Shown in pieces: positions 1-64,000 of a DNA stretch of 64,000 bases (position 1 is the stretch's first letter; each line of letters begins with the position of its first letter). Below the pieces are notes generated by a model. That model saw only the letters and a program-made list of their open reading frames with translations, did not search any database and was not told where the DNA came from. The stretch spans positions 9,442-73,441 of the forward strand of contig JANRBR010000028.1 in the NCBI GenBank assembly GCA_030727405.1. Reading direction: 5' to 3'. A program made the translations under genes and the position numbers. This stretch comes from Crocinitomicaceae bacterium (lineage in GTDB: Bacteria; Bacteroidota; Bacteroidia; Flavobacteriales_D; Crocinitomicaceae).

Positions 1-601
1 TGTTCAATTCGGATGCATTTCTTTGGTAATCTTCATACAAGGAAAAATACTGTGGAAGTTTTTGTTTGGTTCGTCCATTTTCAATGTAGCGGACACCTTC
101 TTTTTTCCATTCTTCAAGAGCAAGATCTTGTGGGAAACGCGACCCAATATTCGAAATAGCTGCCCAAGTATGGATGGAACGAAGGGGGAAAGTAGTTTGT
201 AAATTTCTTCCAGCGAGGATGACGTCTCCACCTCCTCTGGAATGTCCGATTAGGTGAATTCCTTGGATGTTCTTTACTTGTTGTATCAACCAATGGAGTG
301 CAGATTCGATATCTTGTACCTCGTAGGAATAACAATTTTCCCCAAAGGCTTTTTCATCGGGAAAGTCGATTCCGTTTTCGATGGTGCCTCCATTATGACT
401 CAAATTAAATTTGCAGAAACCAAATTCTCTTTCTGTGAAAAACTGCTGAACGAGGTTCCACGCTCCCCAATCCTTAAATCCCATGAATCCATGAACAAAA
501 ACAATCAGGTTTCCATTGAAATTCTCTGGTATCTCAAGATCAATCAAGCTTTGACGCCCGTTTGAACCTGTATAAATTCTATTCACCAATTTCATCATCA
601 T
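1..601 (-). CDS. alpha/beta hydrolase, partial (3' end beyond window)
   Basis: The frame is open from a run of three ATG codons (599-601, 596-598, 593-595) to the left edge, about 200 residues. It shows an alpha/beta-hydrolase layout: an HGF oxyanion-type motif near residue 31, an N-L-S-H-N-G stretch, then GHSRGGG near residue 116, which matches the GxSxG nucleophile elbow. The acid and His of the triad would lie partly beyond the edge. No signal peptide is visible, so it is probably cytoplasmic, and the substrate cannot be told. Its start overlaps the end of the DUF2130 gene by about 15-23 nt, so the two are probably translationally coupled. Which of the three ATGs is used is unresolved. Confidence 0.8.
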   Translation of the reverse strand, partial: MMMKLVNRIYTGSNGRQSLIDLEIPENFNGNLIVFVHGFMGFKDWGAWNLVQQFFTEREFGFCKFNLSHNGGTIENGIDFPDEKAFGENCYSYEVQDIESALHWLIQQVKNIQGIHLIGHSRGGGDVILAGRNLQTTFPLRSIHTWAAISNIGSRFPQDLALEEWKKEGVRYIENGRTKQKLPQYFSLYEDYQRNASELN

Positions 602-1844
602 GCTCCCCAGGTAATTCTAAAGCCTTCACACTTTGAATCGCATTTCCAGCAATCCCTCGTATCGAAGCATGCATGTCAATGGTATTTATGATGACTTTTT
701 CGATTTGTTTTTCTCGTTCCTTCCAAATGCGTTGCATGGATCTTTTCTCTGATTCGAGTCCATCTTTCATGGATGTAAACCCTTCAACAATGGCTTCTAC
801 TTGCATGCGGAAACTCGCGCTGGTGAGGAAATCGTACAACATATGCATTTTGTCACCTCGATTCACTTGGGATCCTTGAGCCGCATGAACTTGAATCACT
901 GTTTCGCGAAGAACACCGGATAAGCCCTTGAATTCTTCATAGGTACAAACATAAACTCCATCTTTTAGTCCCATACGATCGAGGTCTGAAGGCATGGCTT
1001 CTGTCACGAGCACTCCAACATCAGCGCCTTTTTCGCGCATGTCGGCTTTGAATTTCGCAATCCATCCCGCTTGAAAATCTTTGGTACGTTTGCTTTCATA
1101 ATATATTTTACCGCAGTTTTGCTCACTTCTCGTATGAACGATTTGAATGCAATCCCCTCCACGTGCTCCTTTTTTTATTTCTTCAATTGTATCCAAAGGA
1201 AATTGGTTTGCGAGCCATTCCTCTATGGCTAATTCTTGTACTTCACCTTGAAGTTGCATGGAGCCTTGTTCTTGCTTGCGAATCATTTCTTCCGTCAAGT
1301 TTTTTTGATCCTCCAATTTTTTCTGAAGGTCTCTGATGCGCATTTCATTGCTGTCCTCAACTAATTTTTTGATTTTCTCCTTCTCGATCTGCAGCATTTC
1401 ATTCATTTTTGTTTCAGCTGCCAACTGTGCAATGGATTGTGCCTCCTCTTTTTCGCGCTTCAGTCGTTCTACTTCTGCTTTGGTTTTATTGAGTTCGCTC
1501 ACTTGTGCTGACTTTTCGTTGAGTTCTTTTTGTAAGGCATCAAATTGGGCGAGTTGTTCCTCGGTAATTTTTATTTTTATTTTTTCTTCCAATTTAACGC
1601 GTTCTTCCATCATGGATTTTTCCAAACGTTCATGGAATAATTCATTTTCTCTTTTTTTCTTCTCTTCAAATGCCATTTTTTCGTCGCGGAGTTTTGCTTC
1701 TAACTCGTTCATTTTTGAACGTTCTGTGTTTAGTTGTGCTTGAAATTTTGCTTGAAGTTCTGCCTCGAGTTGATGGGAAATGATGTTCGTTACATCGATG
1801 TTTGTCCCACAATTTGGACAATTAATTTGTTCGTTCGTTGACAT
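579..1844 (-). CDS. DUF2130 family coiled-coil protein
   Basis: A 421-residue protein with three parts. Residues 1-25 hold a zinc-ribbon-like CPNCG. Residues 26-200 are a long charged coiled coil rich in Glu, Lys and Gln. The C-terminal part (about 205-400) has the conserved DUF2130 features, with a CGKIYYESKRTK segment, a VGVLVTEAMP segment and a GVYVCTYEEF segment. Such proteins are widespread in bacteria and have no settled function; the core resembles restriction-endonuclease-like folds, which is recalled family knowledge and not tested here. It lies 8 nt downstream of the zinc-finger gene and overlaps the hydrolase, so the three are probably one operon. Confidence 0.85.
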   Translation of the reverse strand: MSTNEQINCPNCGTNIDVTNIISHQLEAELQAKFQAQLNTERSKMNELEAKLRDEKMAFEEKKKRENELFHERLEKSMMEERVKLEEKIKIKITEEQLAQFDALQKELNEKSAQVSELNKTKAEVERLKREKEEAQSIAQLAAETKMNEMLQIEKEKIKKLVEDSNEMRIRDLQKKLEDQKNLTEEMIRKQEQGSMQLQGEVQELAIEEWLANQFPLDTIEEIKKGARGGDCIQIVHTRSEQNCGKIYYESKRTKDFQAGWIAKFKADMREKGADVGVLVTEAMPSDLDRMGLKDGVYVCTYEEFKGLSGVLRETVIQVHAAQGSQVNRGDKMHMLYDFLTSASFRMQVEAIVEGFTSMKDGLESEKRSMQRIWKEREKQIEKVIINTIDMHASIRGIAGNAIQSVKALELPGEHDDEIGE

Positions 1845-1852
1845 GGGTCTTT

Positions 1853-2215
1853 CTATTTTACGTAGTCTTGTTTCTGAACCAACATAAATTGGTCATTATT
1901 CAGCCGAATATAACCAAAATCATAACAAAACACATAACTCGAGCCCTTTCTTGTGGAATAAATATTGGTGTAGTAATGAAAATTAAATCCTTCTTCCGCT
2001 AAGGCCATCCCTTCAATCGTTCGTTTACCTTCAGGATTCAATTTGGCTAGTATCCGACGGTTTTTTCGAAGTATCGCGTTAATTCGTCGAACCACGATAT
2101 TTGCATCTTCATTGATGCGGTTGTTAAATGAATTCCTACAGTAATCGGAGCAAAACTTTTGATCCCTTCGTCCCACTAGTTTTACGGAACATTCTTGACA
2201 TTGACGTTTTTCCAT
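1853..2215 (-). CDS. small zinc-finger protein
   Basis: A 120-residue protein opening with a CQEC...CSDYC four-cysteine cluster (residues 6-26) like the DUF2116-type zinc finger, followed by a basic helical segment and a beta-rich C-terminus of aromatic residues. The finger suggests nucleic-acid or protein binding, but the function is unknown. It is the first gene of a leftward group with the DUF2130 and hydrolase genes. It is divergent from rpoD across a 225-nt gap in which I see no unambiguous promoter. Confidence 0.75.
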   Translation of the reverse strand: MEKRQCQECSVKLVGRRDQKFCSDYCRNSFNNRINEDANIVVRRINAILRKNRRILAKLNPEGKRTIEGMALAEEGFNFHYYTNIYSTRKGSSYVFCYDFGYIRLNNDQFMLVQKQDYVK

Positions 2216-2440
2216 GCAGTTTTTTTGAGTATAACTACTTTTTTTACACTTTCATATATTTCCCAAAAAATAAATTTAAATCCAAGTCAATCAATTACTT
2301 GCAATACTCGATGAACAGGGGCTAATGATCATTTATTGGTTGTTTCGGTTCAAAAAAACGTTACTTAATAAAAAAAAGTGCGTTAAAACAGAACCTTTTC
2401 TTCTATTTGGGAGTAAAAGACAACGCAACAAAAGAAAAAA

Positions 2441-3310
2441 ATGAGGCAGTTAAAAATCGCAAAACAGGTTACCAACAGGGAAACCGCATCTTTAGACAAA
2501 TATTTACAGGAAATCGGTCGGGTAGACTTAATTACTGCAGATGAAGAAGTCGAGTTAGCTCGACTCATTAAAGCAGGGGATCGAATGGCCCTAGAGCGCT
2601 TGACAAAAGCCAACCTACGCTTTGTGGTATCGGTATCAAAACAATACCAAAACCAAGGGTTAGCATTGCCTGATTTGATCAATGAAGGTAACTTAGGATT
2701 GATCAAAGCTGCTGAGCGTTTTGATGAAACGCGTGGATTTAAATTCATTTCCTATGCAGTTTGGTGGATTCGTCAATCCATTTTACAGGCATTAGCGGAG
2801 CAAGCGAGAATCGTACGTTTGCCTTTGAATAAAATTGGTAACATCAATAAAATCAATCGTGCTTATTCTGAATTAGAGCAAAAATTAGAACGTCCACCTT
2901 CGGCAGATGAGTTGGCTGAGTTTTTAAATGTGACTCCAGAAGAAGTGAAACAGACGCTTTCGCAAAATGGCCGTCACGTTTCTATGGATGCTCCATTAAT
3001 CGAAGGGGATGAGTCTACATCAAGCATGTATGATGTTATGCAGGGCGATTCCTTGCCAAGTCCGGAAGCGAATTTGGTTCTTGAATCTTTACGAAGTGAT
3101 ATTCGTCGATCGCTGACTACATTAACGCCACGAGAAAGTGAAGTAATTAGTATGTTTTACGGATTGGAAGGTAAGTCCCCATTGTCTCTAGAGGAAATCG
3201 GAGATAAATTTGACCTCACACGTGAACGTGTACGTCAAATTAAGGAAAAAGCCATTCGTCGATTGAAACACACAACGAAAAATAGGGTACTAAAAAGTTA
3301 TTTAGGATAA
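2441..3310 (+). CDS. rpoD: primary RNA polymerase sigma factor (sigma-70 family)
   Basis: A 289-residue sigma factor: region 1.2 near 17-27, region 2.1-2.4 across about 50-112 (with the [20 protein letters not shown] core), region 3 from about 119, and region 4 with the [16 protein letters not shown] helix-turn-helix at about 261-276. Region 1.1 is absent, as is usual for the Bacteroidota primary sigma factor, which reads the divergent -33/-7 promoters seen elsewhere in this window. The gene stands alone with a terminator just downstream and faces priA, transcribed on the other strand. Confidence 0.97.
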
Positions 3311-3376
3311 TTCAAGGCGGGTCAATAACCACCTACCACCAGTAAACCACTTGTTGGCCGGCTTTGAATCACATTT

Positions 3377-3404
3377 AAAGGAGTTCGTAAGGACTCCTTT
3401 TTTT
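3377..3404 (+). terminator. rho-independent terminator after rpoD
   Basis: An 8-bp stem AAAGGAGT/ACTCCTTT (3377-3384 with 3393-3400) with an 8-nt loop and a T run to 3404, 66 nt after the rpoD stop. On the other strand the run is weaker, so it probably serves rpoD mainly. Confidence 0.85.
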
Positions 3405-3415
3405 ATGTCCTGGAA

Positions 3416-5899
3416 TTACATCGGATCAACATCAATGACAATTTTGACCGATTTATTCTGTGGTTTAGCATAAAATTGATCGATGATTTCTCGAATTTTT
3501 TCCTTTACTTTTCTTTCAGGAGCACTGCGCTCTATTTTTAACTTGATTTCTTTCAAAAAGTAATTTTGAATGCGTTTGATGATCGGGAATTCTGGACCCA
3601 AAACACGTTCTTTGAATACTGCTTTCAATTGGTCGGCTAGTTCGATGGATGCTGCATGAACCACCTGTTCATTCGCGTGCTTTAATGTCAATTGAATCAT
3701 CTTGTAAAATGGAGGATAAAAGAAGTTTTTCCGTTCGATGATTTCTTGTTCGTAGAATCCTTTGTAATCATGCTCTTGGACCAATTGGATGACCCAATGA
3801 TCTGGATTCCCAGTTTGGATGATGACCTTTCCTCGTTTGTCTTTTCTTCCTGCTCTTCCTGCTACTTGAGACATCAATTGATAGGAACGTTCATACGCTC
3901 GAAAGTCTGGTCTATTTAAAAGCATGTCCGCGTCAAGGATTCCCACCATGGAAACATGATCGAAATCAAGTCCTTTTGTAATCATTTGCGTCCCAATCAG
4001 GATATCAATGCGTCGTTGTTCAAATTCTTCGATGATTTCTTCATAGGCATGTTTTGATCGAGTTGTATCTAAATCCAAGCGTTTTACCACTTTATGTGGA
4101 AACATGATGGATAATTCATCTTCGATTTTTTCCGTTCCAAATCCTAACATCTGTAGTCGATTACTTCCACATGCCGGACAACTTCCAACTGGAGCAGTTG
4201 TATAGCTGCAGTAATGACATTTGAGTAAATTGCTGTGCTTGTGGTAGGTTAGGGACACATCACAATTCGTACACTTTGGCGTCCAATTACATACCTCACA
4301 TGACCATAATGGAGTGTATCCACGTCTGTTTTGAAACAACATGACTTGTTCACCTTGATTCAGGGCTAATTGCATTTCGTCCAAAATCATTGGAGTGAAA
4401 TGCGATTGCATGTTCTTTAATTTTCGTTCACGTTTTAAATCGGCACACCAAATTTCTGGAAGTTTGAGTCCTTTATAGCGCTCATTTAATTCGACCAATC
4501 CAAACTTTCCTTGCTTGGCATTGTAATAGGTCTCTAAGGATGGTGTTGCCGTACCTAAAAGAACTTTAGCTTCATGTAGGGATCCTAATACGATGGCTGC
4601 ATCTCTGGCGTGATAGCGAGGCGAAGGATCATATTGTTTGAACGAACTTTCATGTTCCTCGTCAACAATGATGAAACCTAAGTCTTGAAAAGGGAGAAAA
4701 ACGGAACTTCTTGCTCCTAAAATGATTCGGTATTTATTTGGGTCATTTTGCAGCACGTGATTCCAGATTTCAACCCGCTCATTTTGATTGAATTTGGAAT
4801 GATAGACACCTACTTGTTCGCCAAAATAGGCTGAAAGTCGTTGGATAAGTTGTGTAGTAAGGGCAATTTCTGGCAATAAAAAGAGCACCTGTTTCCCAAG
4901 GTCAAGATAAGTTTGAATCAATTGAACATAAATTTCTGTTTTACCAGAACCTGTTACCCCATGAAGCAATGTTACATGCTTATCTTCAAAACTAGTTTCT
5001 ATCTCGGTTAATGCGATTTGTTGTGCATCGGTTAGTGGTTTGAATCCATTCAATTCGTGACGATCTCCGGTTAAGCGATCGATTTGAAACCGTTCTAAAA
5101 CAAAGAATCCTCTTTTTTCAAGGGTGCTAATCGCGGAAGCGCTGACTTGGTTGTCTAAAAGGACTTTTTTTGGTATCGGAAGGTGCATGCCTCCTTGATC
5201 CATCGCTACTCTTATAAATTGAAGAACGGCATCCACTTGTTTTTGAGCGCGCGATCCAGCTTCTAATTCTTGAATAAATTCATTTAGTACTGTTTCTGCC
5301 AAATAGGGTTCATTGATGGAGATGCACAATACTGTTTTGGGGACGTATCGGTCATTGATTTCTTCACTCGAAGATACAATCCGGCGCTCAATCAAGGATT
5401 TGATCAATGGTTGGATTGTCTTGATTCCAAGGATGTCTGAAAGTTCTTTTAAGCTAAGTTGCTCCTTCATTTCCAATGCTTCAACAAGCGATTTTTCACG
5501 GTCTTGAATCAAATCGATGGACGTATCAAATTCAGGATGCAAACGAATTTTCGTTTCACTCGCTAGTTTGAAATTAGCAGGGAGGGCAGCATTCATGACG
5601 TCTCCAATAGGTGCCATGTAATAAGAGGAAATCCATTCCCAAAATTGCAGTTGTTTTGGTGTAATGATTGCTTGATCATCCAATAAATGAAGGATGTATT
5701 TCGCCTGATAAACAGCCGGGATTTCTTCGTGAATGCGCGTAACGATTCCCGTTAGTAATTTGTTTTTTCCAAACGGAACAATGACGCGAAGACCTGCTTT
5801 AACGTGGTCGTTTAAATCAAATGGAATGCGGTAAGTGAAAACCTGATGTATGGGAACAGGTAGAAGGACATCCGCAAAATAGGTTACTCTTTCACTCAC
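3416..5899 (-). CDS. priA: primosomal replication restart helicase PriA
   Basis: An 827-residue PriA that remodels stalled forks and loads the replicative helicase. The N-terminal DNA-binding domain (about 1-105) is followed by a superfamily 2 helicase core with Walker A GVTGSGKT at 314-321, DEEH at 413-416 and ATPSLE near 451. A zinc-binding module has four CxxC pairs at 534/537, 543/546, 561/564 and 574/577. The length is normal for the family. A TAAAGATA sequence (5905-5912) just upstream resembles a -7 box read leftward, but no -33 element sits at the expected distance. Confidence 0.97.
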   Translation of the reverse strand: MSERVTYFADVLLPVPIHQVFTYRIPFDLNDHVKAGLRVIVPFGKNKLLTGIVTRIHEEIPAVYQAKYILHLLDDQAIITPKQLQFWEWISSYYMAPIGDVMNAALPANFKLASETKIRLHPEFDTSIDLIQDREKSLVEALEMKEQLSLKELSDILGIKTIQPLIKSLIERRIVSSSEEINDRYVPKTVLCISINEPYLAETVLNEFIQELEAGSRAQKQVDAVLQFIRVAMDQGGMHLPIPKKVLLDNQVSASAISTLEKRGFFVLERFQIDRLTGDRHELNGFKPLTDAQQIALTEIETSFEDKHVTLLHGVTGSGKTEIYVQLIQTYLDLGKQVLFLLPEIALTTQLIQRLSAYFGEQVGVYHSKFNQNERVEIWNHVLQNDPNKYRIILGARSSVFLPFQDLGFIIVDEEHESSFKQYDPSPRYHARDAAIVLGSLHEAKVLLGTATPSLETYYNAKQGKFGLVELNERYKGLKLPEIWCADLKRERKLKNMQSHFTPMILDEMQLALNQGEQVMLFQNRRGYTPLWSCEVCNWTPKCTNCDVSLTYHKHSNLLKCHYCSYTTAPVGSCPACGSNRLQMLGFGTEKIEDELSIMFPHKVVKRLDLDTTRSKHAYEEIIEEFEQRRIDILIGTQMITKGLDFDHVSMVGILDADMLLNRPDFRAYERSYQLMSQVAGRAGRKDKRGKVIIQTGNPDHWVIQLVQEHDYKGFYEQEIIERKNFFYPPFYKMIQLTLKHANEQVVHAASIELADQLKAVFKERVLGPEFPIIKRIQNYFLKEIKLKIERSAPERKVKEKIREIIDQFYAKPQNKSVKIVIDVDPM

Positions 5900-5940
5900 A
5901 AGTGTAAAGATACGAACTCCAATAAGTTTACCCTAAAAAA

Positions 5941-7080
5941 TTATTGACAAGCGTAGGATTCTTCTTGTCCGACAACATTGTCACCAGGGTGGTTCGAGCA
6001 AAACAGGTAAGTTCCCGTGATTGGACCTTGACACAATTCCCGTGTACTTTTCTTATCGATTGCGCGGATATATGCTTGTTGCGGGGAGGTGTAGAACGGT
6101 TTGTAAATTTTCAATGTTTGTCTTGATGAAAAAATACCGACAACCCGTTTGTTATTTGTAACAGAAAGATTGGTGTAACTTGGTTTACTTTGCGCCAAGC
6201 TAGAACTTGGTTTATTCACCGTCATGTAGTTGTAAAGTTCTTCAGCACCGCCAGTGATGGTGATGTAAATGCCTTTAAGTGTGCGTTTTTCTATCAAGTT
6301 ATTTGAAGTAACTTTTTGTTTAATCATTTCATAAAAAGTTCTTCCGTTCATGGAAAATGTTTTCGAAGAATTCGGTAAAACATCTGATTCACCAATCGGC
6401 CAATTGACTAATTTTGTGATCGGAACACCTGCAATGAATTCATTGATGGCGATGTCTAATTGTCCATGCACAACATAGGCATTTCCTGTATTTGAAACAG
6501 CCAACCCTGTAGAGATGTATTCGCCAGGATTGCTAGCAAATTTAAAGGTGTAATTTTGAGAAACGGCATTGCTTGTGATGCCGTGCACCAATTCGGTTTC
6601 GCCATTCACTTCAAATTCTCCATTATTGATGATGGCTTTAAAACGATAAGTAGCTGTTGGTTTTAGCGAAGACATCAATGGATTCGAAGAAGTTTGAATG
6701 GCTTCATTTGTTCCGGTTGCTAAGGTTTTAAAGTAAAATACTTTTTGTTCTGGACCATAAAAATAACCATTCGTGTCTTTGTCCTGAATCATGGTATCAA
6801 CTAATTGCCATGTTCTAGTTACAGATCCATTTACTACTTCACTAACCGTTGCATCTACTTGATCAAAGTAACTTGAATCTGGAATTTGAGCAATATCTAA
6901 GGCATTCCCAGGTCCAATAAACGCACGCGTGATTTTAATGTAATGCAAGGAATCAGCATGATTCAGCAATCCATAAACAACTGCTGTTTCTTTGAAGTCA
7001 CCTGTAAGTTGCACATCCTCAGAACAACTTTGAAGAAAAAGTGCAGCGAGCAAAAAAATCGAAAACAAGCGTTTCATCAT
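5941..7080 (-). CDS. predicted lipoprotein of unknown function
   Basis: A 379-residue protein with a lipoprotein signal (hydrophobic run to residue 18, then LQSC with the lipidated Cys at 19). It is probably exported and anchored in the membrane. The mature part is beta-rich and Thr/Ser/Asn-rich, with no catalytic motif I recognise. The opening of the mature region (AVVYGLLN..DS.HYIKI) resembles DUF4249-type lipoproteins in layout, but I would not assign it there without a search. It lies 31 nt after the FKBP lipoprotein gene on the same strand, so the two may be cotranscribed. Two adjacent ATGs make the start uncertain by one codon. Confidence 0.7.
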   Translation of the reverse strand: MMKRLFSIFLLAALFLQSCSEDVQLTGDFKETAVVYGLLNHADSLHYIKITRAFIGPGNALDIAQIPDSSYFDQVDATVSEVVNGSVTRTWQLVDTMIQDKDTNGYFYGPEQKVFYFKTLATGTNEAIQTSSNPLMSSLKPTATYRFKAIINNGEFEVNGETELVHGITSNAVSQNYTFKFASNPGEYISTGLAVSNTGNAYVVHGQLDIAINEFIAGVPITKLVNWPIGESDVLPNSSKTFSMNGRTFYEMIKQKVTSNNLIEKRTLKGIYITITGGAEELYNYMTVNKPSSSLAQSKPSYTNLSVTNNKRVVGIFSSRQTLKIYKPFYTSPQQAYIRAIDKKSTRELCQGPITGTYLFCSNHPGDNVVGQEESYACQ

Positions 7081-7111
7081 GCGAAATAGTTTGAATCAAA
7101 AATAAGGGATA

Positions 7112-8047
7112 TTAACGAATTCCTTGAGGATTTATTCCCATTTCTGGAGCTGCAGCTTTTTCAATGCTGATTAATTCAACTTCAAAAATAAGTGGAGAGT
7201 AAGGTTTAATGATGGTATTTGGTGGAGGATTGCCACCATAAGCCAATTCCTGAGGAATGTAAAACTTGAATTTTGATCCTGGATTCATAAGCTGAATTCC
7301 TTCTGTCCATCCTGGAATCACTTGATTAAGCACAAATGTCACAGGTTCTCTTCCGATGGAACCATCAAAGATGCCACCTTCAGGAACAGTTCCTTGGTAA
7401 TGAACTTTCACTGTAGATTCAGCGGTCGGTTTTTCACCTTTACCCGTTTTGATTACTTCATACTGCAAGCCACTCGCCGTTGTGATGATGCCTTTCTTCG
7501 TTTTATTCATTGCCAAAAATTGTTCTCCAGTAGATTTGAATTGCTCTGTTATTTTAGCATATTTTTTATTCATCTCCACTTCAAATGAAGCCATGATTTT
7601 TTTGCGGTCTTCGTTTTTCAGCACCTCTATATCTTGTTTCTTTAAGCCATCTGAAAATCCTCTTTGAACCATTTCAATGTCAATAAGGCTCATGGCATCT
7701 AAGTCATTAAAGTAACCTTCAAAACGTAGGCGGTTAATTTTACCTACGGCTAAAGAACTTTCTACGTTGTATTTCTCATTGAATTCTTTTCCGGTTTGAC
7801 CAATGCATTTGGTTACTGTTTTTGAAAGTCCTTCAAAATCACTGTCCTTTACTTTTTGATTAAATCCTTCAATTAATTTTTCTTTATCCATTTTATTAAA
7901 TGGCGCTTCAGTAATGAAGGGTTTAGCAATTTCAACACCAAGTACATAAGAATACTTTTGTTTAGCTGTTTTTAATTCAACTTTCTCTTCTCCACCACAA
8001 GCTTGTAGCATTAGGAAAAGGGCAATAAATAGAGAATAACGGATCAT
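7112..8047 (-). CDS. FKBP-type peptidyl-prolyl isomerase, lipoprotein
   Basis: A 311-residue lipoprotein (LQAC lipobox, Cys17) with a helical FKBP N-terminal dimerisation-type region (about 30-185) and a C-terminal FKBP domain (about 200-295), in which VKVHYQGT, FDGS, VIPGWTEGIQLM and AYGG are recognisable. It would isomerise prolyl bonds and act as a chaperone on envelope proteins. Its ATG overlaps the stop of the upstream FKBP gene in a TAATG junction, so translation is probably coupled. The N-terminal region carries internal CxxG and long helical stretches not shared with the neighbouring copy. Confidence 0.9.
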   Translation of the reverse strand: MIRYSLFIALFLMLQACGGEEKVELKTAKQKYSYVLGVEIAKPFITEAPFNKMDKEKLIEGFNQKVKDSDFEGLSKTVTKCIGQTGKEFNEKYNVESSLAVGKINRLRFEGYFNDLDAMSLIDIEMVQRGFSDGLKKQDIEVLKNEDRKKIMASFEVEMNKKYAKITEQFKSTGEQFLAMNKTKKGIITTASGLQYEVIKTGKGEKPTAESTVKVHYQGTVPEGGIFDGSIGREPVTFVLNQVIPGWTEGIQLMNPGSKFKFYIPQELAYGGNPPPNTIIKPYSPLIFEVELISIEKAAAPEMGINPQGIR

Positions 8048-8646
8048 TAGTTAATGTTTAATAGTTCAACTTCAAAGATTAGGGCACTAAATGGTTGGAT
8101 GGGTCCACCTGGATGTGGATTTGCTCCATAGGATAATTCTTGGGGAATGTACAAGCGAAACTTCGCGCCAACGGACATTAATTGTAAGGCTTCTGTCCAT
8201 CCTGGTATTACTTGGTGCACGCCAAATGTTGCAGGAGTACCACGCAAAACGGAACTATCAAATACGGTCCCGTCGATTAAGGTCCCGTGGTAATGAACAG
8301 TTACATTGTCTGTTGCTCCTGGTTGGGCTCCATCACCCGCAGTTAAAATTTCGTATTGCAATCCAGAAAAGGTTTGATGAACCCCTTCTTTTTTAGCGTT
8401 TTCAGCTAAAAATGCTTCACCTTGCGTTTTATTTTCGCTAAATGCCGCATTTTTTTTCTCGTCTAAATATTGTTGAATGAAAATATTTGCTTCATCGGGT
8501 GTTAACGCAGTCGCTTCATCCTTGAAAACCGCTTGAATGGCTTTCATCATCAAGTCAACATTGATGTGTTCTAACTGTTGATTCTTCAAACTTTCACCAA
8601 TGCTCATTCCAACACCGTAGCTTGCTTTTTCTTCTAAAGATTGCAT
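8047..8646 (-). CDS. FKBP-type peptidyl-prolyl isomerase, no signal peptide
   Basis: A 199-residue FklB-like protein: an N-terminal helical domain (1-85) and a FKBP domain (about 100-199) with VTVHYHGT, FDSS, VIPGWTEALQLM and SYGANPHP. There is no signal peptide or lipobox, so it probably acts in the cytoplasm, unlike its downstream partner. It is the first gene of the pair. A near-match to a -7 box (CGAAGATA, 8665-8672, read leftward) lies just upstream without a clear -33 element. Confidence 0.9.
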   Translation of the reverse strand: MQSLEEKASYGVGMSIGESLKNQQLEHINVDLMMKAIQAVFKDEATALTPDEANIFIQQYLDEKKNAAFSENKTQGEAFLAENAKKEGVHQTFSGLQYEILTAGDGAQPGATDNVTVHYHGTLIDGTVFDSSVLRGTPATFGVHQVIPGWTEALQLMSVGAKFRLYIPQELSYGANPHPGGPIQPFSALIFEVELLNIN

Positions 8647-8758
8647 TTCAATTTTTTAAGATTACGAAGATAAGAAAAATGTGGTGGAGATCTTTGAAAA
8701 AAACATACGAATCCATGAATAATTGTAACATCGTTCAAAAACGCTCGTTCAAGGGTCT

Positions 8759-9229
8759 ATGCAAAATTCCTTTCACTTTGATTACGAGCTTTATTCTACT
8801 TGGGAAAACCTGGCAGAATCCGACCTGCAATTGGTTGACTTGGCTTACCAAGCCATGGATTTAGCGTATGCTCCTTACAGCGAATTCAAAGTGGGTGCTG
8901 CTGTTCGATTACTGAATGGACATACGTTGAAAGGGAACAATCAAGAAAACATTGCTTATCCGTCTGGACTTTGTGCCGAGCGTGTGGTGCTTTTTTACGC
9001 TGGCGCGAATTATCCGAATGAATCGATCGAATCCATTTGCATTGTTGCTAAAGGGGACTTGATGCCGAGTGAATTTTTGTTATCTCCATGTGGTTCTTGT
9101 CGTCAAGTCATGTTGGAAACAGAAAACCGACAAGAGAATAAAATCAGGGTAATCATAGTGAACCAGGACAAGCGAACCATGATACTTCATTCCGTGAAAG
9201 ATTTGCTTCCATTTGGATTTGGGAAGTAG
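8759..9229 (+). CDS. cdd: cytidine deaminase
   Basis: A 156-residue homotetramer-type cytidine deaminase for pyrimidine salvage (cytidine/deoxycytidine to uridine/deoxyuridine). The zinc site is visible: CAE at residues 72-74 with the catalytic Glu, and PCGSC at 110-114 giving the other two Cys ligands. The substrate-binding Y-S-E-F-K-V-G-A segment is at 40-47. It stands alone between leftward genes. GATCTTTG (8689-8696) upstream is a 7-of-8 match to the -7 box. Confidence 0.95.
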   Translation: MQNSFHFDYELYSTWENLAESDLQLVDLAYQAMDLAYAPYSEFKVGAAVRLLNGHTLKGNNQENIAYPSGLCAERVVLFYAGANYPNESIESICIVAKGDLMPSEFLLSPCGSCRQVMLETENRQENKIRVIIVNQDKRTMILHSVKDLLPFGFGK

Positions 9230-9271
9230 TAATCGCTTAAATCTTGAAGGTAGATCCTCGGGATTAGATCC

Positions 9272-10042
9272 CTATTTATGACGAAACCAACAATCTTGAC
9301 GTTCGTTTTCGTAGCCTTTAAAGACTGTATTCACCGGAGCACCGTGCTTTAGGTTTTCGTTAAATCGCGTTCGAATGACGTAATTAAATGCGCCCATGTC
9401 ACCAGTAAAAGCTGTTTTATTCTCGCGGTTTCCTCGTTCATGTACATCGCATAACTGTTGAATGAATTCAAAGAATAGGGGAGCATTGGCACCAATTATT
9501 CCGCAATTTAGCAGGGTTTCCCCTCCGAAAGACTTTTCATAAGCGGCAAAGTCCGGAAGGTTGTTGCGCAGGTGCGTGGAATGGTCGTTCATCCATTCGT
9601 TATCAAGAATTTTGGGTTCGTTACCGGAAAAGATCGACTGCGGATTCTCCGTAAAAAATGCTTCGGTAAATGGATTTTTAGCGAGGGTAACATCGGAGAT
9701 GTCTGTCACAAAAATATTTTTGACATCATGCAGGTGTTGCTGCAGAAAATCACGGTAAACGAAATACCGAAACACGTTCGGATTGAATGCTGGATTGTAA
9801 TCGACGCGGATAAAAGAAATATAGTCATTTTCATATTTCCGACAGGTTTCTATGCTGAAATTGTTGTGAAAGATGATTCCGTGTAGCTTTTTGTCCGCAA
9901 TGGATTCCGCCCAAGCACGCACCAATTCATAGGAGTCAGCGCATAGCGTTTCATTCCGGTTCACATCATAGACGCCGGTAATGTGGCAGGCCATAATGAG
10001 GTTCCCGTTCGATGGAAAATTTGGGGTATCTGAAAAGGACAT
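9272..10042 (-). CDS. putative GT-A-type glycosyltransferase
   Basis: About 256 residues without signal peptide or membrane segment. A VTDISDV stretch near residue 115 looks like a DxD-type nucleotide-sugar/metal site. A TLLNCGIIGA stretch near 178 and a TGDMGAFNYV stretch near 215 are arranged as in small nucleotide-sugar transferases of GT8-like folds. The C-terminal CWFRHK resembles the terminal His motif of that fold. I took the ATG at 10042; a TTG immediately before it (10045) would add one residue. It follows the family-2 glycosyltransferase by 3 nt, so the two are one operon. The acceptor is unknown. Confidence 0.6.
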   Translation of the reverse strand: MSFSDTPNFPSNGNLIMACHITGVYDVNRNETLCADSYELVRAWAESIADKKLHGIIFHNNFSIETCRKYENDYISFIRVDYNPAFNPNVFRYFVYRDFLQQHLHDVKNIFVTDISDVTLAKNPFTEAFFTENPQSIFSGNEPKILDNEWMNDHSTHLRNNLPDFAAYEKSFGGETLLNCGIIGANAPLFFEFIQQLCDVHERGNRENKTAFTGDMGAFNYVIRTRFNENLKHGAPVNTVFKGYENERQDCWFRHK

Positions 10043-10045
10043 CAA

Positions 10046-10696
10046 TTAACAATTGACAAGGTTCGCTTTTTTGATCGTAGAGCAAATGCTATTGGGCATG
10101 TTTCGATGATAAATGTAGGTTCTCAAGTCGACTTTTTTCACGCGAAATTGATCTCCAGCCTTTTCATAAAAATCGGCATCCGCGGCGAATCCATTCTTGA
10201 AATCGATGCTTGTAAATACTTTTTTTGCACCGAACAAGGTTCCGAACAAGATGACTTCGTCTAAATGAATGAGTTTAGTTTGGTCGTTTTTATCGGGTAC
10301 GTAGTAATCGTCCATGCTGTCAACGATTGTTTCCGTGGTAGAGCAAATCAAATCCACGTTTTCGACTTCTTTCAAGCACTCCGTTAAATGGTTCGGTTTG
10401 TATTGATCGTCACTATCCAAGATGGTAATGTAGTCGCCCATGCTGTAAAGTACGCCGCGGTTGATGGACGCAGATTGTCCACGATTGCTGTGACGGATGT
10501 AAATTATTTTATCCTCGTGTTGCTCCACGTATTGCATTAAGGCCTCACGGTTATTTTTGGTACTGCCATCATCGATGATGAGCAACTCGAAATCTTGAAA
10601 ATCCTGATTTAAAACGGAATCAATGGCTCTTTTGATGTAAGCGAAATCAGTATTAAAAACAGCCATTAGAACGGATATCTTTACGGGTCTCAACAT
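10046..10696 (-). CDS. glycosyltransferase family 2
   Basis: A 216-residue family-2 transferase with the canonical opening ISVLMAVFN (8-16), then LLIIDDGS (about 38-45) and the DxD-like ILDSDD (about 92-97). It is short: the usual C-terminal helical part is reduced and ends soon after a WRTYIYHR-like segment, so the acceptor region may be minimal. No membrane segments are present. It probably adds a sugar to a surface glycan together with the following gene. A -7 box lies at 10723-10730. Confidence 0.88.
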   Translation of the reverse strand: MLRPVKISVLMAVFNTDFAYIKRAIDSVLNQDFQDFELLIIDDGSTKNNREALMQYVEQHEDKIIYIRHSNRGQSASINRGVLYSMGDYITILDSDDQYKPNHLTECLKEVENVDLICSTTETIVDSMDDYYVPDKNDQTKLIHLDEVILFGTLFGAKKVFTSIDFKNGFAADADFYEKAGDQFRVKKVDLRTYIYHRNMPNSICSTIKKANLVNC

Positions 10697-10722
10697 AAGT
10701 AATTAGTCTAGTGGTTGCGACG

Positions 10723-10730
10723 CAAAGATA
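10723..10730 (-). promoter_or_regulatory. -7 promoter box upstream of the glycosyltransferase pair
   Basis: TATCTTTG on the minus strand matches the Bacteroidota -7 consensus TAnnTTTG exactly and lies about 27 nt before the ATG at 10696. No TTG is found at the ideal 17-19 nt upstream, so the site is supported by the -7 element alone. Confidence 0.45.
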
Positions 10731-10752
10731 GGTAAATGTTTGGTTCGATGTT

Positions 10753-10795
10753 CGGTTTCCGGTTTCCGTTCGCTCTCGCTCTGATTCTCGCTCTG
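10753..10795. repeat. short direct repeats in intergenic spacer
   Basis: Two adjacent CGGTTTC copies (10753-10759, 10760-10766) are followed by two TCTCGCTCTG copies (10774-10783, 10786-10795) separated by two bases. The stretch has higher GC than its surroundings and no coding potential that I can see. Confidence 0.6.
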
Positions 10796-10801
10796 TTACT
10801 C

Positions 10802-10815
10802 TCCGCCAAGGCGGA
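10802..10815. repeat. TCCGCC-AA-GGCGGA palindrome
   Basis: A perfect 6-bp inverted repeat with a 2-nt centre, directly before the stop codon of the 76-residue gene (10816). There is no T run, so it is a poor terminator. It could be a short dispersed palindrome of the genome, which needs a genome-wide count. Confidence 0.55.
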
Positions 10816-11046
10816 CTATTTCTCATAAATCAACTGACACACCTTGTCCATCGCTTTAAATAGCGCGACATCAAATTTCGGGGATGTGGTCAATTTGGTC
10901 ATGGATGAAACGGCATCGAAGAGTAGTTCGTTTTCACGTTGAGGAATCCGTTCGATGAAGGTAATTTCCTTGCTTCCTTTCTGTGATTCCGAGACAATGA
11001 CTTCGTTGGTGGTCAAATCGATGGCAAATAATAGGGTCTTTTTCAT
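10816..11046 (-). CDS. hypothetical protein, 76 residues
   Basis: A small protein beginning MKKTLLFAID, with no signal peptide, no Cys and a mixed alpha/beta composition. I do not recognise it. It lies 21 nt downstream of the secreted HNH gene on the same strand, so it is probably cotranscribed. An immunity or accessory role for the HNH protein is possible from position only. The conventional start and plausible composition favour a real gene over the longer overlapping frame at 11043-11372, which is a shadow of the HNH gene. Confidence 0.5.
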   Translation of the reverse strand: MKKTLLFAIDLTTNEVIVSESQKGSKEITFIERIPQRENELLFDAVSSMTKLTTSPKFDVALFKAMDKVCQLIYEK

Positions 11047-11067
11047 TTTGTGCGAGCTTTTTGGATC

Positions 11068-11487
11068 TTAGTGAAGGTAGCAGCGTCCACTGGAATTCGT
11101 TGTTTTGTTCTTGCATCGGAAACCTTTTTGAGTGGTTCCGGTACATTGACGTGCTGTAGTAGTTGGTTGCTTCGTAGAGCCTCCATCACAGCAATTGGTT
11201 CCAACTGTTCTATCGTGTATTTTGCAAGTGCAGCTGTTCGATTTACTGCGGTTACAGGACATGCACAGCAATTGAATGTTTGACGCTTCACTGCTTCCGC
11301 CACACGAAAAAGGAGTGATGTGATCGTATTCCAGATTGGATGAACTCCCGCAACAATTACAGGTTCCGCCATCTCGGGTGAAGACGATTTGTTTCGTCGT
11401 TTCTGAAATATAGCGACTCTGTGAAAAGCCGGAAATGCTGATGAATAGGAGTGCGAGGAATACGCAAATTTTCTTCGGGGTTTTCAT
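11068..11487 (-). CDS. secreted HNH endonuclease with C-terminal Cys/His module
   Basis: 139 residues. A signal peptide (1-22, ending GFSQ) precedes a compact HNH domain with Cys43/Cys46, DH at 55-56, Asn70 and Cys75/Cys78, which is the complete set of zinc and catalytic positions. The C-terminus has a second module, CTGTT-x2-G-x2-C...CYLH (Cys115, Cys125, Cys136, His139), of the DUF5763 type found on secreted bacteroidotal proteins. The protein should cut DNA outside the cytoplasm or in the periplasm, for nutrient release, defence or antagonism. It sits between a YD-repeat-like secreted protein (3-nt gap upstream) and a 76-residue orphan. Confidence 0.85.
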   Translation of the reverse strand: MKTPKKICVFLALLFISISGFSQSRYISETTKQIVFTRDGGTCNCCGSSSNLEYDHITPFSCGGSSEASNIQLLCMSCNRSKSNSCTCKIHDRTVGTNCCDGGSTKQPTTTARQCTGTTQKGFRCKNKTTNSSGRCYLH

Positions 11488-11490
11488 TTT

Positions 11491-12396
11491 TTAATAATAA
11501 CTAATTGTTCGTTCCACAATATAGTATTTTCCATCATCATCAATGTACATTTTGATCCAATTTCCTGTGGAATCATATTCATAGGAGTTTCGCTCAATCC
11601 CCGTAATTACGCCATCACCATCTTTTTCGATGACCTCGATTTCATTCCCATTTTCATAGGTGTAATCAATGGATCCATCGGGTTCCCCTTCTTCGTAGTC
11701 CAACCAGTGTTCCAATGTTTTCTGTTTATTTACATATTGAAAGGTTGTTATTTCAGCCATTCCTTCCTCATTGCCAGAGCATTCATGCTTCACTAACTGA
11801 TTATTGCTGTCGTATTCGAAGACCTCCATTTCGGAGTAAGGTCCTTTTATGTATTCAATTTTAACTAGGTTGTTAAATGAGTCATAAGAAAATGTTTCTA
11901 TTGAAATGAGTTGATTGGATAGGTATTCCTTTTTTTTAACTAGTGTGTTTTTATCGTTGTAATAGTACTTAAAGTCTGACTCTATGTGTTTATCGCGAAT
12001 GATTTCCTTTGAAGAACAGATGTTATTCAGGGAGTCGTATGTAAAATAGTACTCAAGGTTTTCGTTTTTTATGTCATACACTACTCTGTTTTTGTCATCC
12101 AACTTTATGGAATAAGTAACGGAAGTCGTCCCGTTTTTAATGACCTTGGTTAATTCAAGAAAGCCAAATGTATTGAAATATAATTCTTCATCATGTTCCC
12201 AGGTATATTGCCAACCTTTGGTAGTTTTTACGAATTTGTTATTTACTTTTTCAGCAAGAAAGGAAGTTGTATGGATCTTTTTCACCTTTCCTTTTAGATT
12301 CCAACTTTCCAGATTATCAAAAGAAAGCGTAGGAATTTGTCCAAAAGCACCAAGGTAACAAAGGCTAAAAAGAAAGATCAAGGATCCTTTATTCAT
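11491..12396 (-). CDS. secreted YD-repeat-like beta protein
   Basis: A 301-residue protein with a signal peptide (1-19, ending AFGQ), followed by many short beta-strand repeats with alternating Tyr/Asp and Asn-rich turns (for example YDSLNN, YDSFNN, YDSNNQ, YDSTGN). This pattern is like YD/RHS-type repeats. The mature N-terminus has a WNLKGKVKKI segment common to secreted bacteroidotal proteins of this type. No enzyme motif is seen. The 3-nt spacing to the HNH gene implies cotranscription. A structural or surface role is likely, and a link to the nuclease is inferred from position only. Confidence 0.7.
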   Translation of the reverse strand: MNKGSLIFLFSLCYLGAFGQIPTLSFDNLESWNLKGKVKKIHTTSFLAEKVNNKFVKTTKGWQYTWEHDEELYFNTFGFLELTKVIKNGTTSVTYSIKLDDKNRVVYDIKNENLEYYFTYDSLNNICSSKEIIRDKHIESDFKYYYNDKNTLVKKKEYLSNQLISIETFSYDSFNNLVKIEYIKGPYSEMEVFEYDSNNQLVKHECSGNEEGMAEITTFQYVNKQKTLEHWLDYEEGEPDGSIDYTYENGNEIEVIEKDGDGVITGIERNSYEYDSTGNWIKMYIDDDGKYYIVERTISYY

Positions 12397-12658
12397 TTAG
12401 TTGATTTCAAAAAGCTTCGATAAAATTACACGATTCATTTGAAAAAGCAAGGTTTTGATTGTGGGGACAAACTATTGTATCCCCATGGTTTTCATCTGCG
12501 TTTTTCTTTTGTCAATCAATAAAAGTTTATCTATGGAAAAAAATTGAATTTTATACAGTAAAATCAGAGTAATCCTACCAAAATTTAAAAACAGGACTTC
12601 TCAATTCTTTTCCCTATGAAATGTTATCAACAATTGAGGTAAATCGCTTGAAAGCAAG

Positions 12659-12666
12659 TATCTTTG
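12659..12666 (+). promoter_or_regulatory. -7 promoter box before the DUF4494 gene
   Basis: TATCTTTG, an exact TAnnTTTG match, lies 20 nt before the ATG at 12686. The nearest upstream TTG (12634-12636) leaves 22 nt, slightly longer than ideal. The rest of the 12397-12685 spacer is AT-rich and shows nothing else that I can name. Confidence 0.55.
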
Positions 12667-12685
12667 TAAGCTAAAAAATTACCTC

Positions 12686-13315
12686 ATGAATAGTTGGTTT
12701 ACCGTTAAAGTAAAATATACAAAACAATTAGAAAACGGTTCGTTTAAACGTGTTTCCGAACCTTATTTATTAGCTGCCATGACCTTTACGGATGCAGAGG
12801 CGCGGATCTATGAGGAATTAGGTACGACCATTCGTGGTGAGTTCCAAGTAACAGGAATTGCACGAACGGATTTACATGATATTTTTCAATACGATGATAC
12901 CGAAACATGGTTCAAATGTAAAGTGACTTACGACCGCATGGACGAAGAAGGGGAGAAGGCGAAAACGGTTTCTCAAAACTTTTTGGTTTCTGCATCAAAC
13001 GTCAAAGAAGCTTACGAACGAACAGTGGAAAGTTTGTCGACTATGATGATTGACTTCAATATTGCTTCCATCGTTTCTTCTCCGATCGTAGAGATTTTCC
13101 CTTATCGTGAGGAAGATGTTCAGAGTCCAGCTATGAAAAAGATTGCTGTTGAAGACGACATCGAAGAACGCTCTCCTGTTCGCGCCGTATTTTCTGCCTC
13201 TGGATCTGATTTCGATGATACCGAAGAGGAAGTGTTTGCCTCTGATGATGCGGAAGAAACAGCAGATGAAGCGAGTGAAATGGAGGACACTTATTCCAAC
13301 GAGGATTCCGAATGA
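12686..13315 (+). CDS. DUF4494 domain protein
   Basis: A 209-residue protein whose first ~140 residues match the DUF4494 layout: a MNSWFTVKVKYTK opening, a TDAEARIYEE segment, and a second half repeating the same WFKCKVTYD pattern near residue 74, so it seems internally duplicated. The last ~50 residues are an acidic, probably disordered tail of Asp/Glu/Ser. The function is unknown; the family is common in Bacteroidota. Its stop overlaps the pdxH start (ATGA), so the two are coupled. Confidence 0.85.
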   Translation: MNSWFTVKVKYTKQLENGSFKRVSEPYLLAAMTFTDAEARIYEELGTTIRGEFQVTGIARTDLHDIFQYDDTETWFKCKVTYDRMDEEGEKAKTVSQNFLVSASNVKEAYERTVESLSTMMIDFNIASIVSSPIVEIFPYREEDVQSPAMKKIAVEDDIEERSPVRAVFSASGSDFDDTEEEVFASDDAEETADEASEMEDTYSNEDSE

Positions 13316-13956
13316 GTGAATGGTTGAAAAAATACCGTGAAAATCATGCGGATTTTGACAAAGGCGAATCTTTGACAGATCTTGGCACCAATCCTTTTGC
13401 GGCCTTTTCACGCTGGTTCGATGAAGCGGTGCAAAACGGAGAAGTCGAAGCGAATGCGTTCGTGTTAAGCACCTCGTCTTCTGATGAAGGAGTGAGCTCG
13501 CGCATCGTTTATTTGAAAGAAATGAAGGATGAACGGTTTGTCTTTTATACGAATTACTTGAGTCAAAAAGGCCGACAAATGGCGGCGCATCCACATGTTT
13601 CTATGTTGTTTTTTTGGCCTGGATTACAGCGTCAATTGCGCATCGAAGGCACCGTAGAAAAAGTTTCAGAGGAAGTAAGCGACGCATATTTTGCTTCGCG
13701 TCCAAGGGAAAGTCAACTTGGTGCTTGGGCTTCCCAACAATCGAGCGAATTGGCACAGAGCGAAGACTTAATCAATGCATTCGAGAAATACGACCGTCAA
13801 TTTCCAAACGATGTCCCGCGTCCACCACACTGGGGAGGATATGCGATTCAAGCAACGAGCATCGAATTTTGGCAGGGACGTCCATCTCGCTTGCACGACC
13901 GTGTGGTGTTTCAATTCCAGGAAAATACATGGAAACAAATCCGTAAAAATCCATAA
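13312..13956 (+). CDS. pdxH: pyridoxamine 5'-phosphate oxidase
   Basis: A 214-residue FMN enzyme that oxidises pyridoxamine/pyridoxine phosphate to pyridoxal phosphate. The flavin-binding core is recognisable: SSRIVYLKE near 63, FYTNYLSQKGRQM near 79, and SMLFFWP near 97. The substrate-binding RPRESQLGAWASQQS segment is near 126-140 and the WQGRPSRLHDR motif is at the C-terminus. It overlaps the DUF4494 gene by 4 nt and the M16 peptidase gene by 1 nt. PLP made here could also serve the YggS protein encoded nearby, which is an inference. Confidence 0.96.
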   Translation: MSEWLKKYRENHADFDKGESLTDLGTNPFAAFSRWFDEAVQNGEVEANAFVLSTSSSDEGVSSRIVYLKEMKDERFVFYTNYLSQKGRQMAAHPHVSMLFFWPGLQRQLRIEGTVEKVSEEVSDAYFASRPRESQLGAWASQQSSELAQSEDLINAFEKYDRQFPNDVPRPPHWGGYAIQATSIEFWQGRPSRLHDRVVFQFQENTWKQIRKNP

Positions 13957-15197
13957 TGCGAAAATTTCAACCCACGTGTCACGTTTTGTCGAATGGAATC
14001 CGAGTTGTTCACTTGCAGGTTCCAAATCAAGTGGCGCATTTAGGTTTTTTCTTTTCGGCTGGATCAAGGTACGAACAAGCGCACGAAGTTGGATTGGCAC
14101 ATTTCCTTGAACATTGTTTGTTTAAAGGAACGAAGACACGAAATGCCTTGCACATCCTCTCACGTATTGATGCGGTTGGAGGGGAGTTAAATGCTTACAC
14201 GGCAAAAGAAGAACTGTGCTTGCATGCTTCTTTTTCCAAAGAACACACGAAAAGAGCCTTGGAGTTGTTAGCGGACATTTCCATTAACTCCACTTTTCCT
14301 GAAAAAGAAATTGAAAAAGAAAAGGAAGTGATTTTAGATGAAATCAATTCTTATTTAGATAGTCCTAGCGACAAAATATTCGATGATTTCGAAGAACATT
14401 TGTTCAAAAATCATCCACTTGGAAACAATATTTTGGGAACGAAAGAAAGCGTTTCAAGTTTTACACAAGTGGATTTACAACGATACGTCAAGGCTTATTT
14501 TACCGCCGATAACATGGTGGTATCATACGTCGGAAACATGCCTTTCAAGAAGTTGGAGCCTCTGATGGAAGCGACTTTGAGTCACATGCCTTTAACGGCA
14601 CCACGCACGGATTTCTTGTCCTTTACTTCCTATTCGCCCTTTCAAATCAACGTGAAAGAAGCGAATTATCAGGCGCATGCGGTACTAGGTGGAATTGCGC
14701 CGAGTTACAAAGATGATGACCGCATGGCGATGTCCTTGCTGATTAACATTCTTGGCGGACCCGCACTGAATTCCAAATTGAATTTATCGGTACGTGAGAA
14801 ATACGGTTTGGCGTACACAGTGGAAGCGAGTTATTCCTCCTTCGTGGATTCGGGATTCTGGCAAATCTATTTCGGTTGCGAGGATAAAAACATTAACCGA
14901 ACCATGGATTTAATTCACAAGGAATTACTCAAGTTTAGATCCAAGGAATTGAGTTCCTTGCAGTTGGCGCGCGCAAAGCAACAGTTCAAAGGTCAAATGG
15001 CCTTGGGGATGGATGTCAATGCCGGACTCATGCAAGGATTAGGAAAAAGCATGTTGGCGTTTAATCAAATCGATACGATTCAAGAAATTCATCAAGGAAT
15101 TGATAAAATTACGGGAGCAGATCTCTTGCGTTTAACCAATGAATACATGCCAAAGGATGCGATTTCGTCTTTGATTTTCGGAGTAGAACAGGATTAA
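13956..15197 (+). CDS. M16 family zinc metallopeptidase
   Basis: 413 residues without a signal peptide. The inverted zinc motif HFLEH is at 49-53, with the third ligand Glu about 70-80 residues later in the EKEKEVILDEI segment. The C-terminal half is the second M16 lobe, with the GGPALNSKL and REKYGLAYTVEA features of processing-peptidase-like proteins. It probably cleaves small peptides or presequence-like substrates in the cytoplasm. It starts in a TAATG junction with pdxH and ends overlapping the convergent YggS gene by 4 nt. Confidence 0.95.
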   Translation: MRKFQPTCHVLSNGIRVVHLQVPNQVAHLGFFFSAGSRYEQAHEVGLAHFLEHCLFKGTKTRNALHILSRIDAVGGELNAYTAKEELCLHASFSKEHTKRALELLADISINSTFPEKEIEKEKEVILDEINSYLDSPSDKIFDDFEEHLFKNHPLGNNILGTKESVSSFTQVDLQRYVKAYFTADNMVVSYVGNMPFKKLEPLMEATLSHMPLTAPRTDFLSFTSYSPFQINVKEANYQAHAVLGGIAPSYKDDDRMAMSLLINILGGPALNSKLNLSVREKYGLAYTVEASYSSFVDSGFWQIYFGCEDKNINRTMDLIHKELLKFRSKELSSLQLARAKQQFKGQMALGMDVNAGLMQGLGKSMLAFNQIDTIQEIHQGIDKITGADLLRLTNEYMPKDAISSLIFGVEQD

Positions 15198-15853
15198 CGT
15201 CCGCCAAAAATCGAACTTCCCACACGAATCATGGTACTTCCTTCTTCGATGGCGATTTGATAATCTCCGGACATCCCCATCGATATTTCCTTGAAATAAT
15301 TGTTATTCTTGAAGTTGCTTGCTTTCAATTGATCAAAAATAGCTTTTAATGATTGAAATTCATGGTGAACTTGCTGTTCGTCGTCAACAAACGAAGCCAT
15401 GCCCATCACGCCAACCACGCGAATGTTTTGACACGTTTGAAAAGCATCACTTTCGATTAATTCCTGCGCTTCATCCAGTGAAAGTCCAAACTTAGTTTCT
15501 TCTTGTGCGATGTGGAATTGCAAAAGAACGTCAATGATTCGCTCGTTTTTTTCAGCTTGTTTATTGATTTCCATCAAGAGTTTGAGGCTGTCTACTGCAT
15601 GAATTAAATGAACAAAAGAAGCGATGTACTTGACTTTATTGGTTTGTAAGTGTCCGATGAGGTGCCAGTGAATGTCTTTCGGAAGAACTTCGGCTTTATC
15701 AACCAACTCTTGTACTTTGTTTTCACCAAATGCACGTTGTCCAGCATCATATGCTTCCTGTAAATCGCTGACAGGTTTTGTTTTGGAAACAGCGATTAAT
15801 GCGACTGTTTCGGGAAGCGTGGCTTTGATTTCATTTATTCGTTCAGCAATCAT
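15194..15853 (-). CDS. YggS/PROSC family PLP-homeostasis protein
   Basis: About 219 residues. The PLP lysine lies in AVSKTKP (Lys24), followed by FGENKVQEL (about 43-51), a HWHLIGHLQTNK segment, and the C-terminal GMSGDYQIAIEEGSTMIRVGSSIFG signature that binds the phosphate. It buffers free PLP and affects amino-acid and keto-acid balance. I chose the ATG at 15853 because it overlaps the upstream stop in an ATGA junction; a start at 15904 would add 17 poorly conserved residues. It is the last gene of the leftward series that begins with the TonB receptor. Confidence 0.93.
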   Translation of the reverse strand: MIAERINEIKATLPETVALIAVSKTKPVSDLQEAYDAGQRAFGENKVQELVDKAEVLPKDIHWHLIGHLQTNKVKYIASFVHLIHAVDSLKLLMEINKQAEKNERIIDVLLQFHIAQEETKFGLSLDEAQELIESDAFQTCQNIRVVGVMGMASFVDDEQQVHHEFQSLKAIFDQLKASNFKNNNYFKEISMGMSGDYQIAIEEGSTMIRVGSSIFGGR

Positions 15854-17082
15854 GTGTGCAATTGATAAATGGTGAGTCCACTGCGGAGTTTTGGTTCTAC
15901 CCACGTTGATTTTGGGGGCATGTTCATTCCGGCATCCGCTACTTCTTTGACTTGGTCAATGGTTGCGGGGTGAAGGATAAATCCAACTTCAAACTTTCCA
16001 GAGTTGATTTTATCTTCAATGGAAGACAATGATTCATTTCCAGGCACGAACTCTACTTGATTACTCGTTTTTAAATCGATGATTCCCAGCAAAGGTTTCA
16101 GGATTAAATCACTGAGGATAAAAGAGTCCAATTGTTCAACCGGGTTTGATTCATGTATAAAGGATTGCTTTGGTTCAAAGACGTACCATTCCTTTCCCAT
16201 GCAAATTGTAAATTGATGTTCCTTTGTTGGTTCACAAGCTGCAGGAATCTCCTTCATGCTTCCAAGTTCGCTCATTGCTGCTATGAAACTAGCTTTCGTA
16301 TAACCATTTAGACTTTTTAAAAGGCGATGAAAAGCCAAAATTTTCACTTGATCTTTTGCCACGATAAAACTCAAAAAATAACCAGTTTCAGGACATATAT
16401 TTCCTTCCTTGGCTTTTAATTCAGCATAACGTACAGAGGATGCAGAACGGTGGTGTCCATCTGCAATGTACAAGGCGTCAACCTCTTTAAACAGTTCTTG
16501 GCATTTTAAAGTTTGATCTTTTGAAAGGACCCAAAGTTCGTGTTTGATTCGATCTGTGGTTGTAAACTCATATTCTGGACATTCCGTGCTGACTTTTTCA
16601 ATCAAATCGTTCAAACCGGATTGAGGATCGTAAGTCATTAAAACTGGTTCTGCATTGAATCCAACTTGATCCAAGTAATTCGTGAAGACTTCCTCTCGCA
16701 GTGTTATGGTTTGTTCGTGCTTTTTGATGTCATTATCCATGTACTCTTTTACACTGGCACCACCAATCACTCCGATGACAGAAAAGCCATCCGTTGACTG
16801 ACGATAAATGTATAGTCGATCATCCGTTTCTTGTACTAAAATACCTTCCTTTAGGAAGTGGTCAAATTGACTTTTAACCAAAGAAAATCGTTCTTTTGAG
16901 TTCGGTTTTGTCTTGATCGAGGTACTAAATTCTGGATTGATGATGTGTAGAAATGTAAACGGGTTATCTTCCAATTTTGCTTTCAGCACATTCTTTTTGT
17001 ACGAATAATAAGGTCTTGTCGCAACCAAGTGCACTTTGTCACGAACTGGACGAATGGCTTTAAAGGCAGCAATGTTAGACAT
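15850..17082 (-). CDS. DUF1015 family protein
   Basis: A 410-residue cytoplasmic protein with the DUF1015 hallmarks: an N-terminal FKAIRPVRDKV opening, an NPFTFLHIINPEF segment, an IADGHHRSASS segment near residue 207, and a GVIGGASVKEYMD stretch. The family is conserved, and the ADGHHR motif suggests a phosphotransferase-like catalytic site related to ParB-type serine kinases. That is recalled family knowledge, not shown here. The gene lies 7 nt after the TonB receptor and overlaps the YggS start by 4 nt. Confidence 0.9.
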   Translation of the reverse strand: MSNIAAFKAIRPVRDKVHLVATRPYYSYKKNVLKAKLEDNPFTFLHIINPEFSTSIKTKPNSKERFSLVKSQFDHFLKEGILVQETDDRLYIYRQSTDGFSVIGVIGGASVKEYMDNDIKKHEQTITLREEVFTNYLDQVGFNAEPVLMTYDPQSGLNDLIEKVSTECPEYEFTTTDRIKHELWVLSKDQTLKCQELFKEVDALYIADGHHRSASSVRYAELKAKEGNICPETGYFLSFIVAKDQVKILAFHRLLKSLNGYTKASFIAAMSELGSMKEIPAACEPTKEHQFTICMGKEWYVFEPKQSFIHESNPVEQLDSFILSDLILKPLLGIIDLKTSNQVEFVPGNESLSSIEDKINSGKFEVGFILHPATIDQVKEVADAGMNMPPKSTWVEPKLRSGLTIYQLHT

Positions 17083-17089
17083 GGAACGA

Positions 17090-19423
17090 TTAAAATTTAT
17101 AATTCAAACCGAAACTAGGTAAAATAGGGAATTGATAGATTTGTTTCCCCGTAACACGGTTTACATAGAAGATGTTATTTCTGTTATAAACGTTGGTAAC
17201 GCTAGCAATCATTTCTAATACATTCTTGTTTTTGAACGTGAAATGTTTTTTAAAGGTAATGTCTAAACGGTGGTAATAAGGCAATCGTTGAGAATTAAAT
17301 GTGCCAAGCATCATGGTGATGTATGATGGATTATTGGTAACGTAATTGGACGTGACACCATTCGCGAATGTTTCTGCTTGATAATTCCCCGCATTCGGAG
17401 TAAATGGCAATCCTGAGCCAAGGTTCCAACGAATATTAAATTCCATGTCTTTCTTTTTCCCCATCACATAGGAACCGACTAAATTTAAATTGTGGCGGCG
17501 ATCAAACACAGGTGCATAGGTGTTGAATCCATCCCATCGGTTGTTTTTTCCGAAGGAATAAACGGCCCAGAAGAAAATGCGGTCTTTTGTGTATTTTGCC
17601 AAAACATCGACACCATAAGATTGTCCGGATTCAATGATGAAATCTTTTTTAAATACGTCATCAATTAATTCGAACTGTGCAACGTCATTGTAAAGTTTAT
17701 TCTGATTGATGTTGCTTAATTGGTTGAAATATTTGTAGTAACCTTCTACGTTAAAGGACCACAATTTACCCAAATCGTATTCAAAACCGAGAATGGCATG
17801 CCAAGCGTATTGCAAACCATTTTTCGTGTTTTTAATGTTTTGGAATTGTGTCACAAATTCTTCTTGAACATTTGTTGGTGCGGAAAGTAGTCCATTAAAC
17901 AAATTGATCACATCCTTATCCGATGAAGCAGACGTAAAGTTTTGAGAAAAGCGTCCACCAGAGAATTTGAATCGAAGGTTTTCGCTTGCATTGTATTTTA
18001 ATCCAAGTCTTGGCTCTGGTGAAATGGTGTTTAAAGACGCGTAAACTTGCACACGTAATCCAGGTTGAATGACCCATCGTCTTCCCACGTGTCGATAATT
18101 AAAGTAACTTCCGATTTCTGTAGTGAAATTAATCGCTTCAATTTTTCGTTTGGCCTCATTATAGGTGACAAACTCAGTGTTAAAACCATTGATGTTAAAT
18201 CCATAGCTTAATTCACTTTCATTTTTAAGAAAGTAACTAAAGTCAAATCCTAAATCGAAACCACCAATTTTTGAATACCTTGGTTCTTGTGCCGTTTCAG
18301 CAAAAGTAGTTTGGTAGTTGCTTCCATTCACGTGACCACGCACAAACAATGGAGAACCTGAAGGTACCATTAAAAAGTTTACGCCACCTCCCGATGCATC
18401 CCAACGTAAATTGGCAACATCGTAATTAACAGAATCTTGGTTGTGGAAACCAAAAGCACTCACCTTTGAACCTCCATCTGCGTTGAAGGTCACTTTTCCG
18501 TATAAATCCGTAAAATTGAATGGAAGACCATTTCCATCGTTCACTTTTGGATACAATGTTTTAGATGTATAATCCAATAAGCTGTGCTTCGCGGAAAACA
18601 CATAGGATCCAGCTGCCGCCTTTTCTTGGGATGCTTTTCCAATGGGTCCTTCTAACACCATTTTCGCTAAGAATGGTGATGCAGAAATGCGTCCACCAAA
18701 TTCTTTTCTGTTTCCATCACGGTAGGTAATGTCCATCACAGAAGAAACCCTTCCACCATACTTGGACTCAAAACCACCAGTGTAAACGTCTACATTTTTC
18801 ACCAATTCCGTTTCAAATATGGAAAAGAAACCGATGGAGTGAAATGGATTGTAGATGGTCATCCCATCGAGCAACACTTTGTTTTGAATAGGTGTTCCAC
18901 CTCGTACATATAACTGACCTCCTTGATCTCCTGTAGTTATGACACCTGGTGTTACACTGATTGCTCCAATAATGTCGTTTTCTCCACCATGCACGGGGAT
19001 TCGTTCTAATCCTTCTTTGTTGTATTTCAGTGTTCCAATAAGGACTTCATTTTTCTTTTCTTTCTTACCCAAATCAACAACAACCTCTTTAACTTCCTGA
19101 GTGCTACGAATCAACTTGAATTGGACATCGTATATTTTTTGTTTTTCTGTAATTTCTACATTGACAAATGATTTTTTAAATCCGCCGGCTTCGACTTTCA
19201 GAATATAAGCTCCTTTTGATAATTTGGGAATCAAGAATCCACCATTTAAATTAGTGTAGGCTCCTGCAATTACAGAGCTATCCTGTTTCAGTAATTTAAT
19301 TTTGATGTCGCTAATAGGTTCCATATTCCCATCGTCATATACGAATCCACGAATTGAATAGTCTTGTGCATTTAGGTTGAAACCAACAAAAATGATAAAA
19401 AGGAAAAACAAATTTTTAAGCAT
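17090..19423 (-). CDS. TonB-dependent outer-membrane receptor
   Basis: 777 residues. A signal peptide (1-20) is followed by a carboxypeptidase-regulatory-like beta sandwich (about 22-110), a plug domain (about 125-235, with GVITTGDQGGQLYVRGG and NKVLLDGMTIYNPFH), and a 22-strand-type barrel ending in FGLNYKF with the terminal aromatic typical of outer-membrane proteins. No SusD partner is adjacent, so the ligand may be a peptide, metal chelate or other small molecule rather than a glycan. It is followed at 7 nt by the DUF1015 gene and preceded by the T9SS hydrolase across a 69-nt gap holding a hairpin. Confidence 0.93.
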   Translation of the reverse strand: MLKNLFFLFIIFVGFNLNAQDYSIRGFVYDDGNMEPISDIKIKLLKQDSSVIAGAYTNLNGGFLIPKLSKGAYILKVEAGGFKKSFVNVEITEKQKIYDVQFKLIRSTQEVKEVVVDLGKKEKKNEVLIGTLKYNKEGLERIPVHGGENDIIGAISVTPGVITTGDQGGQLYVRGGTPIQNKVLLDGMTIYNPFHSIGFFSIFETELVKNVDVYTGGFESKYGGRVSSVMDITYRDGNRKEFGGRISASPFLAKMVLEGPIGKASQEKAAAGSYVFSAKHSLLDYTSKTLYPKVNDGNGLPFNFTDLYGKVTFNADGGSKVSAFGFHNQDSVNYDVANLRWDASGGGVNFLMVPSGSPLFVRGHVNGSNYQTTFAETAQEPRYSKIGGFDLGFDFSYFLKNESELSYGFNINGFNTEFVTYNEAKRKIEAINFTTEIGSYFNYRHVGRRWVIQPGLRVQVYASLNTISPEPRLGLKYNASENLRFKFSGGRFSQNFTSASSDKDVINLFNGLLSAPTNVQEEFVTQFQNIKNTKNGLQYAWHAILGFEYDLGKLWSFNVEGYYKYFNQLSNINQNKLYNDVAQFELIDDVFKKDFIIESGQSYGVDVLAKYTKDRIFFWAVYSFGKNNRWDGFNTYAPVFDRRHNLNLVGSYVMGKKKDMEFNIRWNLGSGLPFTPNAGNYQAETFANGVTSNYVTNNPSYITMMLGTFNSQRLPYYHRLDITFKKHFTFKNKNVLEMIASVTNVYNRNNIFYVNRVTGKQIYQFPILPSFGLNYKF

Positions 19424-19451
19424 GCGTTCTAATAAGAGTTCCCGAATTTAA

Positions 19452-19475
19452 TGAATTGTTTGCAACAATGATTCA
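19452..19475. repeat. intergenic hairpin before the TonB receptor gene
   Basis: TGAAT...ATTCA encloses a perfect TTGTT-TGC-AACAA inner repeat. There is no adjacent T run, so it is not a convincing terminator. It could be a processing or stability structure between two cotranscribed genes. Confidence 0.4.
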
Positions 19476-19492
19476 ATGTTTGGAAGTATTCC

Positions 19493-20863
19493 TTACGGAA
19501 CGATGATTTTGTCTGTTCGCACAAACCCTGATTGTTCAAATTGAAGCAAATAAATACCGGGTGAAAATGGACTTAGATCCATGATGCGTTCTTTTTCAAT
19601 CCAGCTAGATTCGAGCAATGTTGTACCGTTTAAGGACAAAAGTGTTGCTTTTATGATCCCTAAAGAATTGTTTTTAATGGAAATAAAGTCAATGGCAGGA
19701 TTAGGGTGAACAGTGATGAATTTGATGAGTGGATTATTCAATTCTAATAAAGTTAAATTTGGACTAACTCCACAACCAAAAGGGAAAGTAACTTCGACGT
19801 AATACACACCTCCAGTATTTTGTCCCATGTTGTATTCATTCGAAGTAGCACCTGAAATGGGCTGTCCGTTTAAAAACCATTGGTAAGAAGTTCCGATGGT
19901 GCTTGTTCCCAAGATCGACCCGTTTTGAGTTACATCAATCGTTGGGTTATTTGGACAAGTGGTTTGTCCAATGATTCCTTGTGTATTCGTGAGGTTGAAT
20001 TCAAACGTTTCATAGGATGAGCAAATGTCTTTTAACATATAATCCAACCAAGGATCCAACACCGCAAAGGTTGCCATTTGTTGTTGCAAACGGGTGATGG
20101 AAATTCCCGAAGAGGAAGTACTTTCGCCAAAATCACAATTGAAATTTGTGTTGGCAAAATAACAATGTGCACCATCGGTAATGGAAACAAATGATTTACA
20201 TGCAGCGTTGACGCCGTTAAACATTGGTATGTGATGTTGGGATGGGGGAGTGACTCCATCTGAGCTTCCAGAAAAAACAATGCTTGGAACTTCTACATTG
20301 GGTGCAACAGCAATCGAAGATGGATTTGTTTCTGCCGGCGCAAGTCCAATTAGGGTATTAATGTTCATATTATTACTTGCTGCTAAAAAGGAAGCTCCAC
20401 CGCCCATGGAATGACCCATGAGTCCAACTTTTGGATAGACATGGTTCATGAAAAGTACATTGCTTGATGGTAGCTCCAGCATTTTTTGTGCGACTAATTT
20501 GAGGTCTAATCCAAAATCAGCGTGGTTGGGGGATGGAAATAGACTGCCTTCTGTCCGAACGAAAGCCATGATGAAACCACGCGGAACATAGTGTTCCCAA
20601 ATATTGGAATAGGCGTCCCAATTCATCGCGAACCCATGTCCAAAAACGATGATGGGGAATTCACCTGTGGCAAGAGGTGTTGCAGTTCCTGTGGACGTTG
20701 CAGGATAATATATTTCTGTTTGTATTTGCCTACCTATTCCACCACCTGAACCAAATCCACCAGTGCGTGAAGGATCGTTAAAGGTAATTGTAGTATGACC
20801 TACAGAAAATTGAGCTAGTGATGAAAAAGAAACAACAAGGAATAACAAGAGGTAATTTTTCAT
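19493..20863 (-). CDS. T9SS-exported alpha/beta hydrolase
   Basis: About 456 residues. A signal peptide (1-17, ending SLAQ) precedes an alpha/beta-hydrolase domain of the PAF-acetylhydrolase/PET-hydrolase-like type: a FGHGFAMNW oxyanion loop near 73 and GHSMGGGAS with the nucleophile Ser near 150, then a DGAHCYF segment with the probable catalytic His. A beta-sandwich Ig-like linker and a C-terminal type A sorting domain (HPNPAIDFISI ... SPGIYLLQF ... KIIVP) follow, so it is secreted or displayed on the surface. I chose the ATG at 20863, which gives the clean signal peptide; the ATG at 20917 adds an unlikely Cys-rich extension. Confidence 0.9.
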   Translation of the reverse strand: MKNYLLLFLVVSFSSLAQFSVGHTTITFNDPSRTGGFGSGGGIGRQIQTEIYYPATSTGTATPLATGEFPIIVFGHGFAMNWDAYSNIWEHYVPRGFIMAFVRTEGSLFPSPNHADFGLDLKLVAQKMLELPSSNVLFMNHVYPKVGLMGHSMGGGASFLAASNNMNINTLIGLAPAETNPSSIAVAPNVEVPSIVFSGSSDGVTPPSQHHIPMFNGVNAACKSFVSITDGAHCYFANTNFNCDFGESTSSSGISITRLQQQMATFAVLDPWLDYMLKDICSSYETFEFNLTNTQGIIGQTTCPNNPTIDVTQNGSILGTSTIGTSYQWFLNGQPISGATSNEYNMGQNTGGVYYVEVTFPFGCGVSPNLTLLELNNPLIKFITVHPNPAIDFISIKNNSLGIIKATLLSLNGTTLLESSWIEKERIMDLSPFSPGIYLLQFEQSGFVRTDKIIVP

Positions 20864-20913
20864 CGCAAAACGTTTTAAGTTAACGAACAAACAATTTTGG
20901 GGCATACAATGGT

Positions 20914-22818
20914 TCAATCTTCACTTAGAACGATGATGTAATCATTCTCATCGAAAATAATCTTTTGATCTTTTTTCGGATTGATTCTAATTCCAAAATT
21001 TTCTTCGACTGAATGTTCTTGCTTCATTTTCCGATAACCAAATGCCGTATCGCCATATTCCAATGCATTGGCTAGGACCTCATTGAAATCCGTTTCTTTA
21101 CCAATCTCAATGTATTGATGTGCAGGTTTTAAATAGATTTCTGAGCCCTCAGAAGTAAGAAGTACATCAAATACTTTCTTAAGGTGCACGTTTTCACTCA
21201 ATTGACTTAAGAGTAAACTAATCAAGTTTTCACCGATGATAAAATCATTTGCTTTCGCAACAACGCCAAGTACACGGTTTTTGATATCGAGCATTTCCGT
21301 TACGATATTGTAGCTTTTACCACTTTTTTCACCCATGTTGCGAAGGTGAAGCAAGCAGATCAAGGTTTTCGCATCGTTTTCTTGAACATCAAGATCTTTT
21401 GAACTCAAAACGATGATGTTATTAAAATGGTCAGGATTAATTTTTTCTAAAGTATCAAGTCGATTGATGGCGCCGTTTTCAGAAGCAAGTATGATGTGAT
21501 TCACACCCTTTTGTAATTCGCTAATATCGAATATTTCGGAATCTGAAAATTCAGAAACAATAAGTATTTCAGATCCTGGAGCAACATAATTATTTAACTC
21601 ACGAATGATTTTATGACCATTGTTATTCCAGCCAAGAATAAGTGTTTTTTGAGCTTTCCCTTCGCTTTGCTCCAATTTTTCTATCAATGTAGATGCTTTG
21701 TTGATTTGACTAGAGGCATTCGGGATGATGGTGTCGTCATCTTCAGAAATGGCAATAATTTCATCATTTTCTTGAATGATATGGTCTCCCGGAGGATTAA
21801 TCAAAACAGTTCCATCACTGGTAAACAATCCAATCACTGCCGATGTGTTGTACGTAAATAAAGCATCTCTGTAGGATTTACCAATTAAAAGCCCCTCTCT
21901 TTTAAAATAGATTTCATCACCATCGAAACACAAAAGTTCGCTATACACGATACTCAATCCAGTTTGTAAGGAAGTTTGTGCAGCCACCCGTGAAATAATA
22001 TCCGTTGAGAGAATGTAGATAGCTTCATTATTTCCAACTAATTCTGCCGCTTCCATGTTTTCTTCATCCTTTATTTCAGCGATGATATTATATGATTCAC
22101 TTTTACGATGCGGTGATTTGGTTAGTCCCAAAACTGTTTTGATCACATGCATGTCCGACATGGAATTCTCGGCAGAAAGAACAATGATGGATTTCGCACC
22201 ATTCGGATTCACAATTTCCACATCATTCAAATCCAATGGATTACCCATTCGAACAACAATTTTTAAATTCTTTAAATCATCTACCTTCGATTGAATTTCT
22301 TCTTCGGCCTCCACTTTGTCCTTTTCCGATAAGATGACTACACTTGGTTTTTTTTGATTTTCATTGGCAATGGCTAATTCCGAAAGAATGGTAAATATTT
22401 TCTCGGACCAACCTAAAATCAGGGTGTGATTCTCTTCCAAAACCTTTGATCTTCCACGTTTTAAGTCATCAATTTTTTGATCAATTCCGGATGAAATACT
22501 ACCTATTAAAACCGAGATAATGAATATACCAAGTATGGTAGCTGCAAAGCGCACGATTCTAAAAAGCCAGCCCTCATCACCACCCATCGTTCCTGAATCC
22601 AGTGTGGCCATTAAACTTTGCCAAGAACCTTCTAAAAAACCTAAGCCTTTTGTTGACTCAGGATCACTAGAGATACCAAAAATCAGAATCAAAAGACCTA
22701 GTAATAAAACGGCAAACAAGGAAATTAAGGCCAGCCATTTAATCAAACTTGTTGGACCAGACGAAATCGTTTGTTCGAAATAATATTGCATTCTTTCTCT
22801 GGTGGAGAATTTTTTCAT
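20914..22818 (-). CDS. CASTOR/POLLUX-type ion channel with RCK-like domains
   Basis: 634 residues. Two transmembrane segments (about 27-49 and 86-110) flank a pore loop with LDSGTMGGDEGW (about 73-84), the position of the selectivity filter in CASTOR/POLLUX/DMI1-related channels. Two cytoplasmic nucleotide-binding RCK-like domains follow: HTLILGWSEK near 131 with the conserved LSAENSMSDMHVIKT stretch near 215, and KTLILGWNNNGHKI near 395. The bacterial family is poorly studied; the plant relatives carry nuclear-envelope cation currents. It probably moves a cation across the inner membrane, gated by a ligand bound to the RCK domains. It starts a leftward series. Confidence 0.88.
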   Translation of the reverse strand: MKKFSTRERMQYYFEQTISSGPTSLIKWLALISLFAVLLLGLLILIFGISSDPESTKGLGFLEGSWQSLMATLDSGTMGGDEGWLFRIVRFAATILGIFIISVLIGSISSGIDQKIDDLKRGRSKVLEENHTLILGWSEKIFTILSELAIANENQKKPSVVILSEKDKVEAEEEIQSKVDDLKNLKIVVRMGNPLDLNDVEIVNPNGAKSIIVLSAENSMSDMHVIKTVLGLTKSPHRKSESYNIIAEIKDEENMEAAELVGNNEAIYILSTDIISRVAAQTSLQTGLSIVYSELLCFDGDEIYFKREGLLIGKSYRDALFTYNTSAVIGLFTSDGTVLINPPGDHIIQENDEIIAISEDDDTIIPNASSQINKASTLIEKLEQSEGKAQKTLILGWNNNGHKIIRELNNYVAPGSEILIVSEFSDSEIFDISELQKGVNHIILASENGAINRLDTLEKINPDHFNNIIVLSSKDLDVQENDAKTLICLLHLRNMGEKSGKSYNIVTEMLDIKNRVLGVVAKANDFIIGENLISLLLSQLSENVHLKKVFDVLLTSEGSEIYLKPAHQYIEIGKETDFNEVLANALEYGDTAFGYRKMKQEHSVEENFGIRINPKKDQKIIFDENDYIIVLSED

Positions 22819-22858
22819 TGGAATTATTTTAATTTGTTCAATTCTATTTAAGTTTTAT

Positions 22859-22888
22859 GAAAGATACATTTTTATCTATTCAACTCAA
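22859..22888 (-). promoter_or_regulatory. -33/-7 promoter before the channel gene
   Basis: On the minus strand, TTG (22886-22888) is separated by 19 nt from TATCTTTC (22859-22866), a 7-of-8 match to TAnnTTTG. The distance to the ATG at 22818 is about 40 nt. Confidence 0.5.
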
Positions 22889-22949
22889 ATTTTAGATCGT
22901 TTTCAAAGAAATACATTGAATGGTTTGGGCAAATGAATGCGGTAACCGC

Positions 22950-22979
22950 AAAAAAAAAGGCCTGATTTTTCAGGCCTTT
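22950..22979 (-). terminator. rho-independent terminator after the 168-residue lipoprotein gene
   Basis: A 10-bp stem, AAAGGCCTGA (22956-22965) with TCAGGCCTTT (22970-22979), has a TTTT loop and an A run at 22950-22958 that reads as Ts on the minus strand. It is 21 nt beyond the lipoprotein stop. Confidence 0.9.
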
Positions 22980-22999
22980 AGAAAACATGAATATACAGA

Positions 23000-23506
23000 T
23001 TACATTCCTCCTAGACCTTTCAATTGATCCAAGGCATCTTGAGATTGTTTTAGTGCATCTTTTGTATCTGCATCCATAGGAATATCTTTCAACATTTCTA
23101 AGGATTTCTCGTAAGCATTAAATACTTTATCTAGGTCTACATTTTTCCCGGATTCTAACTGAATAGCAAGCTTGGTTAAATCACTTAAAGCTTTGATTTC
23201 CTTCATTTCGAATTGACCTTCCGCGTAGGATTTCAATTCATCAAGCTTTGTTTTAAGTTCTTTCGCTGCATCTGTTTCGCCGTTTTTCACTTTGTCAGCA
23301 TAATCTTCTAGCATTGATTTGTATTCATTCATGGCATCTTCAGCCGTAGTTAAAGAAGAAAAATCTTTTTCTTCAGCAACTGGTTCCTCTACTTCTGGAA
23401 CTTCAATTTGAGTATCCATTTCCTTTGGTTCACTGGAGCCACCACAACTAGAAAGGGAGAAAAATAATAATGAAAAGCAGCTTAGAGTTAAAATCGTTTT
23501 TTTCAT
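23000..23506 (-). CDS. predicted lipoprotein, helical
   Basis: A 168-residue protein with a lipoprotein signal (SLSSC, Cys21) followed by an acidic Pro/Glu linker (about 29-47) and a helical, Lys/Asp/Leu-rich domain ending in LKGLGGM. There is no catalytic motif. It is probably a small periplasm-facing or surface lipoprotein. It has its own promoter (23538-23566) and terminator, so it is a single-gene transcript. Confidence 0.8.
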   Translation of the reverse strand: MKKTILTLSCFSLLFFSLSSCGGSSEPKEMDTQIEVPEVEEPVAEEKDFSSLTTAEDAMNEYKSMLEDYADKVKNGETDAAKELKTKLDELKSYAEGQFEMKEIKALSDLTKLAIQLESGKNVDLDKVFNAYEKSLEMLKDIPMDADTKDALKQSQDALDQLKGLGGM

Positions 23507-23537
23507 GGTTTAGGTTTTAATTGATGATTATTTAGAC

Positions 23538-23566
23538 CAAAGTAAAATAAAAAAACTTGAATTCAA
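23538..23566 (-). promoter_or_regulatory. -33/-7 promoter before the 168-residue lipoprotein gene
   Basis: TTG (minus strand, 23564-23566), an 18-nt spacer, then TTACTTTG (23538-23545), a 7-of-8 match to TAnnTTTG. The ATG follows about 30 nt downstream. The remaining 23567-23800 spacer is very AT-rich and shows no further feature I can support. Confidence 0.55.
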
Positions 23567-23800
23567 AAATTTATCATAAAAATGAAATAAATTGTTCATA
23601 ATTTTACATTGAGATAATAAAAAAACAATATTACCGGAATATAAAATATCAAAAAGATAGTTAGAAGATTAAAATATTATTTATTTTAGTTCTTACATAT
23701 GAGTAGATTTTAATGATTAAGTATTGTTTTTGGTGGACATTAAACACTGGGTTGAGCCTGAAAAACCTTAAGAGTAAGGATAATCTAAACATAAACTAAA

Positions 23801-24103
23801 ATGAAAAATGAAAAAAGTTCAATGAAACCATGGGTGGCAAATTTGATTGTCTTTGGTTTAGAAATCTGTGAAATCTTAATTTATTTCGCACTGGCAGGAA
23901 AAGCATTTAGAAATGCAATGAAAGGTGATCTTGCAGGAGCTTTTGATGACGTTATTGGAGCAATGTGGTTCATCAATATTTCAGCAATAGCAATTGCGTG
24001 TGCCGTATTTTTTATTAAACCATTGAGAACTAAAATGAATTTAGGCATTGCATGGTGGAATGTTATATGGGTTGCTGGAAATCTATACATGATGTACTCG
24101 TAA
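23801..24103 (+). CDS. small three-helix membrane protein
   Basis: 100 residues with three hydrophobic segments (about 10-34, 50-68 and 80-98) separated by short charged loops, and a MKNEKSSMKPWVANL start. It should be an inner-membrane protein. I do not recognise the family. It is a single gene between AT-rich spacers, followed by a strong terminator. Confidence 0.7.
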   Translation: MKNEKSSMKPWVANLIVFGLEICEILIYFALAGKAFRNAMKGDLAGAFDDVIGAMWFINISAIAIACAVFFIKPLRTKMNLGIAWWNVIWVAGNLYMMYS

Positions 24104-24118
24104 TTAGTATTTTTCAAG

Positions 24119-24156
24119 AAAAAGAAAAGCGTTCCTCATGGAGCGCTTTTCTTTTT
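24119..24156 (+). terminator. bidirectional terminator between the small membrane protein gene and comM
   Basis: A 10-bp stem, AAAGCGTTCC with GGAGCGCTTT and a TCAT loop, extended by A/T pairs, with a T run on the plus strand (24147-24156) and A-rich flank giving a T run on the minus strand. It can stop both the plus-strand gene and the minus-strand comM transcript. Confidence 0.85.
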
Positions 24157-24197
24157 AGTACTTACTTGTTGTATGTATAATTATTTCCTCAAATCAC

Positions 24198-25736
24198 TTA
24201 CATCCCCCAATTACCTCGGTCCAGGCTTCGGTATTGAATGGCTTCCGCTAAATGTTTTGATTGAATCCCAATAGAAGCATCCAAGTCAGCAATCGTTCTT
24301 GAAACCTTGATGATGCGGTCATAGGCTCTGGCCGATAAACCAAGTTTATTCATGGCCATTTTAAGTAATTCGGTACTTTCACGATCCAATTGACAATTTG
24401 CTTCAAATTCTGATTTGGACATTTGTGCATTACAGTGAACGCCTTCGTGGTTCTTGAATCGTTTTTTTTGAATTTTGCGCGCTTTTTCCACTCGTAAACG
24501 AATTTCCTTGCTGCCTTCATTGGGAACATCGCTGGATAATTCTTCAAAACTAACAGGGGTTACTTCCACATGCAAATCAATGCGGTCAAGTAATGGGCCT
24601 GATATTCGATTCAAGTATTTTTGAACTACCCCCGGTCCACAAACACATGCTTTCTCGGGATGATTAAAGAATCCACATGGACAAGGATTCATTGCCGCGA
24701 CCAGCATGAATCCAGCAGGATAATCGATTGAAAATTTCGCCCTAGAAATATTGACCGTTCGATCTTCCAAAGGTTGGCGCATGACTTCTAATACTTGGCG
24801 TTTGTATTCTGGTAGTTCGTCTAAAAACAAAACACCGTTATGCGCTAATGAAATTTCTCCTGGTTGTGGGTAGGAACCTCCGCCAATAAGTCCAATATCC
24901 GAGATGGTATGGTGGGGCTTTCGAAAGGGGCGTTGAGTGATGAGTCCTTTGTTGTTTTTAATCTTTCCTGCAACACTATGAATTTTTGTTGTTTCTAAGG
25001 CTTCTTCCAAGCTCATTGGTGGGAGAATCGTAGACAAGCGCTTGGCTAACATCGATTTACCGGCTCCCGGTGGACCGATCAAAATCACGTTGTGAGACCC
25101 AGCAGCCGCAATTTCAAATGCGCGTTTAATGTTCATTTGTCCCTTGACGTCTCGAAAGTCATCCTCTAGAATCCATTCGTCATGAAGAAAGGTGGATTCA
25201 ACATCCATTGAGAATGGAACGATGCTCGTTTGATCGTTCATGAAATCAATGACTTCTCGAATGTTTTCAACGCCAATCACAGCTAATCCTTGAACTACAG
25301 CAGCCTCAGGAGCATTTTCTTTTGGAATGATAATCCCCTTGAAGCCTTCTTTTTTTGCTTGCAATGCAATTGGTAATATTCCTTTGGTGATTTGAATGGA
25401 GCCGTCGAGTGATAATTCACCAACCATGAGGTATTCATTTAGGTGCTCTATTTTTACTTGTTCACTCACTGCTAATATTCCGATGGCAATAGGCAAATCA
25501 AATACGGATCCTTCTTTGCGAATGTCCGCAGGAGCCATATTTACCGTGATTTCTTTTCCAGGAAATTTAAGATCATTGTTTTTAAAAGCGGCTTTAATGC
25601 GTTGTTGACTTTCTTTGACGGAATTATCGGGTAATCCGACTAAATAAAAGTTGACACCAATGCCTAAATTGACTTCAATCGTGATGGTTGTTGCATGGAT
25701 TCCGAAGACCGTGCTGGAATAAGTTTTGACTAACAT
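24198..25736 (-). CDS. comM: YifB/ComM family Mg-chelatase-like AAA+ ATPase
   Basis: About 512 residues. The N-terminal ChlI-like fold (1-180) is followed by a AAA+ core with Walker [10 protein letters not shown] near 221, Walker [10 protein letters not shown] near 296 and a zinc-binding-like [16 protein letters not shown] segment near 350. ComM relatives are hexameric helicases that promote branch migration of incoming DNA during natural transformation, which suggests the organism may be competent (inference). I chose the ATG at 25736 because [13 protein letters not shown] is the family start; an upstream ATG at 25787 adds 17 atypical residues. Confidence 0.94.
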
Positions 25737-25841
25737 TTTTAGAGGTATTTTGTGGTTTTCTCTATTTAAGTTAGTCAAATAATTCATTCGAAAACAAGAT
25801 AAAATCGATAAAAATCCGTCAAAAATGAAAGAAAAAGTCGA

Positions 25842-26558
25842 TTATTCCTTCAAAATACGCTTGAAAATGACATTTCCGCTAAGTTCATTGGTCACTTCCA
25901 TGATGTATGTTCCCGGAGCCAAAACAGCTCCTTCTAATTCAAGGATTGCCTGTTCACTTCGTGACTCGAACAAAAACAATCCGTTTGCTTGAAATATGCG
26001 AATGGATAATGGAACATTTGCCTCGTTTACAAGGATAAATTTATCCGTAAACGGATTTGGTCGAACGGAAATCTCCGTCTTCCAAAGTCCATTAATGCCT
26101 GCAGATTCACATGTGCCAGGCGTAAAAGAAACCACGCCTCCGTGAAACATAGCTTCGCAAGCATTGGAATAGGTAATGGAATCACATCCGCAAACTGGTT
26201 CATATATAGCAGGACACTGCACATTTAAATCAATGAGAGCGCTATCTATGCACCCAAGCACAACCGTCGTGTCTTGTATACAAGCGCCGTTACATTGGTA
26301 GGAACTTTGGAAAAAGGATGTAGAATAGTTGATTCCGTCTGAACCAATCATGCTACAACCTGAAAGCATCACACAGCCTGAATCACTTAAAGCCCAACCA
26401 AGTGGCATGGCACATAATCCGAAATCAACTCCAAGTGGAATGACGACACACGTGTCGACAAAGTCTTTTTCCCATACAGCGTTAACATCCGTTTGTGACT
26501 GCGCCTTCGACCAAAAAATAAGGCAGAATAAAAAAAGAAAAATCACTGATTTTTTCAT
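25842..26558 (-). CDS. secreted Kazal-like protein with T9SS sorting domain
   Basis: 238 residues. A signal peptide (1-19) is followed by a Cys-rich domain of unknown type (about 25-112), a Kazal-like inhibitor segment at about 115-150 (CPAIYEPVCG, ITYSNAC, terminal Cys150), and a type A sorting domain (about 165-238: RPNPFTDKF ... APGTYIMEV ... KRILKE). It would be carried through the type IX system and could inhibit serine proteases at the cell surface. Kazal spacing is atypical, with an extra Cys at 125. It starts 4 nt after the aminotransferase stop, so it is in the same transcription unit as the polysaccharide gene. Confidence 0.85.
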   Translation of the reverse strand: MKKSVIFLFLFCLIFWSKAQSQTDVNAVWEKDFVDTCVVIPLGVDFGLCAMPLGWALSDSGCVMLSGCSMIGSDGINYSTSFFQSSYQCNGACIQDTTVVLGCIDSALIDLNVQCPAIYEPVCGCDSITYSNACEAMFHGGVVSFTPGTCESAGINGLWKTEISVRPNPFTDKFILVNEANVPLSIRIFQANGLFLFESRSEQAILELEGAVLAPGTYIMEVTNELSGNVIFKRILKE

Positions 26559-26562
26559 GGTT

Positions 26563-27771
26563 CTATTTATGTAGAATCTTTAAAACTGCCGTTTTAACTG
26601 CATTTATTACTTGTTGAACTTGTTCATTCGATAAATTGAAATAAACGGGCAGTGAAATTTCGGTCGAATATTTGTTCCACGCTTCCGGGTAATCATCCAT
26701 TTTATAGCCCAAATTCTTGTAGGCTGTCAATAGGGGCAATGGTTGAAAATGAACATTTACGGATACATCTTGTTCGAAAATCTCTTGAATAATCGCGTCA
26801 CGTTGTTCCTCACTGACATCTGCAATTCTTAACTGGTATAAATGGTAACAAGTCTTTTTATCTACGGTCTGATGCACCGGTGTGATGGCCCAAGAAGTTT
26901 GTTTGAACCCGTCATCGTAGGCATCAAAAATTGTCTTTCTGCGATCGAGGTTCTCCTGGTAGCGTTCCAATTCAATGAGTCCAATTGCTGCTTGAAGATC
27001 TGTCATGTTGCATTTAAATCCAGGTTCCAACACGTCGTAACGCCATGCGCCCTTTTGTGCTTTTGCTAATGCATCTTTCGATTGTCCATGAAGGATTTTG
27101 ATACAGAATTCTTTGTAGATTTCCTCGTGGTCAAATCCATCGGGAAGGTTGAAACAAATGGCCCCGCCTTCGGCAGTGGTTAGGTTTTTTACAGCGTGAA
27201 AAGAGAAACAAGTCACATCGGCAATCGCTCCGGAAACTTTTCCTTTGTAAGTCGCCCCAAAGCTATGGGCAGCATCTGCAGCAACGAGAATTCGCCCTAG
27301 TTTTTCTTGTTTTTCGTTAGAAGGACTGAACAACGTGCGTTTCGCTTCAACCAATGCATAAATCGCATCGTAATCGCAGGGATATCCGGAAATATCGACT
27401 GGCATAATCACCTTCGTTTTTTCTGTGATAGCGGCATTTATTTTTTCTACTGAAATGTTGAAGTCTTCTCCGCTGATGTCCACCATAACTGGTGTCGCTC
27501 CCGTATGCAAAACGACATTCGCACTCGCACAATAAGTGTACACAGGAATGATGACTTCATCTCCTGGACCTACTCCCCACCAACGCAATAATACTTCCAT
27601 ACCTGCCGTCCAGGAATTGACAGCAACGGTTGTTTTACATCCGCAATATTCAGAAATTTTCTTCTCGAATAATTTTGTTCTTGGTCCAGTGGTAATCCAA
27701 CCGCTTTGAAGTGCGGCGGTTACTTCATCAATGACGCGTTGATCGATGCGAGGGGGTGAAAATGGAATCAT
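26563..27771 (-). CDS. DegT/DnrJ/EryC1/StrS sugar aminotransferase
   Basis: 402 residues with a class V-like PLP aminotransferase fold. Lys195 in FHAVKNLT is the Schiff-base residue, AADAAHSFG near 164-172 holds the PLP aspartate, and the PVYTYCAS segment near 76 belongs to the substrate site. It should aminate a keto sugar to a nucleotide amino sugar for surface glycan synthesis. The nucleotide-sugar epimerase or dehydratase it needs is not nearby. A -7 box lies immediately before its ATG. Confidence 0.93.
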   Translation of the reverse strand: MIPFSPPRIDQRVIDEVTAALQSGWITTGPRTKLFEKKISEYCGCKTTVAVNSWTAGMEVLLRWWGVGPGDEVIIPVYTYCASANVVLHTGATPVMVDISGEDFNISVEKINAAITEKTKVIMPVDISGYPCDYDAIYALVEAKRTLFSPSNEKQEKLGRILVAADAAHSFGATYKGKVSGAIADVTCFSFHAVKNLTTAEGGAICFNLPDGFDHEEIYKEFCIKILHGQSKDALAKAQKGAWRYDVLEPGFKCNMTDLQAAIGLIELERYQENLDRRKTIFDAYDDGFKQTSWAITPVHQTVDKKTCYHLYQLRIADVSEEQRDAIIQEIFEQDVSVNVHFQPLPLLTAYKNLGYKMDDYPEAWNKYSTEISLPVYFNLSNEQVQQVINAVKTAVLKILHK

Positions 27772-27775
27772 GAAA

Positions 27776-27783
27776 CAAAGTTA
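27776..27783 (-). promoter_or_regulatory. -7 promoter box directly before the aminotransferase gene
   Basis: TAACTTTG on the minus strand matches TAnnTTTG exactly, ending 4 nt before the ATG (27769-27771). Transcription starting at the usual distance would give a leaderless or almost leaderless mRNA. No TTG sits at the ideal distance. Confidence 0.35.
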
Positions 27784-27841
27784 ATTTTAATTATGAAAAA
27801 TTCGCTTCAAAAAGTTGCATGGAGAATCCTGATCAAAGTAG

Positions 27842-27849
27842 TAAATTTG
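27842..27849 (+). promoter_or_regulatory. -7 promoter box before the YdeI-CDGSH gene
   Basis: TAAATTTG matches TAnnTTTG and lies 14 nt before the ATG at 27864. It falls inside the alternative 5' extension that starts at 27819, which is one reason to prefer the later start. Confidence 0.35.
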
Positions 27850-27863
27850 AAAAAAAAAATAAC

Positions 27864-28502
27864 ATGACTCATCCATCCGTAGCTACTTTTCTTGACGGAC
27901 TTTCTAATTGGAAAGCGGAATTGACAAAATTAAGGCAACTGGGTTTGGAATGCCATTTAGAAGAAGGATTCAAATGGAAACATCCTTGTTATATGTTTGA
28001 ATCAAAAAATATTTTTCTGATTCATGGTTTTAAGGACTATTGTGCCATTTTATTCATGAAGGGATCCTTGTTAAGTGATTCACATCGTCTTTTGCACCAA
28101 CAAACGGATCATGTGCAGTCAGGCCGACAAATTCGTTTTACGAGTGTAAAGGAAATCGAAGCCATTGAACAAGAGCTTAAACAATACATCTACGAAGCCA
28201 TTGAAGTGGAACGAGCTGGATTAAAAGTGGTCATGAAAGCACATGATGATTATGAAGTCGTACCAGAATTTGAAGCAAAATTAGCGGAAGATCAAGGCTT
28301 GAAAACGGCATTTTATGCCTTAACTCCTGGTCGACAAAGGGGATACCTGCTCCATTTCTCGAATGCCAAACAATCGTCGACTCGCGTGAATCGAATTGAA
28401 CAGGTCCGTTCGCGGATATTGAAAGGAAAGGGCATGACGGATTGCATTTGTGGCTTGTCCAAACGCATGCCAAATTGCGACGGATCGCATAAATTCATTT
28501 AA
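27864..28502 (+). CDS. YdeI/OmdA (DUF1801) protein with CDGSH iron-sulfur tail
   Basis: About 212 residues. The first ~110 residues have the DUF1801/YdeI pattern (FKWKHPCYMF near 36, FLIHGFKDYCAILFMKG near 51). A helical region follows, then the OmdA-type FYALTPGRQRGYLLHFSNAKQSSTR segment near 150-174. The C-terminus is CICGLSKRMPNCDGSH (194-209), an exact C-x-C-x2-S-x3-P-x-C-D-G-S-H motif that binds a 2Fe-2S cluster through three Cys and one His. The function is unknown; a redox role is inferred from the motif. I chose 27864, not the ATG at 27819, because a -7 box lies between them and the family starts near that residue. Confidence 0.82.
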   Translation: MTHPSVATFLDGLSNWKAELTKLRQLGLECHLEEGFKWKHPCYMFESKNIFLIHGFKDYCAILFMKGSLLSDSHRLLHQQTDHVQSGRQIRFTSVKEIEAIEQELKQYIYEAIEVERAGLKVVMKAHDDYEVVPEFEAKLAEDQGLKTAFYALTPGRQRGYLLHFSNAKQSSTRVNRIEQVRSRILKGKGMTDCICGLSKRMPNCDGSHKFI

Positions 28503-29734
28503 TTTTTTGACAGTAAATCACTGTTAATACGATCAAAGAAATCTTGAGCAATTTTATTGCGATTAAAGTGCTCTGAAACATATTTTCGTCCGTTTTCACC
28601 AAGTAAGGACCGTTTATTCAAATCATCTGCCAAGGTCAAAACGGCTTGTTTAAGTTCATGGACATTTTCTGGTTCTACAAAGATTCCAGCCTCTCCTCGA
28701 TCGATGAAATGCATTCTTGCCTCTCCATCTACTGCAAGAATCAAAGGTAATTTCATTGCTAACGCTTCAAATATTTTGGAAGGTATAGCACCTTCAAATA
28801 AGCTTAGTTTTCGCAAAGGAACCAGTGCAACATTGACTGTTTTTAGAATCATGGGCATTTCCTTTTTTGAAACGGGTGCTAAAAAATGAACTTGGTTTAA
28901 ATCCAACTTTAGCTTCATAGCGATTAGCTCCTCTCTAAGGGGTCCAGCTCCTTGTAAAATGTAGTGAATATCGGTTCGGTCTTTTGTTTCTTTTGCTGTT
29001 TTCAAAATCACTTCAAGTCCTTGAGCGTGTCCAATAATTCCACCATAGAAAAACAATACGTCATTTTGACTGAATCCGTTTCGTACACGAAAATCATCTG
29101 CTTCAATTTTGGAAGGATCATAAAAGGCTGTATCCACTCCGTTTGGCAACCAATGGGTTTTGACTTTCGGGAATCGACTATTGATGCTGTCAACTATGCC
29201 CATGGTTTGACCAGTAACCAAATGAGACCGTTTGTAACAATTTGCTTCCAGTCGATAGGCCAAGTTTAAAAGTGTTCGATTGTTTACAATGTTCAGTTTT
29301 TCAGCACTTTCCGGCCATAAATCTGAAACATTGAAGATTAATTTGGCGCCAAGTTTTTTACTTAATTTCATGGCACTCCAACCTAAAAATAAGGGAGGAC
29401 TTTCCACCATTAAATAGTCAAATTTCCCAAGTTTTCTCCCGCGCATGTACGAACTAGCAACGAAACTAAAATAATTCAATAACCTTGATGCGATTCCACG
29501 TTTTTTGGATACATAGATCCAGGAACGCGTCACTTTGATTCCTTCTATTTCTTCCACCCGGTTTTGCCCTTGATTATATTGCTCAAAAATTTCCATCTCT
29601 GGATAATTCGGCAAGGCGGTCAATACCTCGACATCCATTCCTTTGCTTTTTAAGCGGACGGCTAATTCATGCAGTCGGTTTTGAGGAGCACCAATTTCCG
29701 GTGGATAGTATTGAGTAAGTAAAAGTAGTTTCAT
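28499..29734 (-). CDS. glycosyltransferase family 4, WbuB-like
   Basis: A 411-residue GT-B transferase. The N-terminal TQYYPPEIGAPQNRL motif near 7-21 is typical of WbuB-type amino-sugar transferases. A PLPNGVDT-like segment near 193-201 and FYGGIIGHAQGLEV near 229 belong to the donor half, and the EX7E-like region EGAIPSKIFEAL near 317 completes it. It should add a sugar, possibly an N-acetylated amino sugar, in surface-polysaccharide assembly. Its stop overlaps the convergent YdeI gene by 4 nt. It is followed leftward only by other strands' genes, and the preceding O-antigen ligase gene lies 51 nt upstream. Confidence 0.9.
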   Translation of the reverse strand: MKLLLLTQYYPPEIGAPQNRLHELAVRLKSKGMDVEVLTALPNYPEMEIFEQYNQGQNRVEEIEGIKVTRSWIYVSKKRGIASRLLNYFSFVASSYMRGRKLGKFDYLMVESPPLFLGWSAMKLSKKLGAKLIFNVSDLWPESAEKLNIVNNRTLLNLAYRLEANCYKRSHLVTGQTMGIVDSINSRFPKVKTHWLPNGVDTAFYDPSKIEADDFRVRNGFSQNDVLFFYGGIIGHAQGLEVILKTAKETKDRTDIHYILQGAGPLREELIAMKLKLDLNQVHFLAPVSKKEMPMILKTVNVALVPLRKLSLFEGAIPSKIFEALAMKLPLILAVDGEARMHFIDRGEAGIFVEPENVHELKQAVLTLADDLNKRSLLGENGRKYVSEHFNRNKIAQDFFDRINSDLLSKN

Positions 29735-29785
29735 TGATGACTCGTATTCAAAATGGTGAATGTCTATTTGGGTGCACTGGCCTGA

Positions 29786-31030
29786 TTAAGTTTCGCGTTT
29801 CAAATCAGCTTTAGGTTGTTTTTGGAGAACCGTTGCGAAAAGTGAGATGAATACAACAAAGAACACGATGCCAGATTGCCGTTGAAGCATGCTTTCAAAC
29901 AAGGAATTAATAACTAAACTAAGGATCAAAAAGAAAAGCAACGCATCTTTTTGTTTTCGAGCTTGTTGAATGGCTAAATATAAAACAGCGATAAATACCA
30001 AAAAACCTACGAGACCAATTTCGGCAAAAATTTGTAGAAATTGATTGTGTGGGTTGTAATTTTTCTCCATTAATTCGGTTTGATTCAAGGTGGCTAGCTT
30101 CTGTTGCATTTCATCTTCCAAATTCCCAAGTCCCACACCAAATGGATGTTCCAGAATAATTTCCCCTGTAACAGTCCAAATAACCAACCGTGCTTGGTTT
30201 CCAGACATGCCGTTCGGATGTTCTTTGATGAAGTTGGATGGGGATTTCATGTAACGTGAGAGTAATGTGGAGGTATGTGAAACATTGTCCTTTAAGGAAG
30301 GTTGAACCCAAAACAATACTTGAATGGAGAACAATCCGCCTAAAATAAAAGCGCTAAAAATCCATTTCGAAAAGGTTTTCCAAGCCCATCGTAAAACAAT
30401 AATTGTAAGTATTAGGCCCAAAACGATCATTCCTGAAAGGCTTTCTAATGGTAAATGGAGGAACATTAAAAACAACATGACTCCTATGGAAATGCTTTTC
30501 CTTGCTTTTGTTTGAAGCTGCGCTTGTTCGGTGTAGAGGTAATAAATCACAAAGGAAAAGTACGCTGCGACGTAACTTGGATGATGATTGCTGGCAAAGG
30601 ATGATGAGTGAAAATAGCTGGATTGTCCTGTCAACCAAAAATGATAAAGTGATTGAGAAACATAGAATAATCCCAAGATGAGACAGGCAATAGAGAAGGC
30701 ATTCAGGATCTTCCTTCGATCGACCGTAAATTGGGGACGAAAGGAAAATAGAATGGGGAATACCAACAGGGAAAGTTTATATTCCAAGTATTTCATACCG
30801 CTCGTAAGATGCTGACTCGGTATCAAGTAAACCACATATAGGATATACAGCAATAGAAATCCAAATAGAATCCAATTCCACTGGAAGCTTAATTTTTTCG
30901 TAAAGGCTCCATAAAGAACGACCAATGTAAAAATGGCAATGGTAGGGGAGGACAAGATGGGAAGCGGTATCCATAACGACACCATCAAAAGGAGGGAATA
31001 AAAGTACGTTTTCTCAAATGTTATTTTCAT
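29786..31030 (-). CDS. O-antigen ligase family protein
   Basis: About 414 residues with roughly ten hydrophobic segments and a periplasmic loop carrying HPFGVGLGNLE and NPHNQFLQIFAEIGLVG (about 300-350), the Wzy_C/WaaL signature. It should join polysaccharide to a lipid A core or polymerise repeats at the periplasmic face. I use the ATG at 31030, which shares a TGATG junction with the upstream stop; a GTG at 31033 is possible. Confidence 0.9.
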   Translation of the reverse strand: MKITFEKTYFYSLLLMVSLWIPLPILSSPTIAIFTLVVLYGAFTKKLSFQWNWILFGFLLLYILYVVYLIPSQHLTSGMKYLEYKLSLLVFPILFSFRPQFTVDRRKILNAFSIACLILGLFYVSQSLYHFWLTGQSSYFHSSSFASNHHPSYVAAYFSFVIYYLYTEQAQLQTKARKSISIGVMLFLMFLHLPLESLSGMIVLGLILTIIVLRWAWKTFSKWIFSAFILGGLFSIQVLFWVQPSLKDNVSHTSTLLSRYMKSPSNFIKEHPNGMSGNQARLVIWTVTGEIILEHPFGVGLGNLEDEMQQKLATLNQTELMEKNYNPHNQFLQIFAEIGLVGFLVFIAVLYLAIQQARKQKDALLFFLILSLVINSLFESMLQRQSGIVFFVVFISLFATVLQKQPKADLKRET

Positions 31031-32148
31031 CACATGTAAGTTTGATAAAAACGATGTAATTTAACTTCTTCCGCATTCCAATTGTAGGTTTGAGTAACGA
31101 GTTTTTTACCATTACTGCCCATGATTTCGGCTTCTTCGGGATGATTTATAAGGTAATTGATCGCTTCGGCTATTTCCATTGGTTTTGTTGGATCAACACA
31201 GATCCCACAATAATTGTCTACCAATAATTCTCTCCACATTGGAAAATTAGATCCGATAACAGGTAATCCAGCAGCCATGTATTCGAAAATCTTATTTGGC
31301 TGGGCGTTGATGTGATTGGGATAGGGTAGAAATGTGACCATTCCTGCAATTGATTTTTGTTTTATTTTCATGGACCTTTCACGATCAATAAATCCAAGTT
31401 CTTCGACGTTTTTCCATCCATTGCTCTCAGTTAGTTGAGCTTTGAAATCACTTGGTATTTCACCTGCAAGTGCCAAGTTACAGTTCGTTAATGCCATGGC
31501 ATCCACAAGTTCTTTTGTTCCGCGTATGGGGGAAATACCTCCGATGAAACAAACGGTATTCTCCTTGGTTAGGTTGGATTCCCCAATGAATTCAATTTCA
31601 TTTTCAAGGGGAAAATTGTTTATGGCAACGGTATGCTTGTTTATTTTTTCAAAACGCTTTGCGATGTGTGGTGTGGCAGTAATAATTCCAGATAAACGAG
31701 CACAGATAAAATTTTCTACTCGTTCCATGACTACTGAAACTATTTTTTTCATGGGTAGATAGGATTTTCCTAAAATTTGCCTTGGAAGATCTTCATGTGC
31801 ATCATAAATCACTTTCTTGCCTTTGCGTTTCAATTTAAGGGCGATTCGCATTAATTCAGGGTCATGCAAATGATAAATATCCCCGTCTAACTCTTTCGCT
31901 TTTCGATAGGCATGGTTAACAGTCGTCCACATGCGTTTTAAACGAGAACCTTCTACTTTTGGGATGCTGTGAATGTGTATATTTTCCTCGCATCGTTCTT
32001 CAACTCCGGCTAAAATGAGGTGAACTTCGCTTTCCGGAAATAACTTTGCTAACGAGCGGCATTCCTTCAAAAATATGCGTACATCACGGTCGCGATGAAC
32101 ACTACTTAGGTGAATGATTCTTTTGCGTTTACTCGTTTGTCCTGACAT
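31030..32148 (-). CDS. glycosyltransferase family 4
   Basis: A 372-residue GT-B transferase opening with IIHLSSVHRDRDVRIFLKE, with IYHLHDPEL near 92, VIYDAHEDLP near 113, FIGGISPIRGTKEL near 205 and the donor-site PNKIFEYMAAGLPVIGS near 297-313. There is no signal peptide. It lies upstream of and overlaps the O-antigen ligase gene by one base, so it belongs to the same operon. A -7 box is at 32169-32176. Confidence 0.9.
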   Translation of the reverse strand: MSGQTSKRKRIIHLSSVHRDRDVRIFLKECRSLAKLFPESEVHLILAGVEERCEENIHIHSIPKVEGSRLKRMWTTVNHAYRKAKELDGDIYHLHDPELMRIALKLKRKGKKVIYDAHEDLPRQILGKSYLPMKKIVSVVMERVENFICARLSGIITATPHIAKRFEKINKHTVAINNFPLENEIEFIGESNLTKENTVCFIGGISPIRGTKELVDAMALTNCNLALAGEIPSDFKAQLTESNGWKNVEELGFIDRERSMKIKQKSIAGMVTFLPYPNHINAQPNKIFEYMAAGLPVIGSNFPMWRELLVDNYCGICVDPTKPMEIAEAINYLINHPEEAEIMGSNGKKLVTQTYNWNAEEVKLHRFYQTYM

Positions 32149-32168
32149 TTCTTCCTGAATTCAAGGTT

Positions 32169-32176
32169 CAAAAATA
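32169..32176 (-). promoter_or_regulatory. -7 promoter box before the glycosyltransferase gene
   Basis: TATTTTTG on the minus strand matches TAnnTTTG exactly, about 20 nt before the ATG at 32148. No -33 TTG is seen at the expected spacing. Confidence 0.3.
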
Positions 32177-32253
32177 CTGAATTAATGAATGAACCTAACC
32201 GAAATATGAATTAGCACTGGTTTAAGTTGCAGATCTCATAGAGAAATTTTAAG

Positions 32254-32261
32254 TATCTTCG
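32254..32261 (+). promoter_or_regulatory. possible -7 box before the acyltransferase gene
   Basis: TATCTTCG is a 7-of-8 match to TAnnTTTG, 16 nt before the ATG at 32278. The -33 position holds no good TTG (the nearest leaves 24 nt). With the leftward box at 32169 this spacer would hold divergent promoters. Confidence 0.25.
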
Positions 32262-32277
32262 TTTTAATCAAATTACG

Positions 32278-32859
32278 ATGCAGCAAAAAAAAGGTTTTTT
32301 TCAAAAAGTACTTCGTCGGTTCTTTTTAATGTTTCGTCCGGCAATGAATGGACGCATTTACAATAACGATGGAAAAAGAATACCGTTAACACGCATTTCA
32401 AATACCACTTTCATTGATCATCCACAGCATTTGTTGCTTGGAGAGAATGTATACATTGGACACTATAATATCATTGAAGCAAGCAACGGAATAACGATTG
32501 AAGAAGGCTGTCAATTAACGACCTTTATTAACATGACTTCGCATTCAAGCCACATGGCCATTCGAATATATGGAAGGCATTATTCTAATGTGGACAAAGA
32601 AATTTATGAAAGAGGTTCCATTTTTATTGGGAAATACACATTTATTGGCCCACATTCTACCATTATGCCTAAGACGAAAATTGGAAAAGGCTCATTGGTT
32701 GCTGCCTATAGTTATGTAAAAGGAGAATTTCCAGATTTCAGTATTATTTCTGGTAATCCAGCAAAAGTAATTGGGGATACAAGAGACATGGACGAACGAC
32801 AACTAAAGCAACATCCTGAATTAAGATCCTATTACGATGACTGGACAAAGGACAATTGA
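32278..32859 (+). CDS. left-handed beta-helix acyltransferase
   Basis: A 193-residue hexapeptide-repeat protein. Repeats of the [LIV]-G-x4 type run from about residue 55 to 155 (LLLGENVYIGHYN, ITIEEGCQL, IFIGKYTFIG, KTKIGKGSLV). The SGNPAKVIG signature near the C-terminus is that of maltose/galactoside-O-acetyltransferase-like proteins. It probably acetylates a sugar in the glycan. It overlaps the next gene by 23 nt. Confidence 0.9.
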   Translation: MQQKKGFFQKVLRRFFLMFRPAMNGRIYNNDGKRIPLTRISNTTFIDHPQHLLLGENVYIGHYNIIEASNGITIEEGCQLTTFINMTSHSSHMAIRIYGRHYSNVDKEIYERGSIFIGKYTFIGPHSTIMPKTKIGKGSLVAAYSYVKGEFPDFSIISGNPAKVIGDTRDMDERQLKQHPELRSYYDDWTKDN

Positions 32860-34051
32860 CATTTCTTCGGTTTTAGGTTTATTTGTTCTCATTGCTGCGC
32901 TTTGTTTTCCGGCAATGAATATAGGTGATTCCCTCCCAACCATTCATGTCTTGGATGTATGTTTTCCCATTTTCATTTTCCTCATTATTCAAAAAAAGGC
33001 AATTGTGTTCAAAGAATTCTATGTTTTCATTCCCTTTGTTTTTTGTGTTTACGTGTTGTTTACCATATTCATACAAGGACATTCCACCATGCGGCATGAT
33101 TATTTTGAAGTGTATAAATGGTTTAAATACGGAGTGACACTTTTGTTTTTTAGTCAAGTCAATTTTCAATTTTTCAAGAAAGCCATACCGATTTTGTTTG
33201 GGGCATTGATTGTCATAAATACCATCCATTTTTTTAATCTATTCAATTTTAATGAACTTTTGAAAGGTTATTACAATGGAGGGATGCACATCGAATACTT
33301 CGGTAAAAACTCCTTGGGTGAACCAGCTGTTAAACGATTGGTTGGAACCATGGGCAATCCTAACATTAATGCAATTCTATTTGGTGTTTTTAGTATCTAT
33401 TATTTCCCGGTGCATTTTAGTCGAAAAACTCTAGCGTTCTTTTTTGTGAGTTTGCTCTTTATGTTTCTTTGTCAATCCAGAACATCCCTTCTCTTCCTTG
33501 CTGCCATGTATCTAGTGGTTCTCGTTTTTTACACGCGTATATGGACGAAAAAACAATGGATGATCGTACTATCTGGAACCATTATTGCCTACCTCATGGC
33601 TTGGATGTTCGCAAGTTCTTTTTTTCAATATACATCCTACAACAATAGTTTACTCGATGGCTCGGCATTGTTCAGTGGGTCTGCAAGAGGAAGATTTGAA
33701 ACATGGTATTTGTTGTTCGGTCAAATTGTGGAGTATCCTATTTTTGGTCACGGTCCATACAAAAGTTATTTCTACGCCAACCGCATATACTCGGAAAATG
33801 AATACATTCTAATGTTTTGGAGGTATGGCATCATCGGACTGTTTGTTTACTTAAGTTTTTATGTCATTCCATTTTTTCAATTCATCAAAACAAGAAATCC
33901 AACGTTTATTCCAGTAATTTTACTTTTAGCGATCATGTCTATAAGTGCATTAACGAACAATCCCTTGACTGAAAGGAACATAGAATTGCTATTTTGTATT
34001 GGTTTGGCTTGGGGTTATCAATTATTTCAATCCAATAAGCAGGACGCATGA
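32837..34051 (+). CDS. polytopic membrane protein, Wzy-like polymerase
   Basis: A 404-residue protein with about ten or eleven hydrophobic segments. A larger loop with SARGRFETWYLLFGQIVEYPIFGHGPYKSYF is near 280-310, then SENEYILMFWRYG near 317. This is the layout of O-antigen polymerases/ligases, which are poorly conserved in sequence. It is the second such protein in the locus, so one may polymerise and the other ligate. The start overlaps the acyltransferase gene, and the end overlaps the following transferase in an ATGA junction. Confidence 0.75.
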   Translation: MTGQRTIDISSVLGLFVLIAALCFPAMNIGDSLPTIHVLDVCFPIFIFLIIQKKAIVFKEFYVFIPFVFCVYVLFTIFIQGHSTMRHDYFEVYKWFKYGVTLLFFSQVNFQFFKKAIPILFGALIVINTIHFFNLFNFNELLKGYYNGGMHIEYFGKNSLGEPAVKRLVGTMGNPNINAILFGVFSIYYFPVHFSRKTLAFFFVSLLFMFLCQSRTSLLFLAAMYLVVLVFYTRIWTKKQWMIVLSGTIIAYLMAWMFASSFFQYTSYNNSLLDGSALFSGSARGRFETWYLLFGQIVEYPIFGHGPYKSYFYANRIYSENEYILMFWRYGIIGLFVYLSFYVIPFFQFIKTRNPTFIPVILLLAIMSISALTNNPLTERNIELLFCIGLAWGYQLFQSNKQDA

Positions 34052-35085
34052 AAAAAAATAAGAAGTTATTATTAATCGGAGGAAGCAAGGGGAATGTTCA
34101 TCTTTTAAATTATAAAAACCTTATTTCATCCTATTTTGATGACATACTTATTGTGTCCAATCATGAATTATCTGATGCAAAGGGACGTTCTATACACTTT
34201 GGACTTAAGAATCCAATTGATCTTTGGCGAAACATACGTGCTTTAAGAAAAATCATCAAAGAATTTCAACCAGATGTTGTACATGTGCATCAAGCGAATG
34301 CTTATGGACTGATTACCTGTCTGGCAAATCGTGGATTAAAGCCATTGTTACTAACGACTTGGGGAAGCGATGTGTTAACACTGCCGCATAGAAGTATTTT
34401 ACATCGCATGATGGTTACATACATTTTAAAGCGAGCAGATTACATCACGGCAGATGCACAATTCATGGCAGACGCAATTCATCAACTCATCGGTCAAAAA
34501 CCTGTATTAGTTGCCAATTTTGGAGTGGAAATTGCTGAAAATGAAGCAGATTTGGTAAGAGAAAATACCATTTATTCCAATCGAATGCACGAATCGCTTT
34601 ATCAAATTGATCAAATCATTCATCAATCCGCATCCTTTTTAAACGAACATCCCGATTGGAATTTACGCATTGCTGCGTCAGGAAGTGAGACAAAAAAACT
34701 TCAGGAAATGGCATCGCAAGTGCTCTCGAATGATCAATATGAATTCGTTGGATTTCAAACCAGCCAAGAGAACCGAAAAAATTACCTTCGTTCAAAAATA
34801 TATGTTTCCATTCCGAATACGGACGGGACATCAATTAGTTTATTGGAAGCGCTTGCATACGGATGCATACCGATTGTATCTGATTTACCAGCAAATCGGG
34901 AATGGATTGAAGATGGTGAAAATGGCATTATTACTTGCGGAAATTTAGACCTTGACTTGAATCGAGCATGTTCTATGAACCACGATAAGGTCAAAGCGCT
35001 GAATCATCAGTTGATACAAGAAAAAGCAACGAAACAAGCCAATCGAATAAAATTTTGTTCGATCTACGATCAAATCTTGGATTGA
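34048..35085 (+). CDS. glycosyltransferase family 4
   Basis: A 345-residue GT-B transferase: KKLLLIGGSKGNVHLLNY opening, DVVHVHQANAYG near 77, LLTTWGSDVLTLPH near 102, and donor-half NTDGTSISLLEALAYGCIPIVS near 252-273, with the second Glu of the EX7E-like pair. It should extend the surface glycan. Its end overlaps the convergent flippase gene by 16 nt. Confidence 0.92.
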   Translation: MKKNKKLLLIGGSKGNVHLLNYKNLISSYFDDILIVSNHELSDAKGRSIHFGLKNPIDLWRNIRALRKIIKEFQPDVVHVHQANAYGLITCLANRGLKPLLLTTWGSDVLTLPHRSILHRMMVTYILKRADYITADAQFMADAIHQLIGQKPVLVANFGVEIAENEADLVRENTIYSNRMHESLYQIDQIIHQSASFLNEHPDWNLRIAASGSETKKLQEMASQVLSNDQYEFVGFQTSQENRKNYLRSKIYVSIPNTDGTSISLLEALAYGCIPIVSDLPANREWIEDGENGIITCGNLDLDLNRACSMNHDKVKALNHQLIQEKATKQANRIKFCSIYDQILD

Positions 35086-36362
35086 TTCGTTTTCAGGGCA
35101 AATCGATAGAAAACGAAAATGGTGAAAAGCAACCAGATTGCTTGAGCATACGAAACAACTTGTAAGCTTAAATGGAATACTTCTTGGGTTCGACCATATT
35201 TCCAGGGGAAAAACCAAAATGGAATGACCATTAATACCGAACTAATGATTCCTATAAAAAAGAAGATTTTTTGTTTTCTTAAGATCAAAGGTAGGGCAGA
35301 AATGGGGGAAATGATAAAATTAATCATCAACCAAACGGACATGGTTTCTGAATAGGAGCCAGCAAGGCCCCAATCCTTTCCAAAAACAAAGGAGAAAAGT
35401 ACTTCTCCATAAAAAAAGAGCAAGCCAAACGGAATGATTGCGAAAAGGGTTAGTCCGATGAGCATTTTATTCAACATTGGTATAATGGACTTTCCTTGAT
35501 TGTATAATTCACTTGCTCGGTTATAAAATAATTGTCCGAGTGAAACACCAATGAGCATGAGTGGAAGACGCAACATGGTGTAGGAGTGATTGTATGAACC
35601 ATATACTGAATCCGAGAAAAAGGAAAAGATAAAAGTCGCAATCAGCATTTCTCGAGCGTTATCGATAAACACATGAGGCAAACTAATCGTTGGAAATTCC
35701 TTGTGCTTTCTCATTAAAAAAGCCGTTTTCTTTTTCGAGATAAATTGATTGAATTTTTTATGAATTTTACCAAAGGAATAAGCAAATTCAAGGGAAGATA
35801 GGAGGTATCCAATTAAAGTCGCTAAGATCAGACCGAAGGTGCTGAAGTGAAAATAGGCAAAGCCCCATCTCAACGCATTCGAAATGGATGAATTGGCAAT
35901 TTTTTGACGTGAAATAATTCCATATTGACCTATGCGCACGGACCAACTGGTACCGATATTCACGACGATGATGCATGCCGCTCCTAAAATGGTAAACACA
36001 TAGAACCACCAACTAAATTCACCACCTATATTGGTAGCGAACATGAACAAAAAGACAAGGCTTGTAATCAATAAAACGATGGCCGAAATACGGTATGAAA
36101 GTCGGTAAAGCAAGTACGAATGACCGTCTAATTTTGGTAGAGGAAGCGCTGATTCATACTTCAAGGTAGCAATGGCTGAGATAAAACCGGTAAGGCGCAT
36201 ATACAATCCTAGTTCTCCCATTTCTGCTGTCGAATAAAGTCGAGTTAGGATGGGGGCAATTAAATAGCCCACTGCTTGCGCAATAATGGTTCCTGATAAC
36301 AGGACACTCAACGATTTTGAGAAATCAGAACCAAGTAGTTGACGAATTCGATCAATAGCCAT
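35070..36362 (-). CDS. Wzx-type polysaccharide flippase
   Basis: About 430 residues with roughly twelve hydrophobic segments and the MATE/Wzx opening (SVLLSGTIIAQAVGYLIAPILTRLYS, residues about 18-43). It should flip lipid-linked repeat units across the inner membrane in a Wzy-dependent pathway with the neighbouring genes. I use the ATG at 36362; an upstream TTG (36371) would add three residues. Its -7 box (36369-36376) is almost adjacent to the ATG. Confidence 0.92.
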   Translation of the reverse strand: MAIDRIRQLLGSDFSKSLSVLLSGTIIAQAVGYLIAPILTRLYSTAEMGELGLYMRLTGFISAIATLKYESALPLPKLDGHSYLLYRLSYRISAIVLLITSLVFLFMFATNIGGEFSWWFYVFTILGAACIIVVNIGTSWSVRIGQYGIISRQKIANSSISNALRWGFAYFHFSTFGLILATLIGYLLSSLEFAYSFGKIHKKFNQFISKKKTAFLMRKHKEFPTISLPHVFIDNAREMLIATFIFSFFSDSVYGSYNHSYTMLRLPLMLIGVSLGQLFYNRASELYNQGKSIIPMLNKMLIGLTLFAIIPFGLLFFYGEVLFSFVFGKDWGLAGSYSETMSVWLMINFIISPISALPLILRKQKIFFFIGIISSVLMVIPFWFFPWKYGRTQEVFHLSLQVVSYAQAIWLLFTIFVFYRFALKTNQSKI

Positions 36363-36368
36363 TCTAGA

Positions 36369-36376
36369 CAAAGATA
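36369..36376 (-). promoter_or_regulatory. -7 promoter box before the flippase gene
   Basis: TATCTTTG on the minus strand is an exact TAnnTTTG match, 6 nt before the flippase ATG, so the transcript would be nearly leaderless. It lies 7 nt from the rightward -7 box at 36384. Confidence 0.4.
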
Positions 36377-36383
36377 CAATGAT

Positions 36384-36391
36384 TATATTTG
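36384..36391 (+). promoter_or_regulatory. -7 promoter box before the hydroxyacyl-CoA dehydrogenase gene
   Basis: TATATTTG matches TAnnTTTG and lies 18 nt before the ATG at 36410. The -33 position overlaps the start of the divergent flippase gene and holds no TTG. Confidence 0.4.
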
Positions 36392-36409
36392 TGAACTAAA
36401 TTGAATTTT

Positions 36410-37300
36410 ATGAAAAATGTAGCTGTTATCGGTGCTGGAACAATGGGAAATGGAATTGCGCATGTTTTTGCTCAATTTAATCATACGGTACACCTGATTG
36501 ATGTTTCTCAAGTGGCATTAGACAAGGCGCTGGTTACGATTGGAAAAAACTTGGACCGTCAAGTAGCAAAAGAAGCCATTACTGAAGCCGAAAAAGCAGC
36601 GACATTGAATAATTTGAAAACCTTCACGAGTATTTCGGAAGGGGTTAAAGGTGTTGAATTAGTCGTAGAAGCTGCGACGGAAAACATCGACTTGAAATTA
36701 AAAATATTTAAGGAACTGGATGAGGTAACTGCTCCAGAGGTCATATTGGCGACGAATACGTCTTCTATTTCCATTACAAAAATTGCTTCGGTGACAAATC
36801 GTGCCGACAAGGTGATTGGAATGCACTTTATGAATCCTGTACCGGTGATGAAATTGGTAGAAATCATTCGTGGATATTCTACTTCGGATGAGGTAACGAA
36901 TTTAATAATGAAAACTTCGCGCCAATTGAAGAAAGTTCCAGTGGAAGTAAATGATTATCCTGGTTTTGTTGCAAATCGCATTTTAATGCCAATGATCAAT
37001 GAAGCCATCTACACATTGTTTGAAGGTGTTGCTGGAGTCGAGGAAATAGACACCGTTATGAAATTAGGAATGGCTCATCCAATGGGACCATTACAACTTG
37101 CTGATTTTATTGGTTTGGATGTTTGTTTGGCAATCTTGGAAGTGCTTCACAATGGTTTCGGTAACCCAAAATATGCGCCGTGTCCTTTATTGGTAAACAT
37201 GGTTAATGCTGGTAAGAAAGGCGTAAAAACGGGTGAAGGATTTTATTCGTGGACGCATGGAACGAAAGAACTAATTGTTGCGCCGAACTTTAAGAAATAA
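36410..37300 (+). CDS. 3-hydroxyacyl/3-hydroxybutyryl-CoA dehydrogenase
   Basis: About 296 residues with the NAD-binding GAGTMG at 8-13, a NTSSI segment near 117, GMHFMNPVPVMKLVEII near 138-154 and a C-terminal dimerisation domain with GPLQLADFIGLD. It oxidises (S)-3-hydroxybutyryl-CoA to acetoacetyl-CoA in fatty-acid or butanoate metabolism. I use the ATG at 36410; a TTG at 36401 would add three residues. It stands alone, with its tail overlapping the convergent Nudix gene by 11 nt. Confidence 0.95.
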   Translation: MKNVAVIGAGTMGNGIAHVFAQFNHTVHLIDVSQVALDKALVTIGKNLDRQVAKEAITEAEKAATLNNLKTFTSISEGVKGVELVVEAATENIDLKLKIFKELDEVTAPEVILATNTSSISITKIASVTNRADKVIGMHFMNPVPVMKLVEIIRGYSTSDEVTNLIMKTSRQLKKVPVEVNDYPGFVANRILMPMINEAIYTLFEGVAGVEEIDTVMKLGMAHPMGPLQLADFIGLDVCLAILEVLHNGFGNPKYAPCPLLVNMVNAGKKGVKTGEGFYSWTHGTKELIVAPNFKK

Positions 37301-37733
37301 GCTTTTCCTTTAATTTTACGAGTACTAATTGATCAATTGGAAAGGTGAAATCCTGATCCTTCAGTTCATGAATGTGCACCCATCTTTGTTTTTCTGTTTC
37401 TTCCTGAAATGGAATGGAGTAGGGCATAGCACCCAATTTTTCTGGATCTTTTAGTTGAACGAGGTAATAAAAGGAAATCAGTTGTTGAGTTGGATCAAAC
37501 GCGGAAAACTGTAAAAAATCATTCACATAAAAAAAAGAGGAGTCCAACATTTCTGCGGCTAACTCCTCCTGTAATTCTCTTCTTAATGCATCGATAATGC
37601 CTTCATTTGCTTCCACGCCACCACCAGGAAATTTGGTAAAAAAGTGTCCAAAGCGAAACTCATCGGAAAGAAGGATTCGGTTTTGCTCATCGATAATCAG
37701 CGCATAAACCCGAAGATTAAATCGTGTATTCAA
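37290..37733 (-). CDS. Nudix hydrolase (TTG start)
   Basis: A 147-residue protein with the Nudix box at about 38-60 (G-x5-E-x7-RELQEEL, with the usual Gly of the last position replaced by Ala). It hydrolyses a nucleoside diphosphate linked to another moiety, with substrate unknown. The only in-frame start is a TTG at 37733, two codons after an in-frame stop and 3 nt after the enolase stop; there is no ATG before residue 60. This strongly suggests translational coupling to enolase. Confidence 0.85.
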   Translation of the reverse strand: MNTRFNLRVYALIIDEQNRILLSDEFRFGHFFTKFPGGGVEANEGIIDALRRELQEELAAEMLDSSFFYVNDFLQFSAFDPTQQLISFYYLVQLKDPEKLGAMPYSIPFQEETEKQRWVHIHELKDQDFTFPIDQLVLVKLKEKLIS

Positions 37734-37736
37734 GGA

Positions 37737-40128
<2,392 letters not shown>

Positions 40129-40142
40129 GAATAAATTTTATC

Positions 40143-40150
40143 CAAAATTA
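40143..40150 (-). promoter_or_regulatory. possible -7 box before carA
   Basis: TAATTTTG on the minus strand fits TAnnTTTG, but no TTG stands at the expected -33 distance. It lies after the rplQ terminator, as expected for an independent carA-eno-Nudix transcript. Confidence 0.3.
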
Positions 40151-40182
40151 GAAACTATAGGTCAAATGAGAAGGGTATAAAT

Positions 40183-40213
40183 AAAAAAAGGCGGATAAAA
40201 TCCGCCTTTTTTT
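40183..40213 (-). terminator. terminator of the ribosomal operon after rplQ
   Basis: A GC-rich stem, GGCGGAT with ATCCGCC (A/T-extended on both sides) around a 3-nt AAA loop, with an A run on the left giving a T run on the minus strand and a T run on the plus strand. It is about 18-48 nt beyond the rplQ stop and separates that operon from carA. Confidence 0.9.
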
Positions 40214-40230
40214 ATTAACAATGTGTCAAT

Positions 40231-40878
40231 TTATGCGTTTTCTTCGCTGTTTTCAGATTCGTCTGCAGCAGGAGCCTCATCAGATGATGCTTCTGGAGTT
40301 GTTTCTTCAACAATTTCTGTTGTTTCTACAGTTGGAACTTCTTTTGTTGTTTCTTCTACAACAACTTCTTCAACTACTTCAGCAACAGCCACCTCTTCGA
40401 CAGTCGTTTCTTCAACGATTGTTTCTTCTGTTGCTTCCATTGCTACTGATTCGTCTTTTTTCGCTCCACCACGACGAGAACGACGTGTTGTTTTCTTCGT
40501 GTTTTCGTTGTTGTATAACTCGTTGAAGTCTACCAATTCGATCATACACATTTCTGCGTTATCACCTAAGCGGTAACCAGTACGAATGATGCGAGTGTAT
40601 CCACCTGCACGATTAGCAATTTTAGGAGCTACTTCACGGAATAATTCAGTTACCATATCTTTATTCTGAAGGTAAGAGAATACTACACGACGTGAGTGAG
40701 TAGAATCTGTTTTTGCTTTTGTTAAAATCGGCTCAACAAATACGCGTAACGTTTTCGCTTTTGCGATCGTTGTCGAAATACGTTTGTGCTCGATTAATGA
40801 ACAAGCCATATTTTGAAGCATCGCTTTGCGGTGGCCTGTTTTCTTTCCTAAGTGATTTATTTTATTTCCGTGTCTCAT
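40231..40878 (-). CDS. rplQ: 50S ribosomal protein L17 with acidic tail
   Basis: 215 residues. The first ~120 are a normal bL17 ([11 protein letters not shown] opening, [11 protein letters not shown] near 33). A basic linker (about 128-141, with [10 protein letters not shown]) precedes a ~73-residue tail almost entirely of Glu, Val, Thr, Ala and Ser (about 142-215). Long acidic L17 extensions occur in Bacteroidota, and the tail's role is not known. It is the last gene of the str-S10-spc-alpha run, 11 nt after rpoA. Confidence 0.97.
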
Positions 40879-40889
40879 GACTACAATTC

Positions 40890-41882
40890 TTAATCTCTGT
40901 CTAATTTATATTTCGCAACGTTCATCCCGAAGGTTAATCCTTTGCTATCTACTAAGTCTTCTAATTCAGTCAATGACTTCTTACCGAAGTTTCTGAATTT
41001 CAACAAATCAGATTTAGCATAAGATACAAGATCTCCTAATGTTTCAACGTCTGCTGCTTTCAAACAATTGAGTGCGCGTACGGATAAATCCATATCGACC
41101 AATTTTGTTTTCAATAGCTGACGCATGTGAAGGGATGTTTCATCGAATTCTTCTGATTCTGCTTTAATTTCGCTATCTAATGTTATGCGCTCATCAGAGA
41201 ACAACATAAAGTGATGAATTAAAATTTTCGCAGCTTCTTTTAACGCTTCTTTCGGATGAATGGAACCATCGGTTTTAATGTGGAAAACCAATTTCTCATA
41301 ATCTGTTTTTTGTTCTACACGGTAGTTTTCAATTGTGTATTGAACATTAACAATCGGTGTGAAAATGGAATCGATGCTGATGGTACCAAAAGAAGCATTT
41401 GCTGTTTTGTTTTCCTCTGCAGGAACATAACCACGTCCTTTGATGATTGTTAATTCCATTTCAATTTTCACAGAAGACTCCATGTTACAAATCACTAAAT
41501 CTGGATTTAAAACTTGGAATGCGCTTGTGAATTTACCGATGTCTCCAGCAGTTAATTGATTTTGACCTCCAATAGAAACAATAACTGTTTCCGTGTCGGT
41601 TCCTTCGATTTGACGTTTAAAACGAACTTGTTTTAAATTCAAAACGATTTCAGTAATATCCTCAACTACACCTTTCAACGTAGAAAATTCGTGGTCTGCA
41701 CCCTGAATTTTAACAGAAGAAATAGCAAATCCTTCAAGCGAAGAAAGTAGAATTCTTCTTAAGGAGTTACCTACAGTGATTCCGTATCCAGGTTCAAGTG
41801 GACGAAATTCGAACTCTCCGTTGAATTCATCGGAGTTGAGCATGATAACCTTATCTGGTTTTTGAAAATCCAATATTGCCAT
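40890..41882 (-). CDS. rpoA: RNA polymerase alpha subunit
   Basis: A 330-residue subunit. The N-terminal assembly domain (about 1-230) has the [22 protein letters not shown] motif near 28-49. A linker leads to the C-terminal DNA/activator-binding domain (about 262-320), with [16 protein letters not shown] and [15 protein letters not shown]. Order rpsD-rpoA-rplQ is conserved. Confidence 0.98.
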
Positions 41883-41898
41883 TTTCTATCGCTTAGGT

Positions 41899-42507
41899 TT
41901 ATTTAGAATATAATTCGACGATTAATTGCTCTTTAATGTTCTCTGGGATCATTTCACGAGCCGGTAAGTTTAAGATTTTTCCTGACATTGAGGAATTGTC
42001 CCAATCTAACCAATCGTATTTTTTGTTACTTGCAGTTAATGAGTCGTTAATTGCCTCCAAAGATTTTGATTTCTCACGAACACTTACTACATCGCCTGGA
42101 CGTAAAGTGTATGAAGGAATGTTCACGACTTCACCATTTACAGTGATGTGTTTGTGTGAAACTAACTGACGTGCACCACGACGGCTAGGGGAGATACCCA
42201 AACGGTAAACAGTGTTATCTAAACGAGCTTCACATAATTGAAGTAAGTTTTCACCTGTAATTCCTTTCATACGTGACGCTTTGTCGAACATGTTCGCAAA
42301 TTGACGCTCTAGGATACCGTAAGTATATTTCGCTTTTTGTTTTTCTCCCAACTGAATAGCGTATTCAGATTGTTTGCCACCTCTTCTTTTAGAGGGACCG
42401 TGTTGACCTGGACCATAATTTCTTCTGTCCAATGATTTGTCTGGGCCAAAGATTGGGTCGCGGAAACGACGCGCAATTTTGGATTTAGGACCTGTGTATC
42501 TTGCCAT
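41899..42507 (-). CDS. rpsD: 30S ribosomal protein S4
   Basis: A 202-residue uS4: N-terminal [14 protein letters not shown] and the S4 RNA-binding domain (about 92-155, [10 protein letters not shown] ... [13 protein letters not shown]). It lacks the zinc Cys set of some uS4. S4 is the usual autogenous regulator of the alpha operon in other bacteria. Here it is preceded by the only long gap of the operon, which holds a structured element (42522-42567). Confidence 0.97.
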
Positions 42508-42521
42508 TTTGTTTTGTTTAA

Positions 42522-42567
42522 ACGGGAATCATGAATTAAGGCATTCCTTCGATGATTTCCTTCCCGT
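42522..42567 (-). promoter_or_regulatory. candidate structured leader of rpsD
   Basis: In mRNA sense (minus strand) the 76-nt rpsK-rpsD gap holds a nested structure. Helix 1 is ACGGGA/TCCCGT (42562-42567 with 42522-42527). A 5-nt bulge on the 5' side follows. Helix 2 is ATCAT/ATGAT (42552-42556 with 42528-42532). Helix 3 is AAGG/CCTT (42546-42549 with 42538-42541) around an AATG loop. There is no T run, so it is not a terminator, and the ATG follows 15 nt later. An S4-binding autoregulatory leader or an RNase processing site are the two natural readings. Confidence 0.5.
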
Positions 42568-42583
42568 GTTGATTAATAATTAA

Positions 42584-42970
42584 TTAAACTCTTCTTCTTT
42601 TCGGAGGTCTACAACCATTGTGTGGAAGTGGAGTAACGTCAACGATTTCTGTTACTTCAATTCCTGAGTTATGGATTGCACGGATAGCAGACTCACGTCC
42701 AGCACCTGGGCCTTTCACATAAACTTTCACTCTACGTAGTCCGAAGTCGTGTGCTTCTTTTGATGCATCCTCACCAGCAATTTGTGCAGCGTAAGGCGTG
42801 TTCTTTTTAGAACCTTTGAAGCCCATTTTACCAGCAGATGACCAAGAGATCACTTGTCCAGCGTTGTTCGTCAACGAAATGATTACATTGTTGAAACTCG
42901 CTTGGATATGAGCTTCACCTGCAGCATCTACTTTGACGTTCTTCTTCTTTTTTTGATTCGTTTTTGCCAT
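42584..42970 (-). CDS. rpsK: 30S ribosomal protein S11
   Basis: A 128-residue uS11 with the basic [12 protein letters not shown]-terminus, the [10 protein letters not shown] segment near 26 and a C-terminal [15 protein letters not shown]. It is 12 nt after rpsM. The long gap before rpsD follows. Confidence 0.97.
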
Positions 42971-42982
42971 GATACCTATTTA

Positions 42983-43357
42983 TTATTTAGTTGCTTTTTT
43001 CTTGTTTGCAACTGTCTTTCTCTTACCTTTTCTAGTTCTAGAGTTGTTTTTCGTACGTTGACCACGTAATGGTAAACCAGCTCTGTGACGAATACCGCGT
43101 GTACAACCGATATCCATAAGGCGTTTAATGTTCAACTGAACTTCAGAACGCAATTGTCCTTCCGTTTTAATTTCATTAATCGCATTTCGAATAACAGAAA
43201 GTTGATCATCGTTCCAATCTTGAACTTTGATGTTCTCATCGATGCTATTGTCCTGAAGGATTTTTTGGGAAGTACTTCTACCTATTCCGTAGATATACGT
43301 TAATCCGATTACTCCTCTTTTGTTTTTTGGTAAATCTATACCCGCAATACGTGCCAT
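42983..43357 (-). CDS. rpsM: 30S ribosomal protein S13
   Basis: A 124-residue uS13 with the [26 protein letters not shown] opening, the H2TH-like core and the [23 protein letters not shown]-terminal segment that contacts tRNA at the P site. It heads the alpha-cluster portion after rpmJ. Confidence 0.97.
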
Positions 43358-43367
43358 ATTCTACTAA

Positions 43368-43484
43368 TTAACCTTGACGTTGTTTTAATTTTGGATTCTT
43401 TTTGTTAATTACGTAAACTCTTCCTTTACGTTTAACAATCTTGCAATCTGCAGTTCTCTTTTTTACTGATGCTCTGACTTTCAT
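43368..43484 (-). CDS. rpmJ: 50S ribosomal protein L36
   Basis: A 38-residue bL36 with the MKVRASVKK opening and KQRQG ending. Only one Cys (residue 14) remains of the four zinc ligands, so this is the zinc-independent (C-minus) form usual in Bacteroidota. It lies between infA (12 nt) and rpsM (10 nt). Confidence 0.95.
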
Positions 43485-43496
43485 TTCTTCAATTTA

Positions 43497-43715
43497 TTAT
43501 TTGTATCTAAATGATATTCTTCCCTTTGATAAATCGTATGGAGACATTTCAACTTTTACGCGGTCTCCAGGTAGAATTTTTATGTAAAACATTCTCATTT
43601 TTCCCGAAATGTGCGCTGTGATGACATGCCCATTTTCTAACTCCACTCTAAACATTGCATTTGGTAATGCTTCGAGGATTGTCCCATCTTGTTCTATTGA
43701 TGATTGTTTAGCCAT
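43497..43715 (-). CDS. infA: translation initiation factor IF-1
   Basis: A 72-residue OB-fold protein beginning [11 protein letters not shown], with [25 protein letters not shown] near 40-64 that binds the 30S A site. I chose the ATG at 43715; a start at 43745 adds ten residues overlapping secY. There is no map or adk between it and secY. Confidence 0.96.
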
Positions 43716-43719
43716 AATA

Positions 43720-45060
43720 TTACATTCCGGAAAATTCGTTTGCACCTTTACGACCTCTAACTCTTGTTCCGTCCATAAGGGTATCCATATTTCTATTCAA
43801 TTGATATGTTTCAATTTGTTGTAACGTGTCTAACACAACCCCAACCATGATGAGGACCGAAGTACCACCAAAGAACATGGCGAATCCGTCATTCACACCT
43901 GCTAATTTAGCGATGGCAGGAAGAATGGCAATCAATGCGAGGAACAATGATCCAGGGAAAGTGATTCTTGAAACAACCGAGTCAATGTGATCTGCTGTTT
44001 CTTCACCTGGACGTACACCTGGCACAAATCCTCCACTTTTTTTCAAATCATCCGCAATTTTACTTGGGTTGATCATGATTGCCGTGTAGAAATAAGTGAA
44101 CACGATGATGAGCACACATAGCAATAAGTTGTAACTGAATCCGTATGGATCTCCTAATGTTCTTTGTAAGAATCCACCTTCACCTTTACCTCCTGTTGCG
44201 CTAGAATAAACCATCATTGGAATCGTCATAATCGCTTGAGCAAAGATTATTGGCATTACACCGCTTGCATTTACTTTAATCGGCAAATAATTTCTCGCTC
44301 CATTCATGTCTTCTGCTGCACGTGCACCTGCAATTCGCTTTGCCGTGTTCAGAGGAATTCGTCGCACACCTTGCACGATTAAAATCGTAAACAAGATGAT
44401 GATCATGAAGAAGACAACTTCTAAAATGAGCAAGATGTAATTCTTAGAACCGAATACTTCTGCGAAAAATGCACTTGGAAGCCTGGATAGGATACCAACC
44501 GTGATCAACAGGGAAACACCATTTCCGATACCTTTCTCTGTGATTCGTTCACCTAACCAAACAGCAAACATGGAACCTGCAATTAATATCAGGATTGTTT
44601 GAGTCCACCAGAATGTTGTAGCGTCAGCAGGCATAGCTTGCTTTTGATCAACATAAAGGGAGAGGTAACTTGGCGCTTGAAGTGCACAGATAATGATTGT
44701 CAGAATGCGCGTGTAATTATTGATTTGCTTGCGACCAGATTCTCCTTCACTTTGCATTTTTTGAACCGCTGGAACAGCCATTCCCAATAATTGCATGATG
44801 ATGGAAGCACTGATGTACGGCATGATTCCCAAAGCCATGATAGAAGCATTCGTAAATCCACCTCCGGAGAAAACGGATAATAATGTTTCTAACAAGTTTT
44901 GATCACTACTTTTCGTTGACAACGCTTCGTAGTTGACACCTGGAATGATGACAAATGACCCGATTCTGTAAACAAGTATGAGGCCTAAGGTCAAAAGAAT
45001 ACGCTTACGTAGTTCCTCTACCTTCCAAATGTTTTGAATATTTTGTATAAATCGTTTCAT
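43720..45060 (-). CDS. secY: protein translocase subunit SecY
   Basis: A 446-residue channel subunit with about ten membrane segments; [17 protein letters not shown] near the plug/TM2 region and the cytoplasmic loop with [17 protein letters not shown] are typical. It forms SecYEG with partners outside the window. It sits between rplO and infA in the usual spc order. Confidence 0.97.
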
Positions 45061-45080
45061 TTAAGAGCGTACAAAGATAG

Positions 45081-45527
45081 TTAGATTTTGTTACATGTAC
45101 CACCTTGTGCTTCAATTGCTGCAATTGCAGTAGCTGAAAACCCGTTAGCGGAGATGCTTACTTTCGATTTCAATTCACCTCTACCAAGAACCTTAACTAG
45201 TTCATTGTTAGATAATAAACCATTAGCTTTTAATACTTCTGGAGTGATTTCAACGATGCCTTTAACTGCTGCTAAATTTTCGATAATATCCAAATTAATT
45301 GCTTTATAGTCTACTCGGTTGATGTTTTTAAAACCGAATTTAGGAACACGACGTTGCAAAGGCATTTGTCCACCTTCAAAACCAATTTTGGTTTTGTAAC
45401 CTGAACGAGACTTTGCTCCTTTGTGTCCACGTGTTGACGTTCCACCATGACCAGAACCCTGTCCACGAGCGATACGTTTAACTTTTTTTACTGAACCTGA
45501 AGCAGGTGTTAGTTTATGTAATTCCAT
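45081..45527 (-). CDS. rplO: 50S ribosomal protein L15
   Basis: A 148-residue uL15 with the Gly/Arg-rich N-terminus (KRIARGQGSGHGGTSTRGHKGAKSRSG) that threads into 23S rRNA and a C-terminal globular part. It is 20 nt upstream of secY. Confidence 0.97.
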   Translation of the reverse strand: MELHKLTPASGSVKKVKRIARGQGSGHGGTSTRGHKGAKSRSGYKTKIGFEGGQMPLQRRVPKFGFKNINRVDYKAINLDIIENLAAVKGIVEITPEVLKANGLLSNNELVKVLGRGELKSKVSISANGFSATAIAAIEAQGGTCNKI

Positions 45528-45544
45528 TTTTCTTCGACTGAATA

Positions 45545-45721
45545 TTAATCCACTACTTGAATGAGGTGCTTCACCTTATTCACCATTCCCATAATTTGAG
45601 GAGTTGCCTCTTTTTCTAAAACTTGGTTCAAGCGGCGAAAACCTAGAGCTTTGATCGTTGCTTTTTGATCAGCTGGACGTTTAATCGCACTTCTTACTTG
45701 TTTTATTTTAATCGTGTCCAT
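45545..45721 (-). CDS. rpmD: 50S ribosomal protein L30
   Basis: A 58-residue uL30 beginning MDTIKIKQVRSAI and containing LGFRRLNQV. Its length and position between rpsE and rplO fit the family. Confidence 0.95.
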   Translation of the reverse strand: MDTIKIKQVRSAIKRPADQKATIKALGFRRLNQVLEKEATPQIMGMVNKVKHLIQVVD

Positions 45722-45731
45722 TTCCTAAAGA

Positions 45732-46250
45732 TTAACCGTTGAATACTTTATCTAGTGAAATTCCTCTTTGACGAGCAACTGCAACAGCATCACGCATGTT
45801 TGCTAATGCATCCATGGTTGCTTTCACAACGTTGTGCGGGTTAGAAGAACCTTGTGATTTTGCAAGAACGTTATGTACACCAACGCTTTCTAATACTGCA
45901 CGCATCGCACCACCGGCGATAACTCCTGTACCTTCAGTAGCTGGTTTCAATAACACTTCTGCTCCACCAAATTTTCCTTTTTGAGCATGAGGAACTGTAC
46001 CTCTAAGGATCGGAACTTTGATCAAGTTCTTTTTAGCGTCGTCGATTCCTTTCGTAATCGCTTCCGTCACCTCTTTTGCTTTTCCTAGTCCATGACCAAC
46101 AACACCGTGTTCATCACCAACAACTACGATCGCTGAAAAACTGAATGTACGACCACCTTTGGTAACTTTCGTCACACGGTTTACAGCAACGAGTTTGTCT
46201 TTTAACTCGATATCTGCTGATTTTACTCTATTTACAATTTGAGCTGCCAT
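45732..46250 (-). CDS. rpsE: 30S ribosomal protein S5
   Basis: A 172-residue uS5: the double-stranded-RNA-binding-like N-terminal half with [26 protein letters not shown] (about 37-62) and the C-terminal half with [16 protein letters not shown]. It contributes to decoding accuracy. Confidence 0.97.
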
Positions 46251-46256
46251 TTCTTA

Positions 46257-46610
46257 TTAAAATTTAAGTCCTCCTTCTCGAGCTGAATCAGCCAAAGATT
46301 TAATTCTACCATGGTATAAATAACCGTTACGGTCAAAAACCACTTTATCAATTCCTGCTTGAACAGCTACTTCGGCAATTTTCTTACCTACGATTGCAGC
46401 TTGATTTACTTTGTTAATTTTTTGAGCATCTGTCATTTTCAATGAACCTGCAGAAGCCAATGTTTTTCCAGAGATATCATCAATCAACTGCGCGTAAATC
46501 TGCTTGTTGCTTCTAAAAACTGTTAATCTTGGAATCGCTGTTGTTCCGAATACTTTCTTCCGAATTCTTCGTTTAATTTTAGCTCTTCTTAATACTTTAT
46601 TTAGTGCCAT
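46257..46610 (-). CDS. rplR: 50S ribosomal protein L18
   Basis: A 117-residue uL18 with the basic N-terminal tail ([10 protein letters not shown]), [14 protein letters not shown] near 29 and the C-terminal [24 protein letters not shown] that binds 5S rRNA. Confidence 0.97.
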
Positions 46611-46620
46611 AATCTACCTA

Positions 46621-47175
46621 TTATTTTTTACCTGCTGACTTACCAGCTTTTCTACGAATTTCTTCACCAACGAAACGAATACCTTTTCCTTTGTATGGTT
46701 CAGGTTTTCTAAACGAACGGATTTTAGCTGCTACTTGACCTAACAATTGTTTGTCAAACGATTCAAGTGTCACAACTGGTGCCTTACCTTTTTCAGTAAC
46801 TGTAGTCACTTTCACTTCATTTGGAATTTCCATAATGATTGCGTGAGAGAAACCTAAAGCTAATTCTAACTTTTGGCCAGTTGCATTTGCGCGGTATCCA
46901 ACTCCAATGACTTCCATTTCTTTCTTCCAACCATCAGATACTCCAGCGATCATGTTGAATACTAACGCACGGTAAAGTCCGTGTTTAGAACGATCATTTG
47001 GCGCATCAGACTGACGAGAGAATGTAATCACATTGTCTTCGATGGTAACACCAACACAAGTATCAATTGCTTGTGTTAATTCACCTTTTTTCCCCTTAAC
47101 CGTTATAACTGCATCCTTGAAAGTGACTTCTACGCCACTAGGGATTGTTACCGGTGCTTTTCCAATTCTTGACAT
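46621..47175 (-). CDS. rplF: 50S ribosomal protein L6
   Basis: A 184-residue uL6 with two homologous domains, the MSRIGKAPVTIP start and the C-terminal KPEPYKGKGIRFVGEEIRRKAGKSAGKK that contacts the sarcin-ricin loop. Confidence 0.97.
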   Translation of the reverse strand: MSRIGKAPVTIPSGVEVTFKDAVITVKGKKGELTQAIDTCVGVTIEDNVITFSRQSDAPNDRSKHGLYRALVFNMIAGVSDGWKKEMEVIGVGYRANATGQKLELALGFSHAIIMEIPNEVKVTTVTEKGKAPVVTLESFDKQLLGQVAAKIRSFRKPEPYKGKGIRFVGEEIRRKAGKSAGKK

Positions 47176-47186
47176 TTCTTAACTTT

Positions 47187-47585
47187 TTAATAAACGTAAC
47201 AAAGGACTTCTCCACCTACATTCAACTTACGTGCTTCTTTGTCTGTAATAACTCCTTTCGAAGTAGAGACAATTGCAATACCCAAACCATTCAATACACG
47301 TGGCATATCAATTGACCCACTGTATTTACGTAATCCTGGACGGGATGCGCGTTGTAATTTCGTGATGGCAGGAACGCGAGTAGATTGATTGTATTTCAAT
47401 GCAATTTTAATCGTTCCTTGCTTGTTATCATCTTCAAATTTGTAGTTGAGGATATACCCTTGATCAAACAAAATAAGTGTCATTGCACGTTTAATGTTCG
47501 AACCAGGAATTTCCACCATTTTCAAACCTGCAGCACTCGCATTACGGATGCGTGTGAGAAAATCTGCTATCGGATCTGTATTCAT
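47187..47585 (-). CDS. rpsH: 30S ribosomal protein S8
   Basis: A 132-residue uS8 with the [13 protein letters not shown] opening and a C-terminal [25 protein letters not shown] signature. In E. coli S8 controls the spc operon; no special leader is visible here. Confidence 0.97.
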
Positions 47586-47607
47586 TTCTTCTGTGTTTTT
47601 TCTTTAA

Positions 47608-47922
47608 TTACCAACTTCCCTTTTTAACTCCTGGGATTTTTCCGGCCAATGCCATTTCTCTAAAAGTAACCCTTGAGATACCGAATTGACGCATATACCC
47701 TCTTGGACGACCAGTTAATCCACAACGATTGTGCATTCTGATTTTAGAAGAGTTTGCAGGTAATTTTTGCAATTGCATCATTGCATCCCATTTAGCTGAT
47801 TGAACTTCTTCAGACGAATCTGTTGATTTCAATACTTTCGTTAATTCAGCACGTTTCTTTTCGTATCGAGCAACTAACCTTTCTCTTTTGCGCTCACGCG
47901 CTTTCATTGATTCCTTTGCCAT
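47608..47922 (-). CDS. rpsN: 30S ribosomal protein S14, long form
   Basis: A 104-residue uS14 without the CxxC zinc motif of the short form. The C-terminal [21 protein letters not shown] and PGVKKGSW are canonical. A segment of about 15 residues (about 32-47, [14 protein letters not shown]) is longer than in the 89-residue form I remember for many Bacteroidota and resembles the proteobacterial long form. Confidence 0.96.
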
Positions 47923-47928
47923 TTCTTC

Positions 47929-48480
47929 TTATTTTTTAATAAATGGAAATCCAAATGCATCTAATAATGCTTTCGCTTCTTCATCACTTTCTGCTGTGGT
48001 TACAAATGTAATGTCCATACCTAGGATACGGTTTACTTTGTCGATATCAATCTCTGGGAAAATGATGTGTTCTTTCACTCCTAAGTTGAAGTTACCACGT
48101 CCATCAAATCCTTTTGGATTAATACCACGGAAGTCACGAGTTCTTGGCAAAGCCACAGATAGAAGACGATCTAAAAAGTCATACATGCGATCTCCACGTA
48201 ACGTAACTTTCGTACCAATTGGCATTCCTTTACGTAATTTGAAGTTAGAGATGTCTTTTTTAGACAACGTTGTAATGGCTTTTTGACCAGCGATACGGGA
48301 CAAATCAGCAGCTGCATTTTCGATTAATTTCTTATCTGCAACCGCATCACCCATACCTTGGCTTAAAACGATTTTCTCTAATTTCGGAACACTCATAACG
48401 GATTTATATCCGAAACGTTCCTGAAGCGTTTGCATAATTTCGCCTCTATACTTTTCCTTTAATCTTGGTGTGTAACTCAT
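47929..48480 (-). CDS. rplE: 50S ribosomal protein L5
   Basis: A 183-residue uL5 with [19 protein letters not shown] near 29-47 and [22 protein letters not shown] near 89. It binds 5S rRNA and P-site tRNA. Its ATG overlaps the rplX stop by one base. Confidence 0.97.
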
Positions 48481-48794
48481 TATTTAATCACCTCCCCTGA
48501 TTTCTTTGAATAACGTACTAATTTTCCTTTTTCGTCTTTACGACCGATGCGTGTAGCAACTCCTCCTGCAACCACCATTAGGTTTGAGATATGGATTGTT
48601 CCTTCCTTCTCTTCAATTCCACCTTGTGGGTTAGCTGCACTTGGTTTGTTGTGCTTTTTAATCATGTTTACACCTGATACAGTAACACGCATTTTCTCGC
48701 GGTCAATCGAAGCGATTTTCCCTTCTTGACCTTTGGATTCACCTGAAATCACTTTCACGGTGTCACCAACTTTAATGTGTAATTTCTTCTGCAT
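48480..48794 (-). CDS. rplX: 50S ribosomal protein L24
   Basis: A 104-residue uL24 with a KOW motif ([15 protein letters not shown], about 13-27), an assembly-initiating protein near the tunnel exit. Its stop overlaps the rplE start. Confidence 0.97.
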
Positions 48795-48804
48795 TTTTCA
48801 ATAA

Positions 48805-49173
48805 TTATAACACCTCAGGTGCTAGTGAAACAATTTTCATGTAGTTATTCTCTCTTAATTCACGAGCAACTGGTCCGAAAATACGAGTACCTCTCATTTC
48901 ACCACCTTGGTTTAAGATCACACAAGCGTTATCATCAAAACGGATGTAAGATCCATCTTGGCGACGAACTTCTTTTTTCGTGCGAACAACTACTGCTTTC
49001 GCTACGGAACCTTTTTTCACTGCTCCGTTTGGCATAGCGCTTTTTACTGTAACTACGATTTTGTCACCTACGGAAGCATAGCGTCTTCTCGTTCCGCCTA
49101 AAACTCGGATGCACAATACTTCTTTGGCTCCTGAATTGTCTGCAACTGATAGTCTGGATTCTGTTTGTATCAT
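48805..49173 (-). CDS. rplN: 50S ribosomal protein L14
   Basis: A 122-residue uL14 beginning [24 protein letters not shown] and ending [16 protein letters not shown], of standard length; it lies at the subunit interface. Confidence 0.98.
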
Positions 49174-49181
49174 CTCTCCGG

Positions 49182-49448
49182 TTATTTAGCTCTTTCAACA
49201 ATTTCTACTAATCTCCAGTTCTTTGATTTACTCAAAGGACGTGTTTCCATGATTTTAACGGTGTCACCAATGTGGCAATCGTTTGTTTCATCATGTGCAA
49301 CGAATTTAGTGGTCAGTTTCACGAATTTCCCGTATTTCGGGTGCTTCACTTTACGTTCAACAGCAACTACGATGGATTTCTCCATTTTGTTACTTGTAAC
49401 GACACCAATTCTTTCTTTTCTTAAATTTCGATTTTCTTCCATGTTCAT
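49182..49448 (-). CDS. rpsQ: 30S ribosomal protein S17
   Basis: An 88-residue uS17 OB-fold with [30 protein letters not shown] (about 13-42) and the [16 protein letters not shown] segment. Confidence 0.97.
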
Positions 49449-49463
49449 TTTTTTAGTTCAAGC

Positions 49464-49658
49464 CTAAGCTTGATTTGAACGTTTTGTTAATTCTGTACTC
49501 AATCTTGCAACCGTTTTGCGCATTGCTGTAATGCGTAATGGATTTTCAATTGGCGCCATACTGTGAGTTAACTTCAAATTAGACAATTGTCCTTTGACTT
49601 CAACTAGACGGTTTTTCAAATCCTCAATCGATAGTTTATTGATTTCTTCTTGTTTCAT
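49464..49658 (-). CDS. rpmC: 50S ribosomal protein L29
   Basis: A 64-residue two-helix uL29 (MKQEEINKLSIEDLKNRL start, TAMRKTVARLSTEL end), near the tunnel exit where SRP and trigger factor dock. Confidence 0.96.
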   Translation of the reverse strand: MKQEEINKLSIEDLKNRLVEVKGQLSNLKLTHSMAPIENPLRITAMRKTVARLSTELTKRSNQA

Positions 49659-49667
49659 GTATCAATC

Positions 49668-50093
49668 TTAAATTGGTAAAACATAATCGTTTCGAACGAT
49701 GAATTTACACTTCACAGGTAACTTCTGTGCAGCTAAACGCATTGCTTCTTTAGCGATTTCGTAAGGTACTCCGTCTGCTTCAAACATGATGCAACCCGGT
49801 TTAATCACCGCAACCCAGTGACTAGGAGCTCCCTTACCTTTACCCATACGTACTTCAGCTGGCTTAGAGGTCACCGGCTTGTCTGGGAATATTCGGATCC
49901 AAACTTTTCCTTCACGCTTCATGTATCGAGTAACGGCGATACGAGAAGCTTCAATCTGACGTGAAGTAATCCATCCTGGTTCCAAAGCCTTTAATCCGAA
50001 AGATCCGAACGCGATCGTTGATCCACGATGGGCCAAACCACGGTTTCTTCCTTTCTGTACTCTTCTAAATTTTGTTCTTTTAGGCTGTAACAT
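49668..50093 (-). CDS. rplP: 50S ribosomal protein L16
   Basis: A 141-residue uL16 starting [19 protein letters not shown], with [19 protein letters not shown] near 82-100, which is close to the A site. Confidence 0.98.
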
Positions 50094-50118
50094 TTCCTGT
50101 TAATTTAACTGTCTCTAA

Positions 50119-50844
50119 TTACTTTTTCTTTCTCTTGAACGATGCAGGTTTGCGATCGCCACCATTGTTGTTGTTTCCTCCACCAGTTGCTACACCGATG
50201 TTAGGAGATAAGTCACGCTTACCATAAACTTCACCACGGCAAATCCAAACTTTGATACCCAAACGACCGTAAGTCGTGTGTGCTTCTGATAATGCATAGT
50301 CGATATCTGCTCTGAATGTATGCAATGGAGTTCTTCCATCTTTATACATTTCAGAACGTGCCATCTCCGCACCATTCAAACGTCCAGAAATTTTAATTTT
50401 AATTCCTTCCGCACCCATTCTCATTGTTCCCGCGATTGCCATTTTAATAGCGCGACGGAAAGAGATACGTGCTTCTAGTTGACGAGCAACTCCATCCGCA
50501 ACCAATCGAGCATCCAATTCTGGACGTTTCACCTCGAAAATGTTGATTTGGATTTCTTTTTTCGTCAATTTTTTTAACTCTTCTTTTAGTTTGTCAACCT
50601 CTTGACCACCTTTTCCAATGATTACTCCTGGACGTGCAGTGTTGATGGTTACTGTTACTAACTTCAAGGTACGCTCGATGATGATTTTAGCAATACTTGC
50701 TTTTGCCAAACGAGCATTCAAATATTTACGGATTTGGTCGTCTTCTACAATTTTATCTTTGTAGTCCTTTCCACCATACCAATTTGACTCCCATCCGTGG
50801 ATGTAACCTAGTCTATTTCCAATTGGATTTGTTTTTTGTCCCAT
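50119..50844 (-). CDS. rpsC: 30S ribosomal protein S3
   Basis: A 241-residue uS3 with the KH domain [18 protein letters not shown] (about 75-92) and the C-terminal [10 protein letters not shown] domain. A short Asn/Gly tail (GGGNNNNGG) and a basic end follow, a low-complexity extension not needed for the fold. Confidence 0.97.
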
Positions 50845-50853
50845 TTCTTAAAC

Positions 50854-51249
50854 TTATTTAGTACCGTCAACTACGATCGTAACGTGGTTCGATCTTTTTC
50901 TAATTCTGTGTGCTCTACCTTGAGGTGCTGGTTGAATTCTTTTCAACATTGTTCCTCCACCTACTTCAACTCGGCTAACAACTAGGTTTTCTTGACTGAT
51001 GTCAGCTCCTTCGTTTTTAGTTTCCCAGTTTGCAATAGCGGAACGCAACAATTTTCCTAAGCTTACTGAAGCAATTTTACCGTTGAACTGTAATATGTTC
51101 AAAGCTTTATTCACTTCAACTCCGCGAATTAAATCAGCAACTAATCTCATCTTACGAGGAGAGATTCCCGAATTATTCAAATGCGCAATCGCAATTGATT
51201 TCTTATTTTCTTTAAGCTGTTCAGCTCTTAAGCGTTTTCTAGCTCCCAT
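50854..51249 (-). CDS. rplV: 50S ribosomal protein L22
   Basis: A 131-residue uL22 with the [15 protein letters not shown] motif (about 29-43) and the tunnel-lining hairpin [22 protein letters not shown] (about 100-121). Confidence 0.97.
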
Positions 51250-51264
51250 GACTGCTTTTAAATC

Positions 51265-51543
51265 TTAACGTTTCTTATCTTTTTTATTACCTGCATGCCC
51301 ACGGAAATTGCGGGTAGGGGAGAACTCTCCTAATTTATGTCCAACCATGTTCTCAGTTACGAATACTGGAATAAATTTATTCCCGTTGTGAACTGCGAAG
51401 GTTAATCCAACAAATTCCGGTGTAATTGTAGACGCTCGAGACCAAGTTTTAATTACAGCCTTGCTGTTTGCAGCTTGAGCATCGTCAACTCTTTTCATTA
51501 ATTTATAATGAACGAATGGCGGTTTCTTTAATGAACGACTCAT
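51265..51543 (-). CDS. rpsS: 30S ribosomal protein S19
   Basis: A 92-residue uS19 beginning [12 protein letters not shown], with [17 protein letters not shown] and [18 protein letters not shown]. Confidence 0.98.
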
Positions 51544-51546
51544 ATC

Positions 51547-52371
51547 CTATTTTTTTCTTCTTTCTACAATAAACTTATCAGAATACTTGCTTTTGGATCT
51601 AGTTTTAAATCCTTTAGCAGGCATACCATTTCTCGATCTTGGATGACCTCCGGAATTTCTTCCTTCACCACCACCCATCGGGTGATCAACAGGGTTCATA
51701 ACCACACCACGAACACGTGGACGACGGCCTAACCATCTTGAACGACCAGCTTTTCCAGATACGACTAAGTTGTGTTCAGCATTTGATACGGAACCTATTG
51801 TAGCTAGACAAGTTGTTAAGATCATGCGCGTTTCACCTGAAGGCATTTTAATGATTGCATATTTGCCATCACGAGCGTTCAATTGTGCATACGTTCCTGC
51901 TCCACGAGCAATAACACCACCAGCACCTGGTTTCAATTCGATGTTGTGAATCACCGTTCCTAATGGAACATCTGATAGATACATCGCATGTCCAACGTTT
52001 GGTGTTGCGCTTTTTCCAGACAAGATTTGATCTCCTACTTTCATTCCAGTTGGAGCGATGATGTATCGTTTTTCTCCATCTGCGTAAAACAAAAGTGCGA
52101 TGTTCGCTGTTCTGTTTGGATCGTATTCAATTGTTTTAACCGTTGCAGGAATATCAAACTTGTTGCGTTTGAAATCGATGATACGATATTTTTGTTTATG
52201 ACCACCACCTAAGTAGCGCATTGTCATACGACCGTCGTTATTACGACCACCGCTTTTCTTCATACTTGAAACCAAGCTTTTTTCAGGAGAAGATGCTGTA
52301 ATTTCAGCAAATTCCATCGCCACTTTATGACGTTGACCTGGGGTTGTTGGTTTGAATTTTTTAAGACTCAT
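51547..52371 (-). CDS. rplB: 50S ribosomal protein L2
   Basis: A 274-residue uL2 with [22 protein letters not shown] (about 41-62), the conserved [13 protein letters not shown] near the C-terminus that helps shape the peptidyl transferase centre, and the usual length. Confidence 0.98.
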
Positions 52372-52380
52372 GGTTGAACA

Positions 52381-52677
52381 TTAATAATTGTTAAATAAAT
52401 CAATGGTTTCACCATCTGCTACGGTTACGACAGCCTTTTTCCATTGTTTGCTTTTTTGTTCAACAATGCCTTTATTGGTGTACTTCACAGAGGATTTACC
52501 ACCACCATAATTTAATGTATGAACATCTGTGACATGTACTCCATACACCTTCTCGATGGCGTTTTTAATTTCAATTTTATTAGCCGTACGAGTTACTTCG
52601 AAAGTAAAGCGATTGTTGCGCTCACTTTGTAAAGTTGCTTTCTCGGTAATGATCGGCTTTCTAATAATTGTATGCAT
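52381..52677 (-). CDS. rplW: 50S ribosomal protein L23
   Basis: A 98-residue uL23 with IRKPIITEKATLQSE and FEVTRTANKIEIKNAIEKVYGV, the tunnel-exit chaperone docking protein. Confidence 0.97.
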   Translation of the reverse strand: MHTIIRKPIITEKATLQSERNNRFTFEVTRTANKIEIKNAIEKVYGVHVTDVHTLNYGGGKSSVKYTNKGIVEQKSKQWKKAVVTVADGETIDLFNNY

Positions 52678-52682
52678 AACGT

Positions 52683-53306
52683 TTAGTTAAGAATAGTTTG
52701 AATTTTATCTAATGAGCTAGCTGCCAAAACAACTTTCCCAGCATTCAATACATCAAATGTATTAAACGAGTCTGCTGTTACGACTTTCACTCTTCCAAGG
52801 TTACGTGCCGCTAAGTATACGTTGTCTGTTTTTTCACCAAGAATCAACAATACTTTTTGGTTTTCCAAGTTCAATGAAGTTAATAACGCTTTGAAGTCTT
52901 TTGTTTTTGCATTCAAATTCAAATCTTCAATGATCATTAACCCGTCGTTTTTCGCTTTAAACGAGAAAGCTGATTTACGTGCAAGACGTTTCAATTTAAT
53001 GTTTAATTTGAAGTGGTAGTTTCTTGGACGTGGTCCAAAGATTCGTCCACCACCAACGCGTGTTCCTGATTTAGCGCTACCCGCACGTGCTCCACCCGTA
53101 CCTTTTTGCTTTTTCAATTTTTTCGTTGATCCAGCGATTTCGTTACGTTCTTTCGATTTGTGCGTTCCTTGACGACGGTTCGCCAAGTGTTGTTTTACAT
53201 CCAAGTAAATGGCGTGGTTATTTGGTTCGATCCCAAAAACCTCCTCTGAAAGCGTTACTGACTTCGCAGTAGCTACTCCTTTTGAATCGTATATTTTCAG
53301 TTTCAT
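52683..53306 (-). CDS. rplD: 50S ribosomal protein L4
   Basis: A 207-residue uL4 with the tunnel loop KKQKGTGGARAGSAKSGTRVGGGRIFGP (about 68-95). Its ATG overlaps the rplC stop. Confidence 0.97.
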   Translation of the reverse strand: MKLKIYDSKGVATAKSVTLSEEVFGIEPNNHAIYLDVKQHLANRRQGTHKSKERNEIAGSTKKLKKQKGTGGARAGSAKSGTRVGGGRIFGPRPRNYHFKLNIKLKRLARKSAFSFKAKNDGLMIIEDLNLNAKTKDFKALLTSLNLENQKVLLILGEKTDNVYLAARNLGRVKVVTADSFNTFDVLNAGKVVLAASSLDKIQTILN

Positions 53307-53920
53307 TACTTGTTAATTGTTACAGTTGAACCATTTGCACCTGGAATCGATCCTTTAATGATCACGAGATTCTTGTCTGCAATTACCTTTAACACTTGTA
53401 GGTTTGAAGCCAATCTTCTTTTGTTCCCCATTTGTCCTGCCATGCGCATTCCTTTGAATACACGAGCTGGATAAGAACAAGCTCCGATTGAACCTGGTGC
53501 ACGTAGTCTGTTGTGCTGACCGTGTGTTGCTTGACCAACTCCACCAAATCCATGTCTTCTTACTACCCCTTGGAAACCTTTTCCTTTTGAGGTTCCAATG
53601 ACGTCAACAAATTCTCCTTCTTCAAAGATGTCGACTAAAACAGTATCTCCTAAACTTACTTGATCAAATCCTTTGAATTCAACCAACTTCGATTTTGGAG
53701 AAGTGTTCGCTTTTTTGAAATGGCCTTTCAATGCATTCGGAGTGTTTTTTTCTTTCTTCTCTCCGAATCCTAACTGAACTGCTTCGTAACCATCTCTGTC
53801 TTGTGTTTTTATTTGGGTCACAACACAAGGACCAGCTTCAATAACCGTGCATGGTAAAGATTTACCCTCGGCACTAAAGATGCTAGTCATCCCGATTTTA
53901 CGTCCAATAATTCCTGGCAT
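53306..53920 (-). CDS. rplC: 50S ribosomal protein L3
   Basis: A 204-residue uL3 starting [15 protein letters not shown], with the [22 protein letters not shown] (about 114-135) region that reaches the peptidyl transferase centre. Confidence 0.98.
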
Positions 53921-53937
53921 ATACTAGTTGTTAAAAA

Positions 53938-54243
53938 TTACACTTTAATTTCTACGTCAACTCCACTTGGAAGTTCCAATTTCATCAACGCATCTACTGT
54001 TTTTGATGAACTGCTATAAATGTCCATCAATCTTTTGTACGCACACAATTCGAATTGCTCACGCGCTTTTTTGTTAACGTGTGGCGAACGCAATACAGTG
54101 TAAATTCTTTTGTGAGTTGGAAGTGGAATAGGTCCGCTTACTACAGCACCAGTTGATTTAACTGTTTTAACGATTTTCTCCGCAGATTTATCTAGGAGGT
54201 TGTGGTCGTACGATTTTAATTTAATTCTAATTTTTTGGCTCAT
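53938..54243 (-). CDS. rpsJ: 30S ribosomal protein S10
   Basis: A 101-residue uS10 with [15 protein letters not shown] and [30 protein letters not shown]. It follows fusA by 12 nt; tuf, often present here in other phyla, is absent. Confidence 0.98.
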
Positions 54244-54255
54244 CTGATTTTTCTT

Positions 54256-56361
54256 TTAAGCTGTGACTTTACCATTTGCTTTTGCTACTACATCCTCAGC
54301 AACATTTTTAGGAGCTTCTGAGTAATGCGAGAATTCCATAGAAGAACTAGCACGTCCTGAAGTAATCGTACGTAACTGAGTTACATATCCGAACATTTCA
54401 GAAAGTGGAACGTCTGCTTTCAATACTTTCGCACCGTTACGGTCGTCCATTCCTCTCATCATTCCACGTCTTCTATTCAAGTCACCTACAACATCTCCCA
54501 TGTTTTCTTCAGGAGTTACAACTTCTAATTTCATGATAGGCTCTAGTAATATAGGGTTACATGCTTTCAATGCTGCTTTGTATGCCATGCGTGCACAAAG
54601 TTCAAAGGATAAAGAATCTGAATCGACTGCGTGGAAAGATCCGTCAAGCAATTCAACTTTCATCGCTTCAATAGGGTATCCAGCAAGCACTCCATTTTTC
54701 ATGGAATCTTTGAATCCTTTCTCAACGGAAGGAACAAATTCACGAGGAATGTTACCACCTTTGATGCTATTGATGAATTCAAGACCTGTTTTCTCTTCGC
54801 TGTCTTGAGCAGAAATTTTAACCAAGATATCGGCAAATTTTCCACGACCACCAGATTGTTTTTTGTAAACCTCTCTGTGGTTTGTTTGGCCAGTGATGGC
54901 TTCACGATATGTAACTTGAGGCGCTCCTTGGTTAACTTCTACCTTGAACTCTCTTTTCAAACGGTCGATGATGATCTCCAAGTGAAGCTCACCCATACCC
55001 GAGATAATCGTTTGACCTGATTCCTCATCTGTGTTCACACGGAATGTTGGATCTTCTTCAGAAAGTTTTGATAAACCGATCGATAAACGGTCAGTATCTG
55101 CTTGTGTTTTAGGCTCAATTGCTAAACCGATAACTGGATCTGGGAACACCATAGACTCAAGAACGATTGGTGCATTCTCAGCACACAATGTATCTCCTGT
55201 TTTGATGTCTTTAAATCCTACAACCGCACCGATATCACCAGCACCTAATTCACTAATTTGATTTTGCTTGTTTGCGTGCATTTGGAAAATACGGGAAATA
55301 CGCTCTTTGTTGTCTGAACGGGTGTTCAAAACATAAGAACCTGCTTCTAATTTACCTGAATAAGCACGAACGAAACATAAACGTCCAACAAAAGGGTCAG
55401 TTGCAATCTTAAATGCCAAACCTGCGAAAGGTTCGTCATAAGAAGGCTTACGCAACTCTTCTTTGTCTGTTTTCGGATTCGTTCCAACAACTCCATCGAT
55501 GTCCATTGGAGATGGAAGAATTTCCATTACCATGTCCAACATTGCTTGAACTCCTTTGTTTTTGAAAGAAGAACCACACATCATTGGAACAACTTTTCCT
55601 GAGATCGTTGCTTCGCGAAGTGCATTCAAAATTTCACGTTCTGTTAATGAATTCTCATCTTCGAAGAATTTCTCCATCAATGATTCGTCGAATTCAGCAA
55701 CTGCTTCTAACAATTCGCTACGCAATTGACGCGCTTCATCAATAATGTCAGCAGGAATTTCGATTTCTTGGAAGGTCATTCCAAAATCTTCTTCATTCCA
55801 TGTAATTCCTTTAAAGTTGATTAAGTCAACAACTCCTTTGAAGTTGTCTTCTTCACCGATATTGATTTGTAATGGAAGTGCATGACTTCCTAACATTTCT
55901 TTTACTTGGCGACAAACATTTAAAAAATCTGCACCTTGACGGTCCATTTTATTTACGAATCCAATTCTTGGAACGTTGTAATTGTTTGCCAAACGCCAGT
56001 TAGTCTCAGATTGAGGCTCAACACCATCCACAGCTGAAAACAAGAAAACCAAACCATCTAATACACGTAAAGAACGGTTCACTTCAACTGTAAAGTCAAC
56101 GTGTCCTGGTGTATCAATAATGTTTACATGGTAATTTTGACCTCTGTATTTCCAATCCAATGTAGTTGCAGCAGAAGTAATCGTGATACCACGCTCTTGC
56201 TCTTGCTCCATCCAGTCCATTGTAGCTGCACCGTCGTGTACCTCTCCAATTTTATGGCTCACACCACCGTAAAATAAGATACGCTCTGTCGTCGTTGTTT
56301 TCCCTGCATCAATGTGAGCAGCAATTCCGATGTTTCTTGTAAATCTTAAATCTCTAGCCAT
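54256..56361 (-). CDS. fusA: elongation factor G
   Basis: A 701-residue translocation GTPase: G1 [14 protein letters not shown] (about 15-28), the switch [10 protein letters not shown] (about 82-89), [10 protein letters not shown] (about 136-145), domains II-V with a GGRGKFADI segment and the C-terminal [24 protein letters not shown] second EF-G could exist elsewhere. It sits in the classic rpsL-rpsG-fusA order. Confidence 0.98.
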
Positions 56362-56364
56362 GTC

Positions 56365-56835
56365 TTAGAATCTGAAATGTGAAAATGCTTTGTTCGCTTC
56401 TGCCATACGCATAGTATCTTCTTTTTTCTTGAAAGCAGCACCTTCTTCTTTCGAAGCAGCGATGATTTCAGAAGCTAATCTTTGAGACATTGTTTTTTCG
56501 TTGCGCTTACGAGCATAACCAATTAACCATTTCATAGCTAAGGATGCTTTACGCTCTTCACGCACTGGAGTAGGGATTTGGAAAGTAGCTCCACCTACAC
56601 GGCGGCTTCTAACCTCAACACTTGGAGTAACATTCTCTAATGCTTTTCTCCAAACATCCAATCCTTCTGTTTCTTCTATTTTTTTATCAACGAGCTCAAT
56701 CGCATCGTAAAATAAACGGAACGCTAAACTTTTTTTACCGTCTAGCATTAAATTGTTGACGAATTTTGTTACTACCACATCGTTGAACTTCGGATCTGGC
56801 AGAATCGCAATCTTTTTGGCTTTTCTTCTTCTCAT
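56365..56835 (-). CDS. rpsG: 30S ribosomal protein S7
   Basis: A 156-residue uS7, an assembly nucleator of the 30S head, with [26 protein letters not shown] at the start and [26 protein letters not shown] (about 71-96). Confidence 0.98.
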
Positions 56836-56851
56836 TTTGTAAAGCTTTTAA

Positions 56852-57229
56852 TTATTTCTGCTTAGGACGTTTAGTACCATATTTAGATCTTCTTTGGCTA
56901 CGACCTTGAACTCCAGCCGTATCCTCTGCACCACGAACAATGTGGTAACGTACCCCTGGAAGGTCTTTTACCCTTCCTCCTCGCACAAGTACTAATGAGT
57001 GTTCTTGAAGATTGTGGCCTTCACCACCGATGTAAGCGTTGACTTCTTTTCCGTTCGTTAAGCGAACACGCGCCACTTTACGCATAGCCGAGTTTGGCTT
57101 TTTTGGCGTAGTCGTGTATACACGAACACAAACACCTTTACGTTGTGGACATGAATCAAGCGCAGCGGACTTACTTTTCTTCACCACCGCAGTTCTTCCT
57201 TTGCGAACTAACTGTTGAATAGTTGGCAT
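56852..57229 (-). CDS. rpsL: 30S ribosomal protein S12
   Basis: A 125-residue uS12, first gene of the long run. The decoding-site residues look wild type: Lys in [12 protein letters not shown] (about 40-51) and Lys in [13 protein letters not shown] (about 84-96), so no streptomycin-resistance change is seen. Its promoter and a 5' hairpin lie at 57259-57312. Confidence 0.98.
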
Positions 57230-57258
57230 AAAATACTCTTGTTTTAAATAAATAATAA

Positions 57259-57278
57259 CCTCAAAACGTACTTTGAGG
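57259..57278 (-). promoter_or_regulatory. 5'-terminal hairpin of the ribosomal operon mRNA
   Basis: Read on the minus strand, CCTCAAA-GTACGT-TTTGAGG is a 7-bp stem with a 6-nt loop. The -7 box ends at 57283, so the expected transcription start is about 57276-57278, at the hairpin's 5' edge. A 5'-terminal stem-loop of this kind can stabilise an mRNA against 5'-end-dependent decay. Confidence 0.55.
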
Positions 57279-57282
57279 GGTG

Positions 57283-57312
57283 CAAAGATAACTATTTATT
57301 TTTATAAACCAA
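57283..57312 (-). promoter_or_regulatory. strong promoter of the str/S10/spc/alpha operon
   Basis: TTG (57310-57312) - 19 nt - TATCTTTG (57283-57290) on the minus strand, a full match to the Bacteroidota -33/-7 consensus, 54 nt before the rpsL ATG. It is the best promoter in the window. Confidence 0.88.
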
Positions 57313-57398
57313 GAGCGTTTGAAAAAATATCTACTTTTTATTGCTTGATTTTCAAATTTTAAGCGGAAAGTGTCAAATTTGATTTTGTGTATCGTTTT

Positions 57399-59303
57399 CT
57401 AGTGAATTTGATAATAGGATCTTTCCAACATGGGTTGACCCAATTCAAGCTTTAAACTGGGCACGAAATTGCCTTTCATTTCTTTCATTCGATTCAAGCG
57501 ATTCTGAAAATGTAGTTCTTGACTGAGAGTCATTAATTTCAATTGATTCGCACCGCTCATGTTTCCTTTTTGAATGGTGTTCAAGCAGCGTATGATTTGT
57601 TTCAATTGATGGTCGTAGAGGTCCACCAAATCATGACCTGTAATTAAATCAATGCAATCGCTTACCTGTGCATCAAATTCAGTTTTGGAGATGGATATGG
57701 TTTCGTTGGCAGAAAGGAGGGGATTTAAATAGTCATATCCTCGTTCGCTTGTTTTGAAAACGTAATCATTCCAGAATGCTTCGGAGTCAATCATCGCATC
57801 ACCAGCATTATAGTTTGAAACGTTTCCTAAATGGCTTTCTGCACAGTAGAGCAAGGAATAGTAGCTTGTGTATTCAAAAGGTTTGAAGTAATACCAATCA
57901 TAAACGGTGTATGTGTTATCACTATTTTTCTTCAATACAAAAAATTTAAAATCTTCTTCATTATTGTATGGGTATGATAATTCATCCGTTTCGTTTGTGT
58001 TTCTGTGGAGCAGTACTGGATAGATGAATGCTGTTTTGTTCGGGTTGGATATGAGTACATCGGAATAGGTAATTTCATTCCCAGCCCAAAAACCCCCATC
58101 GCTAGAGGTTCTTTGGTAATAGGCATTGTAGGTGTAGTCACCTTGACTTGTCAGTTCATTTAATTTGGGCGTAATGTAGGTATCGATGAGAATTTTGGAC
58201 TCGGGATCTCCTTCTTCGTATGTATATTCATCCTTAGCGATGTCTCCTCCAAAATTATTTAATATCCATTTTTCCTCATCGTATTGAATGCTAGAGCCAT
58301 AAGCTAATGCTTCGTTGTAAAAAGATTTGACCGCATCGAGCGAATCCGTAAAGTCATGTCTAAAATAGGAATACAAGTTCCAATCATTGCCAACACGTTC
58401 AAAATTCATTTGCTCTGACTCAAATTCAGTATAGGTACTTAAGTCATCTTCGGAGTAAATGGATACTTCGTCTTTTTTAATGGATAGCAAACATATTTTG
58501 TCTTCGTTTTTACTGATAAGGATGGCTACAACATGATCAAATGGAATGTACTTTGGAAGGTTTTTGAGGATTCTTTTTGCTTGAGCGATTTTGGCTAAGG
58601 TGTATGTTTCATTCATAAATTCCATCTTCGATAGTGCTTCATCTCTTCTTTGAATCAATAAATTGGAACTGATACAGGACGGGTCTACCTTTTGAATGGC
58701 TGATTCTGCCCAAGTGGAAAAGGCCACATCTTTATAAAATTTTTGCCAGAAGGAAAACCAAGATAAACTGCCATCATTTCCTTCTTGTGCATACAAAAAT
58801 CGGCCTGTTGGTGCACTAAAGTGTTGTTCTAGAACCAGCGACTGGATGGAATTAGGATTTTTAATTTGAACATCCATCGAAGTTTCCGAGGAACTTATGC
58901 GAATGTTGCTGACATAAAATTCAAAATTCACCTTACCGAGCCCTTTAAGTGTAGGTTTTACTAAACTAAGGTAAATTGGGTATTCCTCTTCGTATGCTTG
59001 ATACAGAGCGCCGCCCATAACGTAACACGGCATCACACATTCTGTATTCTCAGCTAATTTTTTGATGTTGTTTAGATACGCTTGATTTTCAAAATTTAAG
59101 TTGTTCAGCTCCTTTTTGCTTCGTTTAGAAAGATTTTCCTTGATCCATTCATCAAGCTTTTGTTGTGCTTCCTTTACTTGTTCCTTGCAAATAGGCTCTG
59201 TTATTTGAACGGATTCATCCGCAGTAATGAGAAAATGAATCGGTTGTTGAGCAAAACTAGAACCAATGCATACAAAGGTTAGAAGGAGAATGAGTTGTTT
59301 CAT
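57399..59303 (-). CDS. large secreted protein of unknown function
   Basis: A 634-residue protein with a signal peptide (1-18, ending SSFAQ). The N-terminal ~70 residues are helical and rich in Lys/Glu, and a CVMPC pair (about 88-92) might form a disulfide. The rest alternates Tyr/Asn/Asp-rich beta segments with long helices, with no recognised catalytic motif and no T9SS sorting domain. I do not recognise the family. It sits between the ribosomal operon and the pdhB terminator and is alone on its transcript. Confidence 0.7.
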   Translation of the reverse strand: MKQLILLLTFVCIGSSFAQQPIHFLITADESVQITEPICKEQVKEAQQKLDEWIKENLSKRSKKELNNLNFENQAYLNNIKKLAENTECVMPCYVMGGALYQAYEEEYPIYLSLVKPTLKGLGKVNFEFYVSNIRISSSETSMDVQIKNPNSIQSLVLEQHFSAPTGRFLYAQEGNDGSLSWFSFWQKFYKDVAFSTWAESAIQKVDPSCISSNLLIQRRDEALSKMEFMNETYTLAKIAQAKRILKNLPKYIPFDHVVAILISKNEDKICLLSIKKDEVSIYSEDDLSTYTEFESEQMNFERVGNDWNLYSYFRHDFTDSLDAVKSFYNEALAYGSSIQYDEEKWILNNFGGDIAKDEYTYEEGDPESKILIDTYITPKLNELTSQGDYTYNAYYQRTSSDGGFWAGNEITYSDVLISNPNKTAFIYPVLLHRNTNETDELSYPYNNEEDFKFFVLKKNSDNTYTVYDWYYFKPFEYTSYYSLLYCAESHLGNVSNYNAGDAMIDSEAFWNDYVFKTSERGYDYLNPLLSANETISISKTEFDAQVSDCIDLITGHDLVDLYDHQLKQIIRCLNTIQKGNMSGANQLKLMTLSQELHFQNRLNRMKEMKGNFVPSLKLELGQPMLERSYYQIH

Positions 59304-59369
59304 CGGTTGAAGGGTTTAACAACTCAGTAGCTGTTCAATTGATGTGTAAAGATGAATTTAAGAATTAAA

Positions 59370-59402
59370 TAAAAAAAGGAAACCAAATGGCTTCCTTTTT
59401 TT
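59370..59402 (-). terminator. bidirectional terminator after pdhB
   Basis: AAAAAAAGGAAACC paired with GGCTTCCTTTTTTT around an AAAT loop, with one internal mismatch. It has A/T runs on both sides and lies about 20 nt beyond the pdhB stop on the minus strand. Confidence 0.8.
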
Positions 59403-59421
59403 AAATATAATGGGTTTAAGC

Positions 59422-60399
59422 TTAACGATATAAGGTCGCTTTTACCGCTTTTACTAGGCGTTCCACATTTGGAAGGGCTTCATCAATCAAGGTCGGTGAG
59501 AAGGCAAAAGGCGTATCGGTCTGCGTGACACGTTGCACAGGTGCATCTAAATAATCGAATGCATAACGTTGCAAGTGGTAAGCAATTTCGGAGGAAATCG
59601 ACGCTAACGGCCAAGATTCTTCCAATACGACGCAACGATTTGTTTTCTTAATGGATTCAACAATGGTTCCGTAGTCCAATGGACGAATGGTTCTTAAATC
59701 GATGATTTCAACGTGAATGTTTTCTTTTGCTAACGCATCAGCCGCCTCTTCAGCTACTTTAATGATTTTTCCAAAAGTTACGATTGTGACATCTGTTCCT
59801 TTGCGAACTACATTTGCGACTCCAATTGGAATGATGTATTCTCCTTCAGGAACTTCCCCTTTGTCGCCATACATTTTTTCGGATTCCAAAAACACCACTG
59901 GATCATTATCTCTGATCGCAGCTTTTAATAATCCTTTTGCATCTGCAGGATTAGATGGAGTAAGTACTTTCAATCCTGGAACGTGTGCGTAAAAAGCTTC
60001 GAAACTCTGAGAGTGTGTTGCGGCTAATTGACCAGCCGTACCATTACCACCTCTAAAAACAATCGGACAAGAGTATTGTCCCCCAGACATTTGCAACATT
60101 TTTGCTGCAGAATTGATGATTTGATCCGCAGCCAAAATAGCAAAGTTCCAAGTCATGAATTCAACAATTGGACGAAGTCCGTTCATTGACGCACCCACTG
60201 CGATCCCAGCGAATCCAAGTTCGGCAATCGGTGTATCGATGACTCTTTTTGGACCAAATTCATCCAACATGCCTTGCGAAACTTTGTAAGCGCCATTATA
60301 CTCGGCTACTTCTTCTCCAAGTAAAAATACGCGTTCATCACGACGCATTTCTTCAGACATTGCTTCCCTTAAGGCTTCTCTAAATTGTAATGTTTTCAT
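59422..60399 (-). CDS. pdhB: pyruvate dehydrogenase E1 component, beta subunit
   Basis: About 325 residues of the transketolase-like beta subunit of a 2-oxo acid dehydrogenase: KTLQFREALREAMSEEMRRDERV opening, GEEVAEYNGAYKVSQG near 29-44 (Glu contacting thiamine pyrophosphate), VFRGGNGTAGQLAATHSQSFEA near 117-138. Pyruvate specificity is the most likely reading, but branched-chain E1 beta is similar. The alpha subunit and E2 are not in the window. I chose the ATG at 60399; 60423 would add eight residues. Confidence 0.92.
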   Translation of the reverse strand: MKTLQFREALREAMSEEMRRDERVFLLGEEVAEYNGAYKVSQGMLDEFGPKRVIDTPIAELGFAGIAVGASMNGLRPIVEFMTWNFAILAADQIINSAAKMLQMSGGQYSCPIVFRGGNGTAGQLAATHSQSFEAFYAHVPGLKVLTPSNPADAKGLLKAAIRDNDPVVFLESEKMYGDKGEVPEGEYIIPIGVANVVRKGTDVTIVTFGKIIKVAEEAADALAKENIHVEIIDLRTIRPLDYGTIVESIKKTNRCVVLEESWPLASISSEIAYHLQRYAFDYLDAPVQRVTQTDTPFAFSPTLIDEALPNVERLVKAVKATLYR

Positions 60400-60420
60400 A
60401 GTTCCAAAAATTTCGAATTG

Positions 60421-60428
60421 CAAAAGTA
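60421..60428 (-). promoter_or_regulatory. -7 promoter box before pdhB
   Basis: TACTTTTG on the minus strand matches TAnnTTTG, about 22 nt before the pdhB ATG and beyond the clpX stop (60456). There is no TTG at the ideal spacing. Confidence 0.35.
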
Positions 60429-60455
60429 TAAAAACCAGCTAATTCATTCATTATT

Positions 60456-61688
60456 TTATGCGACTTTTAATGACGCTATTTTCGATTTTGAGAATTTTTC
60501 TTCTGCATAGGATAAGTTCACTTCCAGAGACTTTTCTCCAGAGGATGGCAAATCAAACATCGCATCGGTCAGGATGGCTTCACAAATGGACCTTAATCCA
60601 CGTGCTCCAAGTTGGAATTCATTCGCCTTTTTTACCATAAAGTCTAGAACTTCGTTATCTATGCTTAGTTTCACTCCGTCCAATTCCAACAAACGCTTGT
60701 ATTGTTTAATGAGTGCATTTTTAGGCTCGGTAAGAATGCGTTTTAAATCTGCATCTGATAAAGGCTCTAAATAGGTGAGTACTGGAAAACGTCCAATCAA
60801 TTCTGGGATTAATCCAAAGGCACGTACATCGCTTGGAGAAATGTATTTCAACAAAGAATCTTTTTCAATGACTTCTTCAGAGTCCGATGAAAAACCGATG
60901 GTTTGACGGTTTACCCGATTCGCAATTAATTTTTCGATTCCGTCAAAGGCACCTCCACAGATGAACAAAATGTTTTTCGTATCAATTTGAATCATTTTTT
61001 GTTCCGGATGCTTTCTGCCTCCTTGTGGTGGTACATTGACCGTAGCTCCTTCCAATAATTTAAGCAAAGCTTGCTGTACACCTTCTCCCGAAACGTCACG
61101 TGTAATGGAAGGATTGTCGTTTTTGCGCGCAATTTTATCAATTTCATCAATGAAAACGATGCCCATTTGTGTGCTTTCCACGTTGTAATCAGCGGCTTGA
61201 AGTAGGCGAGAAAGGATGCTTTCAACATCTTCACCAACATAGCCAGCTTCAGTTAAAACAGTCGCATCTGCAATGCAGAAGGGTACATTAAGCAATTTAG
61301 CAATGGATTTTGCCAAAAGCGTTTTTCCGGTTCCTGTTCGACCAACTAAGATTACATTTGACTTTTCAATGTCTACCTCGTCAGATGTCGATTTATGTCC
61401 AAGTCGTTTGAAATGGTTATAAACCGCAACCGATAGAAATTTCTTCGCTTCATTTTGGCCAATCACATACTGGTCTAGGTGCGCTTTGATTTCATGAGGT
61501 TTCATCAAGTTGATTTTCACCAACTCTAATTGCTCCTCTTTAGCGTTCTCACTGAGTTCTTCTTGTACAATTTTATTGGCTTGAGAAGCGCAATTATCGC
61601 AAATATGACCGGATATCCCGGCAATAAGTATTCCAACTGCTGACCTTTCTGAGCCGCAAAATGAGCAAACTGCTTCTTTTTTAGCCAT
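60456..61688 (-). CDS. clpX: ATP-dependent Clp protease ATP-binding subunit ClpX
   Basis: A 410-residue unfoldase. The zinc-binding domain has Cys8/Cys11/Cys30/Cys33. The AAA+ module has Walker A GRTGTGKT (116-123), Walker [10 protein letters not shown] (177-185), pore loop GYVG (149-152) and the IGF ClpP-docking tripeptide at 264-266. It unfolds substrates and feeds them to ClpP. It lies 2 nt after clpP, an operon. Confidence 0.98.
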
Positions 61689-61690
61689 CT

Positions 61691-62356
61691 TTATTTTGGA
61701 TTACGAAGCAAGACTTCATCAACCATTCCGTATGCTTTTGCCTCATCAGATGTCATCCAATAATCGCGGTCAGAATCAGCCCATACTTTTTCGTAGTCTT
61801 GTTTTGAATGTCGAGCGATGATGTCGTACAATTCCTTTTTCAATTTCTGAATTTCTCTTGCCGTGATTTCAATATCCGATGCTTGTCCTTGCGCTCCACC
61901 TAATGGTTGGTGAATCATCACTCTGGAATGTTTCAAGGCACTTCTTTTCCCATCAGCTCCCGCACAAAGTAAAACCGCACCCATTGATGCTGCCATACCT
62001 GTACAAATGGTTGCTACGTCTGGTCGGATGTATTGCATGGTATCGTAAATCCCTAATCCTGCATAAACAGAACCACCTGGGGAATTAAGATAGATTTGTA
62101 TGTCTTTCTTCGCATCCACTGACTCGAGAAATAATAACTGGGCATTGATGATATTTGCCACTTGATCATTGATTCCCGTACCTAAAAAGATGATGCGATC
62201 CATCATCAAACGAGAAAAGACATCCATTTGTGTCATGTTCATTGGGCGTTCTTCAATGATATAAGGTGTCAAAGAAGATTCAATATAATGATCGACCACC
62301 ATACTGTTCAATCCAATATGTTTTGTTGCGTATTTGCGGAATTCGTTGCTATCCAT
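61691..62356 (-). CDS. clpP: ATP-dependent Clp protease proteolytic subunit
   Basis: A 221-residue serine peptidase with the triad Ser124 (GMAASMGA), His149 (VMIHQPLGG) and Asp near 198 (DSDRDYW). It forms tetradecamers with ClpX. tig is not adjacent. A -7 box is at 62376-62383. Confidence 0.98.
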   Translation of the reverse strand: MDSNEFRKYATKHIGLNSMVVDHYIESSLTPYIIEERPMNMTQMDVFSRLMMDRIIFLGTGINDQVANIINAQLLFLESVDAKKDIQIYLNSPGGSVYAGLGIYDTMQYIRPDVATICTGMAASMGAVLLCAGADGKRSALKHSRVMIHQPLGGAQGQASDIEITAREIQKLKKELYDIIARHSKQDYEKVWADSDRDYWMTSDEAKAYGMVDEVLLRNPK

Positions 62357-62375
62357 TTTTATTCATTTTAGACAA

Positions 62376-62383
62376 CAAAGTTA
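62376..62383 (-). promoter_or_regulatory. -7 promoter box before clpPX
   Basis: TAACTTTG (minus strand) matches TAnnTTTG exactly and lies 19 nt before the clpP ATG, after the terminator of the upstream gene. No TTG at the exact -33 spacing. Confidence 0.5.
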
Positions 62384-62418
62384 AGGAAATTCGCGAAGTA
62401 GGTGTGAAATGTTTGCCC

Positions 62419-62447
62419 AAAAAAAAATCCCGATTTCTCGGGATTTT
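62419..62447 (-). terminator. terminator after the OmpA/TPR-like gene
   Basis: AAAATCCCGA (62424-62433) paired with TCGGGATTTT (62438-62447) around a TTTC loop, with an A run from 62419 that becomes a T run on the minus strand. It lies about 20 nt after the upstream gene's stop. Confidence 0.9.
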
Positions 62448-62466
62448 AAAATGCATGCTCAACAGG

Positions 62467-64000
62467 TTATTTTACAAGGTTTGTAAAAGTTGCTTCTGTT
62501 GATATTTTTAAGAATTCGCGGTCTTTCGCAGCTTTGTCTTTCATCGCAGGATTTTTAGAAATCGCTGCTTTCAAATTGGAAACAACAGCATCCACTCCTT
62601 CGCCTGAACGTGCAGAAATGATTGCTTTCAAATAGGCTGTTTCAGCTGTCTCACTAAGTCCTGAAAGTGTTTTCTTAGCAACATCTAATTTACCAGCTAA
62701 TACTTGTGCCAACGCTTTGTTGAAGCTATTCTCTGAGAACGATGCGTCTGCAGCTGCGTATTTTCCATCCATGATATTTAAAATACCTTGATTGTAATTC
62801 ACTGCTGTCTTCTGACTTGCATCACCTTTTGAATCAAAAGCTGTTTTCGCTTGACCGATTAATTTTTTAGCATTGGCACGATTTCCATCTAAAATAGCAC
62901 TCGCTGCTAAATTATTTTTGGTAATGCCATTTTCCTTCAATGAACCTGCTTTTTCAAAGGAGCTTTTGGCCTCTGAGCTCTTGTTTAATTGAAAGCGTGC
63001 AGCTCCTAAATTGGTGTGTGTACGATAATCCGAAGCAAAGTTTGTCGCGGCAATACCGTAAATTCTTGCTTTCTCGTTAAGGTCAGTGGTCAATTTGTTC
63101 GCTGTAAACAATAACTCTTCTACTGAAAGTTCATTTGGGTTATTGCTTGCTGCTGCTTTTAACTCATCGTCTGTTAAACCAAACTCAGTGTAGTTAACTA
63201 CTATCATCGCACGACGTATTTTAGGGAAAACATCTTTGTCAAGTTCTGTGTAAGATTTGCCAAGATTAATCATCTCTTTTTCACGTTGCTCTAGGTCCTT
63301 TGTCATCTCCAAAATACGAATGAAAAGGTTTTTGTCAGCTTCAGGAATCGTTGTTGAGGCAGCTAATTGCGTTTTAAATCCTTCAAAATCTTCTCCGAAT
63401 TTATTCAACTTGTACATGCTTGTATCCGTGAAGGCTTTTAAATTCGCTTTTTTCATCAACGCGATAATCGCTGTTCTGGTCGTTTTTGTACGATCATAAG
63501 AAAGGTCGTCGTTTTTTGAAATTTCACCGTCTGGTGATGCGTAACCGTTTATTTCAATGGAATTGATTTTGATTTTTGGATTGGATTGTGCTGCTTGAAT
63601 CCAAGCGACCAATGCCGTAACATCCATGTCTTTTAATTCGTTCGCACGTACATCTGCCTTCCCTTTTTCAAAATTGAATGTAGCTTCTGTCGTTTTATTA
63701 AATTGACGAACCAATGCATCCTCTTCGTAAAGAACCTTGAACGTTTTGTTCACTAAGTATGGCGTAATGATTGTTCCATCTGCAATTTTCAACTCGGGAA
63801 GAACGTCCTTTTCTTTGGTTTGTTTGTAGATTTTTCCAGTTACAACCAAATCCGCAGCTTCCATTTCAGGTAAATAAGGAATGGTTTGTTCGAAAGTAGC
63901 TGTTCCACCATTTTGAAAATTAATGGTTGTTCCATTCTCTGTTACATCTTCACCATTCACATACCATGTTCCGATGGCATAAGAGCCTAATTTTGGTGTA
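62467..64000 (-). CDS. envelope protein with OmpA-like and TPR-like regions, partial (5' end beyond window)
   Basis: The frame is open from the right edge to the stop at 62467, about 511 residues. A beta-rich N-terminal part (Ig-like) includes EAADLVVTGKIYKQ. A domain near 120-190 of the visible part has SIEINGYASPDGEISKNDDLSYDRTKTTRT, the peptidoglycan-binding OmpA-type pattern in layout. A helical C-terminal half with TPR-like periodicity follows (for example YRTHTNLGAARFQLNKSSEAKSSFEKAG). Similar bacteroidotal lipoproteins of about 600 residues are known without clear function. The GTG at 63960 is not the start; the frame continues upstream. Confidence 0.75.
   Translation of the reverse strand, partial: TPKLGSYAIGTWYVNGEDVTENGTTINFQNGGTATFEQTIPYLPEMEAADLVVTGKIYKQTKEKDVLPELKIADGTIITPYLVNKTFKVLYEEDALVRQFNKTTEATFNFEKGKADVRANELKDMDVTALVAWIQAAQSNPKIKINSIEINGYASPDGEISKNDDLSYDRTKTTRTAIIALMKKANLKAFTDTSMYKLNKFGEDFEGFKTQLAASTTIPEADKNLFIRILEMTKDLEQREKEMINLGKSYTELDKDVFPKIRRAMIVVNYTEFGLTDDELKAAASNNPNELSVEELLFTANKLTTDLNEKARIYGIAATNFASDYRTHTNLGAARFQLNKSSEAKSSFEKAGSLKENGITKNNLAASAILDGNRANAKKLIGQAKTAFDSKGDASQKTAVNYNQGILNIMDGKYAAADASFSENSFNKALAQVLAGKLDVAKKTLSGLSETAETAYLKAIISARSGEGVDAVVSNLKAAISKNPAMKDKAAKDREFLKISTEATFTNLVK

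What the first reader, a model, noticed from the sequence alone, without database searches (positions are those of the whole stretch)
10816..12396. Cassette with a secreted HNH nuclease, a YD-repeat-like secreted protein and a 76-residue orphan
Seen: a signal peptide directly in front of a complete HNH domain plus a second Cys/His module, with a repeat-rich secreted protein 3 nt upstream and an unrecognised short gene 21 nt downstream. Known: DUF5763-type tails occur on secreted bacteroidotal nucleases. Inference: either extracellular DNA use or an antibacterial or defence cassette in which the orphan might act as a partner or immunity protein.
Basis: partly seen in the sequence, partly recalled or inferred. 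Interest (0 to 1): 0.5.

Follow-up and report, generated by a model that had tools for sequence, protein, structure and literature searches.

The report
Secreted nuclease with small partner protein
Bacteria of the Bacteroidia class carry a two-gene cassette that seems to move between families: a predicted DNA-cutting enzyme made for export and, in every copy examined, an undescribed small protein right behind it that has no export signal and probably keeps the enzyme harmless inside the cell that makes it.

Summary
The 139-aa secreted HNH protein and the 76-aa orphan co-occur: the same 20 of 86 genomes of the genus and the same 22 of 395 of the class hold both. In 75 of 75 loci (63 distinct pairs) the orphan follows the HNH gene on the same strand after 8-39 nt; one genome has an extra orphan alone. 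The YD-repeat gene is a passenger: near the pair in 4 of 20 genus holders, and found without it elsewhere. Both genes are under purifying selection (median dN/dS 0.04 and 0.09), and a tree suggests transfer between families (p-AU 0.0008). The orphan has no leader, no significant Pfam, PHROG or PDB match, and a confident three-strand, two-helix model. Best reading: an exported nuclease with a dedicated cytoplasmic inhibitor, working like barnase-barstar or Bacillus NucA-Nin but with unrelated proteins. Nuclease activity and inhibition are inferred, not shown. Whether the nuclease feeds the cell or attacks rivals is open. An anti-phage role has little support.

The parts
11068..11487 (-). 139-aa secreted HNH protein, predicted nuclease (leader, HNH domain, second Cys/His module, Cys-rich tail)
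11422..11487 (-). leader (residues 1-22), read as signal peptidase I type, mature protein starting QSR
   Evidence: sequence; hydrophobic leader by a simple rule in 62 of 63 distinct copies, the 63rd (L077) mis-cut by the script and normal
11236..11361 (-). HNH domain, residues 43-84, with Cys pairs C43/C46 and C75/C78 and D55-H56, N70, N79
11188..11232 (-). second Cys/His module, residues 86-100
   Evidence: Cys and His identical in 63 of 63 distinct copies
11071..11148 (-). C-terminal Cys tail, residues 114-139, DUF5763-like
10816..11046 (-). 76-aa orphan, proposed cytoplasmic inhibitor of the HNH protein
11491..12396 (-). 301-aa secreted YD/RHS-repeat protein; upstream neighbour in this genome, not part of the conserved unit

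Best explanation
A two-gene operon for an exported nuclease and its dedicated cytoplasmic inhibitor. The HNH protein is made with a leader, is exported and cuts nucleic acid outside the cytoplasm. Its zinc-type (CxxC) HNH fold could become active before export, so the orphan, made from the same transcript and without a leader, binds and blocks the precursor in the cytoplasm and is left behind at export. Shown here: a leader on one protein and none on the other, an intact HNH motif set, co-occurrence, fixed order and spacing, purifying selection on both, and a tree that suggests joint transfer. Inferred: shared transcript, nuclease activity, binding, inhibition, and the place of action.
For: Same 20 of 86 genus genomes and same 22 of 395 class genomes hold both; in the family sample the 7 genomes with a strong orphan match are the 7 with a full-length HNH. 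75 of 75 loci (63 distinct pairs) have HNH then orphan, same strand, 8-39 nt apart; 20 of 20 genus holders likewise, 16-36 nt. In the clustering of the window region and 49 loci, no other neighbour recurs in more than 9, and outside the window's genus in more than 5. Both under purifying selection. Leaders on the HNH proteins (median best 13-mer hydropathy 2.83), orphans lower (median 1.47, highest 2.16). Mature HNH is basic (median net charge +12 of 39), the orphan about neutral (median 0 of 42). Orphan profile: 0 hits at E 1 in 71 loci around other HNH, tail-bearing and YD proteins; 13 tail-bearing DRGH-motif nucleases share no flanking gene in more than 3 loci. The orphan diverges faster than the HNH (mean distance 0.41 against 0.27), as immunity proteins often do (recalled). 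Precedents: barnase could be overexpressed only with barstar, the gene downstream (PMC3001887, passages); B. subtilis nucA lies beside the gene of its presumed inhibitor Nin (PMC5758888, passages).
Against: No direct evidence of activity, binding or inhibition. The orphan is not acidic as a rule, unlike many DNase inhibitors (recalled). No fold match to any known inhibitor, which is uninformative either way. Genome G135 has an extra orphan copy with no HNH beside it (L140). Distances of the two proteins correlate only moderately (r 0.49). The HNH model was poor (pLDDT 50.6), so the active site was not checked in three dimensions. Linkage alone would fit any dedicated partner.
Confidence: 0.58

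Rival explanations
1. An antibacterial effector-immunity pair: the HNH protein is a diffusible toxin that enters related cells, and the orphan protects holders against toxin from outside as well as their own.
For: Patchy presence (20 of 86 in the genus), signs of transfer between families and faster divergence of the orphan, a spare solo orphan in G135. HNH-fold toxins with immunity proteins are described in polymorphic toxin systems, some as potential diffusible toxins (PMC3482391, passages).
Against: Nothing seen that could carry it into another cell: only leader, HNH, Cys module and tail in 139 aa. The nuclease is strongly conserved (65-96% identity over the best segment in 49 loci), whereas competition toxins usually diversify (recalled). 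Cannot be separated from the best explanation by sequence alone.
Confidence: 0.17
2. The orphan is an export, folding or assembly factor, or a regulator, of the HNH protein and not an inhibitor.
For: Strict linkage fits any dedicated partner; cytoplasmic location fits an export factor.
Against: The 13 tail-bearing DRGH-motif nucleases that were checked have no such shared partner. Predicted fold is strand-strand-strand-helix-helix, no helix-turn-helix as I read it.
Confidence: 0.15
3. An intracellular toxin-antitoxin or anti-phage defence module.
For: Some copies lie beside defence genes: type IIG restriction genes in 3 loci (L073, L107, L110), KwaAB in L091, and among the 105 neighbours scanned single matches to a DRT reverse transcriptase (E 8e-146) and to PDC-S14 (E 6e-86), loci not traced. 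Toxin-antitoxin-like genes flank it in the window's genus (named by my reading). No background rate was measured.
Against: Leader on the nuclease; PADLOC matches of the HNH are weak domain hits (best E 9e-6) and the orphan has none; no orphan in viral contigs or phage records.
Confidence: 0.06
4. A three-gene cassette in which the secreted YD-repeat protein is a carrier or scaffold of the nuclease.
For: 3-nt spacing in the window; 4-nt overlap of YD and HNH genes in L068 and L072.
Against: YD gene in the fetched flank of only 4 of 20 genus holders, one of them with two other genes between (the flank is cut short by contig ends in some); YD relatives occur in genomes without the full-length HNH protein.
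Confidence: 0.04

Closest known systems
Barnase-barstar (Bacillus)
   Same: Exported small nuclease followed by the gene for an inhibitor of its intracellular activity (PMC3001887, passages)
   Different: Barnase is an RNase of another fold (BECR, PMC3482391 table passage); no PDB sequence, barstar included, is significantly related to the orphan
Bacillus subtilis NucA-Nin
   Same: Nuclease gene beside the gene of its presumed inhibitor (PMC5758888, passages)
   Different: NucA is a glutamate-dependent beta-beta-alpha nuclease, not a Cys-rich HNH of PF01844 type; no sequence link of the orphan to Nin, whose structure is in the PDB
Anabaena NucA-NuiA
   Same: Non-specific nuclease with a signal peptide and a competitive protein inhibitor (PMC5758888 and PMC4890671, passages)
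   Different: Other nuclease family; no sequence link of the orphan to NuiA
Tox-HNH polymorphic toxins with immunity proteins
   Same: HNH nuclease followed by a small candidate immunity gene (PMC3482391, passages)
   Different: No trafficking domain, repeats or processing peptidase found in the 139 aa; no Imm family among the orphan's Pfam matches
DRGH-motif (NUC1-type, from recall) secreted nucleases with the same Cys tail (L018, L019, L023 and others)
   Same: Leader and the same C-terminal Cys tail
   Different: Different catalytic domain, no conserved partner gene seen in 13 loci

Membership tests
HNH endonuclease (PF01844) | Score above the Pfam cut-off and the DH...N...N residues with two CxxC pairs | tested here: met
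   39.1 bits against 21.4; 39 of 39 aligned members match; D55, H56, N70, N79, C43, C46, C78 in 63 of 63 distinct copies, C75 in 62 of 63
DUF5763 (PF19067) | Profile match of the C-terminal tail | tested here: inconclusive
   Window copy none; 7 of 39 members, best E 0.0038
RHS/YD repeat (PF05593) | Repeat match above cut-off in the 301-aa protein | tested here: met
   30.4 bits against 22, 2 stretches
Barnase-barstar | Barnase-type RNase as the secreted partner | tested here: not met
   Secreted partner is HNH
Barnase-barstar | Barstar-fold inhibitor | tested here: inconclusive
   Not in the listed fold matches, best VIA Z 3.7 over 41 residues
Secreted nuclease with cytoplasmic inhibitor (functional class) | Leader on the nuclease, none on the partner, adjacent genes | tested here: met
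   (leader by hydropathy and reading, no dedicated program)
Secreted nuclease with cytoplasmic inhibitor (functional class) | Partner binds and inhibits the nuclease | not testable with these tools
   Needs protein work
Polymorphic toxin system (Tox-HNH) | N-terminal trafficking region or repeats ahead of a C-terminal toxin domain | tested here: not met
   139 aa with leader, HNH, Cys module and tail only
Polymorphic toxin system (Tox-HNH) | Immunity gene of a known Imm family | tested here: not met
   20 insignificant Pfam matches (best E 0.016) among 42 orphan members, none an Imm family
Known anti-phage defence system | PADLOC system genes | tested here: not met
   Orphan and YD none; HNH weak domain hits only, best E 9e-6

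The most novel reading that the evidence does not exclude
The orphan is the founding member of an undescribed protein inhibitor family with its own small alpha-beta fold, and the pair is a horizontally moving nuclease-inhibitor (or toxin-immunity) cassette of Bacteroidia, in which a zinc HNH enzyme was recruited for work outside the cell, a role better known from other nuclease folds.
Probability: 0.4. Interest if true: 0.6.

Novelty: new variant of a known kind. Interest (0 to 1): 0.47.

Why it matters
If true, it explains a protein that had no significant match in the Pfam, PHROG, NCBIfam, PADLOC and PDB collections searched here, adds an independent case of a protein inhibitor guarding a cell against its own exported nuclease, gives a protein reagent against a zinc HNH nuclease (the domain type also found in IscB and Cas9), and supplies a marker of mobile extracellular nucleic-acid use or competition in Bacteroidia.

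Tried and rejected
Three-gene cassette: rejected by the distribution of the YD gene. Phage gene: no orphan relative among 71 pattern-matched stretches of viral contigs or in phage records; the 18 HNH relatives in viral contigs match within residues 15-96 only, and of 16 plasmid records with an HNH match none covers 80% of the protein (10 listed). Known fold for the orphan: Foldseek in PDB best E 0.25 and in BFVD best E 0.035, VIA best Z 3.7 over 41 residues; absence of a family there proves nothing. HNH structure: model too poor to use. A shared promoter: TAnnTTTG within 150 nt upstream in 11 of 44 loci against a mean of 2.9 (highest 8) in 300 mononucleotide shuffles, at scattered distances, and the full two-part motif in 1 of 44: left open. 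Weak orphan hits at E 6e-4 to 0.01 (L009, L138, L139, L141): L139 and L141 were read and look like chance; my print of L009 and L138 was on the wrong strand, so these two are unread. Phylum sample: 1 of 395 genomes, the window's own; all 20 non-holders listed there are of the same class, so it says little about other classes and shows the pair to be rarer in that draw than in the class draw. One clade per family: true for f19, not rejected for f1 (p-AU 0.28) and f5 (0.076), rejected for f22 (0.0008). Papers: DUF5763 gave 0 papers; listings for HNH, secreted nuclease, immunity protein, Bacteroidetes, signal peptide (10 papers), for secreted nuclease, intracellular inhibitor, extracellular DNA, HNH and for HNH endonuclease, signal peptide, Flavobacterium, extracellular DNase showed no title or abstract start about such a pair; full texts were not read, only passages of five papers.

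Full report
OBSERVATION. The region holds three minus-strand genes at the stated coordinates with 3-nt and 21-nt gaps. Pfam finds two HNH families above cut-off in the 139-aa protein, RHS repeats in the 301-aa protein and nothing in the 76-aa protein. PHROGs, NCBIfam and PADLOC give HNH domain matches to the nuclease; the orphan has none in PHROGs or PADLOC and one insignificant hit (E 0.19) in NCBIfam.

DISTRIBUTION OF THE PAIR. In the family sample of 120 genomes the orphan matched 8 (7 at E 6e-22 or better, the eighth at E 6e-4), and the same 7 hold a full-length HNH relative. With alignments of 42 orphans and 39 HNH proteins, 395 class genomes gave 24 with an orphan match at E 0.01, 22 of them at E 1e-30 or better, and 107 with an HNH match at E 1e-6, 22 of them full-length at E 2e-64 or better; the next best is 4e-21 and covers only the HNH core. 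The two sets of 22 are identical (at most 14 and 10 candidates per genome were scored, so a miss is possible). In the window's genus 20 of 86 genomes hold the orphan and the same 20 of 86 the HNH protein, adjacent in all 20 with 16-36 nt between them. Together these samples name 42 different holders. A scan of named genome contigs with the HNH protein returned 50 loci; 49 are full relatives and all 49 carry the orphan next to them, while the fiftieth (L115) shares only the tail region. Pooled, 75 of 75 loci (49 named, 26 of G handles; 63 distinct pairs, the window's included) have the order HNH-orphan on one strand with 8-39 nt between. The one departure is genome G135, which has the pair and a second, diverged orphan without an HNH neighbour.

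CONTROLS. Among ORFs of 70 aa or more in the window region and 49 loci, the next most frequent neighbour after the pair is in 9 loci (all of the window's genus) and outside that genus in 5. The orphan profile finds nothing at E 1 in 71 loci around other HNH proteins, tail-bearing proteins and YD proteins. Thirteen secreted DRGH-motif nucleases bearing the same tail (NUC1 type from recall) have no flanking gene shared by more than three loci. So the linkage belongs to this HNH protein and is not a habit of nucleases with this tail.

THE YD GENE. Of 120 family genomes 17 have a YD relative at E 0.001; of the 7 pair holders only G000 and G040 do. In G040 two other ORFs lie between it and the HNH gene, and in L068 and L072 a YD gene about 50% identical overlaps the HNH start by 4 nt. 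In the genus 4 of 20 holders show it within the fetched flank, which contig ends cut short in some. It is a neighbour at one variable site. At that site other copies have what I read as ParD- or ParE-like genes, or the DUF4494 gene on the other strand, next to the HNH gene.

MOBILITY AND SELECTION. Ten of the 20 genus holders lie at the glycosyltransferase/DUF4494 site and ten show none of those neighbours in the fetched flank. Two genus genomes (G850, G863) have the glycosyltransferase genes without the pair. A tree of 26 pairs splits four members of one genus of family f22 among other families; holding them together is rejected (p-AU 0.0008), while families f1 and f5 are not rejected (p-AU 0.28 and 0.076) and f19 is one clade. 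Caution: the records are nearly all metagenome-assembled, and titles such as Polynucleobacter (L069), Alphaproteobacteria (L073) and Bdellovibrio (L093) on contigs with this cassette look like mis-binning to me, so some apparent transfer may be binning error. HNH distances average 0.27 and orphan distances 0.41, correlated at r 0.49 over 325 comparisons. Among ten close relatives (45 comparisons) median dN/dS is 0.039 for HNH and 0.085 for the orphan: both are working genes.

NEIGHBOURS. Of 145 neighbouring ORFs listed for 40 loci outside the window's genus clade, 105 were scanned. Pfam families are mostly ordinary and recur in at most 6 of 105 (first 25 of 114 families shown). PADLOC finds a type IIG restriction gene in three loci (L073, L107, L110), KwaA and KwaB in L091, and single matches to a DRT reverse transcriptase and to PDC-S14. 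No background rate was measured, so I draw no defence link from it.

ANATOMY. The nuclease has a leader, then HNH residues identical in 63 of 63 distinct copies (C75 in 62), a second Cys/His module and a Cys tail whose Cys and His are invariant. In a few loci no in-frame ATG precedes the leader (L075, L107, L114), so another start codon would be needed there. The mature protein is basic (median net charge +12), the orphan neutral (median 0) and without a leader. The orphan model is confident (pLDDT 92.3, pTM 0.78): three consecutive strands and two helices. No solved or viral structure matches well and no PDB sequence is significantly related (best E 0.41). The nearest solved HNH sequences are IscB, Cas9 and free-standing HNH proteins (best E 3e-4).

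MECHANISM. A protein with a leader and a protein without one, encoded together in fixed order and kept together across families, are best explained as an exported nuclease and its cytoplasmic inhibitor. The layout is that of barnase-barstar, where overexpression of barnase required the downstream barstar gene (PMC3001887, passages), and resembles NucA-Nin (PMC5758888, passages). All activity, binding and inhibition steps are inference. The purpose outside the cell, food or competition, is not settled; predicted secreted nucleases are common in activated-sludge genomes, Bacteroidota among them (PMC11495043, passages), and HNH-fold toxins with immunity proteins are described in polymorphic toxin systems (PMC3482391, passages).

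VERDICT. A real, conserved two-gene unit, probably mobile, with an undescribed partner protein. It works, on this reading, like known nuclease-inhibitor pairs but is a member of none of them by sequence. New variant of a known kind.

Noticed in passing
L140 785-1033 (genome G135, contig C3): A solo, diverged copy of the orphan without an HNH neighbour, in a genome that also has the pair; it could be a kept immunity gene.
   Followed up: partly
L018, L019, L023, L025, L029, L030, L034: The Cys-rich tail of the HNH protein also ends DRGH-motif secreted nucleases (about 310-340 aa frames), so one tail serves two catalytic domains.
   Followed up: partly
L073 2805-5993; L107 2744-5938; L110 3-203: A type IIG restriction-methyltransferase gene lies directly upstream of the pair in three related loci (7-8 nt gap or a short overlap).
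   Followed up: partly
L091 7167-8725: A KwaA-KwaB pair lies about 500 nt downstream of the cassette.
   Followed up: no
L069 55-357; L056 9849-10049; L070 5794-5994: ParE-like or ParD-like genes (my reading) directly upstream of the HNH gene in the window's genus, and VapB/PIN-like genes past the glycosyltransferases in relatives but not in the window: a variable site.
   Followed up: partly
L115 5859-6228: A 122-aa secreted-looking protein with a short Cys motif and the same tail but no HNH domain.
   Followed up: no
L069, L073, L093: The cassette lies on contigs whose record titles name Polynucleobacter, Alphaproteobacteria or Bdellovibrio; mis-binned Bacteroidota contigs seem likely.
   Followed up: no
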